Shown: positions 1-64,000 of the stretch, piece after piece | Layout: every line of letters starts with the position of its first letter | Position numbering within the stretch: position 1 is the first letter of the stretch | Assembly (NCBI RefSeq): GCF_001457035.1 | Contig: NZ_KQ758618.1 | Span: 620,001-684,000 of the forward strand | DNA: 64,000 nucleotides | Reading direction: 5' to 3' | DNA from: Fictibacillus enclensis | GTDB lineage: Bacteria > Bacillota > Bacilli > Bacillales > Fictibacillaceae | Notes under the pieces: model-generated | The model's input: only the letters and a program-made list of their open reading frames with translations | Database searches by the model: none | Told to the model about the DNA's origin: nothing | Program-made: the position numbers and the translations under genes

Positions 1-200
1 TTTCCGGGCATTATATTTATAAAACTTTAGCTTTCCAAACATTCTTCTGATATAGGAAAATACGTTGAGAAAACCGACAGAAGAAATAGGGATAAAGTTG
101 CGTAAAACCAGAAAAAGTAAGATATGTCGGCATTTGACGAAATGTTTTTATAGGAAAATGACCTTATATCTTTGATAATAAAGTGGAGGGGGTGATCTAG

Positions 201-428
201 TTGGAATCCACGTATTATATTACGAACAAGAACAACCAGCTTCTGGAATTAATTAACACTATTGATTATATGGCTACAGAAGCAACGGTAGAAGAATTGG
301 ATTGCATTGTGAGGCTAAAAGAAGAACTGATCGCTAAGGATGGTATACATGTGTCACCGGAGCAGTATAACAGTATCATCTCAATCCTGTTGAAATTCGT
401 CCCAACATACATAAAAGAAGTATCATGA
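201..428 (+). CDS. Hypothetical protein, 75 aa
   Basis: Small acidic, probably helical protein that I do not recognise. The start is TTG at 201, preceded by a purine-rich ribosome site (GGAGGGGGTG) about 8 bases upstream; no ATG in frame fits better. There is no signal peptide or membrane segment. The gene stands alone and is followed directly by a hairpin terminator, so it is its own transcription unit. A TTTGACGAA sequence at 134-142 upstream resembles a Spo0A box, which is suggestive only. No function is proposed. Confidence 0.75.
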   Translation: MESTYYITNKNNQLLELINTIDYMATEATVEELDCIVRLKEELIAKDGIHVSPEQYNSIISILLKFVPTYIKEVS

Positions 429-460
429 CCTGCAGTCGTGCCTGCAGGTTTTGTTTTTTT
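429..460 (+). terminator. Intrinsic terminator after the 75-aa gene
   Basis: CCTGCAG (429-435) pairs with CTGCAGG (442-448), followed by a T-rich run to 460. Confidence 0.8.
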
Positions 461-502
461 CATAAAAAGAGGGAGCAGCTCAATGGCTGCCCCTTCTTTT
501 TG
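461..502. terminator. Bidirectional terminator
   Basis: GGGAGCAGC (471-479) pairs with GCTGCCCC (486-493). A-rich and T-rich flanks lie on both sides, so it can end the minus-strand gene at 515-679 as well as rightward transcription. Confidence 0.65.
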
Positions 503-514
503 TTATTCTTTTTG

Positions 515-679
515 TTATTCTTTATTTTTTTGCTTTTTTTGCTTCTGGTCTTTTTCTTTCTGGGATTCGGTATCGAAAGTTTCTCGTTGTTCGATTGCTC
601 CCTGTTCAAAAACGTCCTCAACGTTCTCTTTGGTCTTTTCATTGCCTTTTTGATTTTGATTCTTTTGTTCATCTTTCAT
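515..679 (-). CDS. Very hydrophilic small protein, 54 aa
   Basis: A 54-residue frame starting with ATG at 679, with an ideal GGAGGG ribosome site 6 bases upstream on the minus strand, and ending at TAA 515-517 just before a terminator. The product is almost entirely Lys, Glu, Gln, Asn and Asp, with a core around VEDVFEQGAIEQRE and a lysine/glutamine-rich tail. It has no hydrophobic segment and is probably disordered or coiled. It is too short for common gene-finding length limits. Start, ribosome site and terminator all agree, so I take it as real. Function unknown. Confidence 0.65.
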   Translation of the reverse strand: MKDEQKNQNQKGNEKTKENVEDVFEQGAIEQRETFDTESQKEKDQKQKKQKNKE

Positions 680-857
680 GGTTTATCCCTCCTACTGTAC
701 ACTATATAACGTTCCCTCTGAGGCTGTTTATAAACATTCTTCACTATCACAACGGAACGATCGCTTCATTTTTTTTAAAAGTGGATAAGTTTTCAATAGA
801 ATAGGGACCCTTTAAATAGTTGACTGAAAACAGAAAAAACATTTGGGAAACTCGGTT

Positions 858-878
858 TTTGTCGAATTATGGTATAAT
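858..878 (+). promoter_or_regulatory. Promoter -10 with Spo0A-box-like site for the OPT gene
   Basis: TTTGTCGAA at 858-866 matches the Spo0A box consensus and lies 6 bases upstream of a TATAAT -10 at 873-878. No good -35 hexamer is present at the usual distance. The metK leader promoter has the same box-to-(-10) arrangement. Binding by Spo0A is an inference. Confidence 0.4.
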
Positions 879-916
879 GGTCTTTGTTCAAAATTTCTGA
901 TGATTAGGCGGTGTTA

Positions 917-2809
917 ATGATGGACAACAAACAAGAAAAGTCCTCATCCTTTGTTCCCTACATTCCCTCATCGCGATCATTGCCGGAGTTAACTGCGGTT
1001 GCTATCATTTTTGGTATCATTTTGGCGATTGTTTTTGGTGCGGCAAACGCGTATTTGGGACTTAAAGTAGGTTTGACAGTTTCCGCTTCCATTCCTGCGG
1101 CGGTCATATCCATGGGGGTATTGAGAGGGATCTTCCGAAGGGATTCGATTCTTGAAAACAATATCGTACAGACGATGACAACAGCGGGAGAAGCGATTGG
1201 AGCTGGAGCTGTATTTACGCTTCCGGCCTTCTTCCTTCTGGATATTGATTTATCACAGACGGTTATTATATTTATTGTACTTACCGGCGGGCTGCTCGGC
1301 GTCTTTATGATGGTCCCATTGCGTCAGATGTTGATTGTCAAAGAGCATGGAAATTTGCCTTACCCGGAAGGAACGGCGTGTGCCGAAGTTCTGAAGTCCG
1401 GTGAAAAGGGCGGGGCCAATGCCAAGACAGTGGCCATCGGATTCTTGTTCGGCGGTCTTGTAAAAGTTTTGGGAGACGGCTTTATGCTCTTTAAAACAGA
1501 AATTGAAACGCAAGTGGGCAAACTTAAGAATACAGTGGTTGGTATGGATATATTCCCTGCCCTGCTCGGTGTGGGTTATATTATCGGGCCGCGAATTGCC
1601 GGACAGATGCTTGCTGGCGGTTTGCTGGCGTGGATTGTATTGATTCCTGCCATCGCATTTTTTGGTGCAGACAGCACAACGGCTATATTTCCTGCAGAAG
1701 ATCCGATCGGCAAGCTGGATGCCTGGGGAATCTGGGATAGCTATATCAAGTATATCGGCGCAGGCGCCGTGGCAGTAGCCGGATTGATTACGCTGCTAAA
1801 AACGATGCCAACATTGATTTCCACGGCTGCCAAGACCATGAAGGGGCTGTCTGATGGTTCGGTTGGAGAAGGAATTGAGCGTACCGATAAAGATATGCCA
1901 TTCCGCTATGTTATTTTAGGAGTCGTTGCCCTCGTTATTATTATTGGTGCAGCACCGGTGACAAACGTTGGGTTTATTGGTGCGATTGCCATTGCCATCT
2001 TCGGCTTCCTGTTTGTTGCTGTCGCATCCCGAATCGTGGGTATAGTCGGGAGTTCATCCTCTCCGGTTTCGGGAATGACCATCGCTACCTTGTTGATTGT
2101 AACTCTCGTATATAAAATAACCGGACTGACCGGCCTGGATGGCATGAAAGCTGCATTAACAGTGGCAGCCATTGTTTGTACAGCGCTTGCCGTGGCCGGT
2201 GATATATCACAGGATTTAAAAACAGGTCACCTTGTCGGAGGTACACCTTGGAAACAGCAGGTTGCCATGTTGATCGGTGTTATTGCTTCAGGTCTGGTCA
2301 TTGGTATTATTCTGATTGTCCTGGATAAATCATATGGTATGGGTTCGCAGCAGCTTCCTGCTCCTAAAGCGGCCATTATGAAAGTGCTCGTTCAAGGGAT
2401 ATTTGGCGGTGATCTGCCATGGAGCCTGATTTTTATTGGTGCAGCCATTGCGATTGTTATTGAGTTTCTTGGGTTGAATTCACTCGTTGTGGCCGTTGGT
2501 TTGTATCTGCCGGTTCATATTTCAGCGCCAGTTATGTTTGGTGGCGCGGTTCGCTGGCTGGTTGATGTCACTGCGAAAACAAAAGAAGAGCGCCAGGCCC
2601 GCGCCGATAGAGGTGTATTGTTTGCTTCGGGTCTCATTGCAGGGGAATCCTTGCTTGGGGTGCTCATCGCTGTGCTTATCTTCTTTAACGTAAGCATCCC
2701 GGAAACACCGCTCACAGATAACCGGTTGATTCCATTCCTGGTTTTCCTGTTTGTCTGCTGGCTGCTTTATTGGTTCTCCACCCGGACGAAAGCGGACAAG
2801 TTAAAATAA
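917..2809 (+). CDS. OPT family oligopeptide transporter
   Basis: Integral membrane protein of about 630 residues with roughly 15-16 hydrophobic segments, typical of the OPT/YSL superfamily that moves oligopeptides or metal chelates with protons. Family hallmarks include NAYLGLKVGLTVSASIP near residue 40, NLPYPEGTACAEVL near residue 150 and a GDISQDLKTGHLVG stretch in the second half. The frame opens at GTG 911, but an AGGCGG ribosome site at 906-911 points to ATG 917 (or ATG 920). The stop codon overlaps the start of the next gene (TAATG), implying translational coupling to a PqqD-like protein. Substrate cannot be read from sequence. Confidence 0.9.
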   Translation: MMDNKQEKSSSFVPYIPSSRSLPELTAVAIIFGIILAIVFGAANAYLGLKVGLTVSASIPAAVISMGVLRGIFRRDSILENNIVQTMTTAGEAIGAGAVFTLPAFFLLDIDLSQTVIIFIVLTGGLLGVFMMVPLRQMLIVKEHGNLPYPEGTACAEVLKSGEKGGANAKTVAIGFLFGGLVKVLGDGFMLFKTEIETQVGKLKNTVVGMDIFPALLGVGYIIGPRIAGQMLAGGLLAWIVLIPAIAFFGADSTTAIFPAEDPIGKLDAWGIWDSYIKYIGAGAVAVAGLITLLKTMPTLISTAAKTMKGLSDGSVGEGIERTDKDMPFRYVILGVVALVIIIGAAPVTNVGFIGAIAIAIFGFLFVAVASRIVGIVGSSSSPVSGMTIATLLIVTLVYKITGLTGLDGMKAALTVAAIVCTALAVAGDISQDLKTGHLVGGTPWKQQVAMLIGVIASGLVIGIILIVLDKSYGMGSQQLPAPKAAIMKVLVQGIFGGDLPWSLIFIGAAIAIVIEFLGLNSLVVAVGLYLPVHISAPVMFGGAVRWLVDVTAKTKEERQARADRGVLFASGLIAGESLLGVLIAVLIFFNVSIPETPLTDNRLIPFLVFLFVCWLLYWFSTRTKADKLK

Positions 2810-3174
2810 TGGGTCTTTTTGGATCAAAAAAAAGGAGTGACCAAAACCTTTTAACGATGGTGCCTAAGTTCAAACAAGGTATTCATATGGAAAATCGCAA
2901 GGACGGATTTGTTTACTTGATGATTCCAAGAACAAATCCGATTGAACGGCTGTCCATCCGTTTTCTTAAACAGCCCTCCTTTTTTCCAGTCAAACTCGAT
3001 GAGCTTGGTGCCTTTGTTTCAAAACAAATCGATGGCGTAAAAACCATCGATGAGATCAGCACGAATCTTGAGGCTGAATTTGGAGAAAAGGCTTCACCGG
3101 TTGTTCCAAGGCTGGCCAAATTTATAGAAATGCTTGAGGTGAACGATTGGATCACCTGGAGAAGAGAGAATTGA
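2809..3174 (+). CDS. PqqD-like protein coupled to the OPT transporter
   Basis: Protein of 121 residues whose C-terminal ~80 residues show the PqqD fold pattern (KLDELGAFVSKQIDGVKTI, then EISTNLEAEF and a closing helix). PqqD-type domains bind precursor peptides for radical-SAM or other modifying enzymes. No peptide precursor or radical SAM partner lies nearby, so here the domain may have been re-used. ATG 2809 overlaps the OPT stop by one base, so the pair is co-translated. A transporter plus a PqqD-like protein could suggest peptide handling, but this is inference. A terminator follows at once. Confidence 0.75.
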   Translation: MGLFGSKKRSDQNLLTMVPKFKQGIHMENRKDGFVYLMIPRTNPIERLSIRFLKQPSFFPVKLDELGAFVSKQIDGVKTIDEISTNLEAEFGEKASPVVPRLAKFIEMLEVNDWITWRREN

Positions 3175-3196
3175 TTTCTCTCTTCTCTTTTTTTTG
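3159..3196 (+). terminator. Terminator after the OPT-PqqD pair
   Basis: GAGAAGAGAGAA pairs with TTCTCTCTTCTC, followed by eight T residues. Confidence 0.85.
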
Positions 3197-3263
3197 AGTT
3201 TCACTGCTACATAACTGCTTTCTGTAATTCATATACATGTGAAAAAGGAAAAGGAGAGTGGTT

Positions 3264-3443
3264 ATGGGGGCGCTGGTCATTGTACTCCTGCCCGTGGCTT
3301 TGGTCCTGGTGGGTACAGCTGGACTGATTGGTTCATTTGTGCGGAGGGATACAGGTGATTATGATTTGGAAAACCTGTGGGAAGACCGTCATTATACTGC
3401 CGAAGACTACCGCTTAATCGATGAAGAAGACTCCTTGAAATAG
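3264..3443 (+). CDS. Small single-span membrane protein, 59 aa
   Basis: A strong AAGGAG ribosome site at 3251-3256 positions ATG 3264 as the start. Residues 1-26 form one hydrophobic segment (LVIVLLPVALVLVG...), followed by SFVRRD and a strongly acidic tail rich in Asp, Glu and Tyr. The positive residues after the span suggest an N-out/C-in or signal-anchor orientation. It stands alone between the OPT unit and the SGNH hydrolase. I do not recognise the family. Confidence 0.7.
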   Translation: MGALVIVLLPVALVLVGTAGLIGSFVRRDTGDYDLENLWEDRHYTAEDYRLIDEEDSLK

Positions 3444-3608
3444 GGGTTTTTTTTATGGATCCAAAGTGCTAACTTCTTTTATTTGCGTTATAATAGTAAA
3501 ACTTGATAATATCCCGGTATGCTGTTTTAATGGATAAGCAAAAGGGAACTCAGAGAGACAACAAAGCAATTTTGACATCTAGGGTCACGCAGAAAGAGGA
3601 GGATTTTT

Positions 3609-4388
3609 TTGGGTAACCGAAAAAAGGTCATATACCTACTTGGTGCTGTTGTATTAGTGACAGCATTGTTTTTTATATTTTATTTCGTAAAAGAATATAG
3701 TGGTGACCAGGGGAGCGAACATCGAAAATCTCCTCAGGTTCAAGGGAAGGAACCCCGGCCGAAACAGATCCGGATTGTGGCTTTGGGGGATTCACTGACA
3801 TACGGTCGTGGAGATCCGAAACGAAAAGGCTACATCGGTCTGGTGAGACAAGGAATGCAGCAAGAGCTTAAGCGTCCTGTCGTTCTCAATAATTACGGGA
3901 TCAGCGGGCAAAGGTCGGATCAGCTGTATAAACAGCTCAGCAACGGGATGGTATCACGGTCCGTCCGTCAGGCCAATTATATCTTTTTATTTATTGGGAC
4001 GAATGATTACAGAAAAACCGCAGGCTGGAACTTCAGAAACATCAATCAGCAGGAAATGGCCATCGGCCAAAAAATGCTGTACAGCAACCTTGAGAAGATT
4101 ACCAAGAAACTGCGCCAGCAAAACAAAAGGGCTCATATTTATATTTTAGGGCTGTATAACCCTTATACCGAAAACTTTTATGATGCGGTTTCGGCACAGG
4201 TGATTAAGAAATGGAATATATCCATTCAGGAAATCAGCGAAAAAACCCCTAATTCTACTTATATTTCCACGTATGAGTTATTTAACGGGATTTCGAAGCG
4301 GAAATATTTCTCGGATGCCATCCACCCAAATCCCCGGGGATATTACCTGATTGCCCAGCGGGTAATTGGAGAACTGAAGATCAGATGA
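3609..4388 (+). CDS. SGNH/GDSL-family lipase or esterase, membrane anchored
   Basis: Protein of 259 residues with an N-terminal membrane anchor (about residues 6-27), a short charged linker and an SGNH hydrolase domain. Block I is ALGDSLTYGRGD (nucleophile Ser near residue 61), block III is FIGTNDYR, and block V is DAIHPNPRGY with the Asp/His pair. It resembles the extracellular GDSL lipases of Bacillus (YpmR type); the substrate is unknown. The start is TTG 3609 behind a strong AGAGGAGGA ribosome site. It is transcribed alone and followed by a terminator. Confidence 0.85.
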   Translation: MGNRKKVIYLLGAVVLVTALFFIFYFVKEYSGDQGSEHRKSPQVQGKEPRPKQIRIVALGDSLTYGRGDPKRKGYIGLVRQGMQQELKRPVVLNNYGISGQRSDQLYKQLSNGMVSRSVRQANYIFLFIGTNDYRKTAGWNFRNINQQEMAIGQKMLYSNLEKITKKLRQQNKRAHIYILGLYNPYTENFYDAVSAQVIKKWNISIQEISEKTPNSTYISTYELFNGISKRKYFSDAIHPNPRGYYLIAQRVIGELKIR

Positions 4389-4395
4389 CCATAAG

Positions 4396-4427
4396 AAAAC
4401 CGGGCAGGAGAAGCTGTCCGGTTTTTT
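4396..4427 (+). terminator. Terminator after the GDSL hydrolase
   Basis: AACCGG and CCGGTT arms around a 15-base centre, followed by a T-run. Confidence 0.8.
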
Positions 4428-4444
4428 ACATTTATTTTATGGAC

Positions 4445-4639
4445 CTAGCGTTTAATATCATTTTCAAGCTTGCCGTTCATGTCGATCATGAAACCGATCT
4501 CCCGGCCAAGCAACTGGCTAAGTTCTTTTGCTTTCTTTTCACTCTCATTTTTAATTTGCTCGATCGTCAACTCACCCTTTAATCGTGAAGAACCAACGAT
4601 AATACTGAGATCTCCTTTTTCAAAAAAAACAATTCTCAT
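4445..4639 (-). CDS. Hypothetical protein, 64 aa
   Basis: Small soluble protein beginning MRIVFFEKGDLSIIVG, then a charged helix containing IEQIKNESEKKAKEL. ATG 4639 is preceded on the minus strand by AGGAGG at an ideal distance. It is convergent with the GDSL hydrolase gene and lies about 60 bases from its stop. I do not recognise a family. The beta-strand then helix pattern is that of a small folded domain rather than a random frame. Confidence 0.65.
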   Translation of the reverse strand: MRIVFFEKGDLSIIVGSSRLKGELTIEQIKNESEKKAKELSQLLGREIGFMIDMNGKLENDIKR

Positions 4640-4938
4640 TTCTTATATGCCTCCTATTTAGGAATTTCTGTCTATTCTTTATATATTTCGTCCTAATTCA
4701 AAAAGCTGGTGGGGTTATCTATTGAATAAATTACATTGATAATGTTTAATGTTTCTCAGGGTACATGACAAAATTTTTGTAACATTGATACCGGAAGCGT
4801 TTTGGAGAGTGATACGTTTGTGCAAATTAAACCACTAGTCTGCCCACGAGAAGTCTCGCACTTTTCGTGGGTTTTTATTTGGGATAAATTTGTTGAAAGA
4901 GTGTAATTTTATACTATTCTTTCAGACATATTAGAGAT
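4640..4938. other. Gene-free stretch with an orphan terminator
   Basis: No convincing gene. A good hairpin (CCCACGA with TCGTGGG, about 4843-4871) and a T-run to 4880 end rightward transcription, although nothing recognisable is encoded just upstream. It could end a short RNA or be left from a lost gene. Confidence 0.4.
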
Positions 4939-5163
4939 ATGGGAGAGATGAAATTATCGGTTAAAATTATTATCGGTCTCGTGTTAGGGGTTTTTGTAGG
5001 TTTAGTACTCAACCTGGCATTTCCAGATGCGTTCGGAGGACTCGATAAGTATGTTTTGACGCCCATTGGACAAATATTTTTGAAGCTCATTAAGATGCTT
5101 GTCGTACGTGCAAAAAAAGAGGATGGCGCCCAGGCCCTGAATGGTTTGGGCGTCATTTTTTTC
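4939..5163 (+). pseudogene. 5' remnant of a sodium/dicarboxylate (glutamate) symporter gene
   Basis: The first ~55 codons encode the N-terminus of a GltP/DctA-type symporter (KIIIGLVLGVFVGLVLN, then GQIFLKLIKMLVV, normally followed by a second membrane helix). After this point the frame runs into unrelated residues that overlap a transcription terminator (GGCGCCCA with TGGGCG plus T-run, 5111-5163). About 350 codons of a normal ~410-residue transporter are therefore missing, in one step, with the original terminator probably retained. The remnant cannot be a functional transporter. The frame stays open to 5217 by chance. Confidence 0.75.
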
Positions 5164-5259
5164 TTGTTAATTTTCCGTGAAATCGTAAAATATTGCCTTT
5201 TTCACCAAAAAAGGTGATATCATGAGAAATAGAAATGCTTTTGTCAGGAGGAAGTTGGC

Positions 5260-5961
5260 ATGGATCAATTGTGGCAATTAATCGTATTAGTAAGTAAACT
5301 GCTATGGGCAAAAGCTGCGGCCGGATATTTTGCATTGGGCGTGCTGGCAGAAGCTGTTTTCCAAAACTTTTGGGTGCAGTTTGTCAGTGCCATCGTAGTA
5401 GGTATGGTACTGGTGAAACTCATTGAGTTTAGTATTCGATACTATTATTATCATAATTTTGTGCACCGAAAGTTAAAAAACAGCCTGGGCGCACCTGCTG
5501 ACCTTGATCTATTTTTTCAAACGACGATGAAACGGGATATCTCCAGAGGCCTGCTTCCCAATTTGCGTTTTATGCGAAGCCTTTTTTTACAAATGAGAAG
5601 AACAGAATTGAGATTGTTCCATACCTATTTGCGGACGAATATAAGGACGCTGAAGGGCGGCAAACCGATCGGTTATGCTGTGGGGATTTTAATTGGTCTG
5701 TTTACCAGCTTTGCTATGGACATCCTGAAGATCAATAACCTTGCTTTTTCCCAGGAAAGCACAGTGAAAACCGTGTTGTTTGTGGTTGTCTGGTTTATTA
5801 TTGTTCATCTGTGGATGAACAAGCGCATCCGTTCTTTTACACAGCTGGATGGCATTGTCCTTGCCTGCTTGAATGAAAAGTTAACCGATCCTTTTGACCC
5901 TGAAGAAGAACACGATGAGGACCTGTTATTCGAAGAGAGAATGATGAAAGAGCACTCCTGA
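5260..5961 (+). CDS. Hypothetical membrane protein, 233 aa
   Basis: Four predicted membrane segments: about residues 18-33 and 37-55 in the N-terminal half, then about 138-155 and 167-183. Between them is a basic cytoplasmic loop with a tyrosine cluster (RYYYYHNFVHRKLKN) and many arginines. The C-terminus is very acidic (DPFDPEEEHDEDLLFEE). The ribosome site CAGGAGG precedes ATG 5260. I do not recognise the family and propose no function. The gene is convergent with the DNA glycosylase gene and shares its terminator. Confidence 0.8.
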   Translation: MDQLWQLIVLVSKLLWAKAAAGYFALGVLAEAVFQNFWVQFVSAIVVGMVLVKLIEFSIRYYYYHNFVHRKLKNSLGAPADLDLFFQTTMKRDISRGLLPNLRFMRSLFLQMRRTELRLFHTYLRTNIRTLKGGKPIGYAVGILIGLFTSFAMDILKINNLAFSQESTVKTVLFVVVWFIIVHLWMNKRIRSFTQLDGIVLACLNEKLTDPFDPEEEHDEDLLFEERMMKEHS

Positions 5962-5978
5962 TGGGGTGCTCTTATTTT
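5948..5978. terminator. Bidirectional terminator between convergent genes
   Basis: AAGAGCAC pairs with GTGCTCTT across an 8-base loop, with T residues on both sides. It overlaps the end of the upstream CDS. Confidence 0.75.
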
Positions 5979-6583
5979 GATACGTAGAGATTATCCTTGA
6001 TCCAAAATCTGTAGGGATACAGTGCTGCTTCGCCGGCATAATTCACGCCAATCCTTGGTCCCGATACAATGTCTTGTTCTGGGACGTCTCTATATTCTCG
6101 TAAATAAAGATGATCGGAATTGAGTTTTACCCCATAGTCTTCAAGTGTAATACCCATGGCTTTGCACAATTTTCCGGGCCCGTCGGCCAGTTTTTTTAAT
6201 TCCTTAAGGTTCCAGGCACCATTGTCCATTAACGAAACTGCCATGTTGCGGCGCGTCATCATCAGAGGGATGCCTTCTTTTGGCTCAAGTGCGCGGATTA
6301 AAATAGCTTCAGGCTTATGAAGGGGACCTGATACGATGTTAAAACACGTATGCATGCCATAAATAAAATAAACGTACACATGGCCGGCTTCTGCATACAT
6401 GATTTCTGTACGGGGTGTTCGTCTGCCCCCATACGAATGGGCAGCCCGGTCTTCCGGTCCCAGATAGGCTTCGGCTTCGACGATAATTCCAGATGTCAGC
6501 CCTTTCCCCGTTTGATGGACAAGTTCCATACCCAACAGCTTTCGGGCAAGTTGAAGGGTTGGGTATTCAAATAATTCGTTCAT
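5972..6583 (-). CDS. mpg: DNA-3-methyladenine glycosylase (AAG/MPG family)
   Basis: Monofunctional base-excision repair glycosylase of 203 residues, the usual length for the bacterial AAG family. It removes 3-methyladenine, hypoxanthine and related lesions. Visible hallmarks are LARKLLGMEL near residue 13, the catalytic region IIVEAEAYLGPEDRAAHS near residue 34 with its Glu, YVYFIYGMHTCFNIV near residue 72 and ILIRALEP near residue 95. ATG 6583 has a GGAGGAAA ribosome site. It is a single-gene unit sharing a terminator with the convergent membrane protein gene. Confidence 0.95.
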   Translation of the reverse strand: MNELFEYPTLQLARKLLGMELVHQTGKGLTSGIIVEAEAYLGPEDRAAHSYGGRRTPRTEIMYAEAGHVYVYFIYGMHTCFNIVSGPLHKPEAILIRALEPKEGIPLMMTRRNMAVSLMDNGAWNLKELKKLADGPGKLCKAMGITLEDYGVKLNSDHLYLREYRDVPEQDIVSGPRIGVNYAGEAALYPYRFWIKDNLYVSK

Positions 6584-6721
6584 TGTTTTCCTCCAATATC
6601 ATTCTTTTCTTCTATACCCGAGTTCCTGGATAATTATATCTGTAAAATTTTTAATAGACCAAGGAAGGAAGTCAGCGAGCAAAGTAGAATTGTTTAGTGT
6701 AAAGACGGGAGGCGAATAACG

Positions 6722-6892
6722 ATGGATGGAAAAGTTAAAAAAACGGGCATCTATGAAAACCTTTCGAAACGACGCTATGAATATTGGTATGTAAGCAAAT
6801 CGGGACTGAAAACCATGGTTTCCTGGCTATGCTGGAGTGCTCCGCCTGCCGTTTTGGAAGAGTGGAGCAATTCTGTGGCCAAATCGGTATAG
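6722..6892 (+). CDS. Hypothetical protein, 56 aa
   Basis: A 56-codon frame starting at ATG 6722 behind a GGGAGG ribosome site 9 bases upstream. The product is basic and aromatic-rich, with RRYEYWYVSKSGLK in the middle and WLCWSAPPAVLEEW near the end. I do not recognise it. It is the first of three consecutive short plus-strand genes. It is too short for usual gene-calling limits, but start, ribosome site and composition favour a real gene. Confidence 0.55.
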   Translation: MDGKVKKTGIYENLSKRRYEYWYVSKSGLKTMVSWLCWSAPPAVLEEWSNSVAKSV

Positions 6893-6953
6893 GAATGAAA
6901 CTCACGAAAACTGGAGAGAACTGTAGATAAAAAAGAAAGGATCACTCTAAACA

Positions 6954-7133
6954 ATGAATGTTCCTCAAGGACAATTGCGCAGGGCGGTTGAAAGCAGAAA
7001 ACAGTTTCTTATCCAGAAGTTGCTTCACCATGGATTTATGATGCAAGAACAGCGGTTGCTGCAGGAGTTTACATTATCCGAACTGGAACGAGAATGGAAC
7101 TCGATGCAGGCGCAGGACCATGTGAGCCTATAA
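6954..7133 (+). CDS. FbpA-like small basic protein, 59 aa
   Basis: The pattern LRRAVESRKQFLIQKLL, a short turn, then LLQEFTLSELEREW matches the Fur-regulated basic protein (FbpA) family of Bacillus, whose members are about 55-60 residues long. FbpA is tied to the iron-sparing response in B. subtilis. The ribosome site is weak (AAAGG about 13 bases before ATG 6954), so the start is less certain than the family pattern. No full Fur box lies immediately upstream. Whether this copy is iron regulated is unknown. Confidence 0.6.
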   Translation: MNVPQGQLRRAVESRKQFLIQKLLHHGFMMQEQRLLQEFTLSELEREWNSMQAQDHVSL

Positions 7134-7216
7134 CGCTGCTCAGAAAATTACCAGAATTTTAGGCATTCTGCTGCGAACTTTCTCCCTTTATAATAAAGCA
7201 AAGGGAGGGATTTCTT

Positions 7217-7396
7217 ATGAGTCTTAGCGTTGCTGACAAATTGCTGCTGGCGGATCTTACGTTAACGCAAAAATATGCGAAAGAGTTGGTTCAGTCCGAA
7301 TTGATGGAAATTGAACTGGGTTTAAAAGAAGCGGAAGATGACCGGGTGAAGAAATTGAATGATTTGCTTATGGTTTTACATAAAAAAGGCTATTAA
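7217..7396 (+). CDS. Hypothetical helical protein, 59 aa
   Basis: ATG 7217 sits behind AAGGGAGGG at ideal spacing, and a strong terminator follows. The 59-residue product is probably two helices (SVADKLLLADLTLTQKYAKE, then MEIELGLKEAEDDRVKKLND). The first part distantly recalls the helical start of CotF-type spore coat proteins, but it is far shorter, so I would not name it. Third gene of the short-protein run. Confidence 0.65.
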   Translation: MSLSVADKLLLADLTLTQKYAKELVQSELMEIELGLKEAEDDRVKKLNDLLMVLHKKGY

Positions 7397-7401
7397 CTAA
7401 A

Positions 7402-7433
7402 ATAACCCCTTTTAAAAAGAGGGGTTATTTTTT
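7402..7433 (+). terminator. Terminator after the short-gene run
   Basis: AATAACCCCT pairs with AGGGGTTATT, followed by a T-run. It also lies at the 3' end of the convergent gene below. Confidence 0.85.
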
Positions 7434-7645
7434 TATGAATCCAGTAATCCTTTCCGGCGCGCTTCCATCCTCCACTCGGCTTCTTTTACTAGCCGTTTCG
7501 GAAGTTTGCCTTTATTTTTTAGAAAAGACCAATAGGTTTTGTACTGTTTGGGCCGGACGTTTGGTGACACTTTTCTCGCATATTCCCACCACGTCATTTC
7601 ATTCGATTCCAGCATAATTAAATACAAATCATCTTCTCTTCTCAT
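7433..7645 (-). CDS. Hypothetical protein, 70 aa
   Basis: Small basic, tryptophan-rich protein (NEMTWWEYARKVSPNVRPKQ, then YWSFLKNKGKLPKR). The frame is open further upstream, but an AGGAG ribosome site places the start at ATG 7645. The residue pattern suggests a small DNA- or RNA-contacting domain; I do not recognise the family. It is convergent with the short-gene run and shares its terminator region. Confidence 0.6.
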   Translation of the reverse strand: MRREDDLYLIMLESNEMTWWEYARKVSPNVRPKQYKTYWSFLKNKGKLPKRLVKEAEWRMEARRKGLLDS

Positions 7646-7871
7646 GCGTTTCACTCCTGTTATGCATTGTTTCTCTTTTTCTAGCTTTAGTATGCACAAT
7701 CTATTGGAAAGTAAATCTGTTCCAGCAAATTTAGTTTATGCAGCAAGTTATTAACGGTACGGGTCATTTCGTTTTTATTAAAATAGAAGGGATTTGCAAA
7801 TGGAAGTTGAACTATAACGTATATGCTTTAAACTGAATAACAGAAGATGGAAAAGCAAAGGAGGATGAGGA

Positions 7872-8147
7872 ATGGAACAAATTGTGACGTTTGCCTCACT
7901 TTTAACGCCTCTGGTAACGAGTCTCGTACAGCTGTTAAAACGTACTTTCCCTATTCGGAAAAGATTCATTCCATTAATCAGCTTTTTCATTGGAATATTC
8001 ATTGGGCTTTTTGCCTATCCCTTCACTGATATGACAGCAGATTTTCGCATTTGGTCGGGCGGGCTTGCAGGACTTGCGGCCACCGGTTTATATGAAGTAG
8101 GTAAAAGAGGAACCGGCCGTTTGGGACGAAGCCGGAAAGCCGGATAA
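7872..8147 (+). CDS. Holin-like small membrane protein
   Basis: Protein of 91 residues with two membrane segments (about 5-22 and 33-52) and a basic tail, in the arrangement LTPLVTSLVQLLKRTF, PLISFFIGIFIGLFAYPF, WSGGLAGLAATGLYEVGK. This fits the A118 (Hol118)-type holin family of Gram-positive phages. There is no endolysin or other phage gene nearby, so it is a stray or domesticated holin; a lysis role here is unproven. ATG 7872 has an excellent AAAGGAGGATG site. A terminator follows. Confidence 0.65.
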   Translation: MEQIVTFASLLTPLVTSLVQLLKRTFPIRKRFIPLISFFIGIFIGLFAYPFTDMTADFRIWSGGLAGLAATGLYEVGKRGTGRLGRSRKAG

Positions 8148-8161
8148 TACACGCATAACTA

Positions 8162-8190
8162 GACGACTATAACTATAGTCGTATTTTTTA
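8162..8190 (+). terminator. Terminator after the holin-like gene
   Basis: ACGACTAT pairs with ATAGTCGT, followed by a T-run. Confidence 0.85.
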
Positions 8191-8348
8191 TGAATCTGAT
8201 CCTTCTTGCAGGGAATCGCGGATATTTGAAGTATTTTAGGAGTAAAGAATGGAACGAAAACAAAAAAAGAGGTTTCCTTGTCTTTCATTAAAGGAATAGT
8301 TTATCTAACGTAACATTTTTATTAAAAAATTCAGGGTGGTGAACAGAT

Positions 8349-8861
8349 TTGAGATATTATGCAACCAGTTTTTTAATAGTAATGTTGGCAATATTTGCTT
8401 CTCCAAGTCCGTTAACAGAATCTTCGGTGATGAAAGAGACCTCGTTCGCGGAACAAAGTGCTCAGGCTGAGGAAGTGTCCTTGACGAAAGCGAAGGCTTT
8501 GCAATTATCCCAGGAATTCATAAATAAACTACAAACCAAAACAGACAGCCAGTACAGAGTAAAGGATTATTCAAGCAAATCAGAACTGATCAAGGATGTA
8601 AGGCATGTTGCCTCTAAACAAATGGCAAGTGATTATGTAAATGGACTGTTTGAAGAGAAAAAAGGAAAGCTATACGTTGTTCCCACTGATCTTCCTCCAT
8701 GGGTGGAAAAAGGCCAAAACTTTGAGTTGAAGAAGTTAAGTGAATCATCGTATCATCTTGTTCAACATAACAAAAGCGATTTATATGGGGAGTATAGTAT
8801 AACACTTGGATTTGAAAAAGTTAATAGCCATTGGGTCATTACTTTTGCTTCAATTTCATAA
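8349..8861 (+). CDS. Secreted hypothetical protein, 170 aa
   Basis: The N-terminus (MRYYATSFLIVMLAIFASPS) is a signal peptide or signal anchor. There is no lipobox cysteine. The mature part is charged and has an N-terminal helical stretch (SLTKAKALQLSQEFINKLQ) and a beta-rich C-terminus ending WVITFASIS. The start is TTG 8349 after GGGTGGTG. I do not recognise the family with confidence. Monocistronic, with its own terminator. Confidence 0.75.
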   Translation: MRYYATSFLIVMLAIFASPSPLTESSVMKETSFAEQSAQAEEVSLTKAKALQLSQEFINKLQTKTDSQYRVKDYSSKSELIKDVRHVASKQMASDYVNGLFEEKKGKLYVVPTDLPPWVEKGQNFELKKLSESSYHLVQHNKSDLYGEYSITLGFEKVNSHWVITFASIS

Positions 8862-8865
8862 TGTC

Positions 8866-8903
8866 AAAAGCCGCATGGTCAAGTACTCCATGCGGCTTTT
8901 TAT
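8866..8903 (+). terminator. Terminator after the secreted protein gene
   Basis: AAAAGCCGCATGG pairs with CCATGCGGCTTTT. Confidence 0.9.
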
Positions 8904-9259
8904 GTAATGAAAAATGGTAGGAATATCATGGTTCTAAAAAAAAGACCGGTATTTAGAATTGAAAACGCTTGAATTTACGGTGGGCATAAGACATTTCATC
9001 ATAATGCAAGCCCGCTCTGGATGTTGGCTTCATTCATTTGTAATAAATAGTAAGAAAAATTCGGGAATGGGAAAAAATCAGAAAACAACGGGAGGGCTTC
9101 TCATGAAGAAACCATCTCTTCCACATGCATACGAGGTTAAAAGGGACTGGGGGTGCAGTACCCGCTTTTCCAGTGAATGTTTGTTGTAGAAACAAAATTC
9201 TCCACTCCCCACTCATGGGGATTAAGCGATCTTACTGTTTTGTGGAATTACCAGGTGAT
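8904..9259. other. No supported gene
   Basis: About 355 bases. One 28-codon frame at 9103-9189 has a GGGAGG site, but its composition is poor and its neighbours give no support. I see no repeat, promoter or RNA I could defend. Confidence 0.4.
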
Positions 9260-9817
9260 TTACTTTTTATCGTCATCCGGTATGGGAAGATAGCGAAAAA
9301 TGTCTCCAGTCTCAAAACTGTCAACAAGCGTTTCAAGCCAATAATAATACTTCTTTGACTCGTGGATCAGCTCAAAATGGCGCTCTGCTTCGGCACGGAT
9401 GGCTTTATCCACCTTTGTATGCTGAATCACGGTCTGTAAATCCTTCTCCGACATTTCAATGGCTTCCAGATTAAGTCTCAATTCACGCATCCATTTAATA
9501 CAGAAAAAGTGAATCAGTGATTTGAAAAAGTTTTTTTCCGCTACAAAAACATCCTTGCGTGAACCTTTTTGCCATGTTTTATGAACCACATTAATCTCTT
9601 GAAGTGTCCGTACAGCCGTGCTCATACTCGGCTTGCTCATCTTCAGTTCTTCCTTCATTTCATCAAGCGTCATTGCGTTTTCAAAATACATGGTTCCATA
9701 AAGTCTCCCTGTTGAAGGAGTAACTCCATAAAGATCCATCGTTTCTGCAATGGAATGGACAATGTTTCCCTTCGCTCGTTCAATAGCTTCCCGAGCCATC
9801 TCATTATGATCTTGCAT
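9260..9817 (-). CDS. GbsR/MarR-family transcriptional regulator
   Basis: Regulator of about 185 residues with an N-terminal winged helix (TPSTGRLYGTMYFENAMTLD, then EELKMSKPSMSTAVRTLQEI) and a helical dimer region. This is the arrangement of GbsR, OpcR and relatives, which sense choline or glycine betaine and control osmoprotectant uptake or synthesis genes. I chose ATG 9817 because AAGGATGG lies 6 bases upstream; ATG 9826 is also possible. No betaine transporter or dehydrogenase gene is adjacent. The divergent side is gene-free, which is odd for this class. Confidence 0.8.
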   Translation of the reverse strand: MQDHNEMAREAIERAKGNIVHSIAETMDLYGVTPSTGRLYGTMYFENAMTLDEMKEELKMSKPSMSTAVRTLQEINVVHKTWQKGSRKDVFVAEKNFFKSLIHFFCIKWMRELRLNLEAIEMSEKDLQTVIQHTKVDKAIRAEAERHFELIHESKKYYYWLETLVDSFETGDIFRYLPIPDDDKK

Positions 9818-9826
9818 TCCAACCAT

Positions 9827-10127
9827 CCTTATTAGAAAAATTTAATTCGTTAAAAATTTTCCTTACATTACCCTGTGTTACATGAATAAATTCTTATGTC
9901 AAATGCTCATAAAAAAATCAGATGTAAATATAGATTACCTACATTATAGGGGGATTTTCATTTTTTATTTCACGAAATCGAGCGAGGCTTGGGGTTTACA
10001 AATGAAAAAAGGGACGTTAAATTATATAATGTTCAAAACATTAAATTAAAATTTAATAAACTAAACTTCTTTGTGCAAATCCTAACAACCTGTTTGGAAA
10101 TGATGAGTGCACTTATAATGTAAAAAA
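9827..10127. other. Gene-free stretch divergent from the GbsR-type regulator
   Basis: No convincing gene on either strand. It contains two AT-rich near-palindromes, one beside the regulator start (AAATTTAATTCGTTAAAAATTT, about 9838-9859, given as two half sites) and one at about 10041-10062, and ends in a strong terminator. This is what remains if a divergently transcribed target gene was deleted, or it may encode a short RNA. Confidence 0.35.
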
Positions 10128-10162
10128 CTCCAGTCCGCTTGGACCGGAGTTTTTTATTTTTT
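10122..10162 (+). terminator. Orphan terminator
   Basis: AAAAAACTCC plus GTCC pair with GGAC plus GGAGTTTTTT. No gene directly upstream uses it. Confidence 0.85.
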
Positions 10163-10327
10163 ACTATAAATATGGGATAATAGATAAAGAAACAAAAAAG
10201 TGATCCTTCCTCTTATTAAAAGGGTACCTGTATTTCATAATAGGAAGGAAAGCATTTTTAGGTATTGGACAATGTATGCTTCCTTATTTACAATAGAATT
10301 AACCTAGTGATTTGGAGTAACTAAACA

Positions 10328-10804
10328 ATGGAACCCATTACTTTTAAAGATTATTATGATAATACTGTTAAGCTTTCCTTTGATGACCATCCTTTTTCCA
10401 CTGACCCAAAGCATGTCTGGGTACTGTGCCGTTTTCGCGGGCAATGGCTCCTGACAGAGCATCCGCGGCGGGGAATTGAATTTCCCGGCGGAAAAGTTGA
10501 ACCGGGAGAAAATGCAGATCAGGCTGCTGTCCGTGAAGTTTTTGAAGAAACAGGGGGACATGTTTCATCCCTTCATTATTTGGGACAGTATAAGGTTGAT
10601 GGCAAAGGCGGCATCATCATTAAAAACATATATTATGCTACAGTTGATAAATTATTGTTGAAAGATCGTTATTATGAAACTAACGGACCTGTCTTTTTTG
10701 AGGAATTGCCGGAATCCTTTGAAGGACAACAAAAGTTCAGCTTCATGATGAAGGATCAGGTGCTCATACAAAGTCTCCAGCATACGAAAGAAAGGTTTTT
10801 GTAG
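10328..10804 (+). CDS. ytkD: Nudix hydrolase YtkD
   Basis: Nudix protein of 158 residues. The Nudix box begins GGKVEPGENADQAAVREVFE and continues with ETGG at about residues 57-80; it holds the REVFEE metal-binding glutamates. In B. subtilis YtkD is an antimutator nucleoside triphosphate pyrophosphohydrolase (8-oxo-dGTPase activity, also reported to act on RNA 5' ends). Its place upstream of the ytl and pckA genes matches the Bacillus order. ATG 10328 follows a modest TTGGAGT site. Its own terminator overlaps the false upstream extension of hmp. Confidence 0.9.
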   Translation: MEPITFKDYYDNTVKLSFDDHPFSTDPKHVWVLCRFRGQWLLTEHPRRGIEFPGGKVEPGENADQAAVREVFEETGGHVSSLHYLGQYKVDGKGGIIIKNIYYATVDKLLLKDRYYETNGPVFFEELPESFEGQQKFSFMMKDQVLIQSLQHTKERFL

Positions 10805-10816
10805 AGCCTTCATTGC

Positions 10817-10851
10817 ACAGCCGCATCCCATGGATGTTGGCTGTTTTTTTA
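10817..10851 (+). terminator. Terminator after ytkD
   Basis: ACAGCC and ATCC arms pair with GGAT and GGCTGT, followed by a T-run. Confidence 0.9.
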
Positions 10852-10938
10852 TTCTGCAAGATTTGTATAGAAATACCACGCGTTGCTAAAGCTGAATTGG
10901 GGTACGTGTCCTATAGTGAAAAAAAGGAGGCTTTGACA

Positions 10939-12216
10939 GTGGATAGTAACAAACAAGAACAGCGTGAAGAAGTAACCAAAATGGTAAAACAGCTGGATCC
11001 AAAAAAATTTGAAGTGATCAAACAGACACTTCCGGTTGTTAAAGAACATGGTGAGGCCATTACCAAGAAATTTTATCAGCGGTTATTCGAAAGTCATCCC
11101 GAATTGAAAAATATGTTTAATATGACCCACCAGATTACCGGCCATCAGCCAAAAGCACTGGCGGACGCCGTGTATGGAGCTGCAGCAAACATAGAAGACC
11201 TCAGTCAGATCATGCCTATCCTGGAGAGGATTGGCCAAAAGCACCGAAGTCTGCAGGTAAAACCAGAGCATTACCCCATTGTAGGTGAACATTTGCTGGG
11301 GGCAATCAAGGAAATTCTGGGCGATGCAGCGACTGACGAGATTCTTGATGCATGGGCCGATGCTTACCAGATTATTTCAAGTGCATTTATTAAAATGGAA
11401 GAAGGATTTTATAAAAGCGCAGAGACCCAGTCAGGCGGGTGGGCAGGATTTAAGAATTTTATCATTGACCGGAAAGTCAGGGAAAGCGAAGTCATTACTT
11501 CGTTTTACCTTAAGCCTGAAGATGGACAAGCATTGCCATCATTCCTTCCGGGACAATATATTACAGTGAAAGTTGAAATCCCCCAGGAGGAATATACCCA
11601 CCTGAGACAGTACAGCCTGTCTGACCGGCCGGGTCTGGATTATTTCCGGATCAGTGTAAAGCGGGAAGGACCAAAAGGCGAAGACATAGGGCCCGGTGTG
11701 GTATCCACGGATTTGCATCAGTTATACAATGAAGGGGATGTACTTCCCATTTCTGCTCCTGCCGGCGATTTTTATTTGGATGTTGACAGTAACAGGCCGG
11801 TTGTGCTCATTAGCGGAGGGGTTGGTCTGACTCCGGTTACAAGCATGCTGCATACCATCAATGCCAATCAGCCCGATCGAAAGGTTGTCTATATTGAAGC
11901 GGCGCAAAATGGAAGCGTCCATGCTTTCAGGGAAGAAGTCCGCAAGGTAAGTGAACAAAATCCAAATATCACATCCTATTTTATTTATACACAGCCCTCA
12001 AACGAGGACCGAGAAAAAGAGTATTTTGACCGTGAAGGCTACATTACCCTTGAATGGCTGCAGGAGGTATTGCCCTCAAAAGATGCCCAATTTTACTTTT
12101 GCGGTCCATTGCCGTTCATGCAGGTGGTCAACTCTGCACTGAACCAATGGGAAGTGCCCGAAGAGGATATTCACTATGAATTCTTTGGATCATTCGGGAA
12201 CCTGGAAGAGGCGTAA
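10939..12216 (+). CDS. hmp: Flavohemoprotein (nitric oxide dioxygenase)
   Basis: Three domains in the Hmp order: globin (about residues 17-155, with the proximal heme His in KHRSLQVKPEHYPIVG), FAD domain (RQYSLS near 230) and NAD domain (GGVGLTPVTSM near 290). It oxidises NO to nitrate with O2 and NADH and protects against nitrosative stress. The open frame extends back through the ytkD terminator, but AAGGAGG at 10925-10930 places the start at GTG 10939. This gives 425 residues, about 16 longer than typical Hmp at the N-terminus. Monocistronic. Confidence 0.95.
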   Translation: MDSNKQEQREEVTKMVKQLDPKKFEVIKQTLPVVKEHGEAITKKFYQRLFESHPELKNMFNMTHQITGHQPKALADAVYGAAANIEDLSQIMPILERIGQKHRSLQVKPEHYPIVGEHLLGAIKEILGDAATDEILDAWADAYQIISSAFIKMEEGFYKSAETQSGGWAGFKNFIIDRKVRESEVITSFYLKPEDGQALPSFLPGQYITVKVEIPQEEYTHLRQYSLSDRPGLDYFRISVKREGPKGEDIGPGVVSTDLHQLYNEGDVLPISAPAGDFYLDVDSNRPVVLISGGVGLTPVTSMLHTINANQPDRKVVYIEAAQNGSVHAFREEVRKVSEQNPNITSYFIYTQPSNEDREKEYFDREGYITLEWLQEVLPSKDAQFYFCGPLPFMQVVNSALNQWEVPEEDIHYEFFGSFGNLEEA

Positions 12217-12223
12217 ATACTTG

Positions 12224-12252
12224 AACCCCTCCGATCAATGAGGAGGGGTTTT
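12224..12252 (+). terminator. Terminator after hmp
   Basis: AACCCCTCC pairs with GGAGGGGTT, followed by T residues. Confidence 0.85.
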
Positions 12253-12285
12253 GGTCATGTCCGTAATTTAGTTTAAGCGTAAGGG

Positions 12286-13095
12286 TTACAGTGTCCGGTT
12301 CTTGATCAGCTTTTTTTCGAGAGCTTCCACAAGCTGATACATAAGGGTTGCCAGCAAAGCGATAATCAGAAGGCTCATCAATACGAGGGTAAAATTGAAT
12401 ACCTGAAAACCGTAAATAATCAGATAGCCCAGTCCTTGTTTGGAAACAAGGAACTCTCCAACAATGACCCCAACCCAGGAAAGGCCGACATTTACTTTCA
12501 ATGCCGAGATAATCGCCGGAAAACAGGCGGGGAGGATCACCTCTTTAAAACATTGATACTTTGAACCTCCGAACGACCGGATGACTTTTACATAGTTGGG
12601 TTCTACATTTCTAAATGACGTATAGATTACGATGGTTGTAATAATGACAGAAATTAAGATCCCCATTGCCACAATGGATGTTAGATTGGGCCCGAGAGCT
12701 ACGATAAGGATAGGGCCAATGGCGACTTTGGGCATGGCGTTTAGAATGACAAGGTACGGATCAAGAACTCTGGAGAGAAAGGGGAACCACCAGATCAGGG
12801 CAGCGAGCAGGGTTCCGAATAACGTTCCAAGCAAAAACCCAATCGCTGTTTCTGAAAGGGTCATACCAATATGACCGAAAATACTTCCATCCGCTATTTT
12901 CTCAGCAAGCAATGCAAGGATTTTCTGTGGTGAACTAAAGAGAAGGGGATCGATCCATTTTTGGTCTGAGCTGTACTGCCAAAGACCGAAAAAAAGAATG
13001 AAAATCAAAAGCTGAGAGAGTCTGACTTTGATTGTTTGTTTGCGCAGGTTCAACAAGTAGTCGGAGTGGGTTTTACTCGGTGTCGTTTTGTTCAA
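12286..13095 (-). CDS. ytlD: ABC transporter permease YtlD
   Basis: Permease of 269 residues with about six membrane helices and the SsuC/TauC-type EAA loop ([20 protein letters not shown] near residue 178). It forms an importer with YtlC and YtlA. Members of this class carry sulfonates, nitrate, taurine or thiamine precursors; the substrate here is not readable. The likely start is TTG 13095 with GGGAGGAG upstream. The gene overlaps the 3' end of ytlC by about 23 bases, so the two are coupled. Confidence 0.85.
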
Positions 13096-13852
13096 TTTGT
13101 TCCAACTCCTCCCAAATTTGCTGAAACATCACAGAATAATCAGGATGCTGGCGCGCTTCAAACGGCAGACGCTTTCTCAGATGGCCTGATACCGGAAACG
13201 TCCGGAAGATTCTTCCCGGCTTTGTGGAAAATAAAATGATCCGGTCGCTCATGGCAATCGCTTCTCCAATATCGTGGGTGACCAGAATTGCGGTTTTGCC
13301 ATGTTCACGCAGAGTAGTAGAGACTAAATCTTCAAGTTTTAGTTTGGTTTGATAGTCAAGTGCGGAAAACGGTTCATCCAGCAGGAGGATCTGCGGGTTG
13401 GTTGCGAGTGTGCGGACCAATGCCACACGCTGTCTCATGCCGCCGGACAATTCATTTGGGTATTTATCCAGTGTGTCGTATAAGCCAATTTCGCTCATCA
13501 GGGATAGGGCATATGAGGTCCGCTCATCGTTCAGACAACCTTGCAGTTTTAATCCTACCAAAATATTGTCTTTGATTGTCTTCCAGGGAAACAGGTAGTC
13601 TTGCTGAAGCATATATCCAATTTTCGCATGGGGTTGTGTAATTAACTGATTTTTCAAGGAAACTGTGCCGTTCGTTGGCTGTATTAGACCCGAGATGATG
13701 GAAAGCAGGGTGGACTTTCCGCATCCACTCGGTCCAAGAAAGGAAACAAACTCTCCCTCGGAGACAGAGAGTGTAATGTCTTCTAATGCAGTCGTGGCCG
13801 TTTGCTTGGAAAAGTACGTTTGACCGATCGATTTTAATTGTAAGAAGGCCAC
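13073..13852 (-). CDS. ytlC: ABC transporter ATP-binding protein YtlC
   Basis: ATPase subunit of 259 residues with Walker [10 protein letters not shown] (near residue 39), Q-loop region [10 protein letters not shown], signature [11 protein letters not shown], Walker [12 protein letters not shown] and the H-switch [10 protein letters not shown]. All motifs are intact. It is the middle gene of ytlA-ytlC-ytlD, read leftwards. It belongs to the same nitrate/sulfonate/thiamine-precursor class as its partners. Confidence 0.9.
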
Positions 13853-13880
13853 TATGATCCCTCCATCGTAATTTTATGAT

Positions 13881-14894
13881 TTATTTTGTGGCATCACGGG
13901 AAAAGGTGGTGTTAACCAGTTTCTTGTAATCGGCTTTTTTCGGAAGCTCTCCCGCTGCTTTCATGACCGACTGCAGGTTATTCCAGGAATCTTGTTCGAG
14001 GATCGGATTTACCGCATAGCTGTGCTGACCTTTGTAGCGGTCCACAACCTTTTCAATAAGATCAACGGGTGTGTCTTCAAAATACGGAGCGATCAGTTCC
14101 GCCGTTTCCTTTGCCGTATGTGTTTCTACATAAAGCTGCGCCTTATAGATCGCTTTGGTAAAGCGTTTGAGCACATCCCCATTCTTTTTCATATAGCTTT
14201 GTTTGGACATATAGGATGTATATGGCAGCTTTCCGGATGCTTCACCGAAGGAGGCCACCACATGGCCGATGCCTTTTTGTTCAAACAGGCTTGCCTGTGG
14301 TTCAAACAACTGCACATAGTCCCCGGTACCGGAAGCGAAGGCGTTTGGAATGTTGGCATAGTCGATGTTCTGGATCAGCTTCATGTCTTTATGAGGATCA
14401 ATTCCGTGCTTCTTCAAGCTGAACTCACCTGCCATCTGTGGCATTCCGCCTTTGCGCTGTCCGAGGAAGGTGCTGCCTTTGAGCTGATTCCAGGAAAAAT
14501 AATCCGGCTTTTTTCGGGCCACTAGGAAGGTTCCATCCGTTTGGGTAAGCTGTGCAAAGTTAATGACAGGATCGCTCGTTCCCTGGGCACCTACATAAAT
14601 GGACGTTTCAGAGCCGACTAGGGCAATATCTGCTCCGTTGGACAAAAGCGTGGTCATGGTTTTATCTCCGCCCCATGTGGTCTTTAAGTCCACATCAATG
14701 CCCTCGTCTTTAAAGAAGCCTTTTTCAATCGCAACATATTGGGGTGCATAGAAAATGGAACGGGTTACTTCAGCCACCCGAACCTTATCACGCTTTTGTT
14801 TTTCCGAGGTATCGGAAGAACATGCCGACAACAGCAGGCATGCCGTCAAGATCAGTGAAAAGAAAAGCATAAGCTGGGCTTTTATACGTTTCAA
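13881..14894 (-). CDS. ytlA: ABC transporter substrate-binding lipoprotein YtlA
   Basis: Lipoprotein of 337 residues. The signal sequence ends in LLLSACSS, giving a lipobox Cys at about residue 25. The mature part is an NMT1/THI5-like or SsuA-like binding domain (FYAPQYVAIEKGFFKDEGID and a NGADIALVGSETS stretch). It is first in the ytlACD operon, so it supplies ligand to YtlD/YtlC. There is no TPP riboswitch or other recognisable leader upstream. A pyrimidine or sulfur-containing ligand is plausible but unproven. Confidence 0.88.
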   Translation of the reverse strand: MKRIKAQLMLFFSLILTACLLLSACSSDTSEKQKRDKVRVAEVTRSIFYAPQYVAIEKGFFKDEGIDVDLKTTWGGDKTMTTLLSNGADIALVGSETSIYVGAQGTSDPVINFAQLTQTDGTFLVARKKPDYFSWNQLKGSTFLGQRKGGMPQMAGEFSLKKHGIDPHKDMKLIQNIDYANIPNAFASGTGDYVQLFEPQASLFEQKGIGHVVASFGEASGKLPYTSYMSKQSYMKKNGDVLKRFTKAIYKAQLYVETHTAKETAELIAPYFEDTPVDLIEKVVDRYKGQHSYAVNPILEQDSWNNLQSVMKAAGELPKKADYKKLVNTTFSRDATK

Positions 14895-15001
14895 ATGGTT
14901 AGCCTCCTTTATATTCGAATGAAGGATAAAGTTTCATGTAATACTTTATATGTGAATGGTAAAATTGTGTGTTGGCCTAAATAAAAAAAGGAGGAATTTA
15001 T

Positions 15002-15820
15002 GTGCTGGACAGCAGCCTGATCACTCATGCCCAACGGTATCCTTCTCCACATCCACAGATTACGTTATTCAGAATCTCTTATAAGAGTGAAGGGTTGACC
15101 GTAAAAGGGCTTCTGGCCATTCCCAAGAACAGCGGGAAAGACATGCTGCCTGGATTTTTGTATTTGCGGGGCGGCATAAAAAAAGTGGGAATGGTACGGG
15201 TTCCGCGGATTATTCAGCTTGCTTCCCAGGGGTTTGTTGTGATAGCTCCTTTTTATCGTGGAAATGAAGGGGGAGAGGGCAGAGAAGACTTTTGCGGAGA
15301 AGACCGGCAGGATGCGTTCCATGCCTTTCAAGTTCTTCGTTCTTTATCCATCGTTGATCATGATCAGCTTCATATTTTTGGATTCTCCCGTGGCGGGCCG
15401 ATGGCCTTCTTTACGGCACTGAAGTATCCAGAAGCACGATCTGTAGTCATTTGGGGAGGGGTTTCAGACATGGCCCTGACCTATGAAGAGCGGGTAGATT
15501 TGAGAAAAATGATGAAGCGTGTCATCGGGGGAACACCATCGAAAGTTCCGGAAGGCTACAGGACAAGATCGCCTGTTCATTATTGTGAAGGACTTACTGT
15601 CCCGCTTCTTTTGATACATGGCTGCAAGGATGAGAATGTCAGCATTACACATTCGTTAGTGTTAAAAGAATGCCTGGATCCGAAGGGAATGGTGGAAACC
15701 TGGTTTTATCCCCAGTATACCCACCACTTCCCGCCCCAGGAAAACAGGAAGATTACCTTTGCGTTTTGTGAGTGGATGAAAACCCGAAATAAAGAAAAGC
15801 CGGAGCTGTCACCGTTGTGA
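15002..15820 (+). CDS. ytmA: Alpha/beta hydrolase YtmA (prolyl-oligopeptidase type)
   Basis: Serine hydrolase of 272 residues. The nucleophile elbow is IFGFSRGGPMA (Ser near residue 128), the acid lies near DENVS and the catalytic His is in YTHHFPPQ near the C-terminus. It resembles the S9 peptidase-like family typified by B. subtilis YtmA, whose substrate is unknown. The start is GTG 15002 with a strong AAAGGAGG site. It is divergent from ytlACD, and its last 12 bases overlap the TetR-like remnant on the other strand. Confidence 0.88.
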   Translation: MLDSSLITHAQRYPSPHPQITLFRISYKSEGLTVKGLLAIPKNSGKDMLPGFLYLRGGIKKVGMVRVPRIIQLASQGFVVIAPFYRGNEGGEGREDFCGEDRQDAFHAFQVLRSLSIVDHDQLHIFGFSRGGPMAFFTALKYPEARSVVIWGGVSDMALTYEERVDLRKMMKRVIGGTPSKVPEGYRTRSPVHYCEGLTVPLLLIHGCKDENVSITHSLVLKECLDPKGMVETWFYPQYTHHFPPQENRKITFAFCEWMKTRNKEKPELSPL

Positions 15821-16010
15821 CAAATCCGGCTCATTTACGTACAGCATGGATTTCAAGCTATTTTCAAAAAGGTCGATCTGCTTGCCTGTTTGCATAAATC
15901 CATGAGTCAGAGTAACCGCAGAAATCGCAATTCCGTCCTGAAAGCTAATCATGAACCGGCTGATGTCATCGACGGATACAACAGGATCAAAATATAAGCG
16001 ACAAAGGTGT
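15809..16010 (-). pseudogene. 3' remnant of a TetR-like regulator gene
   Basis: On the minus strand an open frame of about 60 codons with no usable start encodes VSVDDISRFMISFQDGIAI, then TLTHGFMQTGKQIDLFENS and LKSML, ending at TGA 15809-15811. This looks like the last two helices of a TetR/AcrR ligand-binding domain. Upstream it runs into a stop codon and then the pckA terminator, so the DNA-binding part is gone. The assignment to TetR is by pattern only and could be wrong. That it is a truncated gene is more secure. Confidence 0.45.
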
Positions 16011-16030
16011 CGTTTGCAACCTTTTTATGG

Positions 16031-16062
16031 AAAATAAAAACCGCTCCCTTAAAGGAAGCGGT
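16031..16062 (-). terminator. Terminator after pckA
   Basis: On the minus strand, ACCGCTTCC pairs with GGGAGCGGT, followed by TTTTTATTTT. Confidence 0.85.
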
Positions 16063-16081
16063 ACAATCAGATATATTCTTA

Positions 16082-17665
16082 TTAGACGAGCGGGCCTGCA
16101 CCTTTAATTTCAGCAGGAACATTATTGAACTTTGAAAAATTATCATTGAACTGAGCAGCAAGCTCTTTGGCTTTCAGGTCATATTCTTCCGGGTTGCTCC
16201 ATGTTTTCTTTGGCTGGAGCACCTGATCAGGAACACCTGGGCAGTGAATGGGGATGTTTAATCCAAAGATCGGGTCGGTTACCGTTTCCACAGATTTTAA
16301 CTCACCCTGAAGCGCTGCCTGGACCATGGCTCTTGTATAGGAAAGGTTCATGCGCTTACCTGCGCCGTATGCCCCTCCGGACCAGCCGGTGTTCACAAGG
16401 TAAACTTCTACTTCATGGTGATCGATTTTTTCGCCGAGCATTTCTGCATAAACCGTTGCCTCAAGCGGCAGGAATGGAGCACCAAAGCAAGTGGAGAAGG
16501 TGGCCTGAGGAGACGTAATTCCACGCTCTGTGCCAGCAAGCTTACTTGTGTACCCGGACAGGAAGTGGTACATTGCCTGTTCCTTCGTCAGTTTGCTGAT
16601 CGGAGGCAATACTCCGAATGCATCAGCTGTCAGAAATATGATGGTGTTCGGGTGTCCGGCAACACTTGGCTGTATGATGTTTGGAATCGCCTGGATCGGA
16701 TAAGCTGCTCTTGTATTTTCGGTCAATGAGCCGTCATCATAGTTTCCTTCACGTGTCAAATCATCCAGGACGACGTTTTCGAGAACGCTTCCAAATCGGA
16801 TAGCATCCCAGATTTGCGGCTCTTTTTCCTGAGAGAGGTTGATGGTTTTGGCATAGCATCCGCCTTCGATATTAAAGACGCCTGTATTGGCCCAGCCGTG
16901 TTCATCATCTCCGATCAGCGAGCGGTGAGGATCAGCGGAAAGAGTCGTTTTACCGGTTCCGGATAAGCCGAAGAAAAGGGCGACATCGCCTTCCTGTCCG
17001 ACATTTGCCGAGCAGTGCATGGAAAGTATCCCTTTTTCGGGAAGGATATAGTTCATAACTGAAAAGATCGATTTTTTGATTTCACCGGCATATTCTGTGC
17101 CGCCGATCAAAACAATCCTTCTCTCAAATGATATAATAATGAAAGTTTCTGAATTTGTGCCGTCTACCTCAGGATCAGCCTGGAACCCGGGAGCGGAGAC
17201 CACGGTAAATTCCGCATCCAGTCCCTTTAGCTCTTGAGCTGTAGGGCGGATAAACATTTGCCGGGCGAACAGATTATGCCAGGCGAATTCGTTCACGACC
17301 TGAATGGGTAGGCGATAAGCATGATCAGCGCCAGCAAAGCCTTTAAACACAAAAAGTTCTTCTTGCTGGCCTAAGTAATGAAGTACTTTTTTGTAAAGCT
17401 TATCAAACTTTTCTTCATTAAAAGGCTTATTGATTTTGCCCCAGTCTATTTTTCCGCTTGAACTGGCTTCGTCCACGATAAACTTGTCTTCTGGAGAGCG
17501 TCCAGTGTATTTTCCAGTTGTGGCTCTGAGAGCACCTGTCGAAGATAAAATCGCTTCGTTGCGGAGCAGTGCTTTTTCAACAAGCATAGGTACTGGGAGA
17601 TTTTCATGAGTAGCTGCGCTGTTTAGAATATCATCTAAAGTCGTCGTTGAATCAACCGTATTCAT
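16082..17665 (-). CDS. pckA: Phosphoenolpyruvate carboxykinase (ATP)
   Basis: Protein of 527 residues, standard length. It converts oxaloacetate and ATP to phosphoenolpyruvate, CO2 and ADP at the start of gluconeogenesis. Clear motifs are [12 protein letters not shown] near residue 54, [17 protein letters not shown] (kinase loop, near 232), LIGDDEHGW and the adenine-binding region [21 protein letters not shown] 17665 has only a modest AAGGAC site. The upstream region carries a CcpN-like operator over the promoter. The gene is divergent from the metK leader and ends in its own terminator. Confidence 0.97.
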
Positions 17666-17728
17666 GTTCGCAAAACCGTCCTTTTAAAGAATATATTAAT
17701 CACCGTCAACATGACTAAATTTGAAATT

Positions 17729-17739
17729 AGTATAGCACA
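17729..17739 (-). promoter_or_regulatory. CcpN-like operator overlapping the pckA -10 region
   Basis: Read on the minus strand the bases are TGTGCTATACT. This fits the TRTGHYATAYW pattern I recall for CcpN, the repressor of gapB and pckA under glycolytic conditions in B. subtilis. It contains an apparent TATACT -10. A matching TATACTA lies at 17755-17761, forming an inverted repeat with TAGTATA at 17728-17734. Function is inferred from the pattern and position. Confidence 0.5.
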
Positions 17740-17891
17740 TTAAAATAAATAATGTATACTATTTTATTTAACATTTTACGATTTGGTTCGAAAATCAGGC
17801 ATTATCCTCTGATCAGCTCTGGCAAACATTATTATCAGACATAGTGACGCTGAAAATTCCTATCTGGATGAGGAAGGGATGCCATTTCAAG

Positions 17892-17920
17892 TTGACAGGT
17901 TTGTCGAACTGCGCTATTAT
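17892..17920 (+). promoter_or_regulatory. Promoter of the metK leader, with an embedded Spo0A-box-like site
   Basis: TTGACA (17892-17897), a 17-base spacer and TATTAT (17915-17920) form a near-ideal SigA promoter just upstream of the S-box RNA. TTTGTCGAA at 17900-17908 lies inside the spacer, 6 bases before the -10, the same offset as in the OPT promoter. Confidence 0.75.
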
Positions 17921-17936
17921 ATTTCGGGAACGGCTA

Positions 17937-18055
17937 CTCTTATTCCGAGTAGGTGGAGGGACAGGCCCTATGAAACCCAGCAACCGACACTTCGTGCCAA
18001 AAAATGAAGTGAAAAGGTGCTAACCTGCAAGGTGAACAAGCCTTGAAAATAAGAG
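17937..18055 (+). ncRNA. SAM riboswitch (S-box, SAM-I)
   Basis: The conserved core AGGTGGAGGGACAGGCCC, then ATGAAACCCAGCAACC, then GGTGCTAACCTGC is intact. The closing P1 helix is CTCTTAT (17937-17943) with ATAAGAG (18049-18055). A terminator hairpin follows. When SAM binds, the terminator forms and metK transcription stops, giving feedback control of SAM synthesis. This is the normal regulator of metK in Bacillaceae. Confidence 0.97.
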
Positions 18056-18073
18056 GTGAAGGCGTAGATATAA

Positions 18074-18118
18074 GACCTTTTCCCTCGTGTATGATGATTT
18101 AGGGAAAGGCTTTTTTTA
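18074..18118 (+). terminator. S-box terminator (attenuator)
   Basis: CCTTTTCCCT pairs with AGGGAAAGG, followed by a T-run; it is the expression platform of the SAM riboswitch. Confidence 0.92.
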
Positions 18119-18235
18119 TGTCTCAAAATGGTTTGAACCTGAATATTTTACAAAAACAAAGTATCCATATAGGAATGAGTACCGTATCTTATAAAAATAT
18201 TGCTCTATGCGTTAAATAGAGAAGGAGGATCTCAA

Positions 18236-19435
18236 TTGTCTAAAAGTCGTCGTCTTTTTACATCTGAATCAGTTACAGAAGGGCATCCGGACAAAATTTG
18301 TGACCAAATTTCCGATGCGATCCTGGATGAAATCCTGGCTAACGATCCAAATGCCCGTGTAGCTTGTGAAACTTCCGTAACAACCGGACTTGTGCTGGTT
18401 GCAGGGGAAATTACTACATCCACATATGTTGATATTCCGAAAGTGGTTCGGGAAACCATCAAAGAAATCGGTTACGACCGCGCGAAATATGGTTTTGACT
18501 CCGAAACGTGTGCGGTTCTGACATCCATCGATGAGCAGTCTGCTGATATCGCGATGGGGGTTGACCAGGCGCTTGAAGCTCGTGAAGGTTCGATGACGGA
18601 TGAAGAAATTGAAGCAATCGGTGCTGGTGACCAGGGTCTTATGTTTGGCTATGCCAACAACGAAACACCTGAACTCATGCCGCTTCCGATTTCATTGGCA
18701 CATCGCTTGTCCCGCCGACTGGCTGAAGTGCGCAAAACGGAAGAAGTGCCATACCTTCGTCCAGATGGTAAAACTCAAGTAACGGTTGAATATGATGAGG
18801 ATGACAAGCCGGTTCGTATTGATACGATTGTCATTTCAACTCAGCATCACCCTGAAATTTCACTTGAACAAATTCAGGCGGATATTAAAGAACAAGTAAT
18901 CAAGCCTGTTGTACCTGCAGAATTGATTGACGAAAATACAAAGTACTTCATCAACCCGACAGGCCGTTTTGTAATTGGCGGACCACAAGGGGACGCCGGT
19001 TTGACTGGCCGTAAGATTATTGTTGATACGTATGGCGGATATGCCCGTCACGGTGGCGGAGCATTCTCCGGGAAAGACGCGACCAAAGTAGACCGTTCTG
19101 CAGCATATGCAGCACGTTATGTTGCGAAAAACATTGTTGCATCCGGTCTTGCTGACAAAGTTGAAGTTCAGCTTGCCTACGCTATTGGTGTAGCTCAGCC
19201 TGTATCCATTGCTGTAAACACGTTTGAAACAGGAAAAGTTTCTGAAGAGGTATTGGTTGATCTTGTGCGCAAGAACTTTGACCTTCGCCCGGCAGGAATC
19301 ATCAAAATGCTCGATCTTCGCCGTCCGATTTACAAGCAGACAGCTGCTTATGGACATTTCGGCCGTACAGACGTTGAGCTTCCTTGGGAAAAAACAGATA
19401 AAGCAGAAGCACTTAAAGAACAAGCAAACGCATAA
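18236..19435 (+). CDS. metK: S-adenosylmethionine synthetase
   Basis: Makes SAM from methionine and ATP. 399 residues, standard length. Motifs are [20 protein letters not shown] (N-terminal methionine/ATP site), [12 protein letters not shown] (hexapeptide loop) and GGGAFSGKD (P-loop-like). The frame extends upstream, but GAAGGAGGAT at 18221-18230 sets the start at TTG 18236. It is the only gene behind the S-box riboswitch and ends at a strong terminator. Confidence 0.98.
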
Positions 19436-19437
19436 TA

Positions 19438-19490
19438 AAAAAGCCGGTCTTCCATTGGGATTCCCACTGGAAGGGCCGGCTTTATTTTTT
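19438..19490. terminator. Terminator after metK, shared with the convergent small gene
   Basis: AAAAAGCCGG and CCGGCTTTATTTTTT arms with an inner CTTCCA/TGGAAG extension. It overlaps the 3' end of the 50-aa minus-strand gene. Confidence 0.9.
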
Positions 19491-19634
19491 GAGCGGCAGA
19501 TCAGGAGGCTTATGCTCCAGGGATTTTATGAATACAGGAAATTTGAGGATTGTTGGCAGATTGAATCCTGACTGGAAAGTGGGATTTATTTCTTTTACAA
19601 TCATCAAATCGTGTTCCTGTAGCGCTTTTTTCAT
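19482..19634 (-). CDS. Hypothetical protein, 50 aa
   Basis: ATG 19634 is preceded on the minus strand by GGAGGGG at good spacing, and the 50-codon frame ends inside the metK terminator. The product begins MKKALQEHDLMIVKEINPTF and ends in a proline/lysine tail (HKPPDLPLKK). It has no membrane segment. I do not recognise the family. Ribosome site and composition support a real small gene. Confidence 0.55.
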   Translation of the reverse strand: MKKALQEHDLMIVKEINPTFQSGFNLPTILKFPVFIKSLEHKPPDLPLKK

Positions 19635-19651
19635 GTAACCCCTCCTGAACA

Positions 19652-20203
19652 TTATAAATGGTTGGTAACGAGATAAGAATTAACCAAGAAAACGGAAAAG
19701 ATTCCTGAACTGATTCCCAGCATCATGCCTGCGAGGACATCTGTGGGATAATGCAAGCCAAGGTACATCCGGGAGATTCCGACAGAGAAGCCCAGCGGAA
19801 CAAGAATCCAGAGCAGACCGGGGTGGATCAGGGACAACGGGATAATGACGGAGAAGACCGCTGTTGTATGCCCGGACGGAAAGGAATGGTCTTTCAGCGG
19901 ATGACTGAAGGTTTTTGTACCCGGTATCATGAGGTATGGGCGCTTGCGGGGATAGCATTTCTTGGAGATGGCCACAGGGATATGGCTGAGTACGAGAGAC
20001 AGGAAACCTGCGGCAGCAAATATTCTTGCATTATCAGGTGCAAAGAGCAGTACGAGAAGAGTGGTAATGATCGTGGCAGTTGCACCTCCAAAGTGGGTAA
20101 TGGCGTTAAAGTACTTGTCCAACAAACGATGCTGCAGCCTGCTGTTTACCCATTTGAATAACCTGCATTCTTTTTCATAAATCCACCCGGTCACTCTCGC
20201 CAT
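19652..20203 (-). CDS. PAP2-family membrane phosphatase
   Basis: About 183 residues with five or six membrane segments and the three acid-phosphatase motifs: KX6RP (KKCYPRKRP), PSGHTTA and SRMYLGLHYPTD. Such proteins dephosphorylate lipid pyrophosphates such as undecaprenyl-PP or phosphatidylglycerol-phosphate at the membrane. I chose ATG 20203 because AGGAGG lies 6 bases upstream; an ATG six bases earlier abuts the ribosome site. It lies downstream of cotJ in the same direction but beyond a terminator. Confidence 0.88.
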   Translation of the reverse strand: MARVTGWIYEKECRLFKWVNSRLQHRLLDKYFNAITHFGGATATIITTLLVLLFAPDNARIFAAAGFLSLVLSHIPVAISKKCYPRKRPYLMIPGTKTFSHPLKDHSFPSGHTTAVFSVIIPLSLIHPGLLWILVPLGFSVGISRMYLGLHYPTDVLAGMMLGISSGIFSVFLVNSYLVTNHL

Positions 20204-20293
20204 AAACATCCTCCTGTCTTAATGCTGATTTCTCCTTAAGCATACAATTGGATGTTTGTCCCGATTTTAAGGAAGTATGAAGAGTTTGTAAAA

Positions 20294-20330
20294 ATAAAAA
20301 ACCACTGATGAATCAGCGGTTTTAAGAAAG
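20294..20330 (-). terminator. Terminator after cotJC
   Basis: On the minus strand, AAACCGCTGAT pairs with ATCAGTGGTTT, followed by a T-run. Confidence 0.85.
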
Positions 20331-20334
20331 ACTG

Positions 20335-20904
20335 TCAAAAAACGGTTTTTCGGTCGCGTTCTTCTTTCAGAATTTCCACAGCCTCCCGGAACCTCATGGA
20401 ATGGATAATTTCACGTTCCCTCAAGAAACGGAGACCGTCATTGAGATCCGGATCGTCCGACATGTCAATCAGCCACTGATAGGTGGCGCGCGCCTTTTCT
20501 TCAGCTGCTATGTCTTCATAAAGGTCTGCAATCGGATCTCCTTTGGCCTGAATGTAAGAGGCGGTCCATGGAACACCTGCTGCATTATGATAAAAAAGAG
20601 CACTGTCATGGTTCGCATAATGGGCATCCAGTCCGGCGTCACGCATCTGTTGAGGCGTGGCGTCTTTGGTAAGTTTTACAACCATTGTGGCAATCATTTC
20701 AAGGTGAGCAAATTCTTCTGTGCCTATATCGGTCAACAGCCCGATGACCTTATCGGGAATGCTGTACCGCTGATTCAAGTAACGCAGAGCCGCCGCAAGC
20801 TCTCCATCGGCTCCGCCGTATTGTTCAATCAAAAATTTAGCGATTCTCGGATTACAGGTGCTGACTCTAACCGGGTACTGAAGTTTTTTTTCATAAATCC
20901 ACAT
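20335..20904 (-). CDS. cotJC: Spore coat protein CotJC (manganese-catalase fold)
   Basis: 189-residue ferritin-like four-helix protein of the Mn-catalase family. The metal-binding helices show LLTDIGTEEFAHLEM and DIAAEEKARATYQWL, with the Glu and His ligands present. In B. subtilis CotJC is a spore coat component made in the mother cell. GGAGGG sets the start at ATG 20904 rather than the GTG two codons earlier. Third gene of cotJABC, read leftwards, followed by a terminator. Confidence 0.95.
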   Translation of the reverse strand: MWIYEKKLQYPVRVSTCNPRIAKFLIEQYGGADGELAAALRYLNQRYSIPDKVIGLLTDIGTEEFAHLEMIATMVVKLTKDATPQQMRDAGLDAHYANHDSALFYHNAAGVPWTASYIQAKGDPIADLYEDIAAEEKARATYQWLIDMSDDPDLNDGLRFLREREIIHSMRFREAVEILKEERDRKTVF

Positions 20905-20928
20905 GGTCACCCTCCAATAAAATTACAT

Positions 20929-21198
20929 TTACACTTGCCACGGCCAAGGCCCTTTGTTCCAGTCCCATGGTGTACCTGAATAGCTGTTTCCGTACTGCTG
21001 CATGGGACCATATTGGGATTCAATGGCTTTTTTCAGTTTTTTTCGCTCCCGTGCATAATGATTAAACTGATTAATGCTTGCGGTGTCATTTGGATGGGTA
21101 TCAAGGTACAGCGTTAATTCTACCAGAACAAAATCCACAGCCTGCAATTCTTCCAGGAGTCTGTAATAGTCGGCAGGAAGGCTATTTTCCATATGCAT
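20929..21198 (-). CDS. cotJB: Spore coat protein CotJB
   Basis: 89 residues with the CotJB pattern LLEELQAVDFVLVELTLYLD, then THPND and a C-terminal tryptophan-rich tail (TPWDWNKGPWPWQV). ATG 21198 overlaps the stop of cotJA (TAATG), with a GGAGGA site just upstream. Part of the small coat operon with CotJC. Confidence 0.93.
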   Translation of the reverse strand: MHMENSLPADYYRLLEELQAVDFVLVELTLYLDTHPNDTASINQFNHYARERKKLKKAIESQYGPMQQYGNSYSGTPWDWNKGPWPWQV

Positions 21199-21410
21199 TA
21201 ACTCCTCCGATCATAAGGGTTTTCATAATAATCGTAGAACGCCGGCCAAAGGGTTCCTTTCTGTAATGCTTCCCTTGGGGAAAACTGCGGCAGGTTCGGC
21301 GGCTGGAACGTCATATACAGTTGCGGTGGAGTGCGGTAGTACTTTTTGCCGATGGGAGGACAAGGGTCAAACGGACTGTGGTAAGGGGTATAGGATTTTA
21401 TCGGTTTCAA
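21198..21410 (-). CDS. cotJA: Spore coat protein CotJA
   Basis: 70 residues rich in Pro and Tyr (SYTPYHSPFDPCPPIGKKYY), typical of CotJA. TGGAGGTG upstream fixes the start at TTG 21410; a longer frame to 21455 has no ribosome site. First gene of cotJABC. A TCATATT box at 21464-21470 (minus strand) matches a SigE -35 element, with a poorer -10 at 21443-21450, in line with mother-cell expression. Confidence 0.92.
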   Translation of the reverse strand: MKPIKSYTPYHSPFDPCPPIGKKYYRTPPQLYMTFQPPNLPQFSPREALQKGTLWPAFYDYYENPYDRRS

Positions 21411-21592
21411 TAAGTTCACCTCCAAAAAAAGGGCTCTTACTACTTTATTGAACAAGAGTAGGAAATATGACTTTAAGGTAAAAGCGGCTTCTGGGGTTTA
21501 TCCATTTAAATAGGAAATCATCTTGTGGTATGATTTATCCAGAACATGCAATATGTACGGAAAAAATTTTGGGATGAATGGAAGGGGAAGCC

Positions 21593-21994
21593 ATGTACGA
21601 AGGAATCCATCACGTTTCACTAGTGGTAACTGATTTGAAGAAAGCGTTGTATTTTTATGAAGGCATATTGGGGTTCAAAGCAGACAAAGAGCGCCCGCAG
21701 TTTGGTTTTCCGGGCGTATGGTACAATTTTGGCGCAACTCAGCTTCATTTGATCGTAAACCCGCAGGGAAAAGCATTAAGAGGAACGGATGACCTGGATA
21801 GCAGGGATGGCCATTTTGCCATACGGGTGACCGATATTCCGGGGTTATTGAAAAAACTGGATCACTTCAAGGTGCCATATCATAATAAACCCGAGAATAA
21901 GACTCCATGGCACCAGGTATATGTATGTGATCCGGACGGCAACTTAATCGAGTTTAACGGCGATCGTCAATCGGATTCGGAAAGCGACTTGTAA
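21593..21994 (+). CDS. VOC (glyoxalase-type) metalloprotein
   Basis: 133 residues with the paired beta-alpha-beta-beta-beta modules of the vicinal-oxygen-chelate fold: GIHHVSLVVTDLKKALYFYE at the N-terminus and HFAIRVTDIPGLLKKL in the second half. Candidate metal ligands are the first His, the HLIVN His and the Glu in DGNLIEFNG. Exact substrate unknown. GGAAGGGGA favours ATG 21593 over ATG 21578. Its last 28 bases overlap the 3' end of ytoA on the other strand. Confidence 0.85.
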   Translation: MYEGIHHVSLVVTDLKKALYFYEGILGFKADKERPQFGFPGVWYNFGATQLHLIVNPQGKALRGTDDLDSRDGHFAIRVTDIPGLLKKLDHFKVPYHNKPENKTPWHQVYVCDPDGNLIEFNGDRQSDSESDL

Positions 21995-22485
21995 TACTGC
22001 CCTTTTTCCTGATATTCACGGCGAATGCGGTTCATATCGGCGATGTCGTCAGCATTTAATTCCCGAATCACTTTGGCTGGACGGCCAAACGCCAGGGAAT
22101 TTGGCGGTATCTTTTTTCCTGGGGGAACGAGGCTGCCGGCTCCGATAAATGCGCCTTCGCCAATTTCAGCACCATCAAGGACCAGTGAGCCCATTCCGAT
22201 GAGCGCATTTTTCCGGATGAGACTGCTATGTAAAATAACACTGTGTCCAACCGTCACTCCATCTTCAAGGATCAGGGGGCGGTTGGGGCTTTGGTGAAGA
22301 ACCGAGTTATCCTGAACATTTACGCCATTGCCGATAATCGTGGGGGAAACATCTCCGCGTATGACAGTGTTAAACCAGATGGAACTGTTTTCTCCGATGG
22401 TCACATCGCCGGTAATGGTTACATAATCTGCAATATAGGCGCTTTTTGCAATGACTGGATTTTTTCCATTGTAAGGGTAAATCAA
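21967..22485 (-). CDS. ytoA: Gamma-carbonic-anhydrase-like hexapeptide protein YtoA
   Basis: Left-handed beta-helix protein of about 172 residues with hexapeptide repeats (VTITGDVTIGENSSIWFNTV, then IGMGSLVLDGAEIGEGAFIG) and metal-type His residues (SVLHQSPN, VTVGHSVILHSS). It is related to gamma carbonic anhydrases and to B. subtilis YtoA; whether it hydrates CO2 is unknown. The open frame reaches GTG 22494, but AGGAT spacing and the YtoA start MIYPY favour TTG 22485. Its end overlaps the VOC gene by 28 bases with no terminator between. Confidence 0.9.
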   Translation of the reverse strand: MIYPYNGKNPVIAKSAYIADYVTITGDVTIGENSSIWFNTVIRGDVSPTIIGNGVNVQDNSVLHQSPNRPLILEDGVTVGHSVILHSSLIRKNALIGMGSLVLDGAEIGEGAFIGAGSLVPPGKKIPPNSLAFGRPAKVIRELNADDIADMNRIRREYQEKGQYYKSLSESD

Positions 22486-22588
22486 ACGTATCACATCCTG
22501 TTTTCAAATAAAATCGGGTTTTTAAACTGTTTTTAGCTTTTCATTCTATTCTATCAAAGGATAATTATTTCGAGAAGGGGATGCTGTT

Positions 22589-23368
22589 ATGTGGAAGTGG
22601 GAAACTAAGGATGTAGTTAAAGGTGCCGTTATCATAGTCCATGGCGCGGGGGAATATCACGGCCGCTATGAATGGCTGATTCAGCAGTTTAACGCCACAG
22701 GCTTTCATGTCTTAATGGGAGACCTTCCCGGACAGGGAACGACCACCCGCCGCCGCGGGCACATTGATTCTTTTGATGAATATATCCTCACGATAGAAGA
22801 ATGGATTACAGAAGCTGAGTTGTATTCCCTTCCTGTATTCCTTTTTGGCCACAGCATGGGAGGACTTGCCGCTATCCGTGCGGCAACGGAGAGGAACTTT
22901 ACCTTAAAAGGCATCATTCTTTCATCACCATGCCTGGGGCTTGCGAGTCCACCAAAGAAGGGAATTGAAACACTTTCCAGGGTCCTGAACACAGTGGCTC
23001 CTTCCATCAAATTTTCTGCCAATCTGGATCCTGTCAACAAAACAAGAAATGAACAGGTTCTTCGGCGGGATGCTTCTGATCCGCTGCTGGTGGAGAAGGT
23101 GTCGGTAAGATGGTACCGTGAGCTTGTAAGCGCCATGAAAAAGGCTCATCAGGAGACGGACCGCTTTCCGAACGTGCCGCTTTTGGTCATACAGGGAGGA
23201 GACGACCGGATTGTGGATAAACGTGCGGTCCGCAGCTGGTTTAACCGGCTTGAACTCCATGATAAAATGTATAAAGAATACCCGGGCTTGTATCATGAAG
23301 TGCTGAACGAGCCGGAACGGGATGATGTTTTTAAATTTATGAAATCGTATTTAAATCTTTATTTTTGA
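22589..23368 (+). CDS. ytpA: Phospholipase/lysophospholipase YtpA
   Basis: Alpha/beta hydrolase of 259 residues with oxyanion HG near HGAGEYHGRY, nucleophile elbow FLFGHSMGGLA (Ser near residue 89), and Asp and His near GGDDRIVD and LYHEVLNE. In B. subtilis YtpA makes the lysophospholipid antibiotic bacilysocin. It overlaps the open frame of ytpB and is the first gene of a ytpAB pair. Confidence 0.92.
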   Translation: MWKWETKDVVKGAVIIVHGAGEYHGRYEWLIQQFNATGFHVLMGDLPGQGTTTRRRGHIDSFDEYILTIEEWITEAELYSLPVFLFGHSMGGLAAIRAATERNFTLKGIILSSPCLGLASPPKKGIETLSRVLNTVAPSIKFSANLDPVNKTRNEQVLRRDASDPLLVEKVSVRWYRELVSAMKKAHQETDRFPNVPLLVIQGGDDRIVDKRAVRSWFNRLELHDKMYKEYPGLYHEVLNEPERDDVFKFMKSYLNLYF

Positions 23369-23400
23369 TTTTGGATGATTGCAAGGGGTGGAAAATTGAA

Positions 23401-24465
23401 ATGAGTGTACCGAATCAACCTTGGGCATTAATGTATCGCATCTATCGCAATGTTCTGCCCGATGTAGCACTTTTTTTAGAGAAATGGCGGGAAAAGGCAG
23501 AGACCATCTCCAATGACGAACTTAGAAAACAGGCTCTGATGAGCATTGATACAAAGGAATTCCATTGCCAGGGAGGAGCCATACTGGCTCTTCTGGCAGG
23601 TGAACAGCGGCAAAAGGTTATTGAATTTGTGGTAGCCTATCAGACAATCAGCGACTATTTGGATAATCTCTGTGACCGAAGCACTTCACTTGATCCCAAG
23701 GATTTTGAAGCGCTGCATGAATCAATGATTCATGCGCTGACACCGGGGGCTGAAAGGAAAAATTACTATCGTATGAGAGAAGACCAAAATGATGGGGATT
23801 ACCTTTGGAGCCTGGTACAAACGTGTCAGCGCATTCTTTCGGAAATTCCGCATTATTCTTCCATCGCGGATTCACTGCTTGATCTCGCACATTATTATTG
23901 TGATTTGCAAATACATAAGCATGTGATGATTGAGGAACGGGTACCGAGGCTGCAGGCCTGGTACCGCAGCCACAAGGATTCGCTGCCTGCCATGAGCTGG
24001 TACGAATTCTCGGCCTGTACAGGCTCGACTCTAGGTATTTTTTGCCTCGTCTCCTACGCTTCGCAGGAAAGTTTGACTGCTGAACAGGTTCAGGTCATTA
24101 AAAACGGCTACTTTCCCTGGGTTCAAGGTTTGCATATTCTGCTCGATTATTTTGTGGATCAGCAGGAAGATGAAGAGGGGGGCGACCTCAATTTTTGCTC
24201 GTATTATGAAAACGGAAATCAGCTTCTGGAGCGGTTTGGCCATTTTGTTGAACAGGCCGACCACAGCATTCAGCGGCTGCCGGACAGCAAATTTCACAAA
24301 CTCATCAACAGAGGACTGCTTGGTATCTATCTTGCCGATCAGAAGGTTGACCGCCACCCTGGGATAAAGAAGGCGGCCGGCAAGATCATGAAGATGGGCG
24401 GAGGAATAACCTATTTCTTTTATATGAACCGAAGATTGATGCAGCGACTCAAGCCTTCTGTATAA
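23401..24465 (+). CDS. ytpB: Tetraprenyl-beta-curcumene synthase YtpB
   Basis: Class IB (large) terpene synthase of 354 residues. B. subtilis YtpB converts tetraprenyl diphosphate (heptaprenyl diphosphate) to the C35 hydrocarbon tetraprenyl-beta-curcumene. An aspartate-rich DYLDNLCDR at about residue 85 is the likely metal site. AAGGGGTGG places the start at ATG 23401, 32 bases after ytpA. It acts with the ytpA product in lipid and spore-associated metabolism. Confidence 0.93.
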   Translation: MSVPNQPWALMYRIYRNVLPDVALFLEKWREKAETISNDELRKQALMSIDTKEFHCQGGAILALLAGEQRQKVIEFVVAYQTISDYLDNLCDRSTSLDPKDFEALHESMIHALTPGAERKNYYRMREDQNDGDYLWSLVQTCQRILSEIPHYSSIADSLLDLAHYYCDLQIHKHVMIEERVPRLQAWYRSHKDSLPAMSWYEFSACTGSTLGIFCLVSYASQESLTAEQVQVIKNGYFPWVQGLHILLDYFVDQQEDEEGGDLNFCSYYENGNQLLERFGHFVEQADHSIQRLPDSKFHKLINRGLLGIYLADQKVDRHPGIKKAAGKIMKMGGGITYFFYMNRRLMQRLKPSV

Positions 24466-24510
24466 AAAGAGCGGATACTGCACATGCAGTTTCCGCTCTT
24501 TATCTTTTTT
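24466..24510. terminator. Terminator between convergent ytpB and ytqB
   Basis: AAAGAGCGGA with ACTG pairs with CAGT plus TCCGCTCTTT; T-rich on the plus side. It overlaps the ytqB stop. Confidence 0.85.
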
Positions 24511-25072
24511 CAATCGCCACAATAAAAGGAGGATTGTTTTTTTGATTAATAAATCCATATTGCAGGACATGGGCTTTTTGCTGATCCAACTGACTGGCAT
24601 ACTCTAAAACAGCATCCCGTTCTTTCTTTCCTTGTTCATGGCCGTGGTAGATGACCAGTACGGCGATTCCCCCGGGAGCAAGCAGCTCATAAAGCTGTTC
24701 CAGTGCCTCTATTGTGGAATCGCTTTGTGTAACAATCTCTTTATTTCCACCGGGCAAATAGCCGAGATTAAAGATAGCAGCTTTAATCGACCCGTGGTAT
24801 TCCGCCGGAATGGCAGATTTCATCGTATGGTGGCCGGCGTGAAAAAGGGTTACATTGTCAAATGCCTGTTCTTCCAACAGACGGCGGGTGGTGTTTTGAA
24901 TCGCCAGTTCCTGAATGTCAAATCCAAACACACGGCCTCTCTTACCGACCAATCGGGAAAGATAAAGCGTATCATTCCCGTTTCCGCATGTGGCATCGAT
25001 AACAGCACTTCCATCTGACGCAGCGGCTTCGAGCAATGTTCTTGCAAATGGCAATATTCCTTGTAGATTCAT
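24500..25072 (-). CDS. ytqB: SAM-dependent methyltransferase YtqB
   Basis: 190-residue class I methyltransferase with motif I VIDATCGNGNDTLYLS, acidic loop VFGFDIQ and motif IV KAAIFNLGYLPGG. It belongs to the YtqB/rRNA methylase-like family, whose RNA target is not established here. The start ATG 25072 overlaps the ytqA stop (ATGA), so the pair is translationally coupled. Confidence 0.9.
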   Translation of the reverse strand: MNLQGILPFARTLLEAAASDGSAVIDATCGNGNDTLYLSRLVGKRGRVFGFDIQELAIQNTTRRLLEEQAFDNVTLFHAGHHTMKSAIPAEYHGSIKAAIFNLGYLPGGNKEIVTQSDSTIEALEQLYELLAPGGIAVLVIYHGHEQGKKERDAVLEYASQLDQQKAHVLQYGFINQKNNPPFIVAIEKR

Positions 25073-26031
25073 AGCGGCCTCACCGTTTCTTCAGAATAAT
25101 ATTTTCCCTGGTAACTGTTTCTTCGTTCAAGTTCGCTTTCGATCGAGTTGAGGACTTTCCATTTATTCATGCTCCACATCGGGCCAATCATTAATTCAGG
25201 GGGCCCATCACCCGTAAGGCGGTGTATCATCATTTCAGGGGGGAGAATCTCAAGCTGGTCACATACGAGATTAACGTAGGTATCAAAGTCCAGAAACTGA
25301 AGCATTCCCTTATCGTATTGCTTGACCATCGGCGTTTTTTTTAACAGGTGAAGCAAATGGATCTTGATGCCCTGTACATCCAGCTTGGCTACTTCTCTTG
25401 CCGTTTCCATCATCATTTCTGGCGTTTCCAGTGGAAGTCCGTTAATAATATGGGAGCACACCCGAATATTATGTTGACGGAGCTTTTGCACACCTTCTAC
25501 ATAGGTTGGGTAGTCGTGGGCACGGTTGATGAGAAGGGCAGTCCGTTCATGGACCGTTTGAAGACCCAGTTCGACCCACAGGTAGGTTCGTTCATTGAGT
25601 TCGGCAAGATATTCAACCACATCGTCAGGCAAACAGTCGGGACGGGTGGCAATGGCCAGTCCGACGACATCCTTTTGCTCCAGGATGGATTCAAACATTT
25701 CCCGCAGTTTTTCCACGGGGGCATAAGTATTGGAAAAAGCCTGAAAATAGCCAAGGTATTTCCCTTTTTTCCATTTTCGGTGCATACGTTCTTTTACCGT
25801 ATGAAACTGGGTGATCAAATCATCACGACGGTCCCCGGCAAAATCCCCGGATCCGCTCTGCGAGCAGAAGGTACAGCCGCCGTATGCTGCTTTTCCGTCA
25901 CGATTTGGACAGTCAAAGCCGCCATCAAGAGGGACTTTGATAATTTTTTCATCAAAACGGTTTCGTAGATGGGTATTCCATGTATAAAAACGCTTGTCGC
26001 CAAAATGGGCGGGAACGCTTAGGTCTGGCAA
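25069..26031 (-). CDS. ytqA: Radical SAM protein YtqA (TIGR01212 family)
   Basis: 320 residues with a radical SAM barrel. The iron-sulfur cysteines lie in FDCPNRDGKAAYGGCTFC near residues 40-57, and later there is a CSHIINGLPLET stretch. It resembles the YhcC/YtqA family of uncharacterised radical SAM enzymes. The start is TTG 26031 with AAGGAG upstream. First gene of ytqA-ytqB, read leftwards. Confidence 0.9.
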   Translation of the reverse strand: MPDLSVPAHFGDKRFYTWNTHLRNRFDEKIIKVPLDGGFDCPNRDGKAAYGGCTFCSQSGSGDFAGDRRDDLITQFHTVKERMHRKWKKGKYLGYFQAFSNTYAPVEKLREMFESILEQKDVVGLAIATRPDCLPDDVVEYLAELNERTYLWVELGLQTVHERTALLINRAHDYPTYVEGVQKLRQHNIRVCSHIINGLPLETPEMMMETAREVAKLDVQGIKIHLLHLLKKTPMVKQYDKGMLQFLDFDTYVNLVCDQLEILPPEMMIHRLTGDGPPELMIGPMWSMNKWKVLNSIESELERRNSYQGKYYSEETVRPL

Positions 26032-26192
26032 TTAGATTCACTCCTTAACTTAACGAAAATGCTCACTATCGCACTATATGCCATTTTAGCATGGGAGAGT
26101 CCATTCTCCAACATTCGGTGAGAGGGGAGGAGGAGGCAGGTTTACAATTGTCAGCACGCAGAAAAAGCACTACAATACTTAGAGGTATTCTT

Positions 26193-26531
26193 TTGCTGAA
26201 ATGGGGGGCAAGGTATGCCAAAGTCCTTTGGCTGCTGATTATCGGCATGGTCCTGAATGAACAGGATCAACTTTTTTGTGGCAGGTGAATACGATTTACA
26301 TACATGGCATCTCGGAAAGTCGCTGACTGCTGCGGGAATTGTGCTCATGATCAATTCGGGCGCCGTGGTGCTGGGCAATCTGGCTGGCGGCCTGCTGTTT
26401 GACAGGCTTGGTGGTTACCGTGCCATTCTTGCCCTTGTTCTGTTAGTGTTTTTCTTATTAGCATGGCACTTACGCAATTGTACGACAGAAAGATTGCTGT
26501 CCTCGAGCTTTCGCAGAAAAAGACCGTTTGA
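26193..26531 (+). pseudogene. yttB: Broken yttB (MFS transporter)
   Basis: Parts of one MFS transporter N-terminus appear in three frames: ARYAKVLWLLIIGMVLN (26212-26262), TGSTFLWQVNTIYIHGIS (about 26265-26318) and KSLTAAGIVLMINSGAVVLG onward (about 26319-26440). Thus there are two frameshifts within 120 bases. The frame then jumps to SMALTQLYDRKIAVLEL and a stop at 26529-26531, which looks like the transporter C-terminus. About 250 codons between are missing. Position beside ytqA matches yttB in B. subtilis. Not functional. Confidence 0.75.
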
Positions 26532-26546
26532 AATAAGGAGAGTTGA

Positions 26547-27224
26547 ATGGAAAATTTCATGGCTTTTAATTTTCAGGAACTGCCGTTTGTCATCATTTCA
26601 TTGGTTATTGCATTTACCATTCATGAATTTGCCCACGCATTTACCGCTTATCTATGCGGTGATCCGACAGCAAAGAACCAGGGCCGGCTTACCCTTTCGC
26701 CGATTGCCCATCTTGATCCCATCGGCACCATTCTCTTGCTGATTGCCGGCTTTGGATGGGCGAGGCCTGTTCCGGTTGACCGCCGGAACTTCAAGCGCCC
26801 TCACTTATATGGAATTCTTGTTTCGATTGCCGGGCCGCTGAGCAATATATTGATCGCTGTTATTGGCATCATTGTTTTTTATTCACTTTTTACAACGGGT
26901 GTCGTGGATGGTGTGTCGGAAAAGGGAATTGATTTTATCGACCGGCTGATCAACATGCTTGTCTATTTAAATGTCTTGCTGTTTGTATTTAACTTGCTTC
27001 CGGTTCCGCCGCTTGACGGCTATCGCGTTCTCGAGGACCTTGCACCGGATAGAGTCCGGGCGAAAATGATGAAATATGAGCATTTTGGGGTCATCATTTT
27101 CCTGGTTCTCGTTTTAACACCGCTCGACCGTTACACCATCTATCCGATTTTCAATACCATCGTGCCTGCTGTCGCCAATACGGTGGATAACTGGATTCGT
27201 CCTTTCTTTGAATCTGGTATATAA
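26547..27224 (+). CDS. Site-2-protease-like membrane metalloprotease (M50)
   Basis: 225 residues with five or six membrane helices. The zinc motif HEXXH is TIHEFAHAF (near residue 24) and the second motif NLLPVPPLDGYRVL (near 150) supplies the aspartate ligand. It resembles YwhC-type rhomboid-like S2P peptidases that lack a PDZ domain. The substrate is unknown. AAGGAG ends 6 bases before ATG 26547. It follows the broken yttB in the same direction and precedes the leuS T-box promoter. Confidence 0.9.
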   Translation: MENFMAFNFQELPFVIISLVIAFTIHEFAHAFTAYLCGDPTAKNQGRLTLSPIAHLDPIGTILLLIAGFGWARPVPVDRRNFKRPHLYGILVSIAGPLSNILIAVIGIIVFYSLFTTGVVDGVSEKGIDFIDRLINMLVYLNVLLFVFNLLPVPPLDGYRVLEDLAPDRVRAKMMKYEHFGVIIFLVLVLTPLDRYTIYPIFNTIVPAVANTVDNWIRPFFESGI

Positions 27225-27249
27225 CTAGGAAAATAGGGCTAAGCTACAC

Positions 27250-27278
27250 TTGACAATTTGCTTTGGTATTCATACAAT
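27250..27278 (+). promoter_or_regulatory. SigA promoter of the leuS T-box leader
   Basis: TTGACA (27250-27255), a 17-base spacer and TACAAT (27273-27278), about 25 bases before the leader. Confidence 0.85.
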
Positions 27279-27302
27279 ACAAGTTAAATATGGTAAATTA
27301 CG

Positions 27303-27505
27303 ATGATAAGGACTAGTAAAAAAGCAGAAGGAAGCAGAGAGTTGACGGATGGTGCAAGTCAACCCCAAACCTTTTTGAACTCGCCTTGTAGTTGCGGAAG
27401 TGAACATTTGTAGCTTCTGTCGTGCAACCCGCGTTAAGGGTCCAATGAGAGAGCGTGGCACGTTTGCACGCTAATGTGGGTGGTACCGCGGCAGGTTAAT
27501 AAGTA
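27303..27505 (+). ncRNA. T-box leader RNA of leuS
   Basis: Senses uncharged tRNA-Leu. The highly conserved T-box AATGTGGGTGGTACCGCGG is at 27473-27491. Stem I elements (GAAGGAAGC and a GGTGCAAG region) precede it. The probable specifier codon is CTC at 27380-27382 within GAACTCGCC, which agrees with the downstream leucyl-tRNA synthetase gene. An intrinsic terminator follows, and pairing of uncharged tRNA to the T-box would favour the antiterminator. Confidence 0.93.
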
Positions 27506-27510
27506 TACAC

Positions 27511-27558
27511 AACCTTTCGTCCCTGAATGTGTTTTAGGGGCGGAAGGTTTTTTATTTT
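27511..27558 (+). terminator. T-box terminator
   Basis: AACCTTTCGTCCCT pairs with AGGGGCGGAAGGTT, followed by TTTTATTTT. Confidence 0.92.
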
Positions 27559-27609
27559 GTCTTTATTACTTTAAAGGGTGAATGATAGTAACAGGGAGGA
27601 AAAGACAGT

Positions 27610-30027
27610 ATGCATTACGATCATCGAAATATCGAGCCGAAATGGCAGAAATATTGGGAAAACAAAAAAACATTTAAGACCGAAGAGGATTACTCAAAAA
27701 AGAAATTTTACGCCCTGGATATGTTTCCTTATCCGTCCGGTGCCGGACTTCACGTTGGCCATCCGGAAGGCTATACAGCCACTGACATCCTTTCACGCAT
27801 GAAGCGTATGCAGGATTACAATGTACTGCACCCTATGGGGTGGGACGCATTCGGCTTGCCGGCCGAGCAGTATGCACTTGATACAGGAAATGATCCGGCT
27901 GAGTTCACCGAAAAGAACATAAATACCTTCCGCAGACAGATCAAAGAACTGGGCTTCTCCTATGACTGGGACCGTGAAGTCAACACGACTGATCCAGAGT
28001 ATTACAAGTGGACCCAATGGATTTTTATCCAGCTGTATAAAAAAGGTTTGGCGTATGTTGACGAAGTACCTGTGAACTGGTGTGAGGCGCTGGGGACAGT
28101 CCTTGCGAACGAAGAAGTCATCGATGGAAAAAGTGAACGCGGAGGCCATCCGGTTGTCAGGAAACCGATGAGACAGTGGATGCTGAAGATTACAGCCTAT
28201 GCCGATCGCCTTCTTGAAGATTTGGAAGAGCTCGATTGGCCGGAAAGTCTGAAAGAAATGCAGCGCAACTGGATCGGCCGTTCGGAAGGTGCTGAAGTTC
28301 ATTTTGACATTAACGGATATGACAAGCAAGTAACCGTGTTTACAACACGTCCGGACACCCTGTTCGGAGCGACCTATCTTGTGCTTGCTCCTGAGCATGC
28401 ATATGTCAATGAGATTACTACAGAAGCCCAAAAGCAGGCTGTCGAGCAATACAAAAATGAAGTGGCTACTAAGTCTGATCTTGAACGCACCGAGCTTTCC
28501 AAGGAAAAAACAGGTGTCTTTACCGGTGCTTATGCGGTCAATCCGGTTAATGGCAAGCGAGTGCCAATCTGGATCGCCGACTATGTGCTGGCGACTTATG
28601 GCACGGGTGCCATTATGGCCGTACCGGGACATGACGAGCGCGATCATGAATTTGCGATGAAATTTGAATTGCCGATCATCGAGGTTGTAGAAGGCGGAGA
28701 TGTGAGCAAAGAAGCTTATGCCGGCGACGGAAAGCATGTGAATTCCGACTTCCTGGACGGCCTTGATAAAGAGGAAGCCATCAATAAAATCAACAGCTGG
28801 CTCGAAGAAAATAAAAACGGCGAAAAGAAAATCACGTACCGTTTGCGTGACTGGCTGTTCTCCCGTCAGCGCTATTGGGGTGAGCCGATCCCGATCATTC
28901 TGTGGGAAGACGGAACAATGACTCACGTTCCTGAAGAAGAACTTCCTTTGCAACTGCCTGTGGTGGAAGAAATCAAGCCATCAGGTACAGGAGAATCCCC
29001 GCTCGCGAACGTATCAGAATGGTTGAATGTAGTGGATCCCGAAACCGGCAAAAAAGGACGCCGCGAAACCAATACAATGCCGCAATGGGCAGGAAGCTGC
29101 TGGTACTATTTACGGTACATCGATCCAAAAAACAGCGAAATGATTGCCGATCCTAAGAAAATTCAGCACTGGCTGCCGGTTGATATTTATATCGGCGGTG
29201 CAGAACATGCGGTTCTTCACTTGCTCTATGCCCGTTTTTGGCATAAGGTGCTTTATGATCTTGGGATTGTTTCGACAAAAGAGCCGTTTCAGCGGTTGTT
29301 CAACCAGGGAATGATTCTTGGCGAGAACAATGAAAAAATGAGCAAATCCAAAGGCAATGTGGTAAACCCGGATGAAATCGTAGCTTCGCACGGTGCAGAT
29401 ACTCTCCGTATGTACGAGATGTTCATGGGACCGCTCGATGCCTCTATCGCATGGAGCACGACGGGGCTTGACGGATCCCGCCGTTTCCTTGACCGTGTGT
29501 GGCGCCTGTTTGTCGCAGATAACGGAGAGCTTAATCCTGCAATCACAGATGAGCAGGGAACAGATACCTTTGAGCGGGTTTATCATCAGACCGTGAAAAA
29601 AATAACGGAGGACTTTGAGGGACTTCGGTTTAACACTGGTATTTCTCAATTGATGGTGTTCGTGAACGAAGCCAACAAGCAAAAGGTTCTTCCGAAGTAC
29701 GCGATGGAAGGCTTTGTGAAGCTTCTTTCTCCAATTGCTCCACACATCACGGAAGAGCTTTGGGAAAAGCTTGGCCACAGCGGAACGATTGCCTATGAAG
29801 CTTGGCCGGTATGGGATGAAGCCAAATTGGTGGATAAAGAGGTCGAGATTGTAGTACAGATCAACGGTAAAGTAAAAGCTAAGCTCAGCGTACCAGCTGA
29901 CATTACACGGGAAGACATGGAGCAGGCAGCAATGGACAGTGACGCGGTTCAAAGCAGCATTGAAGGAAAAACAGTCCGCAAAGTCATTGCAGTTCCAGGC
30001 AAGCTCGTGAATATCGTTGCCAATTAA
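27610..30027 (+). CDS. leuS: Leucyl-tRNA synthetase
   Basis: Class I synthetase of 805 residues, standard length. The HIGH motif is in [16 protein letters not shown] (near residue 42), the CP1 editing domain shows [12 protein letters not shown] (near 247), and the KMSKS loop is [15 protein letters not shown] (near 575). It charges tRNA-Leu and edits mischarged products. The start is ATG 27610 after GGGAGG. It is the only gene directly controlled by the T-box leader and is followed by ytwF 21 bases later. Confidence 0.98.
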
Positions 30028-30048
30028 TCCGCAAAGAGGTGAAATGAA

Positions 30049-30357
30049 TTGACAGAGCATATTGAAACGATTACTCCTGAAGAGGTGAAAGCTAAGCTGA
30101 AAAAGGGTGAGGCCATCTCCCTCATTGATGTTCGCGAGGATGCGGAAATTGCTGCGGGAAAGATTCCTGAAGCGAAACACATCAAGATGATGGAGATCCC
30201 TGATCGATTGGATGAGATAAATCAGGACGAAGAGCATATTATCATCTGCCGTTCCGGGAGTCGAAGTGAGAACGTATCTTACTTCCTTCAGGATCATGGA
30301 TATAAAGTTAAAAACATGGTCGGCGGCATGCTGGCTTATGAAAGAGATTCCGAATAA
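30049..30357 (+). CDS. ytwF: Rhodanese-domain protein YtwF
   Basis: Single-domain rhodanese of 102 residues, with SLIDVREDAEIAAGKIP near the start and the active-site loop IICRSGSRSENV (catalytic Cys near residue 67). Such proteins carry persulfide sulfur. The start is TTG 30049 after AGAGGTG. It is 21 bases behind leuS, so probably co-transcribed, and then a terminator. Confidence 0.9.
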   Translation: MTEHIETITPEEVKAKLKKGEAISLIDVREDAEIAAGKIPEAKHIKMMEIPDRLDEINQDEEHIIICRSGSRSENVSYFLQDHGYKVKNMVGGMLAYERDSE

Positions 30358-30363
30358 ATTAAG

Positions 30364-30400
30364 ACCCGGTTGTCAAAAAATGCGCAGCCGGGTTTTTTTA
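30364..30400 (+). terminator. Terminator after ytwF
   Basis: ACCCGG pairs with CCGGGT, followed by a T-run. Confidence 0.8.
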
Positions 30401-30487
30401 TGGATTGTTTTAAACTGCAAAACTAGTGGGATTTTTACAAAGGATTCGACGAAACCGGGAGGGAATTACTTAGACAGGAGGTGGGGT

Positions 30488-30679
30488 ATGTTAAAGATCA
30501 AATTATTTGATGAAGAACATGAAGAAGACCTGGAAGAAGCGGTTAATGCTTTTCTGGAGAATATTCCTGAATCCAAAATCAAAGATGTTAAGTACCAGGT
30601 TTCTATCAGTGACAGTTTGAGAGCAAAAGAGGAACCGACCATATACTCCTATTCCATCCTGGTAATCTATAGCGAGTAA
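30488..30679 (+). CDS. cse60: Sporulation protein Cse60
   Basis: 63-residue protein (MLKIKLFDEEHEEDLEEAVN, then IKDVKYQVSISDS and ending in IYSYSILVIYSE). This matches Cse60, a SigE-controlled sporulation protein of unknown activity in B. subtilis. ACAGGAGGTGGGGT before ATG 30488 decides the start; a longer overlapping frame has none. Own transcription unit with a shared terminator. Confidence 0.85.
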   Translation: MLKIKLFDEEHEEDLEEAVNAFLENIPESKIKDVKYQVSISDSLRAKEEPTIYSYSILVIYSE

Positions 30680-30684
30680 ACAAA

Positions 30685-30724
30685 AAGGCTGAGAGGCAAG
30701 TGTTTTCACTTTCCTCTCAGCCTT
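30685..30724. terminator. Bidirectional terminator between cse60 and ytfP
   Basis: AAGGCTGAGAGG pairs with CCTCTCAGCCTT around a 16-base loop. Confidence 0.85.
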
Positions 30725-30731
30725 ACTGATT

Positions 30732-31988
30732 TTATAACACGGCGGCGTTCGTTCCCGCCAGGTGCCCGGTAACAAAAGCAACAGTAATATTGAATCCCCC
30801 GGTATACCCGTGAAGGTCGAGTACTTCTCCACAGAAATACAACCCCTTTTTCTTTTTGGAAGCCATACTTTTTGGCTCGATTTCCTTAATCGATACGCCT
30901 CCGCCAGTAACAAAGGCTTTTTCAATGGAGAGTGTTCCGTTTACTTCCAATGGAAAACGTTTAAGGAGTGAAGTGAACTTGCGAAGACTTTGCTTGTTCA
31001 GATTCTCACCCGTTATCTCAAGCGGTATTTCTGCTTTTTCCAGCAAAAACAAAAGATACCGTTCGGGAACCAACCCTTTTAAGACATTCTTTATGGCCTT
31101 TTTTGGATCATTTTTCAATAGGTTGTTTACTTGTTGAAACAGTTTTTCCTCGTTCAGGTCAGGAAAGGCATCAACACTCATCGAAATGGTTTTCGTATTA
31201 AATTTTTTGAGAGCTTTTACTACATATTGGCTGGACCTGAGAACAGCGGGTCCTGAAATGCCAAAGTGGGTAAAGATCATATCCCCTTTATGGGATTTGA
31301 TCAGCTTGCCCTTTGGATTCCAGACAGACAGCTCCGCCTGGCGCAGTGAAAGGCCCTGCAAAGTTTTTGATTTAATAAAAGGTTCAGAAGACGTGATGGG
31401 AACCTCAGTCGGATAAAGTTCGGTGATGGTGTGGCCCGCTTTTTTTGCCCAGGCATAGCCATCTCCGGTTGATCCTGTATGCGGTACCGATTTTCCTCCG
31501 ACGGCAATGATCACTGACTTGGCGGGAATGATGGTGCCGTTTTTCAAAACGATTTCTTTTACCGCCTCTTCGGTATAGTTAATGGTTTCGACGGGAGAGT
31601 TGGTCCAGATTTTCACACCGAGGGATTCAATTCTCTGTAACAATGCCGCAACCACATCGCCGGCCTTATTGCTGACAGGAAACATTCTTCCATTGTCTTC
31701 TTCTTTTAACGCAATGCCCAGTCCCTCAAAAAAAGAAATGATATTCTCGTTATTAAAGATGGAAAACGCACTGTATAAAAAACGCCCGTTTCCGGGAATG
31801 TGTTTAATGATTTCATCAATGGGAAGCCTGTTGGTGACGTTGCACCGTCCTCCGCCTGAAATGGCCAGCTTTCTGCCAAGCTTGTCCCCTTTATCGATGA
31901 GCAGCACTTTTCTGCCCTTTGATGCTGCTGCGACTGAGGCCATAAGTCCTGAAGGCCCTCCGCCGATGACAACCACATCATATTTCAT
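30732..31988 (-). CDS. ytfP: FAD/NAD(P)-dependent oxidoreductase YtfP (HI0933 family)
   Basis: 418 residues. N-terminal FAD Rossmann motif [18 protein letters not shown], the family signature [14 protein letters not shown], and the C-terminal FAD-binding [18 protein letters not shown]. It belongs to the HI0933/YhiN flavoprotein family, whose reaction is not established. The frame runs upstream to 32060, but AGGTG and the FAD motif place the start at ATG 31988. It is divergent from ytgP. Confidence 0.92.
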
Positions 31989-32191
31989 TTTTGCACCTGC
32001 TTCCTTTTCTGCGTGGCTTTTCAGCCAGGTCTTCAAAACACGATCATTTGATATAAACAAAAAGATACCACAAATTTTATCAAATTAAAAATTCTGTTTC
32101 ATTTGATTGCTTGTGTTACAATACTAATGTTGTTTTAAGAGAACACATAAAAATTGCCTGGTTGCAGCATTTAATAGTAGGAGATGGATTC

Positions 32192-33820
32192 ATGTCTCGG
32201 TTATTGCGAGGAACGTTAATTTTAACAGCAGCAACATTTTTTTCAAAGTTTATCGGAATGCTATACATTATCCCTTTCAATGCGCTTGTCGGCACGAAGG
32301 GGCTTGCGTTGTATGGGTATGCCTATAATCCCTATACGGTGCTATTAAGCATCGCAACGATGGGAGTTCCGCTGGCGGTTTCAAAGTTCGTATCGAAGTA
32401 CAATACGCTCGGTGACTATGAAACCGGAAGAAGATTATTAAAATCGGGACTTTGGATTATGACGGCCACCGGCTGTATCGCTTTTCTTATTCTGTACTTA
32501 ATGGCTCCCGGCCTGGCTTCAAATATCCTGGGAAAACATGACGGTGTCGGAAATTCGGTCGAGGATATCACGTTTGTCATCCGAATGGTAAGCACCGCCT
32601 TGATCTTTGTTCCTTCCATGAGTTTGATCAGGGGATATTTTCAAGGATTTCAATCCATGGGACCTACGGCGGTTTCGCAGGTCATTGAACAGATTGTCCG
32701 TATTTTGTTCATTTTGATCGCCAGCTATATTGTCATTAAAGTGATGCATGGTGATTTAACGACCGCTGTCGGACTGGCTACGTTTGCGGCAACTGTCGGT
32801 GCAGTCGGCGGTTTGCTTGTTCTGCTCTGGTACTGGAACCGCAGACGGCCGTATCTGAAAAAACTGTATTCAGAATCAAAGGTGGAGTCCACGGTGTCGC
32901 TGCCTGCGATCTATAAGGAAATCGTCTCGTATGCCGTTCCATTTGTAGCGGTTGGACTTGCCATTCCGCTTTATAAAAATATTGATCAGTTTACCGTGGT
33001 CAGTACATTGCAAAATGCGGGGTACAGCTTAAAAAAAGCAGAAGCCGTGTTTGCGATGGTAACCCAGACTTCCCACCAGCTTGTCATGATTCCGGTGTCG
33101 CTTGCCACCGCCTTTGCGCTGACGCTGATCCCGGTGATCACGAAGTCTTATACTGAAGATGACAGAGAAAGCTTGAACAAACAGATCACCCAGTCCTTCC
33201 AAATTACCTTGTTCCTGACGGTGCCGGCGGCCATCGGGCTTTCGGTTTTAGCTTATCCGGCGTATGGAACGCTCTTTACCCTGGGGGACATCAAGCTGGG
33301 AGGACAGATTCTCGAGTGGTATTCCTTGTCTGGCATCTGGTTTGCCATGTTCACTGTAACAGCAGCCATTATGCAGGGGCTTAACCGCCAAAAATTTGCG
33401 CTTTTCAGCATGCTTGTAGGAATACTGTTTAAGTTGTCATTGAACATTCCCCTCGTTCTTTTGTGGCAGGGGATCGGCTCCATCATTGCCACTAATATTG
33501 GCTATACGGTTTCGATTTTAATCAACCTGTATGTTATTAAGAAATACGGTGAATTTTCATATAAGTGGGTCATTCGCCGTTCCATCTTGATCCTTGCTTT
33601 TGGTTTGGCAATGGCCCTTGTCGTTTACCTCGTAAAAGCGCCGATCGAACACTCTTTTGATGGCGTGTATACAAAAGCAAGAGGCGTAGTGGTGCTCACT
33701 GCAGGCATTATTTCGGGAGGACTTGTTTATTTCATCCTCTCTTACCGTTCGGGGCTGATTGGCCTTGTGCTTGGCCAGAGGTTCAAGTTCCTGAAACGAA
33801 AAAATCAAAAAGCCACATAA
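32192..33820 (+). CDS. ytgP: MOP-superfamily exporter YtgP (SpoVB/MurJ type)
   Basis: 542 residues with about 14 membrane helices. It begins MSRLLRGTLILTAATFFSKF and has the polysaccharide-flippase pattern. YtgP of B. subtilis can replace MurJ in E. coli, pointing to flipping of lipid-linked cell-wall precursors. The frame opens at 32111, but TAGGAGATGG sets the start at ATG 32192. A terminator follows. Confidence 0.92.
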   Translation: MSRLLRGTLILTAATFFSKFIGMLYIIPFNALVGTKGLALYGYAYNPYTVLLSIATMGVPLAVSKFVSKYNTLGDYETGRRLLKSGLWIMTATGCIAFLILYLMAPGLASNILGKHDGVGNSVEDITFVIRMVSTALIFVPSMSLIRGYFQGFQSMGPTAVSQVIEQIVRILFILIASYIVIKVMHGDLTTAVGLATFAATVGAVGGLLVLLWYWNRRRPYLKKLYSESKVESTVSLPAIYKEIVSYAVPFVAVGLAIPLYKNIDQFTVVSTLQNAGYSLKKAEAVFAMVTQTSHQLVMIPVSLATAFALTLIPVITKSYTEDDRESLNKQITQSFQITLFLTVPAAIGLSVLAYPAYGTLFTLGDIKLGGQILEWYSLSGIWFAMFTVTAAIMQGLNRQKFALFSMLVGILFKLSLNIPLVLLWQGIGSIIATNIGYTVSILINLYVIKKYGEFSYKWVIRRSILILAFGLAMALVVYLVKAPIEHSFDGVYTKARGVVVLTAGIISGGLVYFILSYRSGLIGLVLGQRFKFLKRKNQKAT

Positions 33821-33850
33821 AAAGAAGGTCCTTTGAAAGGACCTTCTTTC
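33820..33850 (+). terminator. Terminator after ytgP
   Basis: AAAGAAGGTCCTTT pairs with AAAGGACCTTCTTT. Confidence 0.85.
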
Positions 33851-33890
33851 TGCAATGATTGCTTGGCAAATCGCGTGTAAAACGCCGGAT

Positions 33891-34325
33891 TCACTTTGAA
33901 GCTTCGTTTTGTTCATCATACCACTTTAACTGGTTGCCAATGCTGTATCCTTGCAGTGGAACCTCAAAATGGTATCCCGCACGGGTGAGTGCAGGCTGGA
34001 GATGTTCCCGATATACCCAGCCACCATGGAGGAAAACCGTGGTTTCTTCCGGTTTTTCATGCGTGAGCAGTTCATCAATGACCTTTCTTGCCCATTCCTG
34101 CTTTTCCTTCGATGAAAAATTTTTGATGGAAACATTATAGGGCTCAATCCGCTCATCCTGAGTGAGAAACCCTTCTTTTGCACTGTAAAAATAAAACGCA
34201 TCGTAATGTTCCTTGGCATAGTGAACCGATTTTACAAACAGTGGGCTTATGTATAATTCGATCGCAGTTGCGGGATGGTGCAGTTTTTTTCTGGCAGTAG
34301 CCAGCAGGCCAATTTTCCGCTTCAT
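33891..34325 (-). CDS. DUF6884-family protein
   Basis: 144 residues with the DUF6884 pattern: a variant of the N-terminal strand (KIGLLATARKKL), IELYISPLFVKSVHYAKEHY, YFYSAKEGFLTQDERIEPYN and WARKVIDELL. The usual family CTKxK-like start is replaced by ATARKK, so the N-terminal cysteine is absent. Function unknown. AGGAGG lies 10 bases before ATG 34325 and 7 bases before GTG 34328, so either may be used. Divergent from ytzG. Confidence 0.8.
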   Translation of the reverse strand: MKRKIGLLATARKKLHHPATAIELYISPLFVKSVHYAKEHYDAFYFYSAKEGFLTQDERIEPYNVSIKNFSSKEKQEWARKVIDELLTHEKPEETTVFLHGGWVYREHLQPALTRAGYHFEVPLQGYSIGNQLKWYDEQNEASK

Positions 34326-34431
34326 CACATAATCTCCTCCTATAGTACTAAAATACCCGCGTTTCATAATTATAAAGCAAAATTTTGAAATTATATAGGA
34401 AAATATACTTAAACAGAAATGAGGCCGCGCC

Positions 34432-35160
34432 ATGATGCGTATTGATAAATTGTTAGCCAATATGGGCTTTGGAAGCCGGAAAGAAGTAAAGCAATTATTG
34501 AAATCAGGTGTTATTAAAGTGGATGAAGCGGTTGTAAAAGACAGCAAAACAAAAGTGGATCCGAACGTGCAGAAGGTTACCGTTCATGGTGAGGAGGTGG
34601 TTTATCAGGAAACCATCTATCTGATGATGAACAAGCCGCCGGGAGTCATTTCTGCAACGGAGGATCATGCTCTGCAGACGGTAATTGATCTTCTGGAAGA
34701 GAAAGACAGGATTCTTTCTCCATTTCCAGTGGGGCGGCTGGATAAAGATACAGAAGGGCTGCTCATACTTACGAATGACGGACAATTGTCCCACTCGCTT
34801 TTATCCCCAAAAAAGCATGTACCTAAAACCTATTTTGCAAAAATAGACGGCTGTGTTACGCAAGAAGATGTGGATGCGTTTAAACAAGGTGTAACGCTTG
34901 AGGATGGCTATCACACCAAGCCAGGAACTCTTGTCATTCTTCAATCAGGAGAACATTCCGAAATCCGGCTTACGATTACCGAAGGCAAATTTCATCAGGT
35001 GAAAAGGATGTTTGAGGCGGTCGGAAAAAAAGTAACCTACCTGAAACGAATCCGGATGGGGGGACTTGACCTTGATAAGGGATTGAAATTGGGGGAATAC
35101 AGAGAGCTGACGGAGGATGAATTAAACAAACTGCAGGATGGAAAGGTTTTTTCTGACTGA
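34432..35160 (+). CDS. ytzG: Ribosomal small-subunit pseudouridine synthase (RsuA family)
   Basis: 242 residues: an N-terminal S4 RNA-binding domain (MRIDKLLANMGFGSRKEV) and an RsuA-type pseudouridine synthase domain with the catalytic Asp in PVGRLDKDTEGLL (near residue 104) and KTYFAKIDG plus GKFHQVKRMFE later. It is the B. subtilis YtzG type, probably modifying 16S rRNA. Two adjacent ATG codons (34432, 34435) are possible starts; the ribosome site is weak. Confidence 0.9.
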   Translation: MMRIDKLLANMGFGSRKEVKQLLKSGVIKVDEAVVKDSKTKVDPNVQKVTVHGEEVVYQETIYLMMNKPPGVISATEDHALQTVIDLLEEKDRILSPFPVGRLDKDTEGLLILTNDGQLSHSLLSPKKHVPKTYFAKIDGCVTQEDVDAFKQGVTLEDGYHTKPGTLVILQSGEHSEIRLTITEGKFHQVKRMFEAVGKKVTYLKRIRMGGLDLDKGLKLGEYRELTEDELNKLQDGKVFSD

Positions 35161-35195
35161 TATTGGGGTAAATCTACCAAAAGGAGGAATGTTTC

Positions 35196-35843
35196 ATGCT
35201 AATAAAAGGAACAGATTTACTCGATAAAAAAGTACGGCATGCCGAAGCGAATGAAGATAATATTGAATTAAATGGCATTCTTCTAAATAAATATGACTTT
35301 TCACTGTGCTACCTTACGTTTGAAGAAGCCGTGCCTGCGGACCCGGGAAATGATAAGTCATTTGATGCTGTAGACAGGAGTGTCCTGGACATGCAGGCAG
35401 CGACAAGCGGGATTGGCTCACAGAGTACACCAATAAGCGGAACAGGCTATCCTGTTACCACAAAAACAAGGATCAAAGAAACGTATTATATTCCTTGGCA
35501 TGAAATTGTTTCATTGGATGAGGATATCGTCTATCAAGGGAACGAACGCCAATTGGATGAACCGGAAGAATGTTTGGAATCCACCATATTTAAGGGATGG
35601 ACCGTGGAAACCACTGAAGGAGATAAAATCGGGAAAATTCATGATCTGATCTTTGATACCATTGCCAAGAAAGCAGTGGCTCTTGAAATGACCGAAGGAT
35701 TTTGGTCAAAGCTGATGGGAGAAGGCAACAAGTATTTGCCTATTGCAGGAGAACCTCACTGGGCAGAGGAGAAATGGATTGTAGAACCTGAGCTCAAAGA
35801 TCATCTGGTGAATACAAAGGATGAAATCCAGCCACTGTTTTAA
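35196..35843 (+). CDS. PRC-barrel domain protein
   Basis: 215 residues containing two PRC-barrel-like units, roughly residues 1-50 (GTDLLDKKVRHAEANEDNIE) and 120-185 (FKGWTVETTEGDKIGKIHDL), separated by a Ser/Thr/Gly-rich stretch. Such proteins are common in Bacillaceae and often stress related, but the role is unknown. AAAGGAGGAATG is a strong ribosome site for ATG 35196. It lies 35 bases after ytzG. Confidence 0.75.
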   Translation: MLIKGTDLLDKKVRHAEANEDNIELNGILLNKYDFSLCYLTFEEAVPADPGNDKSFDAVDRSVLDMQAATSGIGSQSTPISGTGYPVTTKTRIKETYYIPWHEIVSLDEDIVYQGNERQLDEPEECLESTIFKGWTVETTEGDKIGKIHDLIFDTIAKKAVALEMTEGFWSKLMGEGNKYLPIAGEPHWAEEKWIVEPELKDHLVNTKDEIQPLF

Positions 35844-35849
35844 ATCAGA

Positions 35850-35885
35850 AAACAAAAACCCCTGTCCAATGCGGGCAGGGGTTAA
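35850..35885 (-). terminator. Terminator for ytzE
   Basis: On the minus strand, AACCCCTGC pairs with GCAGGGGTT-type arms (one bulge), followed by TTTTTGTTTT. Confidence 0.75.
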
Positions 35886-35914
35886 CTTATGGAAGCAAGA
35901 AAATCTTTTCTTGC

Positions 35915-36133
35915 TTAAGAAACTTTTACTTTTTTAGAAGTTGCCTGCCACAATCCGCGGCTTGGGCTTGTCACCAGGTTGTTATACGCCAAAACATTTA
36001 AGTCTCTTTGGATCGTACGCTGCGTAGTCCCAAATTCTTCAACCAATTCTCGTGTTGTAACAGTCCCTTTCTTTTTGATAAAAAGATACATGGATTTTAC
36101 ACGGTTCAACATACGGTTAGTTGAAGGACTCAA
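35915..36133 (-). CDS. ytzE: Small DeoR-type HTH regulator YtzE
   Basis: 72 residues, just the DeoR N-terminal winged helix (KKKGTVTTRELVEEFGTTQR, then TIQRDLNVLAYNNLV) without a sugar-binding domain. This matches B. subtilis YtzE. The start is probably TTG 36133 with GGGAGTGG upstream. It is convergent with the PRC-barrel gene. Target genes unknown. Confidence 0.85.
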   Translation of the reverse strand: MSPSTNRMLNRVKSMYLFIKKKGTVTTRELVEEFGTTQRTIQRDLNVLAYNNLVTSPSRGLWQATSKKVKVS

Positions 36134-36242
36134 AAAACCACTCCCTATACAGTATTGTTGTTCATAATAAATTATAGTGGAAGTTCTTTAATTTATTATG
36201 ATGAATTGTTTAAGTTTTCTTTAAATACGAGAATGAACATAA

Positions 36243-36430
36243 AAAGCGAAGACTCCACTTTCTGGTTCTTCGCTGCTTGGCCATGATCTTAAGTATCATG
36301 TTTCTCTATATCTCGGATGATTGGCGGCTTTGCAGCATAGAATGGCCACTGTTTCAGTTGCAAAAACAGGCATTCATTTGTACGAATATAACAACCACAC
36401 CTCCTATTTACGCGATATTATACTTCATTT
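36243..36430 (-). other. Possible short minus-strand transcription unit
   Basis: Reading leftwards: a TATAAT box near 36417-36422, an AGGAGGTG ribosome-like site near 36396-36403, and a hairpin with T-run (AGCGAAGA with TCTTCGCT, 36246-36272) ending at about 36240. After the ribosome site only a 13-codon GTG frame or a 32-codon frame lacking a normal start is open. It may be a small RNA or a degraded gene. Apart from this I see no gene in 36134-36596. Confidence 0.3.
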
Positions 36431-36596
36431 TTTTGAAAAAAGCAAACAAGTCGGCTATTTTCCGAACAATTTTATAAAATTTTCACCTTTTCGACTCAAT
36501 CGGCTAAAATAGAAGAAGGTTTTGATCATGATCAGGATGTACCATCCGGAAATGGTAAAACATACATATATATCCAGAAGAAAGGTGAATCATAAC

Positions 36597-37997
36597 ATGA
36601 ACCATATAGATTGGAAAATCGAAGTTGAGAAAAGAAAAGATTCTTTTCTGAACGATACACAGGGACTACTTCAAATCAGAAGTGTTTTGGATGAAGGGAA
36701 TGCAACCAAGAATGCGCCATTTGGTCCTGATATCGCTGCAGCTTTGGAATATATGCTATCGCTCGGCGAAGACGCGGGGATGGCTGTCAAAAATGTGGAT
36801 GGATATGCTGGCCATATTGAAATGGGGGCCGGGGAGGAACTGATTGCAGTTCTAGGGCATTTGGATGTTGTTCCTGAAGGCGACGGGTGGACGGTGGATC
36901 CTTATGGCGGAGAAATCAAGGACGGCAAAATTTTTGCCAGAGGAGCCATCGATGACAAAGGCCCCACGATGGCGGCATGGTATGGGATGAAAATCATTAA
37001 AGAATTAAATCTCCCTTTATCAAAGCGCGTAAGGCTGATTCTTGGAACAGACGAAGAAAGCCAGTGGAGATGTGTCGACCATTATTTTAAGCATGAAGAA
37101 ATGCCTGCGGCTGGCTTTGCTCCTGATGCGGATTTTCCAATCATTCATGCAGAAAAGGGCATGATGAATGTAACGATGAAACAAGAAGTGGTCACTAAGG
37201 AGGAGGAGTCAGAGGCTGTTTTACATTCCTTTCAGTCGGGTTTACGCTTAAATATGGTTCCAGACCGGGCCGAAGCTCATCTGATAACGGCAGAAAAATG
37301 GGAGGACCGTTTTCAGGACTTTTTGAATGAAAACCACTTAACGGGTGGAATAGAGGAAGAAGGAGACATGCAGCGTTTTTATCTGACAGGAAAGTCCGCC
37401 CATGGCAGCACACCTGAATTTGGCGTGAATGCTGGGTTCATGCTCGCGAGTTTTCTGTCTCAGCTTTCTTTGGATCACCAAGGTTTGTCATTCCTTCATT
37501 TTATAAAAGAACACCTGATGGACAGCTCGGGAGATAAATTAGGCATCAAGGTGGAAGATGAAGTGAGCGGGATGCTGACCGTTAATCCTGGTGTGTTTAA
37601 CTATCACAAGGAAGATGGGGGTTCTTTAGGACTCAATATCCGGTATCCGGTAACACACTCTGGTAATACGGTAATGGAGATTCTCGGAAAACTGGCGGAA
37701 AGAGAAGGGTTTACGATTGACGTCACCAAGCACACGACCCCTCATTTTGTGGATGAACAGCATACCGTCGTTCAAACGCTGAAAAAAGTATATGAAGAAC
37801 AAACGGGGCATTCCGGAAAACCGATTGCCATAGGGGGAGGAACGTACGCCAGATCGCTTGAAGCAGGAGTAGCGTTTGGTGCCCTGTTCCCCGGAAGGGA
37901 AGACGTTGCCCACCAGAAGGATGAATATATGTTTTTGGAAGATTTGTTCAGCGCTGCTGCTATCTATGCAGAGGCTATTTATGAACTGGCTAAATAA
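36597..37997 (+). CDS. pepV: Dipeptidase PepV (M20 family)
   Basis: 466-residue dinuclear-zinc dipeptidase, normal length. Metal-site motifs: AVLGHLDVVPEGDGW (His, Asp), GAIDDKGPTMA (bridging Asp), GTDEESQWRC (catalytic and ligand Glu), DADFPIIHAEKG and the C-terminal DVAHQKDEYM His. It cleaves dipeptides in the cytosol. The frame extends upstream to 36522, but AAAGGTGAATC sets the start at ATG 36597. Confidence 0.93.
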   Translation: MNHIDWKIEVEKRKDSFLNDTQGLLQIRSVLDEGNATKNAPFGPDIAAALEYMLSLGEDAGMAVKNVDGYAGHIEMGAGEELIAVLGHLDVVPEGDGWTVDPYGGEIKDGKIFARGAIDDKGPTMAAWYGMKIIKELNLPLSKRVRLILGTDEESQWRCVDHYFKHEEMPAAGFAPDADFPIIHAEKGMMNVTMKQEVVTKEEESEAVLHSFQSGLRLNMVPDRAEAHLITAEKWEDRFQDFLNENHLTGGIEEEGDMQRFYLTGKSAHGSTPEFGVNAGFMLASFLSQLSLDHQGLSFLHFIKEHLMDSSGDKLGIKVEDEVSGMLTVNPGVFNYHKEDGGSLGLNIRYPVTHSGNTVMEILGKLAEREGFTIDVTKHTTPHFVDEQHTVVQTLKKVYEEQTGHSGKPIAIGGGTYARSLEAGVAFGALFPGREDVAHQKDEYMFLEDLFSAAAIYAEAIYELAK

Positions 37998-37999
37998 AG

Positions 38000-38048
38000 C
38001 AAAAAAAGGTGTCCTCACCCGCTTGCTGCGGATGAGAGCCACCTTTGC
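38000..38048 (-). terminator. Terminator for the cysteine-synthase-like gene
   Basis: On the minus strand, AAAGGTGGC and CTCATCCGC arms pair with GCGGGTGAG and ACACCTTT, followed by a T-run. Confidence 0.8.
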
Positions 38049-38056
38049 TGAGTATA

Positions 38057-38989
38057 TTAAAATTGAAACAAATCAGAGGACAGATAGCGTTCTCCTGAAT
38101 CACATGTCATGCAAACGACAATATCATCCTTGGAAAGTTTTTTAGCCACCTCGATGGCTCCGTGAACGGCAGCTCCGGATGAAGGGCCGACCAAAATGCC
38201 TTCCTCAGCCGCAAGCCTTCTCACAGCTGTATAGGCCGGTTCATCATCTACCCTGATAATTTCATCGTACACCTTCTGGTTGAGAATGGAAGGGATAAAA
38301 CCAGGGCTGGTTCCCACAAGTTTATGTTTTCCAGGCTTGCCTCCTGATAGTACAGGCGATCCCGCAGGCTCAACCACATGCACGGTCATTTCAGGAAAAG
38401 CCTTTTTTAACGGTTCGCCAGTACCTGTAATCGTACCGCCTGTGCCTGCTGGAGCAATAAACGCGCTTAGCGGCTTATCGAGTTCTTTCATAGCCTCAAT
38501 GATTTCAACGGCGGTTGTGGTGCGGTGTGCATCTGGGTTGGCTTCATTTTCAAACTGCATCGGCATGAAGCTTGTATCCGGATTGGCTGCCAGCAGTTCC
38601 TTCGCTTTGTTGATCGCTCCCGGCATCTTTTCATCACCAGGAGTAAGAACAACTTTCGCTCCATAGGCTTTCAAAAGATTGATTCGTTCAGCTGTCATGG
38701 TGTCCGGCATCACAATGATCGTCTTATATCCTCTGGCAGCTGCATTCATGGCCAAGCCGATTCCTGTGTTGCCGGAGGTCGGCTCGATGATTGTATCCCC
38801 GGGTTTTAACTGGCCGGATTGTTCAGCTTGAACCAGCATATTATACGCAGCTCTGTCCTTCAGGCTTCGGCTTGGATTATAGAATTCGAGTTTTACATAA
38901 ACGGCTGCTCCTTCAGGATCGGGCAGACGGTTTAAACGGACAAGAGGGGTATCACCGATCAAGTCCGCGATGTTTTGAACAACTTTCAT
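38057..38989 (-). CDS. ytkP: Cysteine synthase-like PLP enzyme YtkP
   Basis: 310 residues, fold type II PLP enzyme. The PLP lysine is in NPSRSLKDRAAYNM (near residue 42), the substrate loop is EPTSGNTGIGLA, and the phosphate loop is APAGTGGTITGTG. All active-site features of O-acetylserine sulfhydrylases are present, although YtkP is a paralogue of CysK and its exact substrate is open. I chose ATG 38989; GTG 39001 is an alternative. Divergent from the ytlP-ytlR pair. Confidence 0.88.
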   Translation of the reverse strand: MKVVQNIADLIGDTPLVRLNRLPDPEGAAVYVKLEFYNPSRSLKDRAAYNMLVQAEQSGQLKPGDTIIEPTSGNTGIGLAMNAAARGYKTIIVMPDTMTAERINLLKAYGAKVVLTPGDEKMPGAINKAKELLAANPDTSFMPMQFENEANPDAHRTTTAVEIIEAMKELDKPLSAFIAPAGTGGTITGTGEPLKKAFPEMTVHVVEPAGSPVLSGGKPGKHKLVGTSPGFIPSILNQKVYDEIIRVDDEPAYTAVRRLAAEEGILVGPSSGAAVHGAIEVAKKLSKDDIVVCMTCDSGERYLSSDLFQF

Positions 38990-39137
38990 TGATTTGCACA
39001 CATCCCTGTCTTTTACTGTTTATGAATAAAAGTATATCAAATGAAGCTTTTGATTGAAAATCTTCCGGCTTATTGGGGTTTCTGATCCTTCTTTTTGGTA
39101 AAATTAAATTAATTCCTGATAATGGAGATGGTACCAT

Positions 39138-39716
39138 TTGAACAGACATGTTTTTGCCGCGGTTCCTCTGCCTGTACATATAAAAAATGCCATTCATGAT
39201 GTTACCCTTCTGTTAAAAGATAAGGTTCCTTTTAAACAGTGGGTTCATCCGGAGGATCTTCATCTGACCCTGTCTTTTCTTGGACAGGCAGACATAACAA
39301 AACTGAATTCGCTGAGAGAAATGTTGCATCGGGAGCTGCTGGAAAGTGCTGCTTTTTCGCTGACTCTTTCCACTTCCGGTTTTTTTGGAAAAAAACAGCA
39401 GCCACGTATTTTCTGGCTCGGTGTAGAAAAGGAGCCGGCCTTGATCGAACTGCAAAAAAAGGTGCATACCTCCTGCGAACAAGCAGGATTCACGCTCGAA
39501 TCAAGGGTTTATTCTCCACACATTACGCTGGCCAAACGGTGGAAGGACACTGAGACTGCCATAAATGAAGTGTTTGACGGGCAAGAGCTTGCTTCACTGG
39601 CTGGACAGTCTTTTGATGTGAAAGATATCGTTCTTTACGAAACTCATTTGGACAAAGTTCCAAAATATCAGGTGATAGAAAAAATTCCTCTAAAAGGGGA
39701 CCGTAATGATTCATGA
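39138..39716 (+). CDS. thpR: RNA 2',3'-cyclic phosphodiesterase (2H family) YtlP
   Basis: 192-residue 2H phosphoesterase with both HXTX motifs: DLHLTLSFLG (near residue 42) and SPHITLAKRW (near 128). Family members open 2',3'-cyclic phosphates on RNA ends. It corresponds to B. subtilis YtlP. The start is TTG 39138 with TGGAGATGG upstream. Its stop overlaps the start of the lipid kinase gene (ATGA), so the two are coupled. Confidence 0.9.
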   Translation: MNRHVFAAVPLPVHIKNAIHDVTLLLKDKVPFKQWVHPEDLHLTLSFLGQADITKLNSLREMLHRELLESAAFSLTLSTSGFFGKKQQPRIFWLGVEKEPALIELQKKVHTSCEQAGFTLESRVYSPHITLAKRWKDTETAINEVFDGQELASLAGQSFDVKDIVLYETHLDKVPKYQVIEKIPLKGDRNDS

Positions 39717-40645
39717 AAAAAGGTTACTTTTTTATTATTAATTCAAAAAGCAAGAAAGCCAGAAAAATCTGGAATGTGGTAAAGGAAATCCTTGCAGCAG
39801 AAGGAGTACCTTACCGCTCTTTTTTTACGGAAGGTAAAGGACACGCCCAAAAGCTTGCGGAAACGGTCCACAGCATCCACGGCGAGCAGGCGGAGGCCAT
39901 TATTACGGTGGGTGGAGACGGTACCATTCATGAGGTGATTAACGGGCTTCACAAAAAGGATATACCGGTTGGGTTTTTGCCCTGCGGTTCCGGCAATGAT
40001 ATTATGCGCGGGCTTGGTATACGAAAAAAAGAACGTTTGGACCGGTTAATCAAACACCTTTTAAGCTCCAGAACCAACGTGCGGAAAATAGATGTTGGAT
40101 GTTTGCAGAGTGCAGGTATAGGAAGATTCCGAAGAAGATTTGTCAGTGTTGCGGGAATTGGATTTGATGGGGAAGTAACCAAACTGACGAACGCCTCCTG
40201 GTATAAAGATTGGCTGCAGCGGTTCGGACTCGGGGGTCTCGCCTATACAATCAGTACGATTCGGCTGCTTTTTACCTACCGTCCTGTGGATGTAATGGTG
40301 AAGGTTGATGGCAGAACCCATGAGTTTACTTCGGTCTGGCTGATTGCAGCCGGCAATCTGCCCTATTATGGGGGCGGGATGAAAATTTGTCCATCGGCTT
40401 TGCCTTATGACGGAAAACTGGATATCTGTATTGTACATAATCTGAGTCCTTTGCATTTGCTGTTTCTTTTTCTTACTGTTTTTTACGGTCGCCACACAAA
40501 TAAAAAAGGGGTCACGATGCTCACCGGCACCAATCTCAGCATTGTCAGCCATACTCCCCTCACTGTACAGGCCTACGGGGAAGTCATTGGCTCTACGCCT
40601 GTGGATTGCGGTGTGCTGCCTTCCATGCTGACCATAAAAATGTAG
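39713..40645 (+). CDS. ytlR: Lipid kinase YtlR (diacylglycerol kinase family)
   Basis: 310 residues with the DAGK/NAD-kinase-like catalytic motif TVGGDGTIHEVINGL (near residue 62) and GFLPCGSGNDIMRGL, then the C-terminal beta domain with AAGNLPYYGGGMKICPSA. It phosphorylates a lipid hydroxyl. It may not be the main DgkB enzyme, since YtlR is a paralogue. ATG 39713 overlaps the ytlP stop by four bases. Confidence 0.88.
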   Translation: MKKGYFFIINSKSKKARKIWNVVKEILAAEGVPYRSFFTEGKGHAQKLAETVHSIHGEQAEAIITVGGDGTIHEVINGLHKKDIPVGFLPCGSGNDIMRGLGIRKKERLDRLIKHLLSSRTNVRKIDVGCLQSAGIGRFRRRFVSVAGIGFDGEVTKLTNASWYKDWLQRFGLGGLAYTISTIRLLFTYRPVDVMVKVDGRTHEFTSVWLIAAGNLPYYGGGMKICPSALPYDGKLDICIVHNLSPLHLLFLFLTVFYGRHTNKKGVTMLTGTNLSIVSHTPLTVQAYGEVIGSTPVDCGVLPSMLTIKM

Positions 40646-40820
40646 TTCCCATATAAAGTTTCAAAAAGCCAATTCTGTTTTTTATATCTTTGGATAAAAT
40701 AAGTAAGAGAGAATGGTTTCAAACAGGCTTGTTTAAAGGTAAATAACAATCATGAGCAGGCAATACATAAACGCTGGGATTGTTTAATGAAGCCATGGTT
40801 GAAACTGGGGGTGCAGTATA

Positions 40821-42986
40821 CTGGATACGGAAAAGAGAATCATTAATACAGATCAAATTGAAGCTTATCTGGATACCTTCACGATGATTACGCTCGTGAT
40901 ATTTACTGAGGTATCAAGGGAAGCCCACTTTGACGTGACGGATAATGAAAAGGTTTACCCGCTCAAAAAAATCTCGGAGCAACGGCTGGAGGATCGTCTT
41001 CTTTTTCATATGGTGCTCGATCAAAAAATACCTCTTTACCGTGATTATTGGGTGGTTTGCCCGGACGGCAGCAGGATTCCCCTGAAAACGGGTGCTGTTG
41101 TAAGGACCAAAGAGTTCGATGAATTATTTGCCTACGATAAGTGTGATTTAGGAGCCGCTTATTCACCGGAACGGACCATATTCAAGCTATGGGCTCCAAC
41201 TGCTTCCTCTGTCCGTTTAAAACTGTTTACCAGTTCAAGCACAGCCTTTGAATATCCCATGAACAGGGAGGATAAGGGCGTTTGGTCTGCAGAGCTTGAA
41301 GGGGATCATCATCTTCATGAATATACCTTTCTCGTGCGTGTAAATCACAGTGTGAATGAAGCGGTGGATCCGTATGCAAAAGGCGTTACGGTAAATGGAA
41401 CAAGGGGAGTCATTGTGGATATGGATAAAACCCATCCGCCGGGGTGGGACGAAACGGCAATGCTCCCTCCTATTAAAAAGACCGACAGCTTGATCTACGA
41501 AGTTCATGTCAGGGATTTTTCCATTCATCCGTTAAGCGGAATACAATATAAAGGAAAGTTTATGGGATTTACGGAAAGCGGGACTACAGGCTCCGGACCG
41601 TTCAGCACAGGGCTCGACTATTTATCATCACTGGGTATAACCCATGTGCAGATTTTGCCTGTGAACGATTATGGCAGCATTGATGAATTAAAGGCTGACA
41701 CCGAGTATAATTGGGGTTATGACCCCTTGCATTTCAATGTACCCGAAGGATCTTATGCCACGGACCCGACTGATCCGGTTACCAGGATCAGAGAATTTAA
41801 AACGCTCATTGCTGCCCTCCATAATAAAGGGCTGCGTGTGATTATGGACGTGGTGTATAATCATGTTTTTATCCGTGAAACCTCTGATTTTGAAAAAATT
41901 GTTCCCGGCTATTATTTCAGGTTCGATTATGGCGGGAACCCGGTTAATGGGACGGGTGTGGGAAATGATACCGCCTCAGAACGATACATGATGAGAAAGT
42001 TTATGCTGGATTCGGTACTTTATTGGAAAAGCGAATATCAAGTGGATGGCTTTCGGTTTGATTTGATGGGCATCCACGATATTGATACAATGAACCTCCT
42101 GTTTACAAAGCTGTCTTCTGAAGATCCGTCCATTTTCCTGCTGGGGGAAGGATGGAAGATGGACACTTGGCTTGATGAAGACCAAAAAGCCTGTATTGAT
42201 TCTGCTGTCCGAATGCCTGGCATCTCTTTTTTTAATGACCGTTTCCGTGATCACGTGAAAGGCAACATTTTTAATGAAGCCCAGGGCGGGTTCATCAACG
42301 GGAATGCGGCTATGCTGGGTGGACTATTTGAGAATGTTTCCGGCAACAGCGGTGATCATGGACTGTTTAAAACTCCAGGCCAAAGCATCAATTATATTGA
42401 GTGTCATGACAACCATACCTTATGGGACCGTCTTAAGATCCTCCATCCCCAAGAGGACGAATCCGTTCTCCGCAGGCGCCATTTGCTGGGAACTGCACTG
42501 GCTCTTTTTTCACAGGGAGTCCCTTTTATCCATGCGGGGCAAGAATTTTTCCGTACAAAGCAAGGCGATGGAAACAGCTATCGGTCGGGAGATCTGATCA
42601 ATCGTCTGGATTGGGAACGGCGGGCGAAATTTGCTGCAGATGTTCAATACGTGCAGGAGCTGATCCGGATCAGACAGCGTCATCCGGCCTTTCGAATGGA
42701 TCATCCAGCAGACATCGCGGCCCATATGTCCCTGCTTGGGGAACTGCCTGATGGTGTGTTCGGGGTTATCCTTAAAAGCGTGGAAGAGATGGACGCATGG
42801 CAGGATATTGTTTTATTGTTCAATGGTCATCTTGAAGAAAAATATGTATCTCTTCCTGAGCCGGGAAAATGGCGGGTAATCGCAGAAGACATGGAAGTAA
42901 AAGAGGATGGTCTGTACGAGACCGAAGCAGGAAAGCTGTTACTGCCGCCTCTTGGATTTACAATGGCCGTACAGGATTCGTTGTAA
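40821..42986 (+). CDS. amyX: Type I pullulanase, apparently starting at CTG
   Basis: Debranching enzyme cutting alpha-1,6 bonds of pullulan or glycogen; cytoplasmic (no signal peptide). After a leading domain and a CBM48 region come the type I pullulanase mark YNWGYDP and GH13 motifs DVVYNHV, GFRFDLMG (nucleophile Asp), LLGEGW (acid Glu) and ECHDNHTLWD. The first ATG in frame is 40884, but the frame is open and family-like upstream (RIINTDQIEAYLDTFTM aligns with the start of B. subtilis AmyX). CTG 40821 follows GGGGGTG by 7 bases and gives 721 residues, near the usual 718. A frameshift from a nearby GTG is the alternative. Confidence 0.85.
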   Translation: MDTEKRIINTDQIEAYLDTFTMITLVIFTEVSREAHFDVTDNEKVYPLKKISEQRLEDRLLFHMVLDQKIPLYRDYWVVCPDGSRIPLKTGAVVRTKEFDELFAYDKCDLGAAYSPERTIFKLWAPTASSVRLKLFTSSSTAFEYPMNREDKGVWSAELEGDHHLHEYTFLVRVNHSVNEAVDPYAKGVTVNGTRGVIVDMDKTHPPGWDETAMLPPIKKTDSLIYEVHVRDFSIHPLSGIQYKGKFMGFTESGTTGSGPFSTGLDYLSSLGITHVQILPVNDYGSIDELKADTEYNWGYDPLHFNVPEGSYATDPTDPVTRIREFKTLIAALHNKGLRVIMDVVYNHVFIRETSDFEKIVPGYYFRFDYGGNPVNGTGVGNDTASERYMMRKFMLDSVLYWKSEYQVDGFRFDLMGIHDIDTMNLLFTKLSSEDPSIFLLGEGWKMDTWLDEDQKACIDSAVRMPGISFFNDRFRDHVKGNIFNEAQGGFINGNAAMLGGLFENVSGNSGDHGLFKTPGQSINYIECHDNHTLWDRLKILHPQEDESVLRRRHLLGTALALFSQGVPFIHAGQEFFRTKQGDGNSYRSGDLINRLDWERRAKFAADVQYVQELIRIRQRHPAFRMDHPADIAAHMSLLGELPDGVFGVILKSVEEMDAWQDIVLLFNGHLEEKYVSLPEPGKWRVIAEDMEVKEDGLYETEAGKLLLPPLGFTMAVQDSL

Positions 42987-43153
42987 AAACCTGTGAAAAG
43001 GCACGATGTCACATAAATATGTACGAATTTTCATAGAGCTGTGTTAAAATAATGTATTCGTAGAGGTTTTTATAAAATTGTGTACGGTAAACATGGGAAT
43101 CGACCGATATATATAAGGACATAATTTTCCGCATGAGATTGAAGGTGAACGTT

Positions 43154-43948
43154 TTGGAACATATACTAGGCAAAGGCTGGCAAATCATGCCTGCCGGAGG
43201 AGCAACAGGAGAAGCATACCAAGCTAAATATGAAGATCAAACCCTTTTTCTAAAGCGCAATTCATCACCTTTTCTTGCAGTACTCTCTGCGGAGGGAATT
43301 GTTCCGAAATTGTTATGGACAAAGAGATTGGGCAACGGAGATGTCATTACCGCCCAAAAATGGCTGAACGGCAGGGAACTAAAGGCTTCGGAAATGAATA
43401 ACGATGCCGTCGGAAGACTCCTTGGCAGAATACACGGTTCTTCTGAACTGCTTGATATGTTAAAGCGTTTGGGAAAAAAGCCGCTTACTCCGGAACTGAT
43501 TATTGATGAGATTGAAACCAATATCCAATCGGAGCAGGAATGCCCGCCTAAAATCAAAGAAGCTGTTTCTTATTTGAAGATGCAGAAAAACGTGATTCAT
43601 CATGATAAAAAAGTTGTCTGTCACTGTGACGTGAATCATAACAACTGGATGGTGAGCGAAACGAATGAGCTTTTCCTGATTGATTGGGATGGAGCGATGA
43701 TTGCCGATCCTGCACTGGATCTCGGATTATTGTTGTATTGGTATATCCCGCGGGACAATTGGGCGCAGTGGCTTTCTGTCTATGGCGTTGAATTGACAGT
43801 TGACCTTCAGCGGAGAATGCACTGGTACATTGTCGCTCAAACCATCCAGTCTGTTTTCTGGCATGGACAGCGAAAGCAAAATGCCGAAAAAGAGTACTGG
43901 TATAATTTTTTAAAACAAATTTTGAGAGAAAGCTACTATATTAATTAA
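43154..43948 (+). CDS. ytmP: Aminoglycoside/choline kinase-like protein YtmP
   Basis: 264-residue APH-fold kinase: VVCHCDVNHNNWMV (Brenner-type loop with catalytic Asp, near residue 163) and LIDWDGAMIADPALDLG (metal-binding Asp). It matches B. subtilis YtmP; the phosphorylated substrate is unknown. AAGGTG and the family start (MEHILGKGWQIMPAGG) point to TTG 43154, not the ATG at 43133. Upstream of trmB, as in B. subtilis. Confidence 0.9.
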   Translation: MEHILGKGWQIMPAGGATGEAYQAKYEDQTLFLKRNSSPFLAVLSAEGIVPKLLWTKRLGNGDVITAQKWLNGRELKASEMNNDAVGRLLGRIHGSSELLDMLKRLGKKPLTPELIIDEIETNIQSEQECPPKIKEAVSYLKMQKNVIHHDKKVVCHCDVNHNNWMVSETNELFLIDWDGAMIADPALDLGLLLYWYIPRDNWAQWLSVYGVELTVDLQRRMHWYIVAQTIQSVFWHGQRKQNAEKEYWYNFLKQILRESYYIN

Positions 43949-43999
43949 GTTTCGACATTTTTTCCATTTATTGCCCGGGGAATCCATGTGTTTTTATGG

Positions 44000-44281
44000 T
44001 CAGCCCTGGGGAGCCTGAATGGTATTCAGCCAGGTTTCAATATGCATCTTGTGATCCGTTATATGCTGTTGCAGATTTTCATGGGTAGAGCCATCATGGC
44101 TGTAAGTGTTGATCAGTCCAAGTACGTTTTTTACGTCACTGTTCACACTTCCGTGCTGCATGAGATGATTGGCCAGGCGTTCTAATTGGGCACATTCCTG
44201 CGGGGTGCCATTGCAGTCTGTATGGTGATCCTGAAGTATATCACGAAGCAGTGTTAACTGATGAGTATAATCAAGAGGCAT
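44000..44281 (-). CDS. ytzH: YtzH-like protein
   Basis: 93-residue helical protein (MPLDYTHQLTLLRDILQDHH, then QECAQLERLANHLMQHG) matching YtzH, a conserved Bacillaceae protein of unknown role located between ytmP and trmB. AAGGATGTG precedes ATG 44281; the frame opens three codons earlier at GTG. No hairpin terminator is evident downstream. Confidence 0.85.
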   Translation of the reverse strand: MPLDYTHQLTLLRDILQDHHTDCNGTPQECAQLERLANHLMQHGSVNSDVKNVLGLINTYSHDGSTHENLQQHITDHKMHIETWLNTIQAPQG

Positions 44282-44481
44282 GTTGTTCACATCCTTTTTT
44301 TAGTGGGTGATCCAAGTAAATATAGGGTATGGAAAACCCCTGAATTTATCCATGGCTGAACTCGGTTAGAGTTCTTTTTTTTGGAAGGAAAACCAGCAGG
44401 GAGCGGCTATCTCTTTTTATATACTTCATGGTAAAATGTCGGAGTTATGAACTGGCACTGAGTTAAGAAAGGAAGATTATA

Positions 44482-45129
44482 ATGCGTCAGCGTTTTAAAC
44501 CGTGGGCAAAAGAAAAGCTTCAAGAGTACCCCGCAATTGTTGCCCAAAATCCTGCCGAATTAAAAGGCAGATGGCACGAGTACTTTGGAAATAACAATCC
44601 CATCCATATTGAAGTGGGAACAGGCAAAGGGCAATTTGTCACGGGTATGGGAAAAGCCCACCCGGACATTAATTATATTGGAATGGAAATTTACGATAGC
44701 ATTATCGTTTCTGCATTGGAAAAAATCGTTGTAGAAGACATCGGAAACGTTAAAATCATCCGTGAAAATGCACAAAAGCTGACTGACTTTTTTGAGCCGA
44801 GTGAAGTGGACAGGGTGTATCTGAACTTTTCTGATCCATGGCCGAAAAACAAGCATGAAAAACGCCGGTTGACTCATGAATTTTTTCTCGCCATATTTAA
44901 AACCATACTTGGGGAAAACGGCGAAATCCATTTTAAAACCGACAACCAGGGGCTGTTTGAATACTCGCTTCACAGCTTTTCAAAATACGGCATGGTTTTA
45001 AATCAGGTTTGGCTTGATTTGCACAATAGTGATTATGAAGGAAATATTATGACGGAATATGAAGAAAAATTCTCTTCCAAAGGCTTCAGGATCTATCGCA
45101 CAGAAGCCCAATTCCGATCAAAGAACTAA
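44482..45129 (+). CDS. trmB: tRNA (guanine-N7-)-methyltransferase
   Basis: 215-residue class I methyltransferase that makes m7G46 in tRNA. Motifs: [16 protein letters not shown] (SAM loop), [11 protein letters not shown], and [20 protein letters not shown] with the catalytic and tRNA-binding DPWPKxxHxKRR element. ATG 44482 follows AGAAAGGAAG. Single gene with its own terminator. Confidence 0.96.
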
Positions 45130-45156
45130 CCCGGGCCATGTTGCCGGGTTTTTTGT
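45128..45156 (+). terminator. Terminator after trmB
   Basis: AACCCGG pairs with CCGGGTT, followed by a T-run. Confidence 0.85.
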
Positions 45157-45183
45157 TGTTTGATTTTGTATTTCCTCATTGAC

Positions 45184-45352
45184 GGTTGATGGAGTGCAAG
45201 GTGCGAGACTCCAGCAGGAAAAGCGGGACAGATGAGACCAATGAGGCTCTTGCGTCGTTACCGCAGGAGCTTTCGACGAGGAAGTAGGCGTTAACGCCGG
45301 TCAGGCTCAGCGCCCTCCTGCGGAAAGCGAGCGACCTGGAACGAAATTAACC
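45184..45352. repeat. Intergenic repeat element, copy 1
   Basis: About 170 bases beginning GTTGATGGAGTG, with GTGCGAGACTCC, CAGGAAAAGCGGGACAGATG and AAGCGAGCGACCTGGAACG, ending AAATTAACC. The same blocks occur in the same order at 59238-59392. It resembles a structured intergenic element I know from many Bacillus genomes, whose function is not established. The middle here holds inverted arms (CTCCTGCGG near 45316 opposite CCGCAGGAG near 45261). It lies between the trmB terminator and ytnP. Confidence 0.75.
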
Positions 45353-45450
45353 ACTGAAAATTTGTCTAAAAATGTTGTCGGACGGGAAATACAAAGTATG
45401 GTAAACTAAATTCAGACTATTGTTAATACTGCTAAAGGAGTGTGAAGGAA

Positions 45451-46287
45451 TTGGATCAATGGAAAATAGGAGGTCTCACATTAACCTGGCTGGATGGCGG
45501 TGTCACTCATATGGACGGAGGCGCCATGTTCGGAGTCGTCCCCAAACCGTTGTGGAGCAAAAAGTATGCGCCCAATGAATTGAATCAGATTGAGTTGAGA
45601 ACCGAGCCGATCCTGGTCCAGGGGTTTGGAAAAAATATTCTGATTGAAGCTGGAATCGGCAGCGGCAAATTAAGCGAAAAGCAAAAAAGAAATTATGGCG
45701 TACATGAAGAGGCATCGATCGAAACAAGCTTGAATGAGCTTGGATTGACTGTGAAGGATATCGATATGGTTTTAATGACGCATATGCACTTCGATCATGC
45801 TTCAGGACTAACCCGGAAAAATGGGGAAGAATTCGTTTCTGTTTTTGAAAACGCTGCCATACATACCTCTGCGATTGAATGGGAGGAATTGAAGAACCCG
45901 AATATCCGCTCCCGAAACACGTATTGGGAAGAAAACTGGAAACCAATTGAATCTCAGGTATGCACATTTAGCGAAACATTTGAACCTATTAATGGAATAA
46001 AAATGGTCCATACCGGCGGGCATAGCGATGGTCACAGTATTATCGAAATACATACGGACGGGCAGACGGTGTATCATTTAGGTGATATTATGCCAACTCA
46101 TGCCCATGAAAATCCCCTGTGGGTGCTGGCTTATGATGATTATCCAATGACCTCCATTTATGAAAAGCAAAAATGGATCAAGCCGGATACCTGGTACTTT
46201 TTTTATCACGATGCTGTGTACCGGGCGGTGAAATGGAATGGGGAGGGGGCGATTTCAGAAAGTATTAAGCGAAGGGCAAATCTTTAA
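45451..46287 (+). CDS. ytnP: Metallo-beta-lactamase-fold lactonase YtnP
   Basis: 278 residues. The HXHXDH zinc motif is [13 protein letters not shown] (near residue 112); GGHSDGHS and [11 protein letters not shown] carry further ligands. B. subtilis YtnP hydrolyses acyl-homoserine lactones and interferes with streptomycete signalling. N-terminal signature [20 protein letters not shown] agrees. The frame opens at GTG 45442, but AGGAG spacing and the family start favour TTG 45451. Confidence 0.92.
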
Positions 46288-46393
46288 CGTTGTCAAATTT
46301 TCGTCACATTATTTCCAGATTCAAGTAGGTAAACAATAAGGAGATCTATGATATGATGGAAGAGATTAGGACTGAAAGCAAGGAGGATTATTT

Positions 46394-46930
46394 ATGAAAA
46401 AGAAGATTTTTGCACTATTTTCCGTTTTTACTCTTGTTTTTTCCTTTGCTTCGATTGCTTCCGCTGCTGGAGCAACTGCAGAAATGAAAGCAGCTATTGA
46501 AAAAGGATTAAAAGATGCCCACTATGATTACAAAAAAGGCAGCATTGAAATCAGTGATGTTCAAACGGTGCCCAATGAGGACAAGAAGCTGAATACGTCA
46601 GAAATTGTTGTCGGCATGGGATCCTACAAAACAAAGAGAGACAATATCTTTTCTTTCACGCACAAAGAAATTGTCTTCTACAATCCAAAAGACAATAAGA
46701 TGCTGACGGAACAGGAAGTGGCCAAGGCCGGTCCGGAGCTTCAAAAGTACAAGAAAGACCATGAAAGCGAGACAGGAACCAAAATGGATTATGTGGTTGT
46801 TCTTCTGCTACTTGCTCTAGTATTGCTTGTACCTTTATACCTCCTTACGATTTGGGAAAAAGGACAGTACCTTACTACTAAGTTCAAAATTAAAAACAAC
46901 TTGTATAATCACACCAAAGAATTTAACTAA
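46394..46930 (+). CDS. Hypothetical protein with signal peptide and C-terminal membrane segment
   Basis: 178 residues. Signal peptide MKKKIFALFSVFTLVFSFAS with a cleavage site near ASAAG (about residue 25). The middle 100 residues are charged and probably exposed outside. One membrane segment lies at about residues 132-153 (YVVVLLLLALVLLVPLYLL), then a short basic tail. I do not recognise the family. AAGGAGG precedes ATG 46394. Own terminator. Confidence 0.8.
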   Translation: MKKKIFALFSVFTLVFSFASIASAAGATAEMKAAIEKGLKDAHYDYKKGSIEISDVQTVPNEDKKLNTSEIVVGMGSYKTKRDNIFSFTHKEIVFYNPKDNKMLTEQEVAKAGPELQKYKKDHESETGTKMDYVVVLLLLALVLLVPLYLLTIWEKGQYLTTKFKIKNNLYNHTKEFN

Positions 46931-46935
46931 AAAGA

Positions 46936-46968
46936 AAACACCGCTTGCTCAAGCGGTGTTTTCTTTTT
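46936..46968. terminator. Bidirectional terminator
   Basis: AAACACCGCTT pairs with AAGCGGTGTTT; T-rich on the plus side and on the complement. Confidence 0.88.
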
Positions 46969-46975
46969 GGCCCTT

Positions 46976-47305
46976 TTAGACAGTAGCAGCCACTTTATCT
47001 CCATGTTTTGAAATATCAAGTATACTCCCGGTTTTAGCATCAATCGTGAAATCGTATTGTGTCAATTTGGAATGAAGTCTGCTTGACAGACCTCCTTTAT
47101 ATACGGTGTAGGGAAGCCCGAAACGCTTAACCTCTTCTGGATGAACATTGATCCAGGAACCGGTGATCTTAAATTCATCCCTGGTCTGGTCTTTAACGAG
47201 GTTTAATGCTTTTTCAGGAGTCAATGTCTGCGGTAAACGTTTCGCAGCGACATATCCTGCCGCAAATCCTGCAACTCCGGCAAGAATCCATTTGCTTGCT
47301 TTCAT
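46976..47305 (-). CDS. Small PepSY-like envelope protein
   Basis: 109 residues. An N-terminal membrane segment (KASKWILAGVAGFAAGYVAA) is followed by a domain with EKALNLVKDQTRDEFKITG, YKGGLSSRLHSKLTQYDF and TIDAKTGSILDI, which is the PepSY-like pattern of predicted small secreted Bacillus proteins. Role unknown. AAGGAG at suitable distance selects ATG 47305 over ATG 47314. Convergent with the preceding gene. Confidence 0.78.
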   Translation of the reverse strand: MKASKWILAGVAGFAAGYVAAKRLPQTLTPEKALNLVKDQTRDEFKITGSWINVHPEEVKRFGLPYTVYKGGLSSRLHSKLTQYDFTIDAKTGSILDISKHGDKVAATV

Positions 47306-47407
47306 GTTCAGCATCTCCTTTTTTGTGTGAGCTTTTTCCCATACAGTATAACAGAAATAAACCCATGAACAAAAAACAGGCGCCCAGCTGTCAGGCGTAA
47401 TAGCAGC

Positions 47408-47437
47408 TTGCGTATTTCGGGGTGTTTTTGCTATGCT
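47408..47437 (+). promoter_or_regulatory. Promoter of the preQ1 leader and queDEC
   Basis: TTGCGT (47408-47413), an 18-base spacer and TATGCT (47432-47437). It would start transcription just before the riboswitch. Confidence 0.6.
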
Positions 47438-47451
47438 AAAAAAGCGTTAGT

Positions 47452-47500
47452 ACGAGGGTTCGAAATTCCCGCCCCTCATTAAAAAAAACTAGGGAGCGTG
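47452..47500 (+). ncRNA. PreQ1-I riboswitch
   Basis: The small aptamer shows a P1 stem with GAGGGTTCGAAATTCCC and GCCCCTC, then the A-rich tail and pseudoknot strand ATTAAAAAAAACTAGGGAGC. This fits class I preQ1 riboswitches, which turn off queuosine biosynthesis operons when preQ1 is present. It precedes queDEC and is followed by a terminator whose stem would compete with the pseudoknot strand. Confidence 0.85.
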
Positions 47501-47501
47501 G

Positions 47502-47569
47502 AAAACCATAAACCTTTCACTCTCTCCCGATCGTTTGTTGACAGGGAGCTTTTTTATGGTTTTTTTCAT
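47502..47569 (+). terminator. PreQ1 riboswitch terminator
   Basis: AAAACCATAAA and CTCCC arms pair with GGGAG and TTTATGGTTTT, ending in a T-run at 47569. Confidence 0.75.
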
Positions 47570-47594
47570 GTTCTTGGAAGGATGTTGAAGATAA

Positions 47595-48077
47595 ATGGAA
47601 TTCGAAATTCCAAAAAAGGTGCAAAAAATAGATGAAGATATTCAGCGCGAAAAGCTGAAATACCATAATAAGCGGGTAGCTGTAACAAAAGAATTTACGT
47701 TTGATGCGGCTCATCATCTCCATTGCTATGAAGGAAAGTGCAAGAACCTGCACGGCCATACGTACAGGCTGGTCCTGACCATCAGTGGGTTTGTAGATCC
47801 GGTTGGCATTTCCATGGATTTTGGGGATATAAAGAAAATTTATAAAGAGGCGATCGAAAGCAGGCTGGATCATCGTTATTTAAATGATGTGCTGCCGCCA
47901 ATGAACACGACCGCAGAAAATATGATTGTATGGATCTGGGAAGAGTTCGATCAAAAACTGGATGATTATCAATGGAAAGAAAAAGGCTTCCTCCTAGAGG
48001 AAATCGTACTTTATGAAACACCAACTAGTTATGCAACCATGAAAAGGGAGTGGATGGATCATGACGAATCACTTTGA
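47595..48077 (+). CDS. queD: 6-carboxy-tetrahydropterin synthase QueD
   Basis: 160 residues. Converts dihydroneopterin triphosphate to 6-carboxy-5,6,7,8-tetrahydropterin, step two of preQ0 synthesis. Zinc-binding and catalytic residues are in FDAAHHLHCYEGKCKNLHGH (near residues 37-56), with DFGDIKK and LDHRYLND. ATG 47595 lies after the preQ1 terminator. It overlaps queE by 17 bases, so the genes are coupled. Confidence 0.94.
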   Translation: MEFEIPKKVQKIDEDIQREKLKYHNKRVAVTKEFTFDAAHHLHCYEGKCKNLHGHTYRLVLTISGFVDPVGISMDFGDIKKIYKEAIESRLDHRYLNDVLPPMNTTAENMIVWIWEEFDQKLDDYQWKEKGFLLEEIVLYETPTSYATMKREWMDHDESL

Positions 48078-48792
48078 GCTTCCTTCATCTGATGTGTACT
48101 CCCAATGGAAGCTTCCCATGGTTGAAATTTTTGAAACCATAGAAGGAGAGGGAATGGCTGCAGGCTTTCCAACCATTTTTGTCCGCGTGTTTCATTGCAA
48201 TTTGCGATGCACCTGGTGTGATACACCGTACAGTTATGCTCCTGCCAAACCTGAATTTGAAGCAACAATTGAGGAGATTATTGAACGCATTAACACGTTC
48301 GCCTCTAAGCGCATCTGTTTTACCGGCGGAGAACCGTTAATTCACAGAGAAAAGTCCGCTGCTCTTTTAAAGGCAATGGCGGGCATCGAGCGAATTGAGG
48401 ATATTCATGTGGAAACCAACGGAGCGATTGCTCTGAAACCCTTTCAGCTTTTGCGTGAAAGCGACCCGGTGCTGAGTAGTAAAGTACGATTCGTTATGGA
48501 TTACAAGCTGCCGGCTTCCGGTGAAATGGACCGCATGATTCATGAAAACTTTGTTGTCTTGAAGCCGCATGATGAGATTAAATTCGTGATTGGAACTGAC
48601 GAGGATTTTGACATTGCTTCGTCAGTACTGGAGCAGCATCACAAACAAGGTCTGGCCTTATTCAGCCCGGTCTGGGAGACCATGCCTCCTGAAAAACTGG
48701 TAAACAAAGTATTAAGTGCACGCATGTCAGATGTCAAAGTCAGCATGCAGCTTCATAAAATCATCTGGGATCCGGAGAAAAGAGGGGTATAA
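48061..48792 (+). CDS. queE: 7-carboxy-7-deazaguanine synthase QueE
   Basis: 243-residue radical SAM enzyme that contracts the pterin ring to 7-carboxy-7-deazaguanine. The CX3CX2C cluster is [16 protein letters not shown] (near residues 43-52), with [11 protein letters not shown] later. ATG 48061 overlaps the end of queD; queC begins three bases after its stop. Confidence 0.95.
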
Positions 48793-48794
48793 AC

Positions 48795-49466
48795 ATGAAA
48801 AAAGCAGTGATTGTTTTAAGTGGAGGGCTTGACAGTACGACCTGCATGGGAATTGCAAAACATGAAGGGTATGAACTCTATCCTTTGACCTTTAACTACG
48901 GCCAAAGACACAGCCGTGAAGTGAATCAGGCAAAAAAAGTTGCTGAGTATTTTGATGTAAAGGAACACCGCATTGTGGACATTGCTTTCCTGAACCAAAT
49001 TGGAGGCAGTGCTCTTACGGACGCTTCAATCGATGTTCCAACGGAAAAAGAAGATAAGGAAGAGATACCGTCGACCTATGTTCCGGCCCGCAACATGATC
49101 TTTTTATCTCTGGCTAGCGCCTATGCGGAAGTAATAGGGGCGGAGGCCGTCTTTATTGGCGTGTCTGCTGTCGATTACAGCGGTTATCCTGATTGCCGGC
49201 CTGAATTTATCAAAAGTATGAACGAAACGATTAATCTTGCAACAAAAGCCGGCACGACCGGAGAGCAAATTGCCATCTGTGCTCCGCTTATGCATTTGAC
49301 AAAAAAGGAAACCATTCAAAAAGGACTGGAACTTGAGGTGCCTTATCATTTAACCACTTCCTGTTACAACGGAGAAGAAGAAGCATGCGGCGAATGTGAC
49401 AGCTGCAAGCTCCGCTTAAAAGGATTTGAGGAAGCGGGCGCAAAAGATCCAATTCCATACAAATAA
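48795..49466 (+). CDS. queC: 7-cyano-7-deazaguanine synthase QueC
   Basis: 223-residue ATP pyrophosphatase that converts CDG to preQ0. P-loop [13 protein letters not shown] (residues 8-20), [15 protein letters not shown]-type region and the C-terminal zinc cysteines in [18 protein letters not shown]. Last gene of queDEC. In B. subtilis the operon continues with queF; here the next gene is a metallopeptidase. Confidence 0.96.
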
Positions 49467-49558
49467 TAAGAACTGTCCCCTATTGAAGGTTGGTAAATTT
49501 TGATTGCCAGCGGTACAATAGGGGTATTACATATATCCGTTTTTTGAAAGGAGAACCA

Positions 49559-50623
49559 ATGAATACTGATACATTGCGGTTGTTTAAAACATTAACAGAG
49601 CTTCCCGGTGCACCGGGATTTGAGCATGACGTCCGTAAATTTGTACGAAAAGAAATTGAGCCGTTTAGTGATGAAATCATCCAGGACGGAATGGGCAGCA
49701 TTTTTGGAGTCAGACATGGAGAAGGTCCAAAAGTGATGGTTGCCGGCCACATGGATGAGGTTGGATTTATGGTGACCCGTATTACCCGGAATGGCATGAT
49801 TCATTTTGAAACACTTGGCGGCTGGTGGAGTCAGGTCTTGCTTGCCCAAAGAGTTCAGATTATTACAGAGCACGGTCCGGTGATTGGTGTTATCGGTTCA
49901 GTTCCGCCGCATCTTTTAGGTGAAGATCAACGAAAGCGGCCAATGGACATCAAGCATATGTATATTGATATCGGAGCTGACAGCAGACAGGATGCAGAGA
50001 AGTTCGGCATTCGTCCGGGACAGCAAATTGTTCCGATTTGTCCGTTTACCCCGATGGCGAATCCCAAAAAGATTATGGCAAAAGCATGGGATAACCGGTA
50101 TGGTGTTGGACTGGCCATTGAGCTTCTAAAGGAATTAAAAGATGTGAAGCTGCCAAACCAGCTTTATTCTGGAGCAACGGTTCAGGAAGAAGCTGGCTTG
50201 AGAGGTTCAAAAACGGCGGCCAATTTGATTGAACCCGATATTTTTTATGCCCTGGATGCAAGCCCGGCTAACGACATGACGGGAAATGAAAATGAATTTG
50301 GACATCTTGGGAAAGGGACGTTGCTTCGGATTCTGGACCGCACGATGATTACGAATAAAAATCTGCGCGAATTTATTCTGGATACCGCCGAAACAAACAA
50401 CATTCCTTATCAATATTTTGTTTCTCCGGGCGGCACGGACGCGGGCAGTGTTCATCTTTCAGGAAAAGGCGTTCCCTCTGCTGTTGTGGGCATCTGTTCC
50501 CGTTATATTCACACTCATGCTTCCATTGTTCATGTGGATGACTATGCCGCGGCTAAAGAACTGCTGATCCAGCTTGTTAAAACGACAGACCAATCCATGC
50601 TGGATAGCATCCTGAACGACTGA
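49559..50623 (+). CDS. ytoP: M42-family aminopeptidase YtoP
   Basis: 354 residues, glutamyl aminopeptidase/PepA-like fold with two metals: [16 protein letters not shown] (His, Asp), [17 protein letters not shown] (Asp), [13 protein letters not shown] (Glu-Glu), FYALDASP (Asp) and a C-terminal [12 protein letters not shown] (His). The frame runs upstream to 49490, but AAAGGAG sets ATG 49559. Probable cytosolic peptide clean-up. Confidence 0.93.
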
Positions 50624-50641
50624 GATTTGGTAGGTGATTAA

Positions 50642-51136
50642 ATGAAATATGCAATTGGTTCCGCGAATCCTGCAAAAGTAAAAGCAGTGGAACAAATGAT
50701 AAAGGAGCCGGTCCAGCCATTGGACGTTCCTTCAGGTGTATCCCCGCAGCCTTTATCTGACGAGGAAACTCGGCTTGGCGCAGTTAATCGTGCAAAAGCG
50801 TGTGTAGAAAAAGGAGCGGAGCTTGGATTCGGCCTCGAAGGAGGCGTTACTGATATGGAAGGAACGCTCTATCTTTGCAACTGGGGAGCACTGGCGGATC
50901 AGGACGGCCACCTGGTCGTTGCGAGCGGGGCAAAGATTCCTCTGCCCGATGAGATCGCTGCTCCTATCCGAAAGGGAAGTGAACTGGGAGAGGTGATGAC
51001 CAGTTTTACATCCGACAAAGATATTCGAAAAAAAGCAGGGGCCATCGGGGTTTTGACAAATGGCGAGCTGGCACGGGATGAGATGTTCATGCACATCGTC
51101 AAGCTCCTCTATGGACAATATAAATTTCAAAAGTGA
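50642..51136 (+). CDS. DUF84-family protein (inosine/xanthosine triphosphatase-like)
   Basis: 164 residues beginning KYAIGSANPAKVKAVEQMI, with GFGLEGGVTDMEGTLYLCNW in the middle. This is the DUF84/YjjX family, whose studied members hydrolyse ITP and XTP to keep deaminated purines out of nucleic acids. 16 bases after ytoP, so probably co-transcribed. Followed by a bidirectional terminator. Confidence 0.85.
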   Translation: MKYAIGSANPAKVKAVEQMIKEPVQPLDVPSGVSPQPLSDEETRLGAVNRAKACVEKGAELGFGLEGGVTDMEGTLYLCNWGALADQDGHLVVASGAKIPLPDEIAAPIRKGSELGEVMTSFTSDKDIRKKAGAIGVLTNGELARDEMFMHIVKLLYGQYKFQK

Positions 51137-51144
51137 TAGAAATG

Positions 51145-51172
51145 AAAAAAGCTCCTTTCGGGGAGCTTTTTT
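51145..51172. terminator. Bidirectional terminator
   Basis: AAAAAAGCTCC pairs with GGAGCTTTTTT across a short loop. Confidence 0.92.
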
Positions 51173-51196
51173 CATTGGGGTTTTTGTTTGGGGATT

Positions 51197-53254
51197 CTAG
51201 GAAGCAGCTCCTTCTGCTTCCATAGATGCTGAGGCTTCAAGCAAGCTGTCTTGGAGAGCGTCAGGCGTCTCGTTTGTACGCTTTGAATGAGTTTCTCCGA
51301 GATGAAACTGCTGAACTTCGTTTTGCAGGTTAAGGGCGATTTCCTGAAGTTCATTGGCAGCGTCGTTCACCTCATTAATGGCTTGTTTATGATGGATGCT
51401 TGATTCGCTGACCTGCTCGCTTGTTGCGACGGACTCCTGTGAGATGGCGCTCACTTTATGGAGTTTTTCTGAAAGTCCCACATTGGCCGCTCCCACATGT
51501 TGAATCGATTGCTGAATACGGCTGATTTTGCTGTGAACCGCAGTTACATTTGTAACGATTGATTCAAATGCCTCTCGGGTCATGGACACGGATTGCAGCT
51601 GTTCATTTCGATATTCTTGAAAACTTGCGGCTTCCTGGGTGAGGTTTTCCATTTGTTTTGCCATCATTTTAACCAGATTCTGAATTTGTTCCGCTTCATT
51701 CTTTGAGCGTTCCGCAAGCTTACGGACTTCGGCGGCAACGACGCCAAATCCCCTGCCGGCTTCTCCGGCTCTTGCAGACTCGATGGCCGCATTGAGTGCA
51801 AGCAGATCGGTACTTCTCGTAATCTCCTGAATGGTATGAACAATCGGCTGTATCTGTTTTGATTGTTCGCTCGCTTGCTGAATTTGGGCAATAAGGTTGT
51901 TTGCGAGAGCAATAAACTTTTCAGAATGATGATTGAGCTGCTGGACCGTTTCCATACCCGATTTTCCATCTTCTTCTGCACGCAATGTATCATCAGCGAT
52001 TTGTTCGCTGAAAGCAGCTGTTGCCTCGATAGCCTCGGTTACCTCATTCAGCAGCTCGGTGCTTTCGTGTAAATGGTCTGCCTGATTCTGCGCCCCGAGA
52101 GATACCTGATGTGCAGCTTCTGAAACTTCTTCAGTCTGAGCCGTTGTCTCTTCGGAAATGGCGGCGAGATGCTGTGATGAAGCTGCCAATTGCTCAGAAG
52201 CTTTTTGTACCTCACTGAGCGATCGCTGCATTTTTTCAGCCATTCCGTTAAAGGTTTCAGCCAGAGCACCCATTTCATCATTGGTCGTCACCTTTACACG
52301 GTAATCCAGGTTTCCGTTTCCGATAATTGTGGCCCCTTCTTTAAGCAATGAAATGGAACGGACGATCGAACGGGTCAGCCAGACTCCGGCAAAGCTGAGA
52401 CCGGCAATAATCACAACTGCCATCCCAATCATGAGCCAGGTGAGCAAGGATTTTAATCCTGACTGCTGGTTTGCAAGCTGGGCCCGTTTTTGATCGTTTG
52501 ATTTTTCGATTGTCATGATGGAAACATCCACCTTGTCGGCGATCGTTTCAAATTCGGCGTTAATTCCCTTGATTTGTTTGGACACGTTTTGAATATTACC
52601 TGCAGATGATGTATATTTCAGCAGTTTGGTTTTGAAGTCGTCTTTTTCCTTCTGGGAAAGGGAAGTCTGGTCAAGCTGATTTTCGAAGGATTGGGCGGCC
52701 TCCTCAAATTTGGTGATATTTTGGTCATTCAATTCTAAATAGAATTCTTTTTCATATGTGCTCATGATCAAGAAGCGGTTGTACAGCTTTTCATCCTTTA
52801 AATCTTTCACTCTTTTTTCAAAGTCCGCTGATGTATCGGACATCAATTTTTTTAGTTCCATAATTTGTACGGTCATCGCTGAAGTAGAAGTAAACGCTGT
52901 TTTGTATTGACCGATTTTATCAAGAATACTTTTGTATTCGTTTTTTAAGGAAGAATTGTTGGCTTTCTTCGAATAGTTTTTTACTTTCTTTTGCAATGTA
53001 AGAACAGAAGAATCAATTTCGCTGGCTTTTTCTGTAGAAGGCGTTCTTAAATATTCTTGCTCCTTCTTTCGGATGGCTGATAATTCGCTGTAAATTTCCT
53101 TGCTTTGGATGCTGTTTTGCTGCAGCTGGTCTTTTTCTGCATCCATTTTTCCGTTCAGCCAAATATAGGCTGCCATAAAGATGGTCATGACAAGCAATCC
53201 GCACAAACTGATCAATAACATGGTTCTGACTCTGTTTCGAATGGACATATTCAT
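51197..53254 (-). CDS. Methyl-accepting chemotaxis protein
   Basis: 685 residues. Transmembrane helix near residues 10-30, a long helical sensory region (no Cache or PAS signature, four-helix-bundle-like), second membrane helix near 268-290, HAMP, and the cytoplasmic signalling hairpin with tip [19 protein letters not shown] and [13 protein letters not shown]. It would feed CheA/CheW; the ligand is unknown. GGAGGGG sets the start at ATG 53254. Not part of the usual Bacillus order here, so perhaps an insertion. Confidence 0.93.
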
Positions 53255-53411
53255 TTTGCTCCCCTCCAATTTTAATATCGGAAGAATCTTCTTTTTGTTT
53301 ATATCTGAAATTTTAAGCAATTTTTTATGGTGTCTTTACAGATGTTAATCCTCCTGTATAATAAATAGGTTACAATGTGCATTCTACATACGATGATAAA
53401 GGAGAATGGGT

Positions 53412-54419
53412 GTGGTTCAATTTTTGGCAAGAAAGGGAGTAACATTATCCCCGAAAGTATATTTCATTACAGGGTTCAGCTATTTTGCGCTTGGATTAAT
53501 GTCCTCGTTGGTGATCGGACTTATTTTAAAAACGATTGGAGAACAGGCGGGATGGCCGTTTTTTATTAAAATGGGGACAATAGCCATGAGCATGCTTGGA
53601 CCGGCTATTGGGGCAGCTGTCGCCTATGGGCTTGAAGCACCTCCGCTCGTGTTGTTTGCGACCGTAGCTGCAGGTGCGGCAGGGGCTGAGCTTGGAAGTG
53701 TGGCAGGCAGTTTTGTGGCGTCCCTTGTAGCGATAGAAGCAGGAAAGCTTGTTTCAAAGGAAACAAAAGTGGATATTCTCGTTACACCTGCAGTCACTGT
53801 TTTTGCGGGCTTTACGGTCGCCTATTTTGCGGGGCCGGGGATCGACCAGTTTATGAAAGGATTTGGCCATCTCATAATGTGGGCCACCGACCAGCGTCCT
53901 TTGGTCATGAGCATTCTTGTTGCAGTTTTGCTTGGGCTTGCTTTGACTGGCCCGATCTCAAGTGCGGCCATTGGTATCATGCTCGGCCTTGAAGGGACAG
54001 CAGCGGGTGCAGCGACCATCGGGTGTGCGGCACAGATGATCGGGTTTGCCACAATCAGCTTCAGGGAAAACGGTTTTGGTGGTTGGATTACGCAGGGGAT
54101 CGGAACTTCAAAGCTTCAGTTTCCTAACGTGGTTCGAAATCCGAGAATCATTATCCCGCCAACGGTTGCCGGCATGATCCTGGCGCCGATTGGGACTCTC
54201 GTTTTCCAGATGGTGAACATACCGGCAGGCGCGGGAATGGGGACCAGCGGCTTGGTCGGACAAATCATGACGTTTCGAACGATGGGCTTTGGCTGGGATG
54301 TTTTTTTGTATATCGTACTGCTGCATATTGCTGGACCAATTGTGATCAGTCTGGTACTTTCAGAATGGATGAGAAAAAAAGGTTATATCGCCTTTGGTGA
54401 TATGAAAATAAATCAATAA
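53412..54419 (+). CDS. PTS EIIC-like membrane protein (PTS_EIIC_2 family)
   Basis: 335 residues with about nine or ten hydrophobic segments, rich in Gly and Ala. The pattern GPAIGAAVAYGLEAPPLVLF and GPISSAAIGIMLGLEGTAAG fits the EIIC_2 family of orphan PTS-like permeases. No EIIA or EIIB domain is present or adjacent, so phosphotransfer is doubtful. AAAGGAG overlaps ATG 53406 too closely; GTG 53412 at 7 bases is the better start. It is 15 bases before ytpP. Confidence 0.8.
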   Translation: MVQFLARKGVTLSPKVYFITGFSYFALGLMSSLVIGLILKTIGEQAGWPFFIKMGTIAMSMLGPAIGAAVAYGLEAPPLVLFATVAAGAAGAELGSVAGSFVASLVAIEAGKLVSKETKVDILVTPAVTVFAGFTVAYFAGPGIDQFMKGFGHLIMWATDQRPLVMSILVAVLLGLALTGPISSAAIGIMLGLEGTAAGAATIGCAAQMIGFATISFRENGFGGWITQGIGTSKLQFPNVVRNPRIIIPPTVAGMILAPIGTLVFQMVNIPAGAGMGTSGLVGQIMTFRTMGFGWDVFLYIVLLHIAGPIVISLVLSEWMRKKGYIAFGDMKINQ

Positions 54420-54434
54420 GAGGAGCGAATCTTG

Positions 54435-54764
54435 ATGAAAACTGTACAAACGATTGAAGAGTTTAAAGAGACCACAGGAACAGGAAAAACCCTCGCTGTT
54501 TTTTCAGCGGACTGGTGTCCTGACTGTGTGTTTATCAAACCATTTCTTCCGGAGCTGGAGCAGGAATTCAACGAGTTTACATTTGTGTATGTGGACAGGG
54601 ATCAGTTGATCGAATTGTGCCAGGAACTTGATATTTTCGGGATACCGAGCTTTGTCGCCTTTCAAGACGGAAAAGAGATTGGACGGTATGTTGACAAAGA
54701 CCGTAAAACGAAGGAACAAATTTCATCGTTTATAAATAATTTGCCTGTTCATGCCAATGAATAG
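54435..54764 (+). CDS. ytpP: Thioredoxin-like protein YtpP
   Basis: 109 residues with a thioredoxin fold; active site FSADWCPDCVFIKPF (CPDC rather than CGPC) and cis-Pro in FGIPSFVAF. It is the Bacillus YtpP type, a likely thiol-disulfide exchange protein. GAGGAGC selects ATG 54435 over TTG 54432. Close behind the EIIC-like gene and probably co-transcribed with it. Confidence 0.9.
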   Translation: MKTVQTIEEFKETTGTGKTLAVFSADWCPDCVFIKPFLPELEQEFNEFTFVYVDRDQLIELCQELDIFGIPSFVAFQDGKEIGRYVDKDRKTKEQISSFINNLPVHANE

Positions 54765-54832
54765 TAGAAGTATGTTAAACTCAAAATAGTACGTGAATAC
54801 GTCGAGCATCATATTAAGAAAGGGCGTTAGCA

Positions 54833-55249
54833 ATGGCAAAGGTAGAAGTAAATCATCAGAAATACGAAGGAATTCGTTTTGATATAGAAGATGAAAGTGT
54901 TATTTTGGTAGACATTCTTGAAACCATTCCTTACGAGTATGTCGGCAAGGATACAATGGTTACCATCCCTACAACAGAATTCACCTCTGTTTGCCCATGG
55001 TCAGGTCTTCCTGATTTCGCGGATATTATCATCAGCTATATTCCAAACGAGGACCTAGTGGAAATGAAGTCGTTAAAATATTATTTAACCTCTTACCGCA
55101 ACGTAGGCATTTATCAGGAACATGCAACCAACAAAATTAAGGAAGATCTCGTTAATCTTCTTAAACCGAAGTACCTTAAAATTGTCGCAACCTGGAATGC
55201 TCGCGGAGGGTTGGGTACAGAAGTGGTTGTAGAATACAAACAAGACTAA
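54833..55249 (+). CDS. queF: QueF-like preQ1 synthase (7-cyano-7-deazaguanine reductase family)
   Basis: 138 residues in the T-fold QueF family, shorter than B. subtilis QueF (165). The thioimide cysteine is kept (TSVCPWSGLPDFAD: Cys54, Asp61) and the NADPH motif appears as EMKSLKYYL. The segment that reads FHED in B. subtilis (His96, Glu97) is YQEH here (Gln95, Glu96), and the EXKS motif has Met where Ser or Leu is usual. It may still reduce preQ0 to preQ1, or have drifted to another reaction. It lies 5.4 kb from queC without its own preQ1 riboswitch. Clear ribosome site AGAAAGGGCG. Confidence 0.75.
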   Translation: MAKVEVNHQKYEGIRFDIEDESVILVDILETIPYEYVGKDTMVTIPTTEFTSVCPWSGLPDFADIIISYIPNEDLVEMKSLKYYLTSYRNVGIYQEHATNKIKEDLVNLLKPKYLKIVATWNARGGLGTEVVVEYKQD

Positions 55250-55250
55250 T

Positions 55251-55279
55251 AAAAAAACCTCCGTCCAGGAGGTTTTTTA
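55251..55279 (+). terminator. Terminator after the QueF-like gene
   Basis: AAAAACCTCC pairs with GGAGGTTTTTT across a 5-base loop. Confidence 0.9.
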
Positions 55280-55306
55280 TGCTTTTATTAATGGAGGGAT
55301 TTTCGC

Positions 55307-56110
55307 ATGAGTACAAGTCTGAAGCTGAAAAAGGCGCTCGAGGACCGGCTGAAACGTCCGGAATGGGATCTATCCTATGACCGGGAAAATGAACAGCTTA
55401 GAATTGAACACAAGGACATTGGAAAGGGAATGACCCTTTCTCTTTCAGGATTAACAGTGGAATGGGAAAAAAAGAAGGATGCGTTTTTGGATGAACTTGT
55501 TTACCATGTCGAAGAAGCATTGAAAGCCATTGAAGAAACTCCTGCCAGTAAAGCGGAGAATCAAATCTTCCCAGTCATCCGCTCCACTTCTTTTCCAAAG
55601 GAATCACCCGAGGGAGACGCGCTGATTAACGAGGAGCATACGGCAGAAACGGCGGTCTTTTATGCGCTGGATCTGGGAAATACTTATCGGTTAATCAGTG
55701 AAAAGATGCTGGAAGAAATGAATATGACGAGGGAGCAACTGAAGGAAGTGGCCCGCTTTAATGTGAGATCACTGGACACCTCGATGAAAAAAGATGAGGT
55801 CGCTGGCAACACCTTTTACTTTATCAATCACAATGACGGGTATGATGCGAGCAGAATATTGAATGCCTCTCTGCTGGATCGAATGGTACAGGAAGCATCC
55901 GGTACACTCGCAGTTGCCATTCCGCATCAGGATGTCCTTATTCTGGCGGATATCCGCAATAACCAGGGCTATGATATTTTGGCTCAGATGGCGATGCAAT
56001 TTTTCATGAACGGCCGTGTTCCTGTAACTGCATTACCTTTTTTATATGAAAAAGGAGAGCTTGAACCCATTTTTATTCTGGCGAAAAACAAGCCGGTGGA
56101 CGAATCATAA
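55307..56110 (+). CDS. ytpQ: DUF1444-family protein YtpQ
   Basis: 267 residues, soluble alpha/beta protein matching YtpQ (DUF1444): [20 protein letters not shown] at the start, [11 protein letters not shown] near residue 85 and [19 protein letters not shown] near 200. Function unknown. ATG 55307 follows GGAGGG. In B. subtilis ytpR comes next; here it does not. Confidence 0.88.
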
Positions 56111-56386
56111 AAAAATCATGAAATTGTTGGTAAAAATGTGGCGAAAAAAGTCATAAAAGCCATCGATGGACCGAATTTTTATGATAGGGCATGTCCGTAC
56201 CATTCCCTTTGTGAAGTTTGCCGATGAAGCTGTTTGGATATCAGAAATGAGCTTGTGTTTTCATAACCGCTAGAGCAATCTAGTGGTTTTTATATTTTTT
56301 ACTTTCGATGGCAAATTTTTCTTAAAGTATGGCCCGAATTCCGCTACAATATAAAGACAGACCCAGAGAAAAAGAAGGTGAAGGCA
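56111..56386. other. Gene-poor gap between ytpQ and sftA, with a terminator
   Basis: Only a 30-codon frame at 56181-56273 without a ribosome site is open. A hairpin AACCGCTAGA with TCTAGTGGTT and T-run (56265-56300) ends leftover transcription. No trace of ytpR is recognisable. Confidence 0.5.
56265..56300 (+). terminator. Terminator upstream of sftA
   Basis: AACCGCTAGA pairs with TCTAGTGGTT, then TTTATATTTTTT. Confidence 0.85.
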
Positions 56387-59233
56387 ATGTCGTGGTTTAA
56401 AAAATTGATGAATTTAATGTTTGATGATGAACCTTCTGAGACAGAAGAAACAATAGATCCAGCCCTACATAAAAATGAGAAAACAGAACCCGTAAAAGGA
56501 CGTACAGTCGGCCGGTTTCAGAACCATCAAAACAGCTCTGCAGCCAGAATGGTAAGCCGTTATCCGGTAGAAGGGAAATTTCGATTCCCGTTGATTGATG
56601 ATCAAGAAGAGATTGGAAGACATACCCCGGCAAGAAAACAAAGCTATGCGAAAAAACAAACAGGTAGAGAAGGACAAGAGACAGCGAGATACACACGGGA
56701 GCGTCAGAAAGAAAACCTGTCCAAGGAAGAGCCAGCAAAGCCACCTCTTAAAGAAGAGAAAACACAACCCTTTAAGCCATCTGAAATCCCATCACCCATT
56801 TATGGGTTTGGCAGCCGAAATGGAACCAATCAAGTTGGATCTGGACAAGCTGGTGAAAACCGGTATAGCGCGCAAGATTCTAACAGCAAGTTTCGGCCTT
56901 CGGAAATTCCATCTCCTGTTTATGGATTTGGCGGCCGTGACAAAAGTGGGCAAAGTCCTTCGAAGAAAACGGAGGAACGTCCAAAGGGAGGCTTCATGCC
57001 TTCCCAGGTCCCATCACCGATTTATGGTTATCGTGAACGGAAACCAGATACGATTGTCAATCCGGGATTATGGAAGCTATCCGAAATTCAGAAAAAAAAG
57101 ATGCCGGATCCGGCCTTGATGGAAGAACTGCTAAAAGAACCCGTATCAGGCAAAGAACCCGTCATTCTGAGTGAAGAAGAAGGCAGAAACCTTCCTGTAG
57201 CGCAAGAAAAAATGGAAGATCCCATTGAGGAACCTATTCCTCAGATGCAAATGAAGAAGGAGCCTGTGCTTCTCATTGATGAATTCAGAAAAGAAACCAT
57301 TGAGCCGGCACAAGCAGAATTGCTGCCAGAACCACAGCTGGAACTGCCTGCTGAACCATCTGAAGCACGCGGGAATGAGCTTCATGTTGCTCAACTCCCC
57401 GGTGATGAAGTGATTTTTGAGTTGCCGCCTGAAAGGATGGACCTTAAAGAACCTGAAGACGAACAAATCGAACAAGTACAAGTTGTTGCAGAAGTTGAAG
57501 AGCCAACAGCTTTGGAGCCTGAAGAAGAGGAAGCATCTGCGGTTAAGAATCGTACCGTGACCGATCAGGAAGATGCAAACTTAATAGCAGAACCTGCTTT
57601 GCCAGAACCGTCATTAAAAGAAGAAGTTGTTACCCGCCGGGAGCCTGAGAAAAAACCAGGAGGCTCTTACATTCCTTTTAATGTGCTGATGCTCAAAAAA
57701 GACCGGAAAAGTACTGCCAATCATACGGGTGACAAAAAGACGCCATCTCCTGTTGAAACAAAAGCAACAGTAAACGAGGTTACTCCGATTTCGGCAGAGG
57801 AAGCTGATCTTTCTTTTCCGCCGCTCGAGTTACTTCAGAATCCCCCGGTACAGGAGGAGGATGATAGTCTTTGGATGGAAGAACAAAGAGATCTGCTCCA
57901 GCTGACACTCGATAACTTTAATGTTAATGCCAAAGTAGTCAACATGACAAAAGGGCCGTCGGTTACCCGTCTCGAAGTACAACCGGCACCTGGAGTAAAA
58001 GTGAATAAGATAACCAATTTAAGCGACGATATTAAGCTGAGTTTATCAGCAAAGGATATACGAATCGAAGCACCCATCCCGGGGAAAAACACAATCGGCA
58101 TTGAAGTGCCCAACCTATACAGCCAGCCTGTTTTCTTACGGGAGATTCTTCAGACCGAGGAATTCCGCAACAGCAGTTCACCACTTACCGTTGCGCTGGG
58201 ATTGGATTTATCCGGTGATCCGATTGTGACCGATCTGCAAAAAATGCCTCATGGGTTGATCGCAGGAGCCACAGGCTCCGGAAAAAGTGTATGTATCAAT
58301 TCCATTTTGATTTCATTGATGTACAAAGCATCTCCGGAAGATGTACGCCTGCTTCTTGTTGATCCGAAAATGGTGGAATTGGCTCCGTACAATGCCATTC
58401 CTCATTTGGTTACACCGGTCATTACCGATCCAAAGGAAGCGACTACGGCTTTGAAATGGACAGTCGAGGAAATGGAGCGAAGGTATGAAGCCTTTGCAAG
58501 ACATGGCGTGCGTGACATTAAGCGGTTTAACGACAAAATGAAACGCGAGCAGCTGTATGCCAACAAAATGCCATATATCGTTGTGGTCATCGATGAACTT
58601 GCAGACCTGATGATGGTATCGCCGCAGGACGTGGAAGAAGCCATTTGCCGGATTGCCCAAAAAGCTAGAGCATGTGGCATTCATTTGCTGGTGGCAACCC
58701 AGCGGCCTTCCGTGGACGTTATTACCGGTCTGATTAAAGCAAACATCCCGACAAGGACAGCCTTTGCTGTTTCTTCTGCGGTCGATTCCCGTACGATTAT
58801 CGACATGAGCGGTGCGGAACGCCTGCTCGGCAGAGGCGATATGCTGTTTCTTGAAAATGGATCAAGCAAGGCGGTCCGTATTCAGGGGAATTTTGTATCG
58901 GATGATGAGATCGAACGGGTTACTGCGTTTGTCAAAGAGCAGCATTCAACCAATTACTTATTCAGCAGAGAAGAATTGATCCAGTCCAATCAAACGGTTG
59001 AACAAGAAGATGATCTGTTTGAAGAAGCCTGCTATTACGTACTCGATATGGGCGCTGCATCTTCCTCAAGCATCCAACGACGTTTCAGGGTTGGTTACAA
59101 CCGAGCTGCGCGTCTTGTAGAAATGATGGAGGCATTCGGCCTTGTTTCCGAAGCCATGGGCTCAAAGCCCCGTACAGTTCTCATGACCAATGAAGAATTT
59201 CAAAGCAAGCTTTACAGTGAAGCAGAAGTATAA
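56387..59233 (+). CDS. sftA: DNA translocase SftA (FtsK/SpoIIIE family)
   Basis: 948 residues. A short amphipathic start (MSWFKKLMNLMF) replaces the FtsK membrane domain, followed by ~480 residues of Pro/Glu-rich linker. Three copies of a PSEIPSPIYGF motif lie near residues 129, 171 and 205. Then come the alpha/beta motor (Walker A GATGSGKSV near 627; Walker B VVVIDELADLMM) and a C-terminal gamma domain. It pumps DNA at the septum during division. AAGGTG selects ATG 56387. Confidence 0.95.
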   Translation: MSWFKKLMNLMFDDEPSETEETIDPALHKNEKTEPVKGRTVGRFQNHQNSSAARMVSRYPVEGKFRFPLIDDQEEIGRHTPARKQSYAKKQTGREGQETARYTRERQKENLSKEEPAKPPLKEEKTQPFKPSEIPSPIYGFGSRNGTNQVGSGQAGENRYSAQDSNSKFRPSEIPSPVYGFGGRDKSGQSPSKKTEERPKGGFMPSQVPSPIYGYRERKPDTIVNPGLWKLSEIQKKKMPDPALMEELLKEPVSGKEPVILSEEEGRNLPVAQEKMEDPIEEPIPQMQMKKEPVLLIDEFRKETIEPAQAELLPEPQLELPAEPSEARGNELHVAQLPGDEVIFELPPERMDLKEPEDEQIEQVQVVAEVEEPTALEPEEEEASAVKNRTVTDQEDANLIAEPALPEPSLKEEVVTRREPEKKPGGSYIPFNVLMLKKDRKSTANHTGDKKTPSPVETKATVNEVTPISAEEADLSFPPLELLQNPPVQEEDDSLWMEEQRDLLQLTLDNFNVNAKVVNMTKGPSVTRLEVQPAPGVKVNKITNLSDDIKLSLSAKDIRIEAPIPGKNTIGIEVPNLYSQPVFLREILQTEEFRNSSSPLTVALGLDLSGDPIVTDLQKMPHGLIAGATGSGKSVCINSILISLMYKASPEDVRLLLVDPKMVELAPYNAIPHLVTPVITDPKEATTALKWTVEEMERRYEAFARHGVRDIKRFNDKMKREQLYANKMPYIVVVIDELADLMMVSPQDVEEAICRIAQKARACGIHLLVATQRPSVDVITGLIKANIPTRTAFAVSSAVDSRTIIDMSGAERLLGRGDMLFLENGSSKAVRIQGNFVSDDEIERVTAFVKEQHSTNYLFSREELIQSNQTVEQEDDLFEEACYYVLDMGAASSSSIQRRFRVGYNRAARLVEMMEAFGLVSEAMGSKPRTVLMTNEEFQSKLYSEAEV

Positions 59234-59237
59234 AGCA

Positions 59238-59392
59238 GTTGATTGGAGTGTGACGTGCGAGACTCCTTGAAAATGAACTTCACATTTTCTTCGTGCGATA
59301 TGTTGCTGCCGAAGCCTTCCTTGTCCGGCAGGAAATGCGGGACAGGTGAGTATGCCGGTAAAAGCGAGCAACCTGAAGACGGAAATCAACCC
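59238..59392. repeat. Intergenic repeat element, copy 2
   Basis: Starts GTTGATTGGAGTG, then GTGCGAGACTCC, CAGGAAATGCGGGACAGGTG and AAGCGAGCAACCTGAAGACG, ending AAATCAACC; collinear with 45184-45352. The centre differs: about 60 bases unlike copy 1 follow GACTCC here, while the second half is shorter. It begins 4 bases after the sftA stop. Confidence 0.75.
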
Positions 59393-59405
59393 TCCAAGTA
59401 GAATT

Positions 59406-59456
59406 AGACAGTTCATTGCCTGGCCATGGAGCCAGACAATGGGTTGTCTTTTTTTA
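59406..59456 (+). terminator. Terminator downstream of sftA and the repeat
   Basis: AGACA, CATTG and CTGGC arms pair with GCCAG, CAATG and TTGTCT, followed by a T-run. Confidence 0.9.
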
Positions 59457-59604
59457 TGCAAAAGATTTTGAAGTGCCCGCTGTTTCACTTTCTCTTGTTT
59501 TCTGAAGAGTACTTCTATATGATAGTTAAGGATGAGTCCAAAGGGCCCATTTTAAACGACAGAAAGAAACCATGAATTTCTTGACCAGGTGATGAGGAGT
59601 TTAT

Positions 59605-60702
59605 ATGAAAGAAATAGAATTAAAGCTGCAGGGTAAAATCAAACGCTTGACCAATCTAACATTCAAATTTGATGAAAGGGCAGGCGATGGCTGGTTTTCA
59701 GCTGTTTATTTTCTGAAAACGTGTGAAATCGTAAAAAAATTCAAACCTGACAATATAGTAACCATGCAATTTTTCCAAAAAAACGATGCCGTACTTTGCG
59801 GAACAGACGAAGCAATCGCCTTGATCAAGACATTTGCCAAAAACGCAGATGATCTGGAGATTCACTCGTTGAAAGATGGAGATAAAATTTCTCCATTTGA
59901 AACCGTCTTTACCATTACTGGCCCTTATCAAAATTTTGGCTTTTTGGAAGGAATGCTTGATGGCATTTTGGCCAGAAGAACATCCGTGGCAACGAATGTT
60001 TATAATGTTGTCAAAGCGGCGAGTATTTCCGGTGTCCAAAAGCCGGTCATCTTTATGGGCGACCGGGACGATCACTTCGCCCAGCAGGCAGGGGATGGTT
60101 ATGCGGCTTATATCGGCGGCTCTACCGCACAGGCTACCCATGCGATGAATGAATGGTGGGGCAAACAGGGGATGGGCACGATGCCGCACGCCTTGCTCCA
60201 GATGTTTAATGGAGACATTGTTGAAGCGACGAGGGCGTATCATGAGACGTATCCTGAAGACGAACTAATGGCACTGGTGGACTACAATAATGACACTATC
60301 ACCGATGCCCTTAAAGTGGCCAGAGAATTTGGAGATGTTTTAAAAGGAGTCAGAGTGGATACCTCAAGGACGATGGTTGACCAATACTTCTTCCGTAATC
60401 CAGAGGTGCTCGGCAGCTTCGACCCCCGTGGTGCGAATCCTGAGCTTATTTTTGCGCTGCGTAAAGCTCTCGACCAGGAAGGGTTTGGGCATGTGAAAAT
60501 CGTCGTCAGCGGCGGTTTTACCGAGGAGCGGATCACCGATTATGAAAAACGCGGTGTACCTGTTGATATTTATGGAGTAGGCAGCAATCTTCTTAAAATT
60601 AACATCGGGTTTACCGGAGACAATGTAATGATGCACGGAAATCATCAAGCCAAAGCGGGACGGGTCTACAGACCAAATGCACGTCTCGAAAAAGTAGAAT
60701 AG
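59605..60702 (+). CDS. Nicotinate phosphoribosyltransferase
   Basis: 365 residues, type II PRTase-like barrel of the short NAPRTase subfamily: FKFDERAGDGWFSAVYFLKT at the N-terminus, ARRTSVATNVYNVVKAA, GVRVDTSRTMVDQYF and IVVSGGFTEERITDY. It makes nicotinate mononucleotide from nicotinate and PRPP in NAD salvage. GATGAGGAG precedes ATG 59605. It stands between sftA and murC, which are close neighbours in B. subtilis, so it looks inserted. Confidence 0.88.
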   Translation: MKEIELKLQGKIKRLTNLTFKFDERAGDGWFSAVYFLKTCEIVKKFKPDNIVTMQFFQKNDAVLCGTDEAIALIKTFAKNADDLEIHSLKDGDKISPFETVFTITGPYQNFGFLEGMLDGILARRTSVATNVYNVVKAASISGVQKPVIFMGDRDDHFAQQAGDGYAAYIGGSTAQATHAMNEWWGKQGMGTMPHALLQMFNGDIVEATRAYHETYPEDELMALVDYNNDTITDALKVAREFGDVLKGVRVDTSRTMVDQYFFRNPEVLGSFDPRGANPELIFALRKALDQEGFGHVKIVVSGGFTEERITDYEKRGVPVDIYGVGSNLLKINIGFTGDNVMMHGNHQAKAGRVYRPNARLEKVE

Positions 60703-60898
60703 TGGTGATTATCCGGAAGTAATCCGGAAGTAATGGAGTTAGACTTCATTTTTTGCTATAATGGAAAAATGAGTCGGTGCAGCTTGCTCGATTATCACTC
60801 TATCGCAGCAGGCATATACTAACAGAAAATAGGCCTTGAAAAGTGGGTTGCCTAAAAAGGTGATTCTTGAGAAGGTTTTTGATTGTGGAGGTCTTTAT

Positions 60899-62227
60899 AT
60901 GACACATTATCACTTTGTGGGAATCAAAGGTACAGGGATGAGTGCCTTGGCACAAATACTTCATGACATGAAGCATGAAGTTCAAGGATCGGATGTTGAA
61001 AAGTATTTCTTTACCCAGCAGGCTCTAGACGAGCGCGGGATTACAATACTGCCATTTGATAAGAATAACATTAAACAGGGCCAGACCATCATTGCTGGAA
61101 ACGCGTTTCCAGATGACAATGAAGAGCTGGTAGCAGCGCGTGAACTTGGCCTGCCGATTTACCGTTATCATCATTTTCTTGGTGACTTTGTGAAGAAGTA
61201 TACCGGAGTTGCGGTGACAGGTTCTCACGGAAAAACATCAACAACAGGATTGCTTGCCCATGTAATTGGCGGAGCCGAGCCAACTTCGTTCTTGATCGGA
61301 GACGGGACCGGACGAGGAGTGGCAGACAGCACGTATTTTGTATTTGAAGCATGCGAATACCGCCGTCACTTCCTTTCTTATGAGCCTGCGTATGGAATTA
61401 TGACGAATATTGATTTTGATCACCCTGACTATTATAAAGATATTGACGATGTTATCAGCGCATTTCAGCAAATGGCGATGCAGGTTACAAAAGGAATCAT
61501 CGCATGCGGTGATGATCAATATCTTCAGCAAATCCATGCAAATGTACCTGTCGTATTTTACGGACTTGGAGATCATAATGATTTTCAGGCGTCGAACATT
61601 CAACGGGACGAGAACGGGACTACATTTGATGTATTTGTAAGAAATACGTTCTACCACACGTTTACGATCACAGGATACGGAACACACAACATTCTTAATG
61701 CTCTGGCCGTTATCGCCCTTTGTCATTACGAAAATGTAGATGTGGACGTTATTGCCGATCGTTTAAAAACGTTTGGCGGAGTTAAACGGCGTTACTCTGA
61801 AAAGCCATTCGGAGACCAGGTGCTGATTGATGACTATGCTCATCATCCAACTGAAATCAGTGCAACCATTGAAGCGACCAAATACAAGTATAAAAATCGC
61901 GATGTGGTCGCTATTTTTCAGCCCCATACCTTCACAAGGACGAAAACGTTCCTTCATGAATTCGGGGAGAGCTTAAGAAAAGCTGATTATGTTTATTTAT
62001 GCGATATTTTTGGATCGGCACGTGAAAATGCCGGCAGTCTTTCCATTGAGGACCTGCAGAAACAAATTCCAAATGCAATGCTGTTGAGCGAAGAAGAAGT
62101 AGGGATTCTCGAACAGCATAAAGATGGAATTCTTTTGTTCATGGGAGCGGGGGACATTCAAAAATTTCAAAAATCCTATGAAAAGACCGTGGAAGGTCAT
62201 CAAGGGAAAAGCACACAAATTGGATAG
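60899..62227 (+). CDS. murC: UDP-N-acetylmuramate--L-alanine ligase
   Basis: 442-residue Mur ligase that adds L-Ala to UDP-MurNAc in peptidoglycan synthesis. N-terminal [15 protein letters not shown] (UDP site), ATP loop [14 protein letters not shown] (near residue 110), then [12 protein letters not shown] and [17 protein letters not shown] 60899 has GTGGAGG upstream; the frame extends back to 60836 without a ribosome site. Confidence 0.97.
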
Positions 62228-62233
62228 AAGCAA

Positions 62234-62263
62234 AAAAGGAGGCTCAAAATGAGTCTCCTTTTC
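62234..62263 (+). terminator. Terminator after murC
   Basis: AAAAGGAG and CTC pair with GAG and CTCCTTTT. Confidence 0.75.
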
Positions 62264-62278
62264 AATAAGTCTAAAAGA

Positions 62279-62316
62279 AAAAAACGCCGGGTGCGAACCG
62301 GCGTTTTTGGGTTTTA
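62279..62316. terminator. Terminator of the M29 aminopeptidase gene
   Basis: AAAAACGCCGG pairs with CCGGCGTTTTT; on the minus strand it is followed by a T-run. It overlaps the stop codon at 62314. Confidence 0.88.
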
Positions 62317-63426
62317 TTTAAGGTTTTCAGGATTAAGCACGTTAAGTTCAGGAAGAACGAAACGACCGTCTTTACGGATAAGAACATCATCAAAATAGAT
62401 TTCCCCGCCGCCGTAATCCGGCCGCTGAATCATGACCATATCCCAGTGAATGTTGGACTCATTGCCGTTGTAGGCTTCTTCGTACGCCTGTCCTGGTGTA
62501 AAGTGGAAGCTTCCGTCAATTTTTTCATCAAACAGAATGTCTTTCATCGGGTGCTGAATATAAGGGTTAACGCCAATCGCAAACTCACCAATATATCGGG
62601 ACCCTTCATCGGTATCAAAAATTTTGTTGATTCGTTCGGAATCGTTGGCTGTTGCGTTTACAATTTTCCCATTTTCAAATGTCAGGGACACATTTTCAAA
62701 TGTAAAGCCCTGATAAGGAGATGGTGTGTTATAGGTGATGGTTCCGTTTATGGAATCTCTGACAGGAGCTGTGTATACTTCACCATCCGGGATGTTCGCT
62801 TCTCCTGCACATCGTACAGCAGGAATATCTTTAATGGAGAAGGTAAGATCAGTTCCTGGTCCCTTCAAATGGACCTTATCCGTGCGGTTCATCAAATCTT
62901 CAAGAGATTTCATGGCTTCATTCATCTTGCTGTAGTCAAGGTTACACACCTGGAAATAGAAATCTTCAAACGCTTCGGTGCTCATGCTGGCAAGCTGTGC
63001 CATGGCTGCATTCGGATAACGAAGAACAACCCATTTTGTTTTCTTGATGCGAATTTCACGGTGCATGGCAAGCACCGTTTTTTCATATAATGCCATCTGT
63101 TCACTTGGAACATCGGACAATTCATTAATATTGTCGCCTGAACGAAGTCCGATATAGGCATCCATTTGAGCCATCAGGTCACCTTCATGCTTGGCGATGA
63201 TTTTCATCTGTTCTTCTGAAGCGTTCATGTACTGCTGGCGCATAACGGAATGGTCTTTCAGCAATACGAACGGAAAACCACCGGCTGCATAAGCTTCCTG
63301 CACGAGTGCATTCACAAGCTCTTTTTGAAAGCCAAAGTTTTCAATCAGAACTTTTTCTCCTTTTTGAAGATTAACAGAATATGTAATTAAGTTTTTAGCC
63401 AATTGCTGGATACGTGGATCTCTCAC
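62314..63426 (-). CDS. ampS: M29-family aminopeptidase (AmpS/AmpT type)
   Basis: 370 residues. The M29 family pattern is visible: NLITYSVNLQKGEKVLIENF at the start, DGEVYTAPVRDSINGTITYN in the middle and a C-terminal FAIGVNPYIQHP plus SNIHWDMVMIQRPDYGGGEI. It has two metal ions and removes N-terminal residues from peptides. GAAGGGGG before GTG 63426 sets the start. Convergent with murC and divergent from ytxG; it separates murC from ytxG, which are adjacent in B. subtilis. Confidence 0.92.
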   Translation of the reverse strand: MRDPRIQQLAKNLITYSVNLQKGEKVLIENFGFQKELVNALVQEAYAAGGFPFVLLKDHSVMRQQYMNASEEQMKIIAKHEGDLMAQMDAYIGLRSGDNINELSDVPSEQMALYEKTVLAMHREIRIKKTKWVVLRYPNAAMAQLASMSTEAFEDFYFQVCNLDYSKMNEAMKSLEDLMNRTDKVHLKGPGTDLTFSIKDIPAVRCAGEANIPDGEVYTAPVRDSINGTITYNTPSPYQGFTFENVSLTFENGKIVNATANDSERINKIFDTDEGSRYIGEFAIGVNPYIQHPMKDILFDEKIDGSFHFTPGQAYEEAYNGNESNIHWDMVMIQRPDYGGGEIYFDDVLIRKDGRFVLPELNVLNPENLK

Positions 63427-63555
63427 TGCAATTTCCCCCTTCTATATGGTGAATAAGCCTAACGTATTTATTCTAACGTAATTTAAATAATTTGTAATCT
63501 TCTAACCCTTGTCCTTAGCAGGAATTCTGAAAATAGTATAGAATATAGCATACAT

Positions 63556-63580
63556 GTTTAGTTTTATTGGCATAGGGTAA
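63556..63580 (+). promoter_or_regulatory. SigB-type promoter of ytxG
   Basis: GTTTAG (63556-63561), a 13-base spacer and GGGTAA (63575-63580) fit the general-stress sigma factor consensus GTTTAA-N12-15-GGGWAT. B. subtilis ytxG is known to be SigB (and SigH) controlled. Confidence 0.7.
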
Positions 63581-63617
63581 TTTTAAAAGCATCTAACTCA
63601 GGAGGTGTCGTGGAAAC

Positions 63618-64000
63618 ATGAACATACTTATACCCATCAGTGTACTCATCATTGCCCTAGCTTTTGTCGTCCTAGTAATCTTCTTGGCACGTACGCTAAA
63701 ATCACTTACAGTAACGCTTGATAACGTGGCTAAGACTGTAGACGGCCTTGAAACTCAATTGAATGGTGTTACATCAGAGACGGCTCAATTGCTTCACAAA
63801 ACCAACAAATTGGCAGAAGATGTACAAACGAAAGCTGCTTCATTGAACACTGTGTTCTCAGCAGTGCAGGATCTTGGCAGTTCCATTCATAATGTCAACG
63901 AATCTGTACGCAAGGTCACAGAGAAAATCACAACAGGTGCTGAACGGCAGTCAGAAAATATTTCCCAGGCGGTTCAATGGGGAAATGTAGCCATCAACTT
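63618..64000 (+). CDS. ytxG: YtxG (DUF948) general stress protein, 3' end beyond the window
   Basis: 127 codons visible. One N-terminal membrane helix (PISVLIIALAFVVLVIFLA), then a long polar coiled helix (TLDNVAKTVDGLETQL, TNKLAEDVQTKAASLN), as in DUF948/YtxG proteins. AGGAGGTG precedes ATG 63618. In B. subtilis ytxG is followed by ytxH and ytxJ, which would lie to the right. A SigB-type promoter is just upstream. Confidence 0.88.
   Translation, partial: MNILIPISVLIIALAFVVLVIFLARTLKSLTVTLDNVAKTVDGLETQLNGVTSETAQLLHKTNKLAEDVQTKAASLNTVFSAVQDLGSSIHNVNESVRKVTEKITTGAERQSENISQAVQWGNVAIN

Follow-up and report, generated by a model that had tools for sequence, protein, structure and literature searches.

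Does a QueF-like protein whose active-site residues depart from those of Bacillus subtilis QueF still reduce preQ0, or does it put this intermediate to another use? The question is raised by a plus-strand gene at positions 54833 to 55249 of a 64,000-nucleotide stretch of Fictibacillus enclensis DNA (here referred to as the window), which a sequence-only reading had described either as a working variant of QueF or as a paralogue that uses preQ0 differently, as QueF-L proteins do. We are highly confident that this gene encodes the ordinary and only QueF of this bacterium, a preQ0 reductase of a type with glutamine where B. subtilis has His96 (the Gln type). This result guards against annotating the gene as a paralogue that diverts preQ0, and it carries a more general lesson, namely, that residues which look odd against a single reference species can be the norm within a lineage.

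Conserved and altered residues of the protein

The open reading frame begins with ATG and encodes 138 amino acids, in which Gln takes the place of B. subtilis His96. We annotate it as queF, encoding a single-domain (QueF-II) preQ1 synthase, on the basis of two family models, an alignment with B. subtilis QueF (4f8b), and an AlphaFold2 model. The score was 142 bits against TIGR03139, the NCBIfam equivalog model for QueF-II, thus passing the cut-off of 86.9 bits, and 106.1 bits against PF14489 (Pfam QueF). A terminator-like hairpin (11 pairs, then a run of T), identified as a consensus match only, lies directly 3' of the gene on the same strand (55252 to 55278).

According to an excerpt of PMC5372742, QueF is defined by Cys55, Asp62, Glu97, and a QueF motif with Glu78; His96 is mentioned nowhere in that excerpt. 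All of the defining residues are found in the window protein, which is also, with fewer than 200 residues and a model matching 4f8b at a Z score of 19.2, a single T-fold domain. The catalytic cysteine, Cys54 (equivalent to B. subtilis Cys55; codon at 54992 to 54994, plus strand), Asp61, and Glu96 are present and invariant across the 44 rows of an alignment of relatives (A1), so that their earlier reported retention was borne out both here and in the B. subtilis alignment. The same alignment upheld the two substitutions that had drawn attention to the protein: YQEH (residues 94 to 97; 55112 to 55123, plus strand) stands opposite FHED, and EMKS replaces ESKS in the NADPH-binding motif. This motif, EMKSLKYY (residues 77 to 84; 55061 to 55084, plus strand), agrees at seven of eight positions with the published E(S/L)K(S/A)hK(L/Y)(Y/F/W); the sole deviation is Met for Ser/Leu, and Glu78 is kept. 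Judged by the motif as published, this Met would count against an ordinary QueF.

If the window protein works as other QueF enzymes do, it would use two NADPH molecules to reduce the nitrile group of preQ0 and yield preQ1, passing through a thioimide on Cys54, with Asp61 serving as the acid/base and Glu96 holding the substrate. The preQ1 would then pass through Tgt, QueA, and QueG to become queuosine in tRNA. Such activity would imply that Gln can replace His. Among the papers listed in the literature searches, we found no assay of a Gln-type QueF, whether for this residue or for this lineage. An H233A mutant of Vibrio cholerae QueF was made (PDB 4ghm), and since the corresponding histidine was judged worth mutating, its loss in the Gln type could matter.

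Comparison with proteins of solved structure placed the window protein nearest to B. subtilis QueF. An AlphaFold2 model built from the 44 rows of A1 had a mean pLDDT of 90.4, with Gln95 at the start of a helix spanning residues 95 to 110. The nearest fold was that of B. subtilis QueF (4f8b_B; Z score of 19.2, 118 aligned residues, rmsd of 1.6), which was also the nearest solved sequence (E value of 9.2e-27), whereas the QueF-L protein of Pyrobaculum calidifontis matched less closely in fold (5jyx_M; Z score of 16.0, 103 aligned residues, rmsd of 1.6) and in sequence (E value of 8.7e-5). The window and B. subtilis proteins share the family model, the T-fold, the Cys/Asp/Glu site, the NADPH-binding motif, and the pathway partners, with 49 identities over 109 aligned residues. 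They differ in that the window protein has Gln for His96, His for Asp98, Ala for Cys99, and Met for Ser79 of ESKS, and that its gene stands outside the queDEC unit. The homologous catalytic module of two-domain QueF (the Escherichia coli and V. cholerae type, TIGR03138) was recognized with 43.8 bits, far under the cut-off of 293.45 bits, and the window protein has one domain only.

The window protein is also, as had been noted earlier, 27 residues shorter than B. subtilis QueF (138 versus 165), with a C-terminal tail of about 26 residues missing. The active site of QueF lies between subunits. In B. subtilis, the decamer consists of two pentamers organized via the C-terminal tails and metal ions (excerpt of PMC5372742). 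Lacking the tail, the window protein would therefore have to assemble in a manner different from that of this decamer. It contains a single Cys in total, the B. subtilis Cys99 position having been lost as well. Among 2,074 single-domain sequences, Cys99 occurs in 61%, and either Cys99 or Cys53 occurs in 83% (same excerpt); the absence of both is therefore a known minority state.

The T-fold that QueF-L has in common with the window protein (Z score of 16.0), the altered His, and the detachment of the gene from queDEC could together suggest a QueF-L-like enzyme, which would add ammonia to preQ0, as in archaeosine chemistry, or otherwise divert preQ0. QueF-L proteins are not known to keep the NADPH-binding motif, and the window protein has kept it. 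The features shared with P. calidifontis QueF-L extend to the catalytic Cys and Asp and to the path to the thioimide, which QueF-L has in common with QueF before it amidinates preQ0 in tRNA with ammonia (excerpt of PMC5485725). Since the motif is kept and QueF-L is the weaker match both in sequence and in fold, we consider this explanation highly improbable, and the copy number and gene order described below argue against it further.

Gln, His, and Cys types of QueF

To what extent the altered residues are peculiar to this protein can be read from a sample drawn independently of this residue. A search of 119 Bacillota genomes gave 26 matches at an E value of 1e-15, one of which was the window's own; the other 25, all of which were taken so that the residue played no part in the choice, carry His (13), Gln (6), or Cys (6) at the position of His96. 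The active site is thus altered with respect to B. subtilis, as had been claimed, but the differences mark a lineage rather than this one protein. In our reading of these sequences, they appear to be the mark of a large and ancient branch of this enzyme.

The third Bacillota type, with Cys at the His96 position (FCES, FCET, FCEA, and others; loci L053 to L067 and L177 to L182), likewise lacks His96 and Cys99 and differs from the window protein by its Cys at position 96.

Nearest among the named relatives of the window protein are those of Fictibacillus (88 to 99% identity); further ones come from Pseudalkalibacillus and others, Brevibacillus, Aneurinibacillus, Thermoactinomycetaceae, and Chloroflexota metagenome genomes. 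The set comprises 80 loci kept of 132, at 54 to 99% identity; since YQEHATNK was one of the peptides that seeded the scan, the presence of Gln in all 80 is biased and is not a frequency. The same applies to 59 loci from the order (L009 to L067; 35 His, 15 Cys, and 9 Gln), since they combine the 30 top-scoring loci (196 of 199 genomes matched, 187 of them over the cut-off) with 29 loci from 30 picked genomes, 27 of which were own-family or low-scoring and 3 His-scoring. QueF matches were also present in 30 phage records. Among six of these examined for residue type, the protein of Cellulophaga phage phiSM is of the Gln type (YQEG), the QueF-like protein of mycobacteriophage Funsized is of the Cys type, and the remaining four are of the His type, including those of Dp-1 and HVTV-1, the DNA of which carries dPreQ1 (excerpt of PMC6884629).

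Within the Gln-type lineage, Asp98 is usually replaced by His, and Cys99 is nearly always missing. None of the 105 Gln-type rows, a set which includes many near-copies and three copies of the window protein, has lost the Cys, the Asp, either Glu, or the second motif Lys. The loss of a His regarded as catalytic, along with that of Cys99, could otherwise be taken as a sign of a decaying or inactive QueF. However, the frame is intact in all seven genomes of the genus, the key residues are invariant in the 44 relatives of A1, the 80 named relatives extend over the whole range of identities given above, and the genome holds no replacement queF, making inactivity very improbable. With the frame and active site conserved, a pseudogene was rejected.

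A special case of the favored reading is that the protein is a working preQ0 reductase in which Gln or His97 alters proton transfer or kinetics, for example, by slowing turnover or releasing some of the imine. Consistent with this, all 44 rows of A1 have Gln95 and at least 90% of them have His97, and the residues at positions 96 and 98 are coupled: Gln at 96 pairs with His at 98 in 102 of 105 Gln-type rows, and 50 of 53 His-type rows combine His at 96 with Asp at 98, counts that contain many near-copies and few independent events. On the other side stands a tree of 83 rows, on which the residue classes need just 3 changes (the minimum possible is 2, and the mean after shuffling was 29.1), so that the coupling reflects few events. 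For this tree, duplicates, L050 to L052, and rows with more than 35% gaps were dropped, leaving 155 rows, which were thinned at 88% identity to 83; having few columns, 47 of 80 inner branches unresolved, and long phage branches (HVTV-1 and phiSM), it serves for the grouping of residue classes only. The 12 Cys-type rows in the tree form a separate branch with 99% SH-aLRT support. We judge altered kinetics of this kind to be possible but rather unlikely.

With similar reserve, we tentatively propose that His, Gln, and Cys at position 96 may represent three old catalytic types, with the Gln type having gained a His across the substrate-binding Glu (HED versus QEH) and, with it, a different proton-transfer solution for nitrile reduction. 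If this is true, the textbook His would prove dispensable. Tests of the Gln and Cys types would directly reveal whether enzymatic nitrile reduction requires the conserved His, a matter that bears on the engineering of nitrile reductases and on the automatic annotation of QueF versus QueF-L. Among the matches listed, Gln-type proteins score about 138 to 146 bits against TIGR03139 versus about 171 to 190 bits for the His type, which tells against simply equating the two.

Genome context and the queuosine pathway

The source genome, 4.5 Mb in 10 contigs and listed as 100% complete, gave a single QueF match in a PF14489 profile search. No second, canonical queF was thus found, and one copy per genome was likewise seen in all seven genomes of the genus, including this one, and in all 30 genomes from the order that were searched again at an E value of 1e-20. 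The remaining pathway genes are present. In the window, queD (47595 to 48077, plus strand; TIGR03367, 100.6 bits, cut-off of 89.25), queE (48061 to 48792, plus strand), and queC (48795 to 49466, plus strand; TIGR00364, 255 bits, cut-off of 150.3) follow each other; for queE, the best NCBIfam matches were queE models, none of which reached its cut-off (TIGR03963, 192.7 versus 260.1 bits), together with Pfam Radical_SAM. Elsewhere in the genome, tgt and queG are present, and queA, named by sequence and position, adjoins tgt on its upstream side (L157:4071-5132). No queH was found in the genome, and no DpdA-like transferase was seen, the only Tgt-family match at an E value of 0.001 being a single one.

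Without preQ1 from the window QueF, the Tgt-QueA-QueG branch would lack a known local supply, and the genome context, as far as gene content can tell, very likely points to preQ1 synthesis by this protein. A lone QueF accompanied by queA, tgt, and queG, with one Tgt-family protein and no DpdA-like transferase at the threshold used, also speaks against the addition of ammonia to preQ0, and so do 11 of the 80 named loci, in which Gln-type queF directly adjoins queD-queE-queC on the 3' side (L091, L092, L094, L095, L096, L098, L099, L102, L106, L108, and L109; Aneurinibacillus, Brevibacillus, and others). According to the sequence-only reading, queF is likewise the last gene of the operon in B. 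subtilis. Copy number, motif, fold, and operon evidence together led us to reject the QueF-L-like paralogue, and the option of a working variant gains support from the same context.

In the window itself, five genes separate queC from queF, just as the sequence-only reading had counted; they start at 49490, 50642, 51197 (minus strand), 53406, and 54432. The minus-strand gene (51197 to 53320) stands between queDEC and queF and thus speaks against their simple co-transcription in the window. We count this placement outside the leader-bearing queDEC unit against an ordinary QueF, along with the lack of a tblastn match to queC (E value of 1e-6) in 47 of the 80 named loci, some of which were searched over short stretches. 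In 22 of the 80 (L068 to L087, L090, and L114), queF starts some 4 to 8 kb downstream of the start of queC, versus the 11 in which the two adjoin, and the separation is therefore a trait of the Fictibacillus group and its neighbors.

The genes next to queF are shared in the same way. Its upstream neighbor is a thioredoxin-like gene (54432 to 54764, plus strand; PF00085, 59.2 bits), which we take to be YtpP-like, and its downstream neighbor is a DUF1444 gene (55307 to 56110, plus strand; PF07285, 405.8 bits), which we take to be YtpQ-like. As in the window, queF of the 22 loci with a distant queC has the thioredoxin-like gene immediately on its 5' side and the DUF1444 gene no more than about 1 kb away on its 3' side. 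Thioredoxin reactivates B. subtilis QueF after oxidation (excerpt of PMC5372742). The thioredoxin-like gene adjoins queF here, yet the window QueF has no second Cys with which to form a disulfide, and the neighborhood may be due to chance. Between the DUF1444 gene and a large FtsK/SftA-like gene (56110 to 56378), no plus-strand open reading frame of at least 80 amino acids was found. B. subtilis presumably has ytpR between these two genes, and ytpR may have been lost in the window.

It had been stated that the gene has no preQ1 riboswitch. This holds for queF itself, since Rfam gave no match upstream of it (54300 to 54860) at E values up to 10, and a riboswitch belonging to queF was accordingly rejected; it does not extend to queDEC, which has a preQ1-I riboswitch-like leader at 47449 to 47498 (plus strand). 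This leader surfaced only in a short-range search of 501 bases (RF00522, 23.6 bits, E value of 0.015) and scored below the gathering score of 39 bits. RF00522 had no match in the window at the Rfam curated score, none at that score in the loci of eight relatives, and none genome-wide at an E value of 0.001, with 150 of 1,164 first-look candidates scored. The leader pattern is a hairpin followed by an A-rich tail with CUAGGG at its end. The 64-kb window contains it once, and of 17 relatives examined, 10 have it 5' of queD, including 4 of the 11 with the queD-queE-queC-queF order (L092, L095, L099, and L106). It is absent upstream of queD in the other seven of the 17 (L091, L094, L096, L098, L102, L108, and L109), which are six Aneurinibacillus loci and one from an uncultured member of the Paenibacillaceae. 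The L099 leader scored 28.3 bits against RF00522 and was the sole match among three operon-bearing relatives searched at E values up to 1. By eye, the Fictibacillus-type and Brevibacillus-type leaders differ in both bases of one stem pair. Because neither scored copy (window and L099) reached the Rfam cut-off, we refer to the candidate element only as a preQ1-like leader. A SAM riboswitch (17937 to 18055) and a T-box leader (27294 to 27527), both above the Rfam cut-offs, are also located in the window.

A group I intron-like insert in other queF genes

In other Bacillales, queF is interrupted by a group I intron-like insert located exactly 3' of the TGT codon for the catalytic Cys. Both junctions were seen in six genomes (L051:1146-1500 and L052:1124-1500, with L050, L185, L187, and L189 on the reverse strand), and in a seventh (L188), only the 3' junction was seen. 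Among 397 genomes of the order, 7 have strong matches to the intron, and 3 more have short, weak ones. We found no paper linking a group I intron to queF; the bacterial protein genes listed as invaded in an excerpt of a 2014 review of group I introns (PMC3984707) are those for flagellin, recA, nrdE, and nrdF.

Of three loci on which the model RF00028 was run, L051 (81.6 bits) and L052 (79.7 bits) both reached the cut-off, and L050, which has the long form of the intron, gave no match up to an E value of 1. The insert would presumably be removed by splicing. In the three intron loci that were read (L050 to L052), the host queF is of the His type. Two genomes (G128 and G454) carry the long form with a reading frame, which, from its Cys-x-x-Cys and His-His pattern, looks to be of the HNH type.
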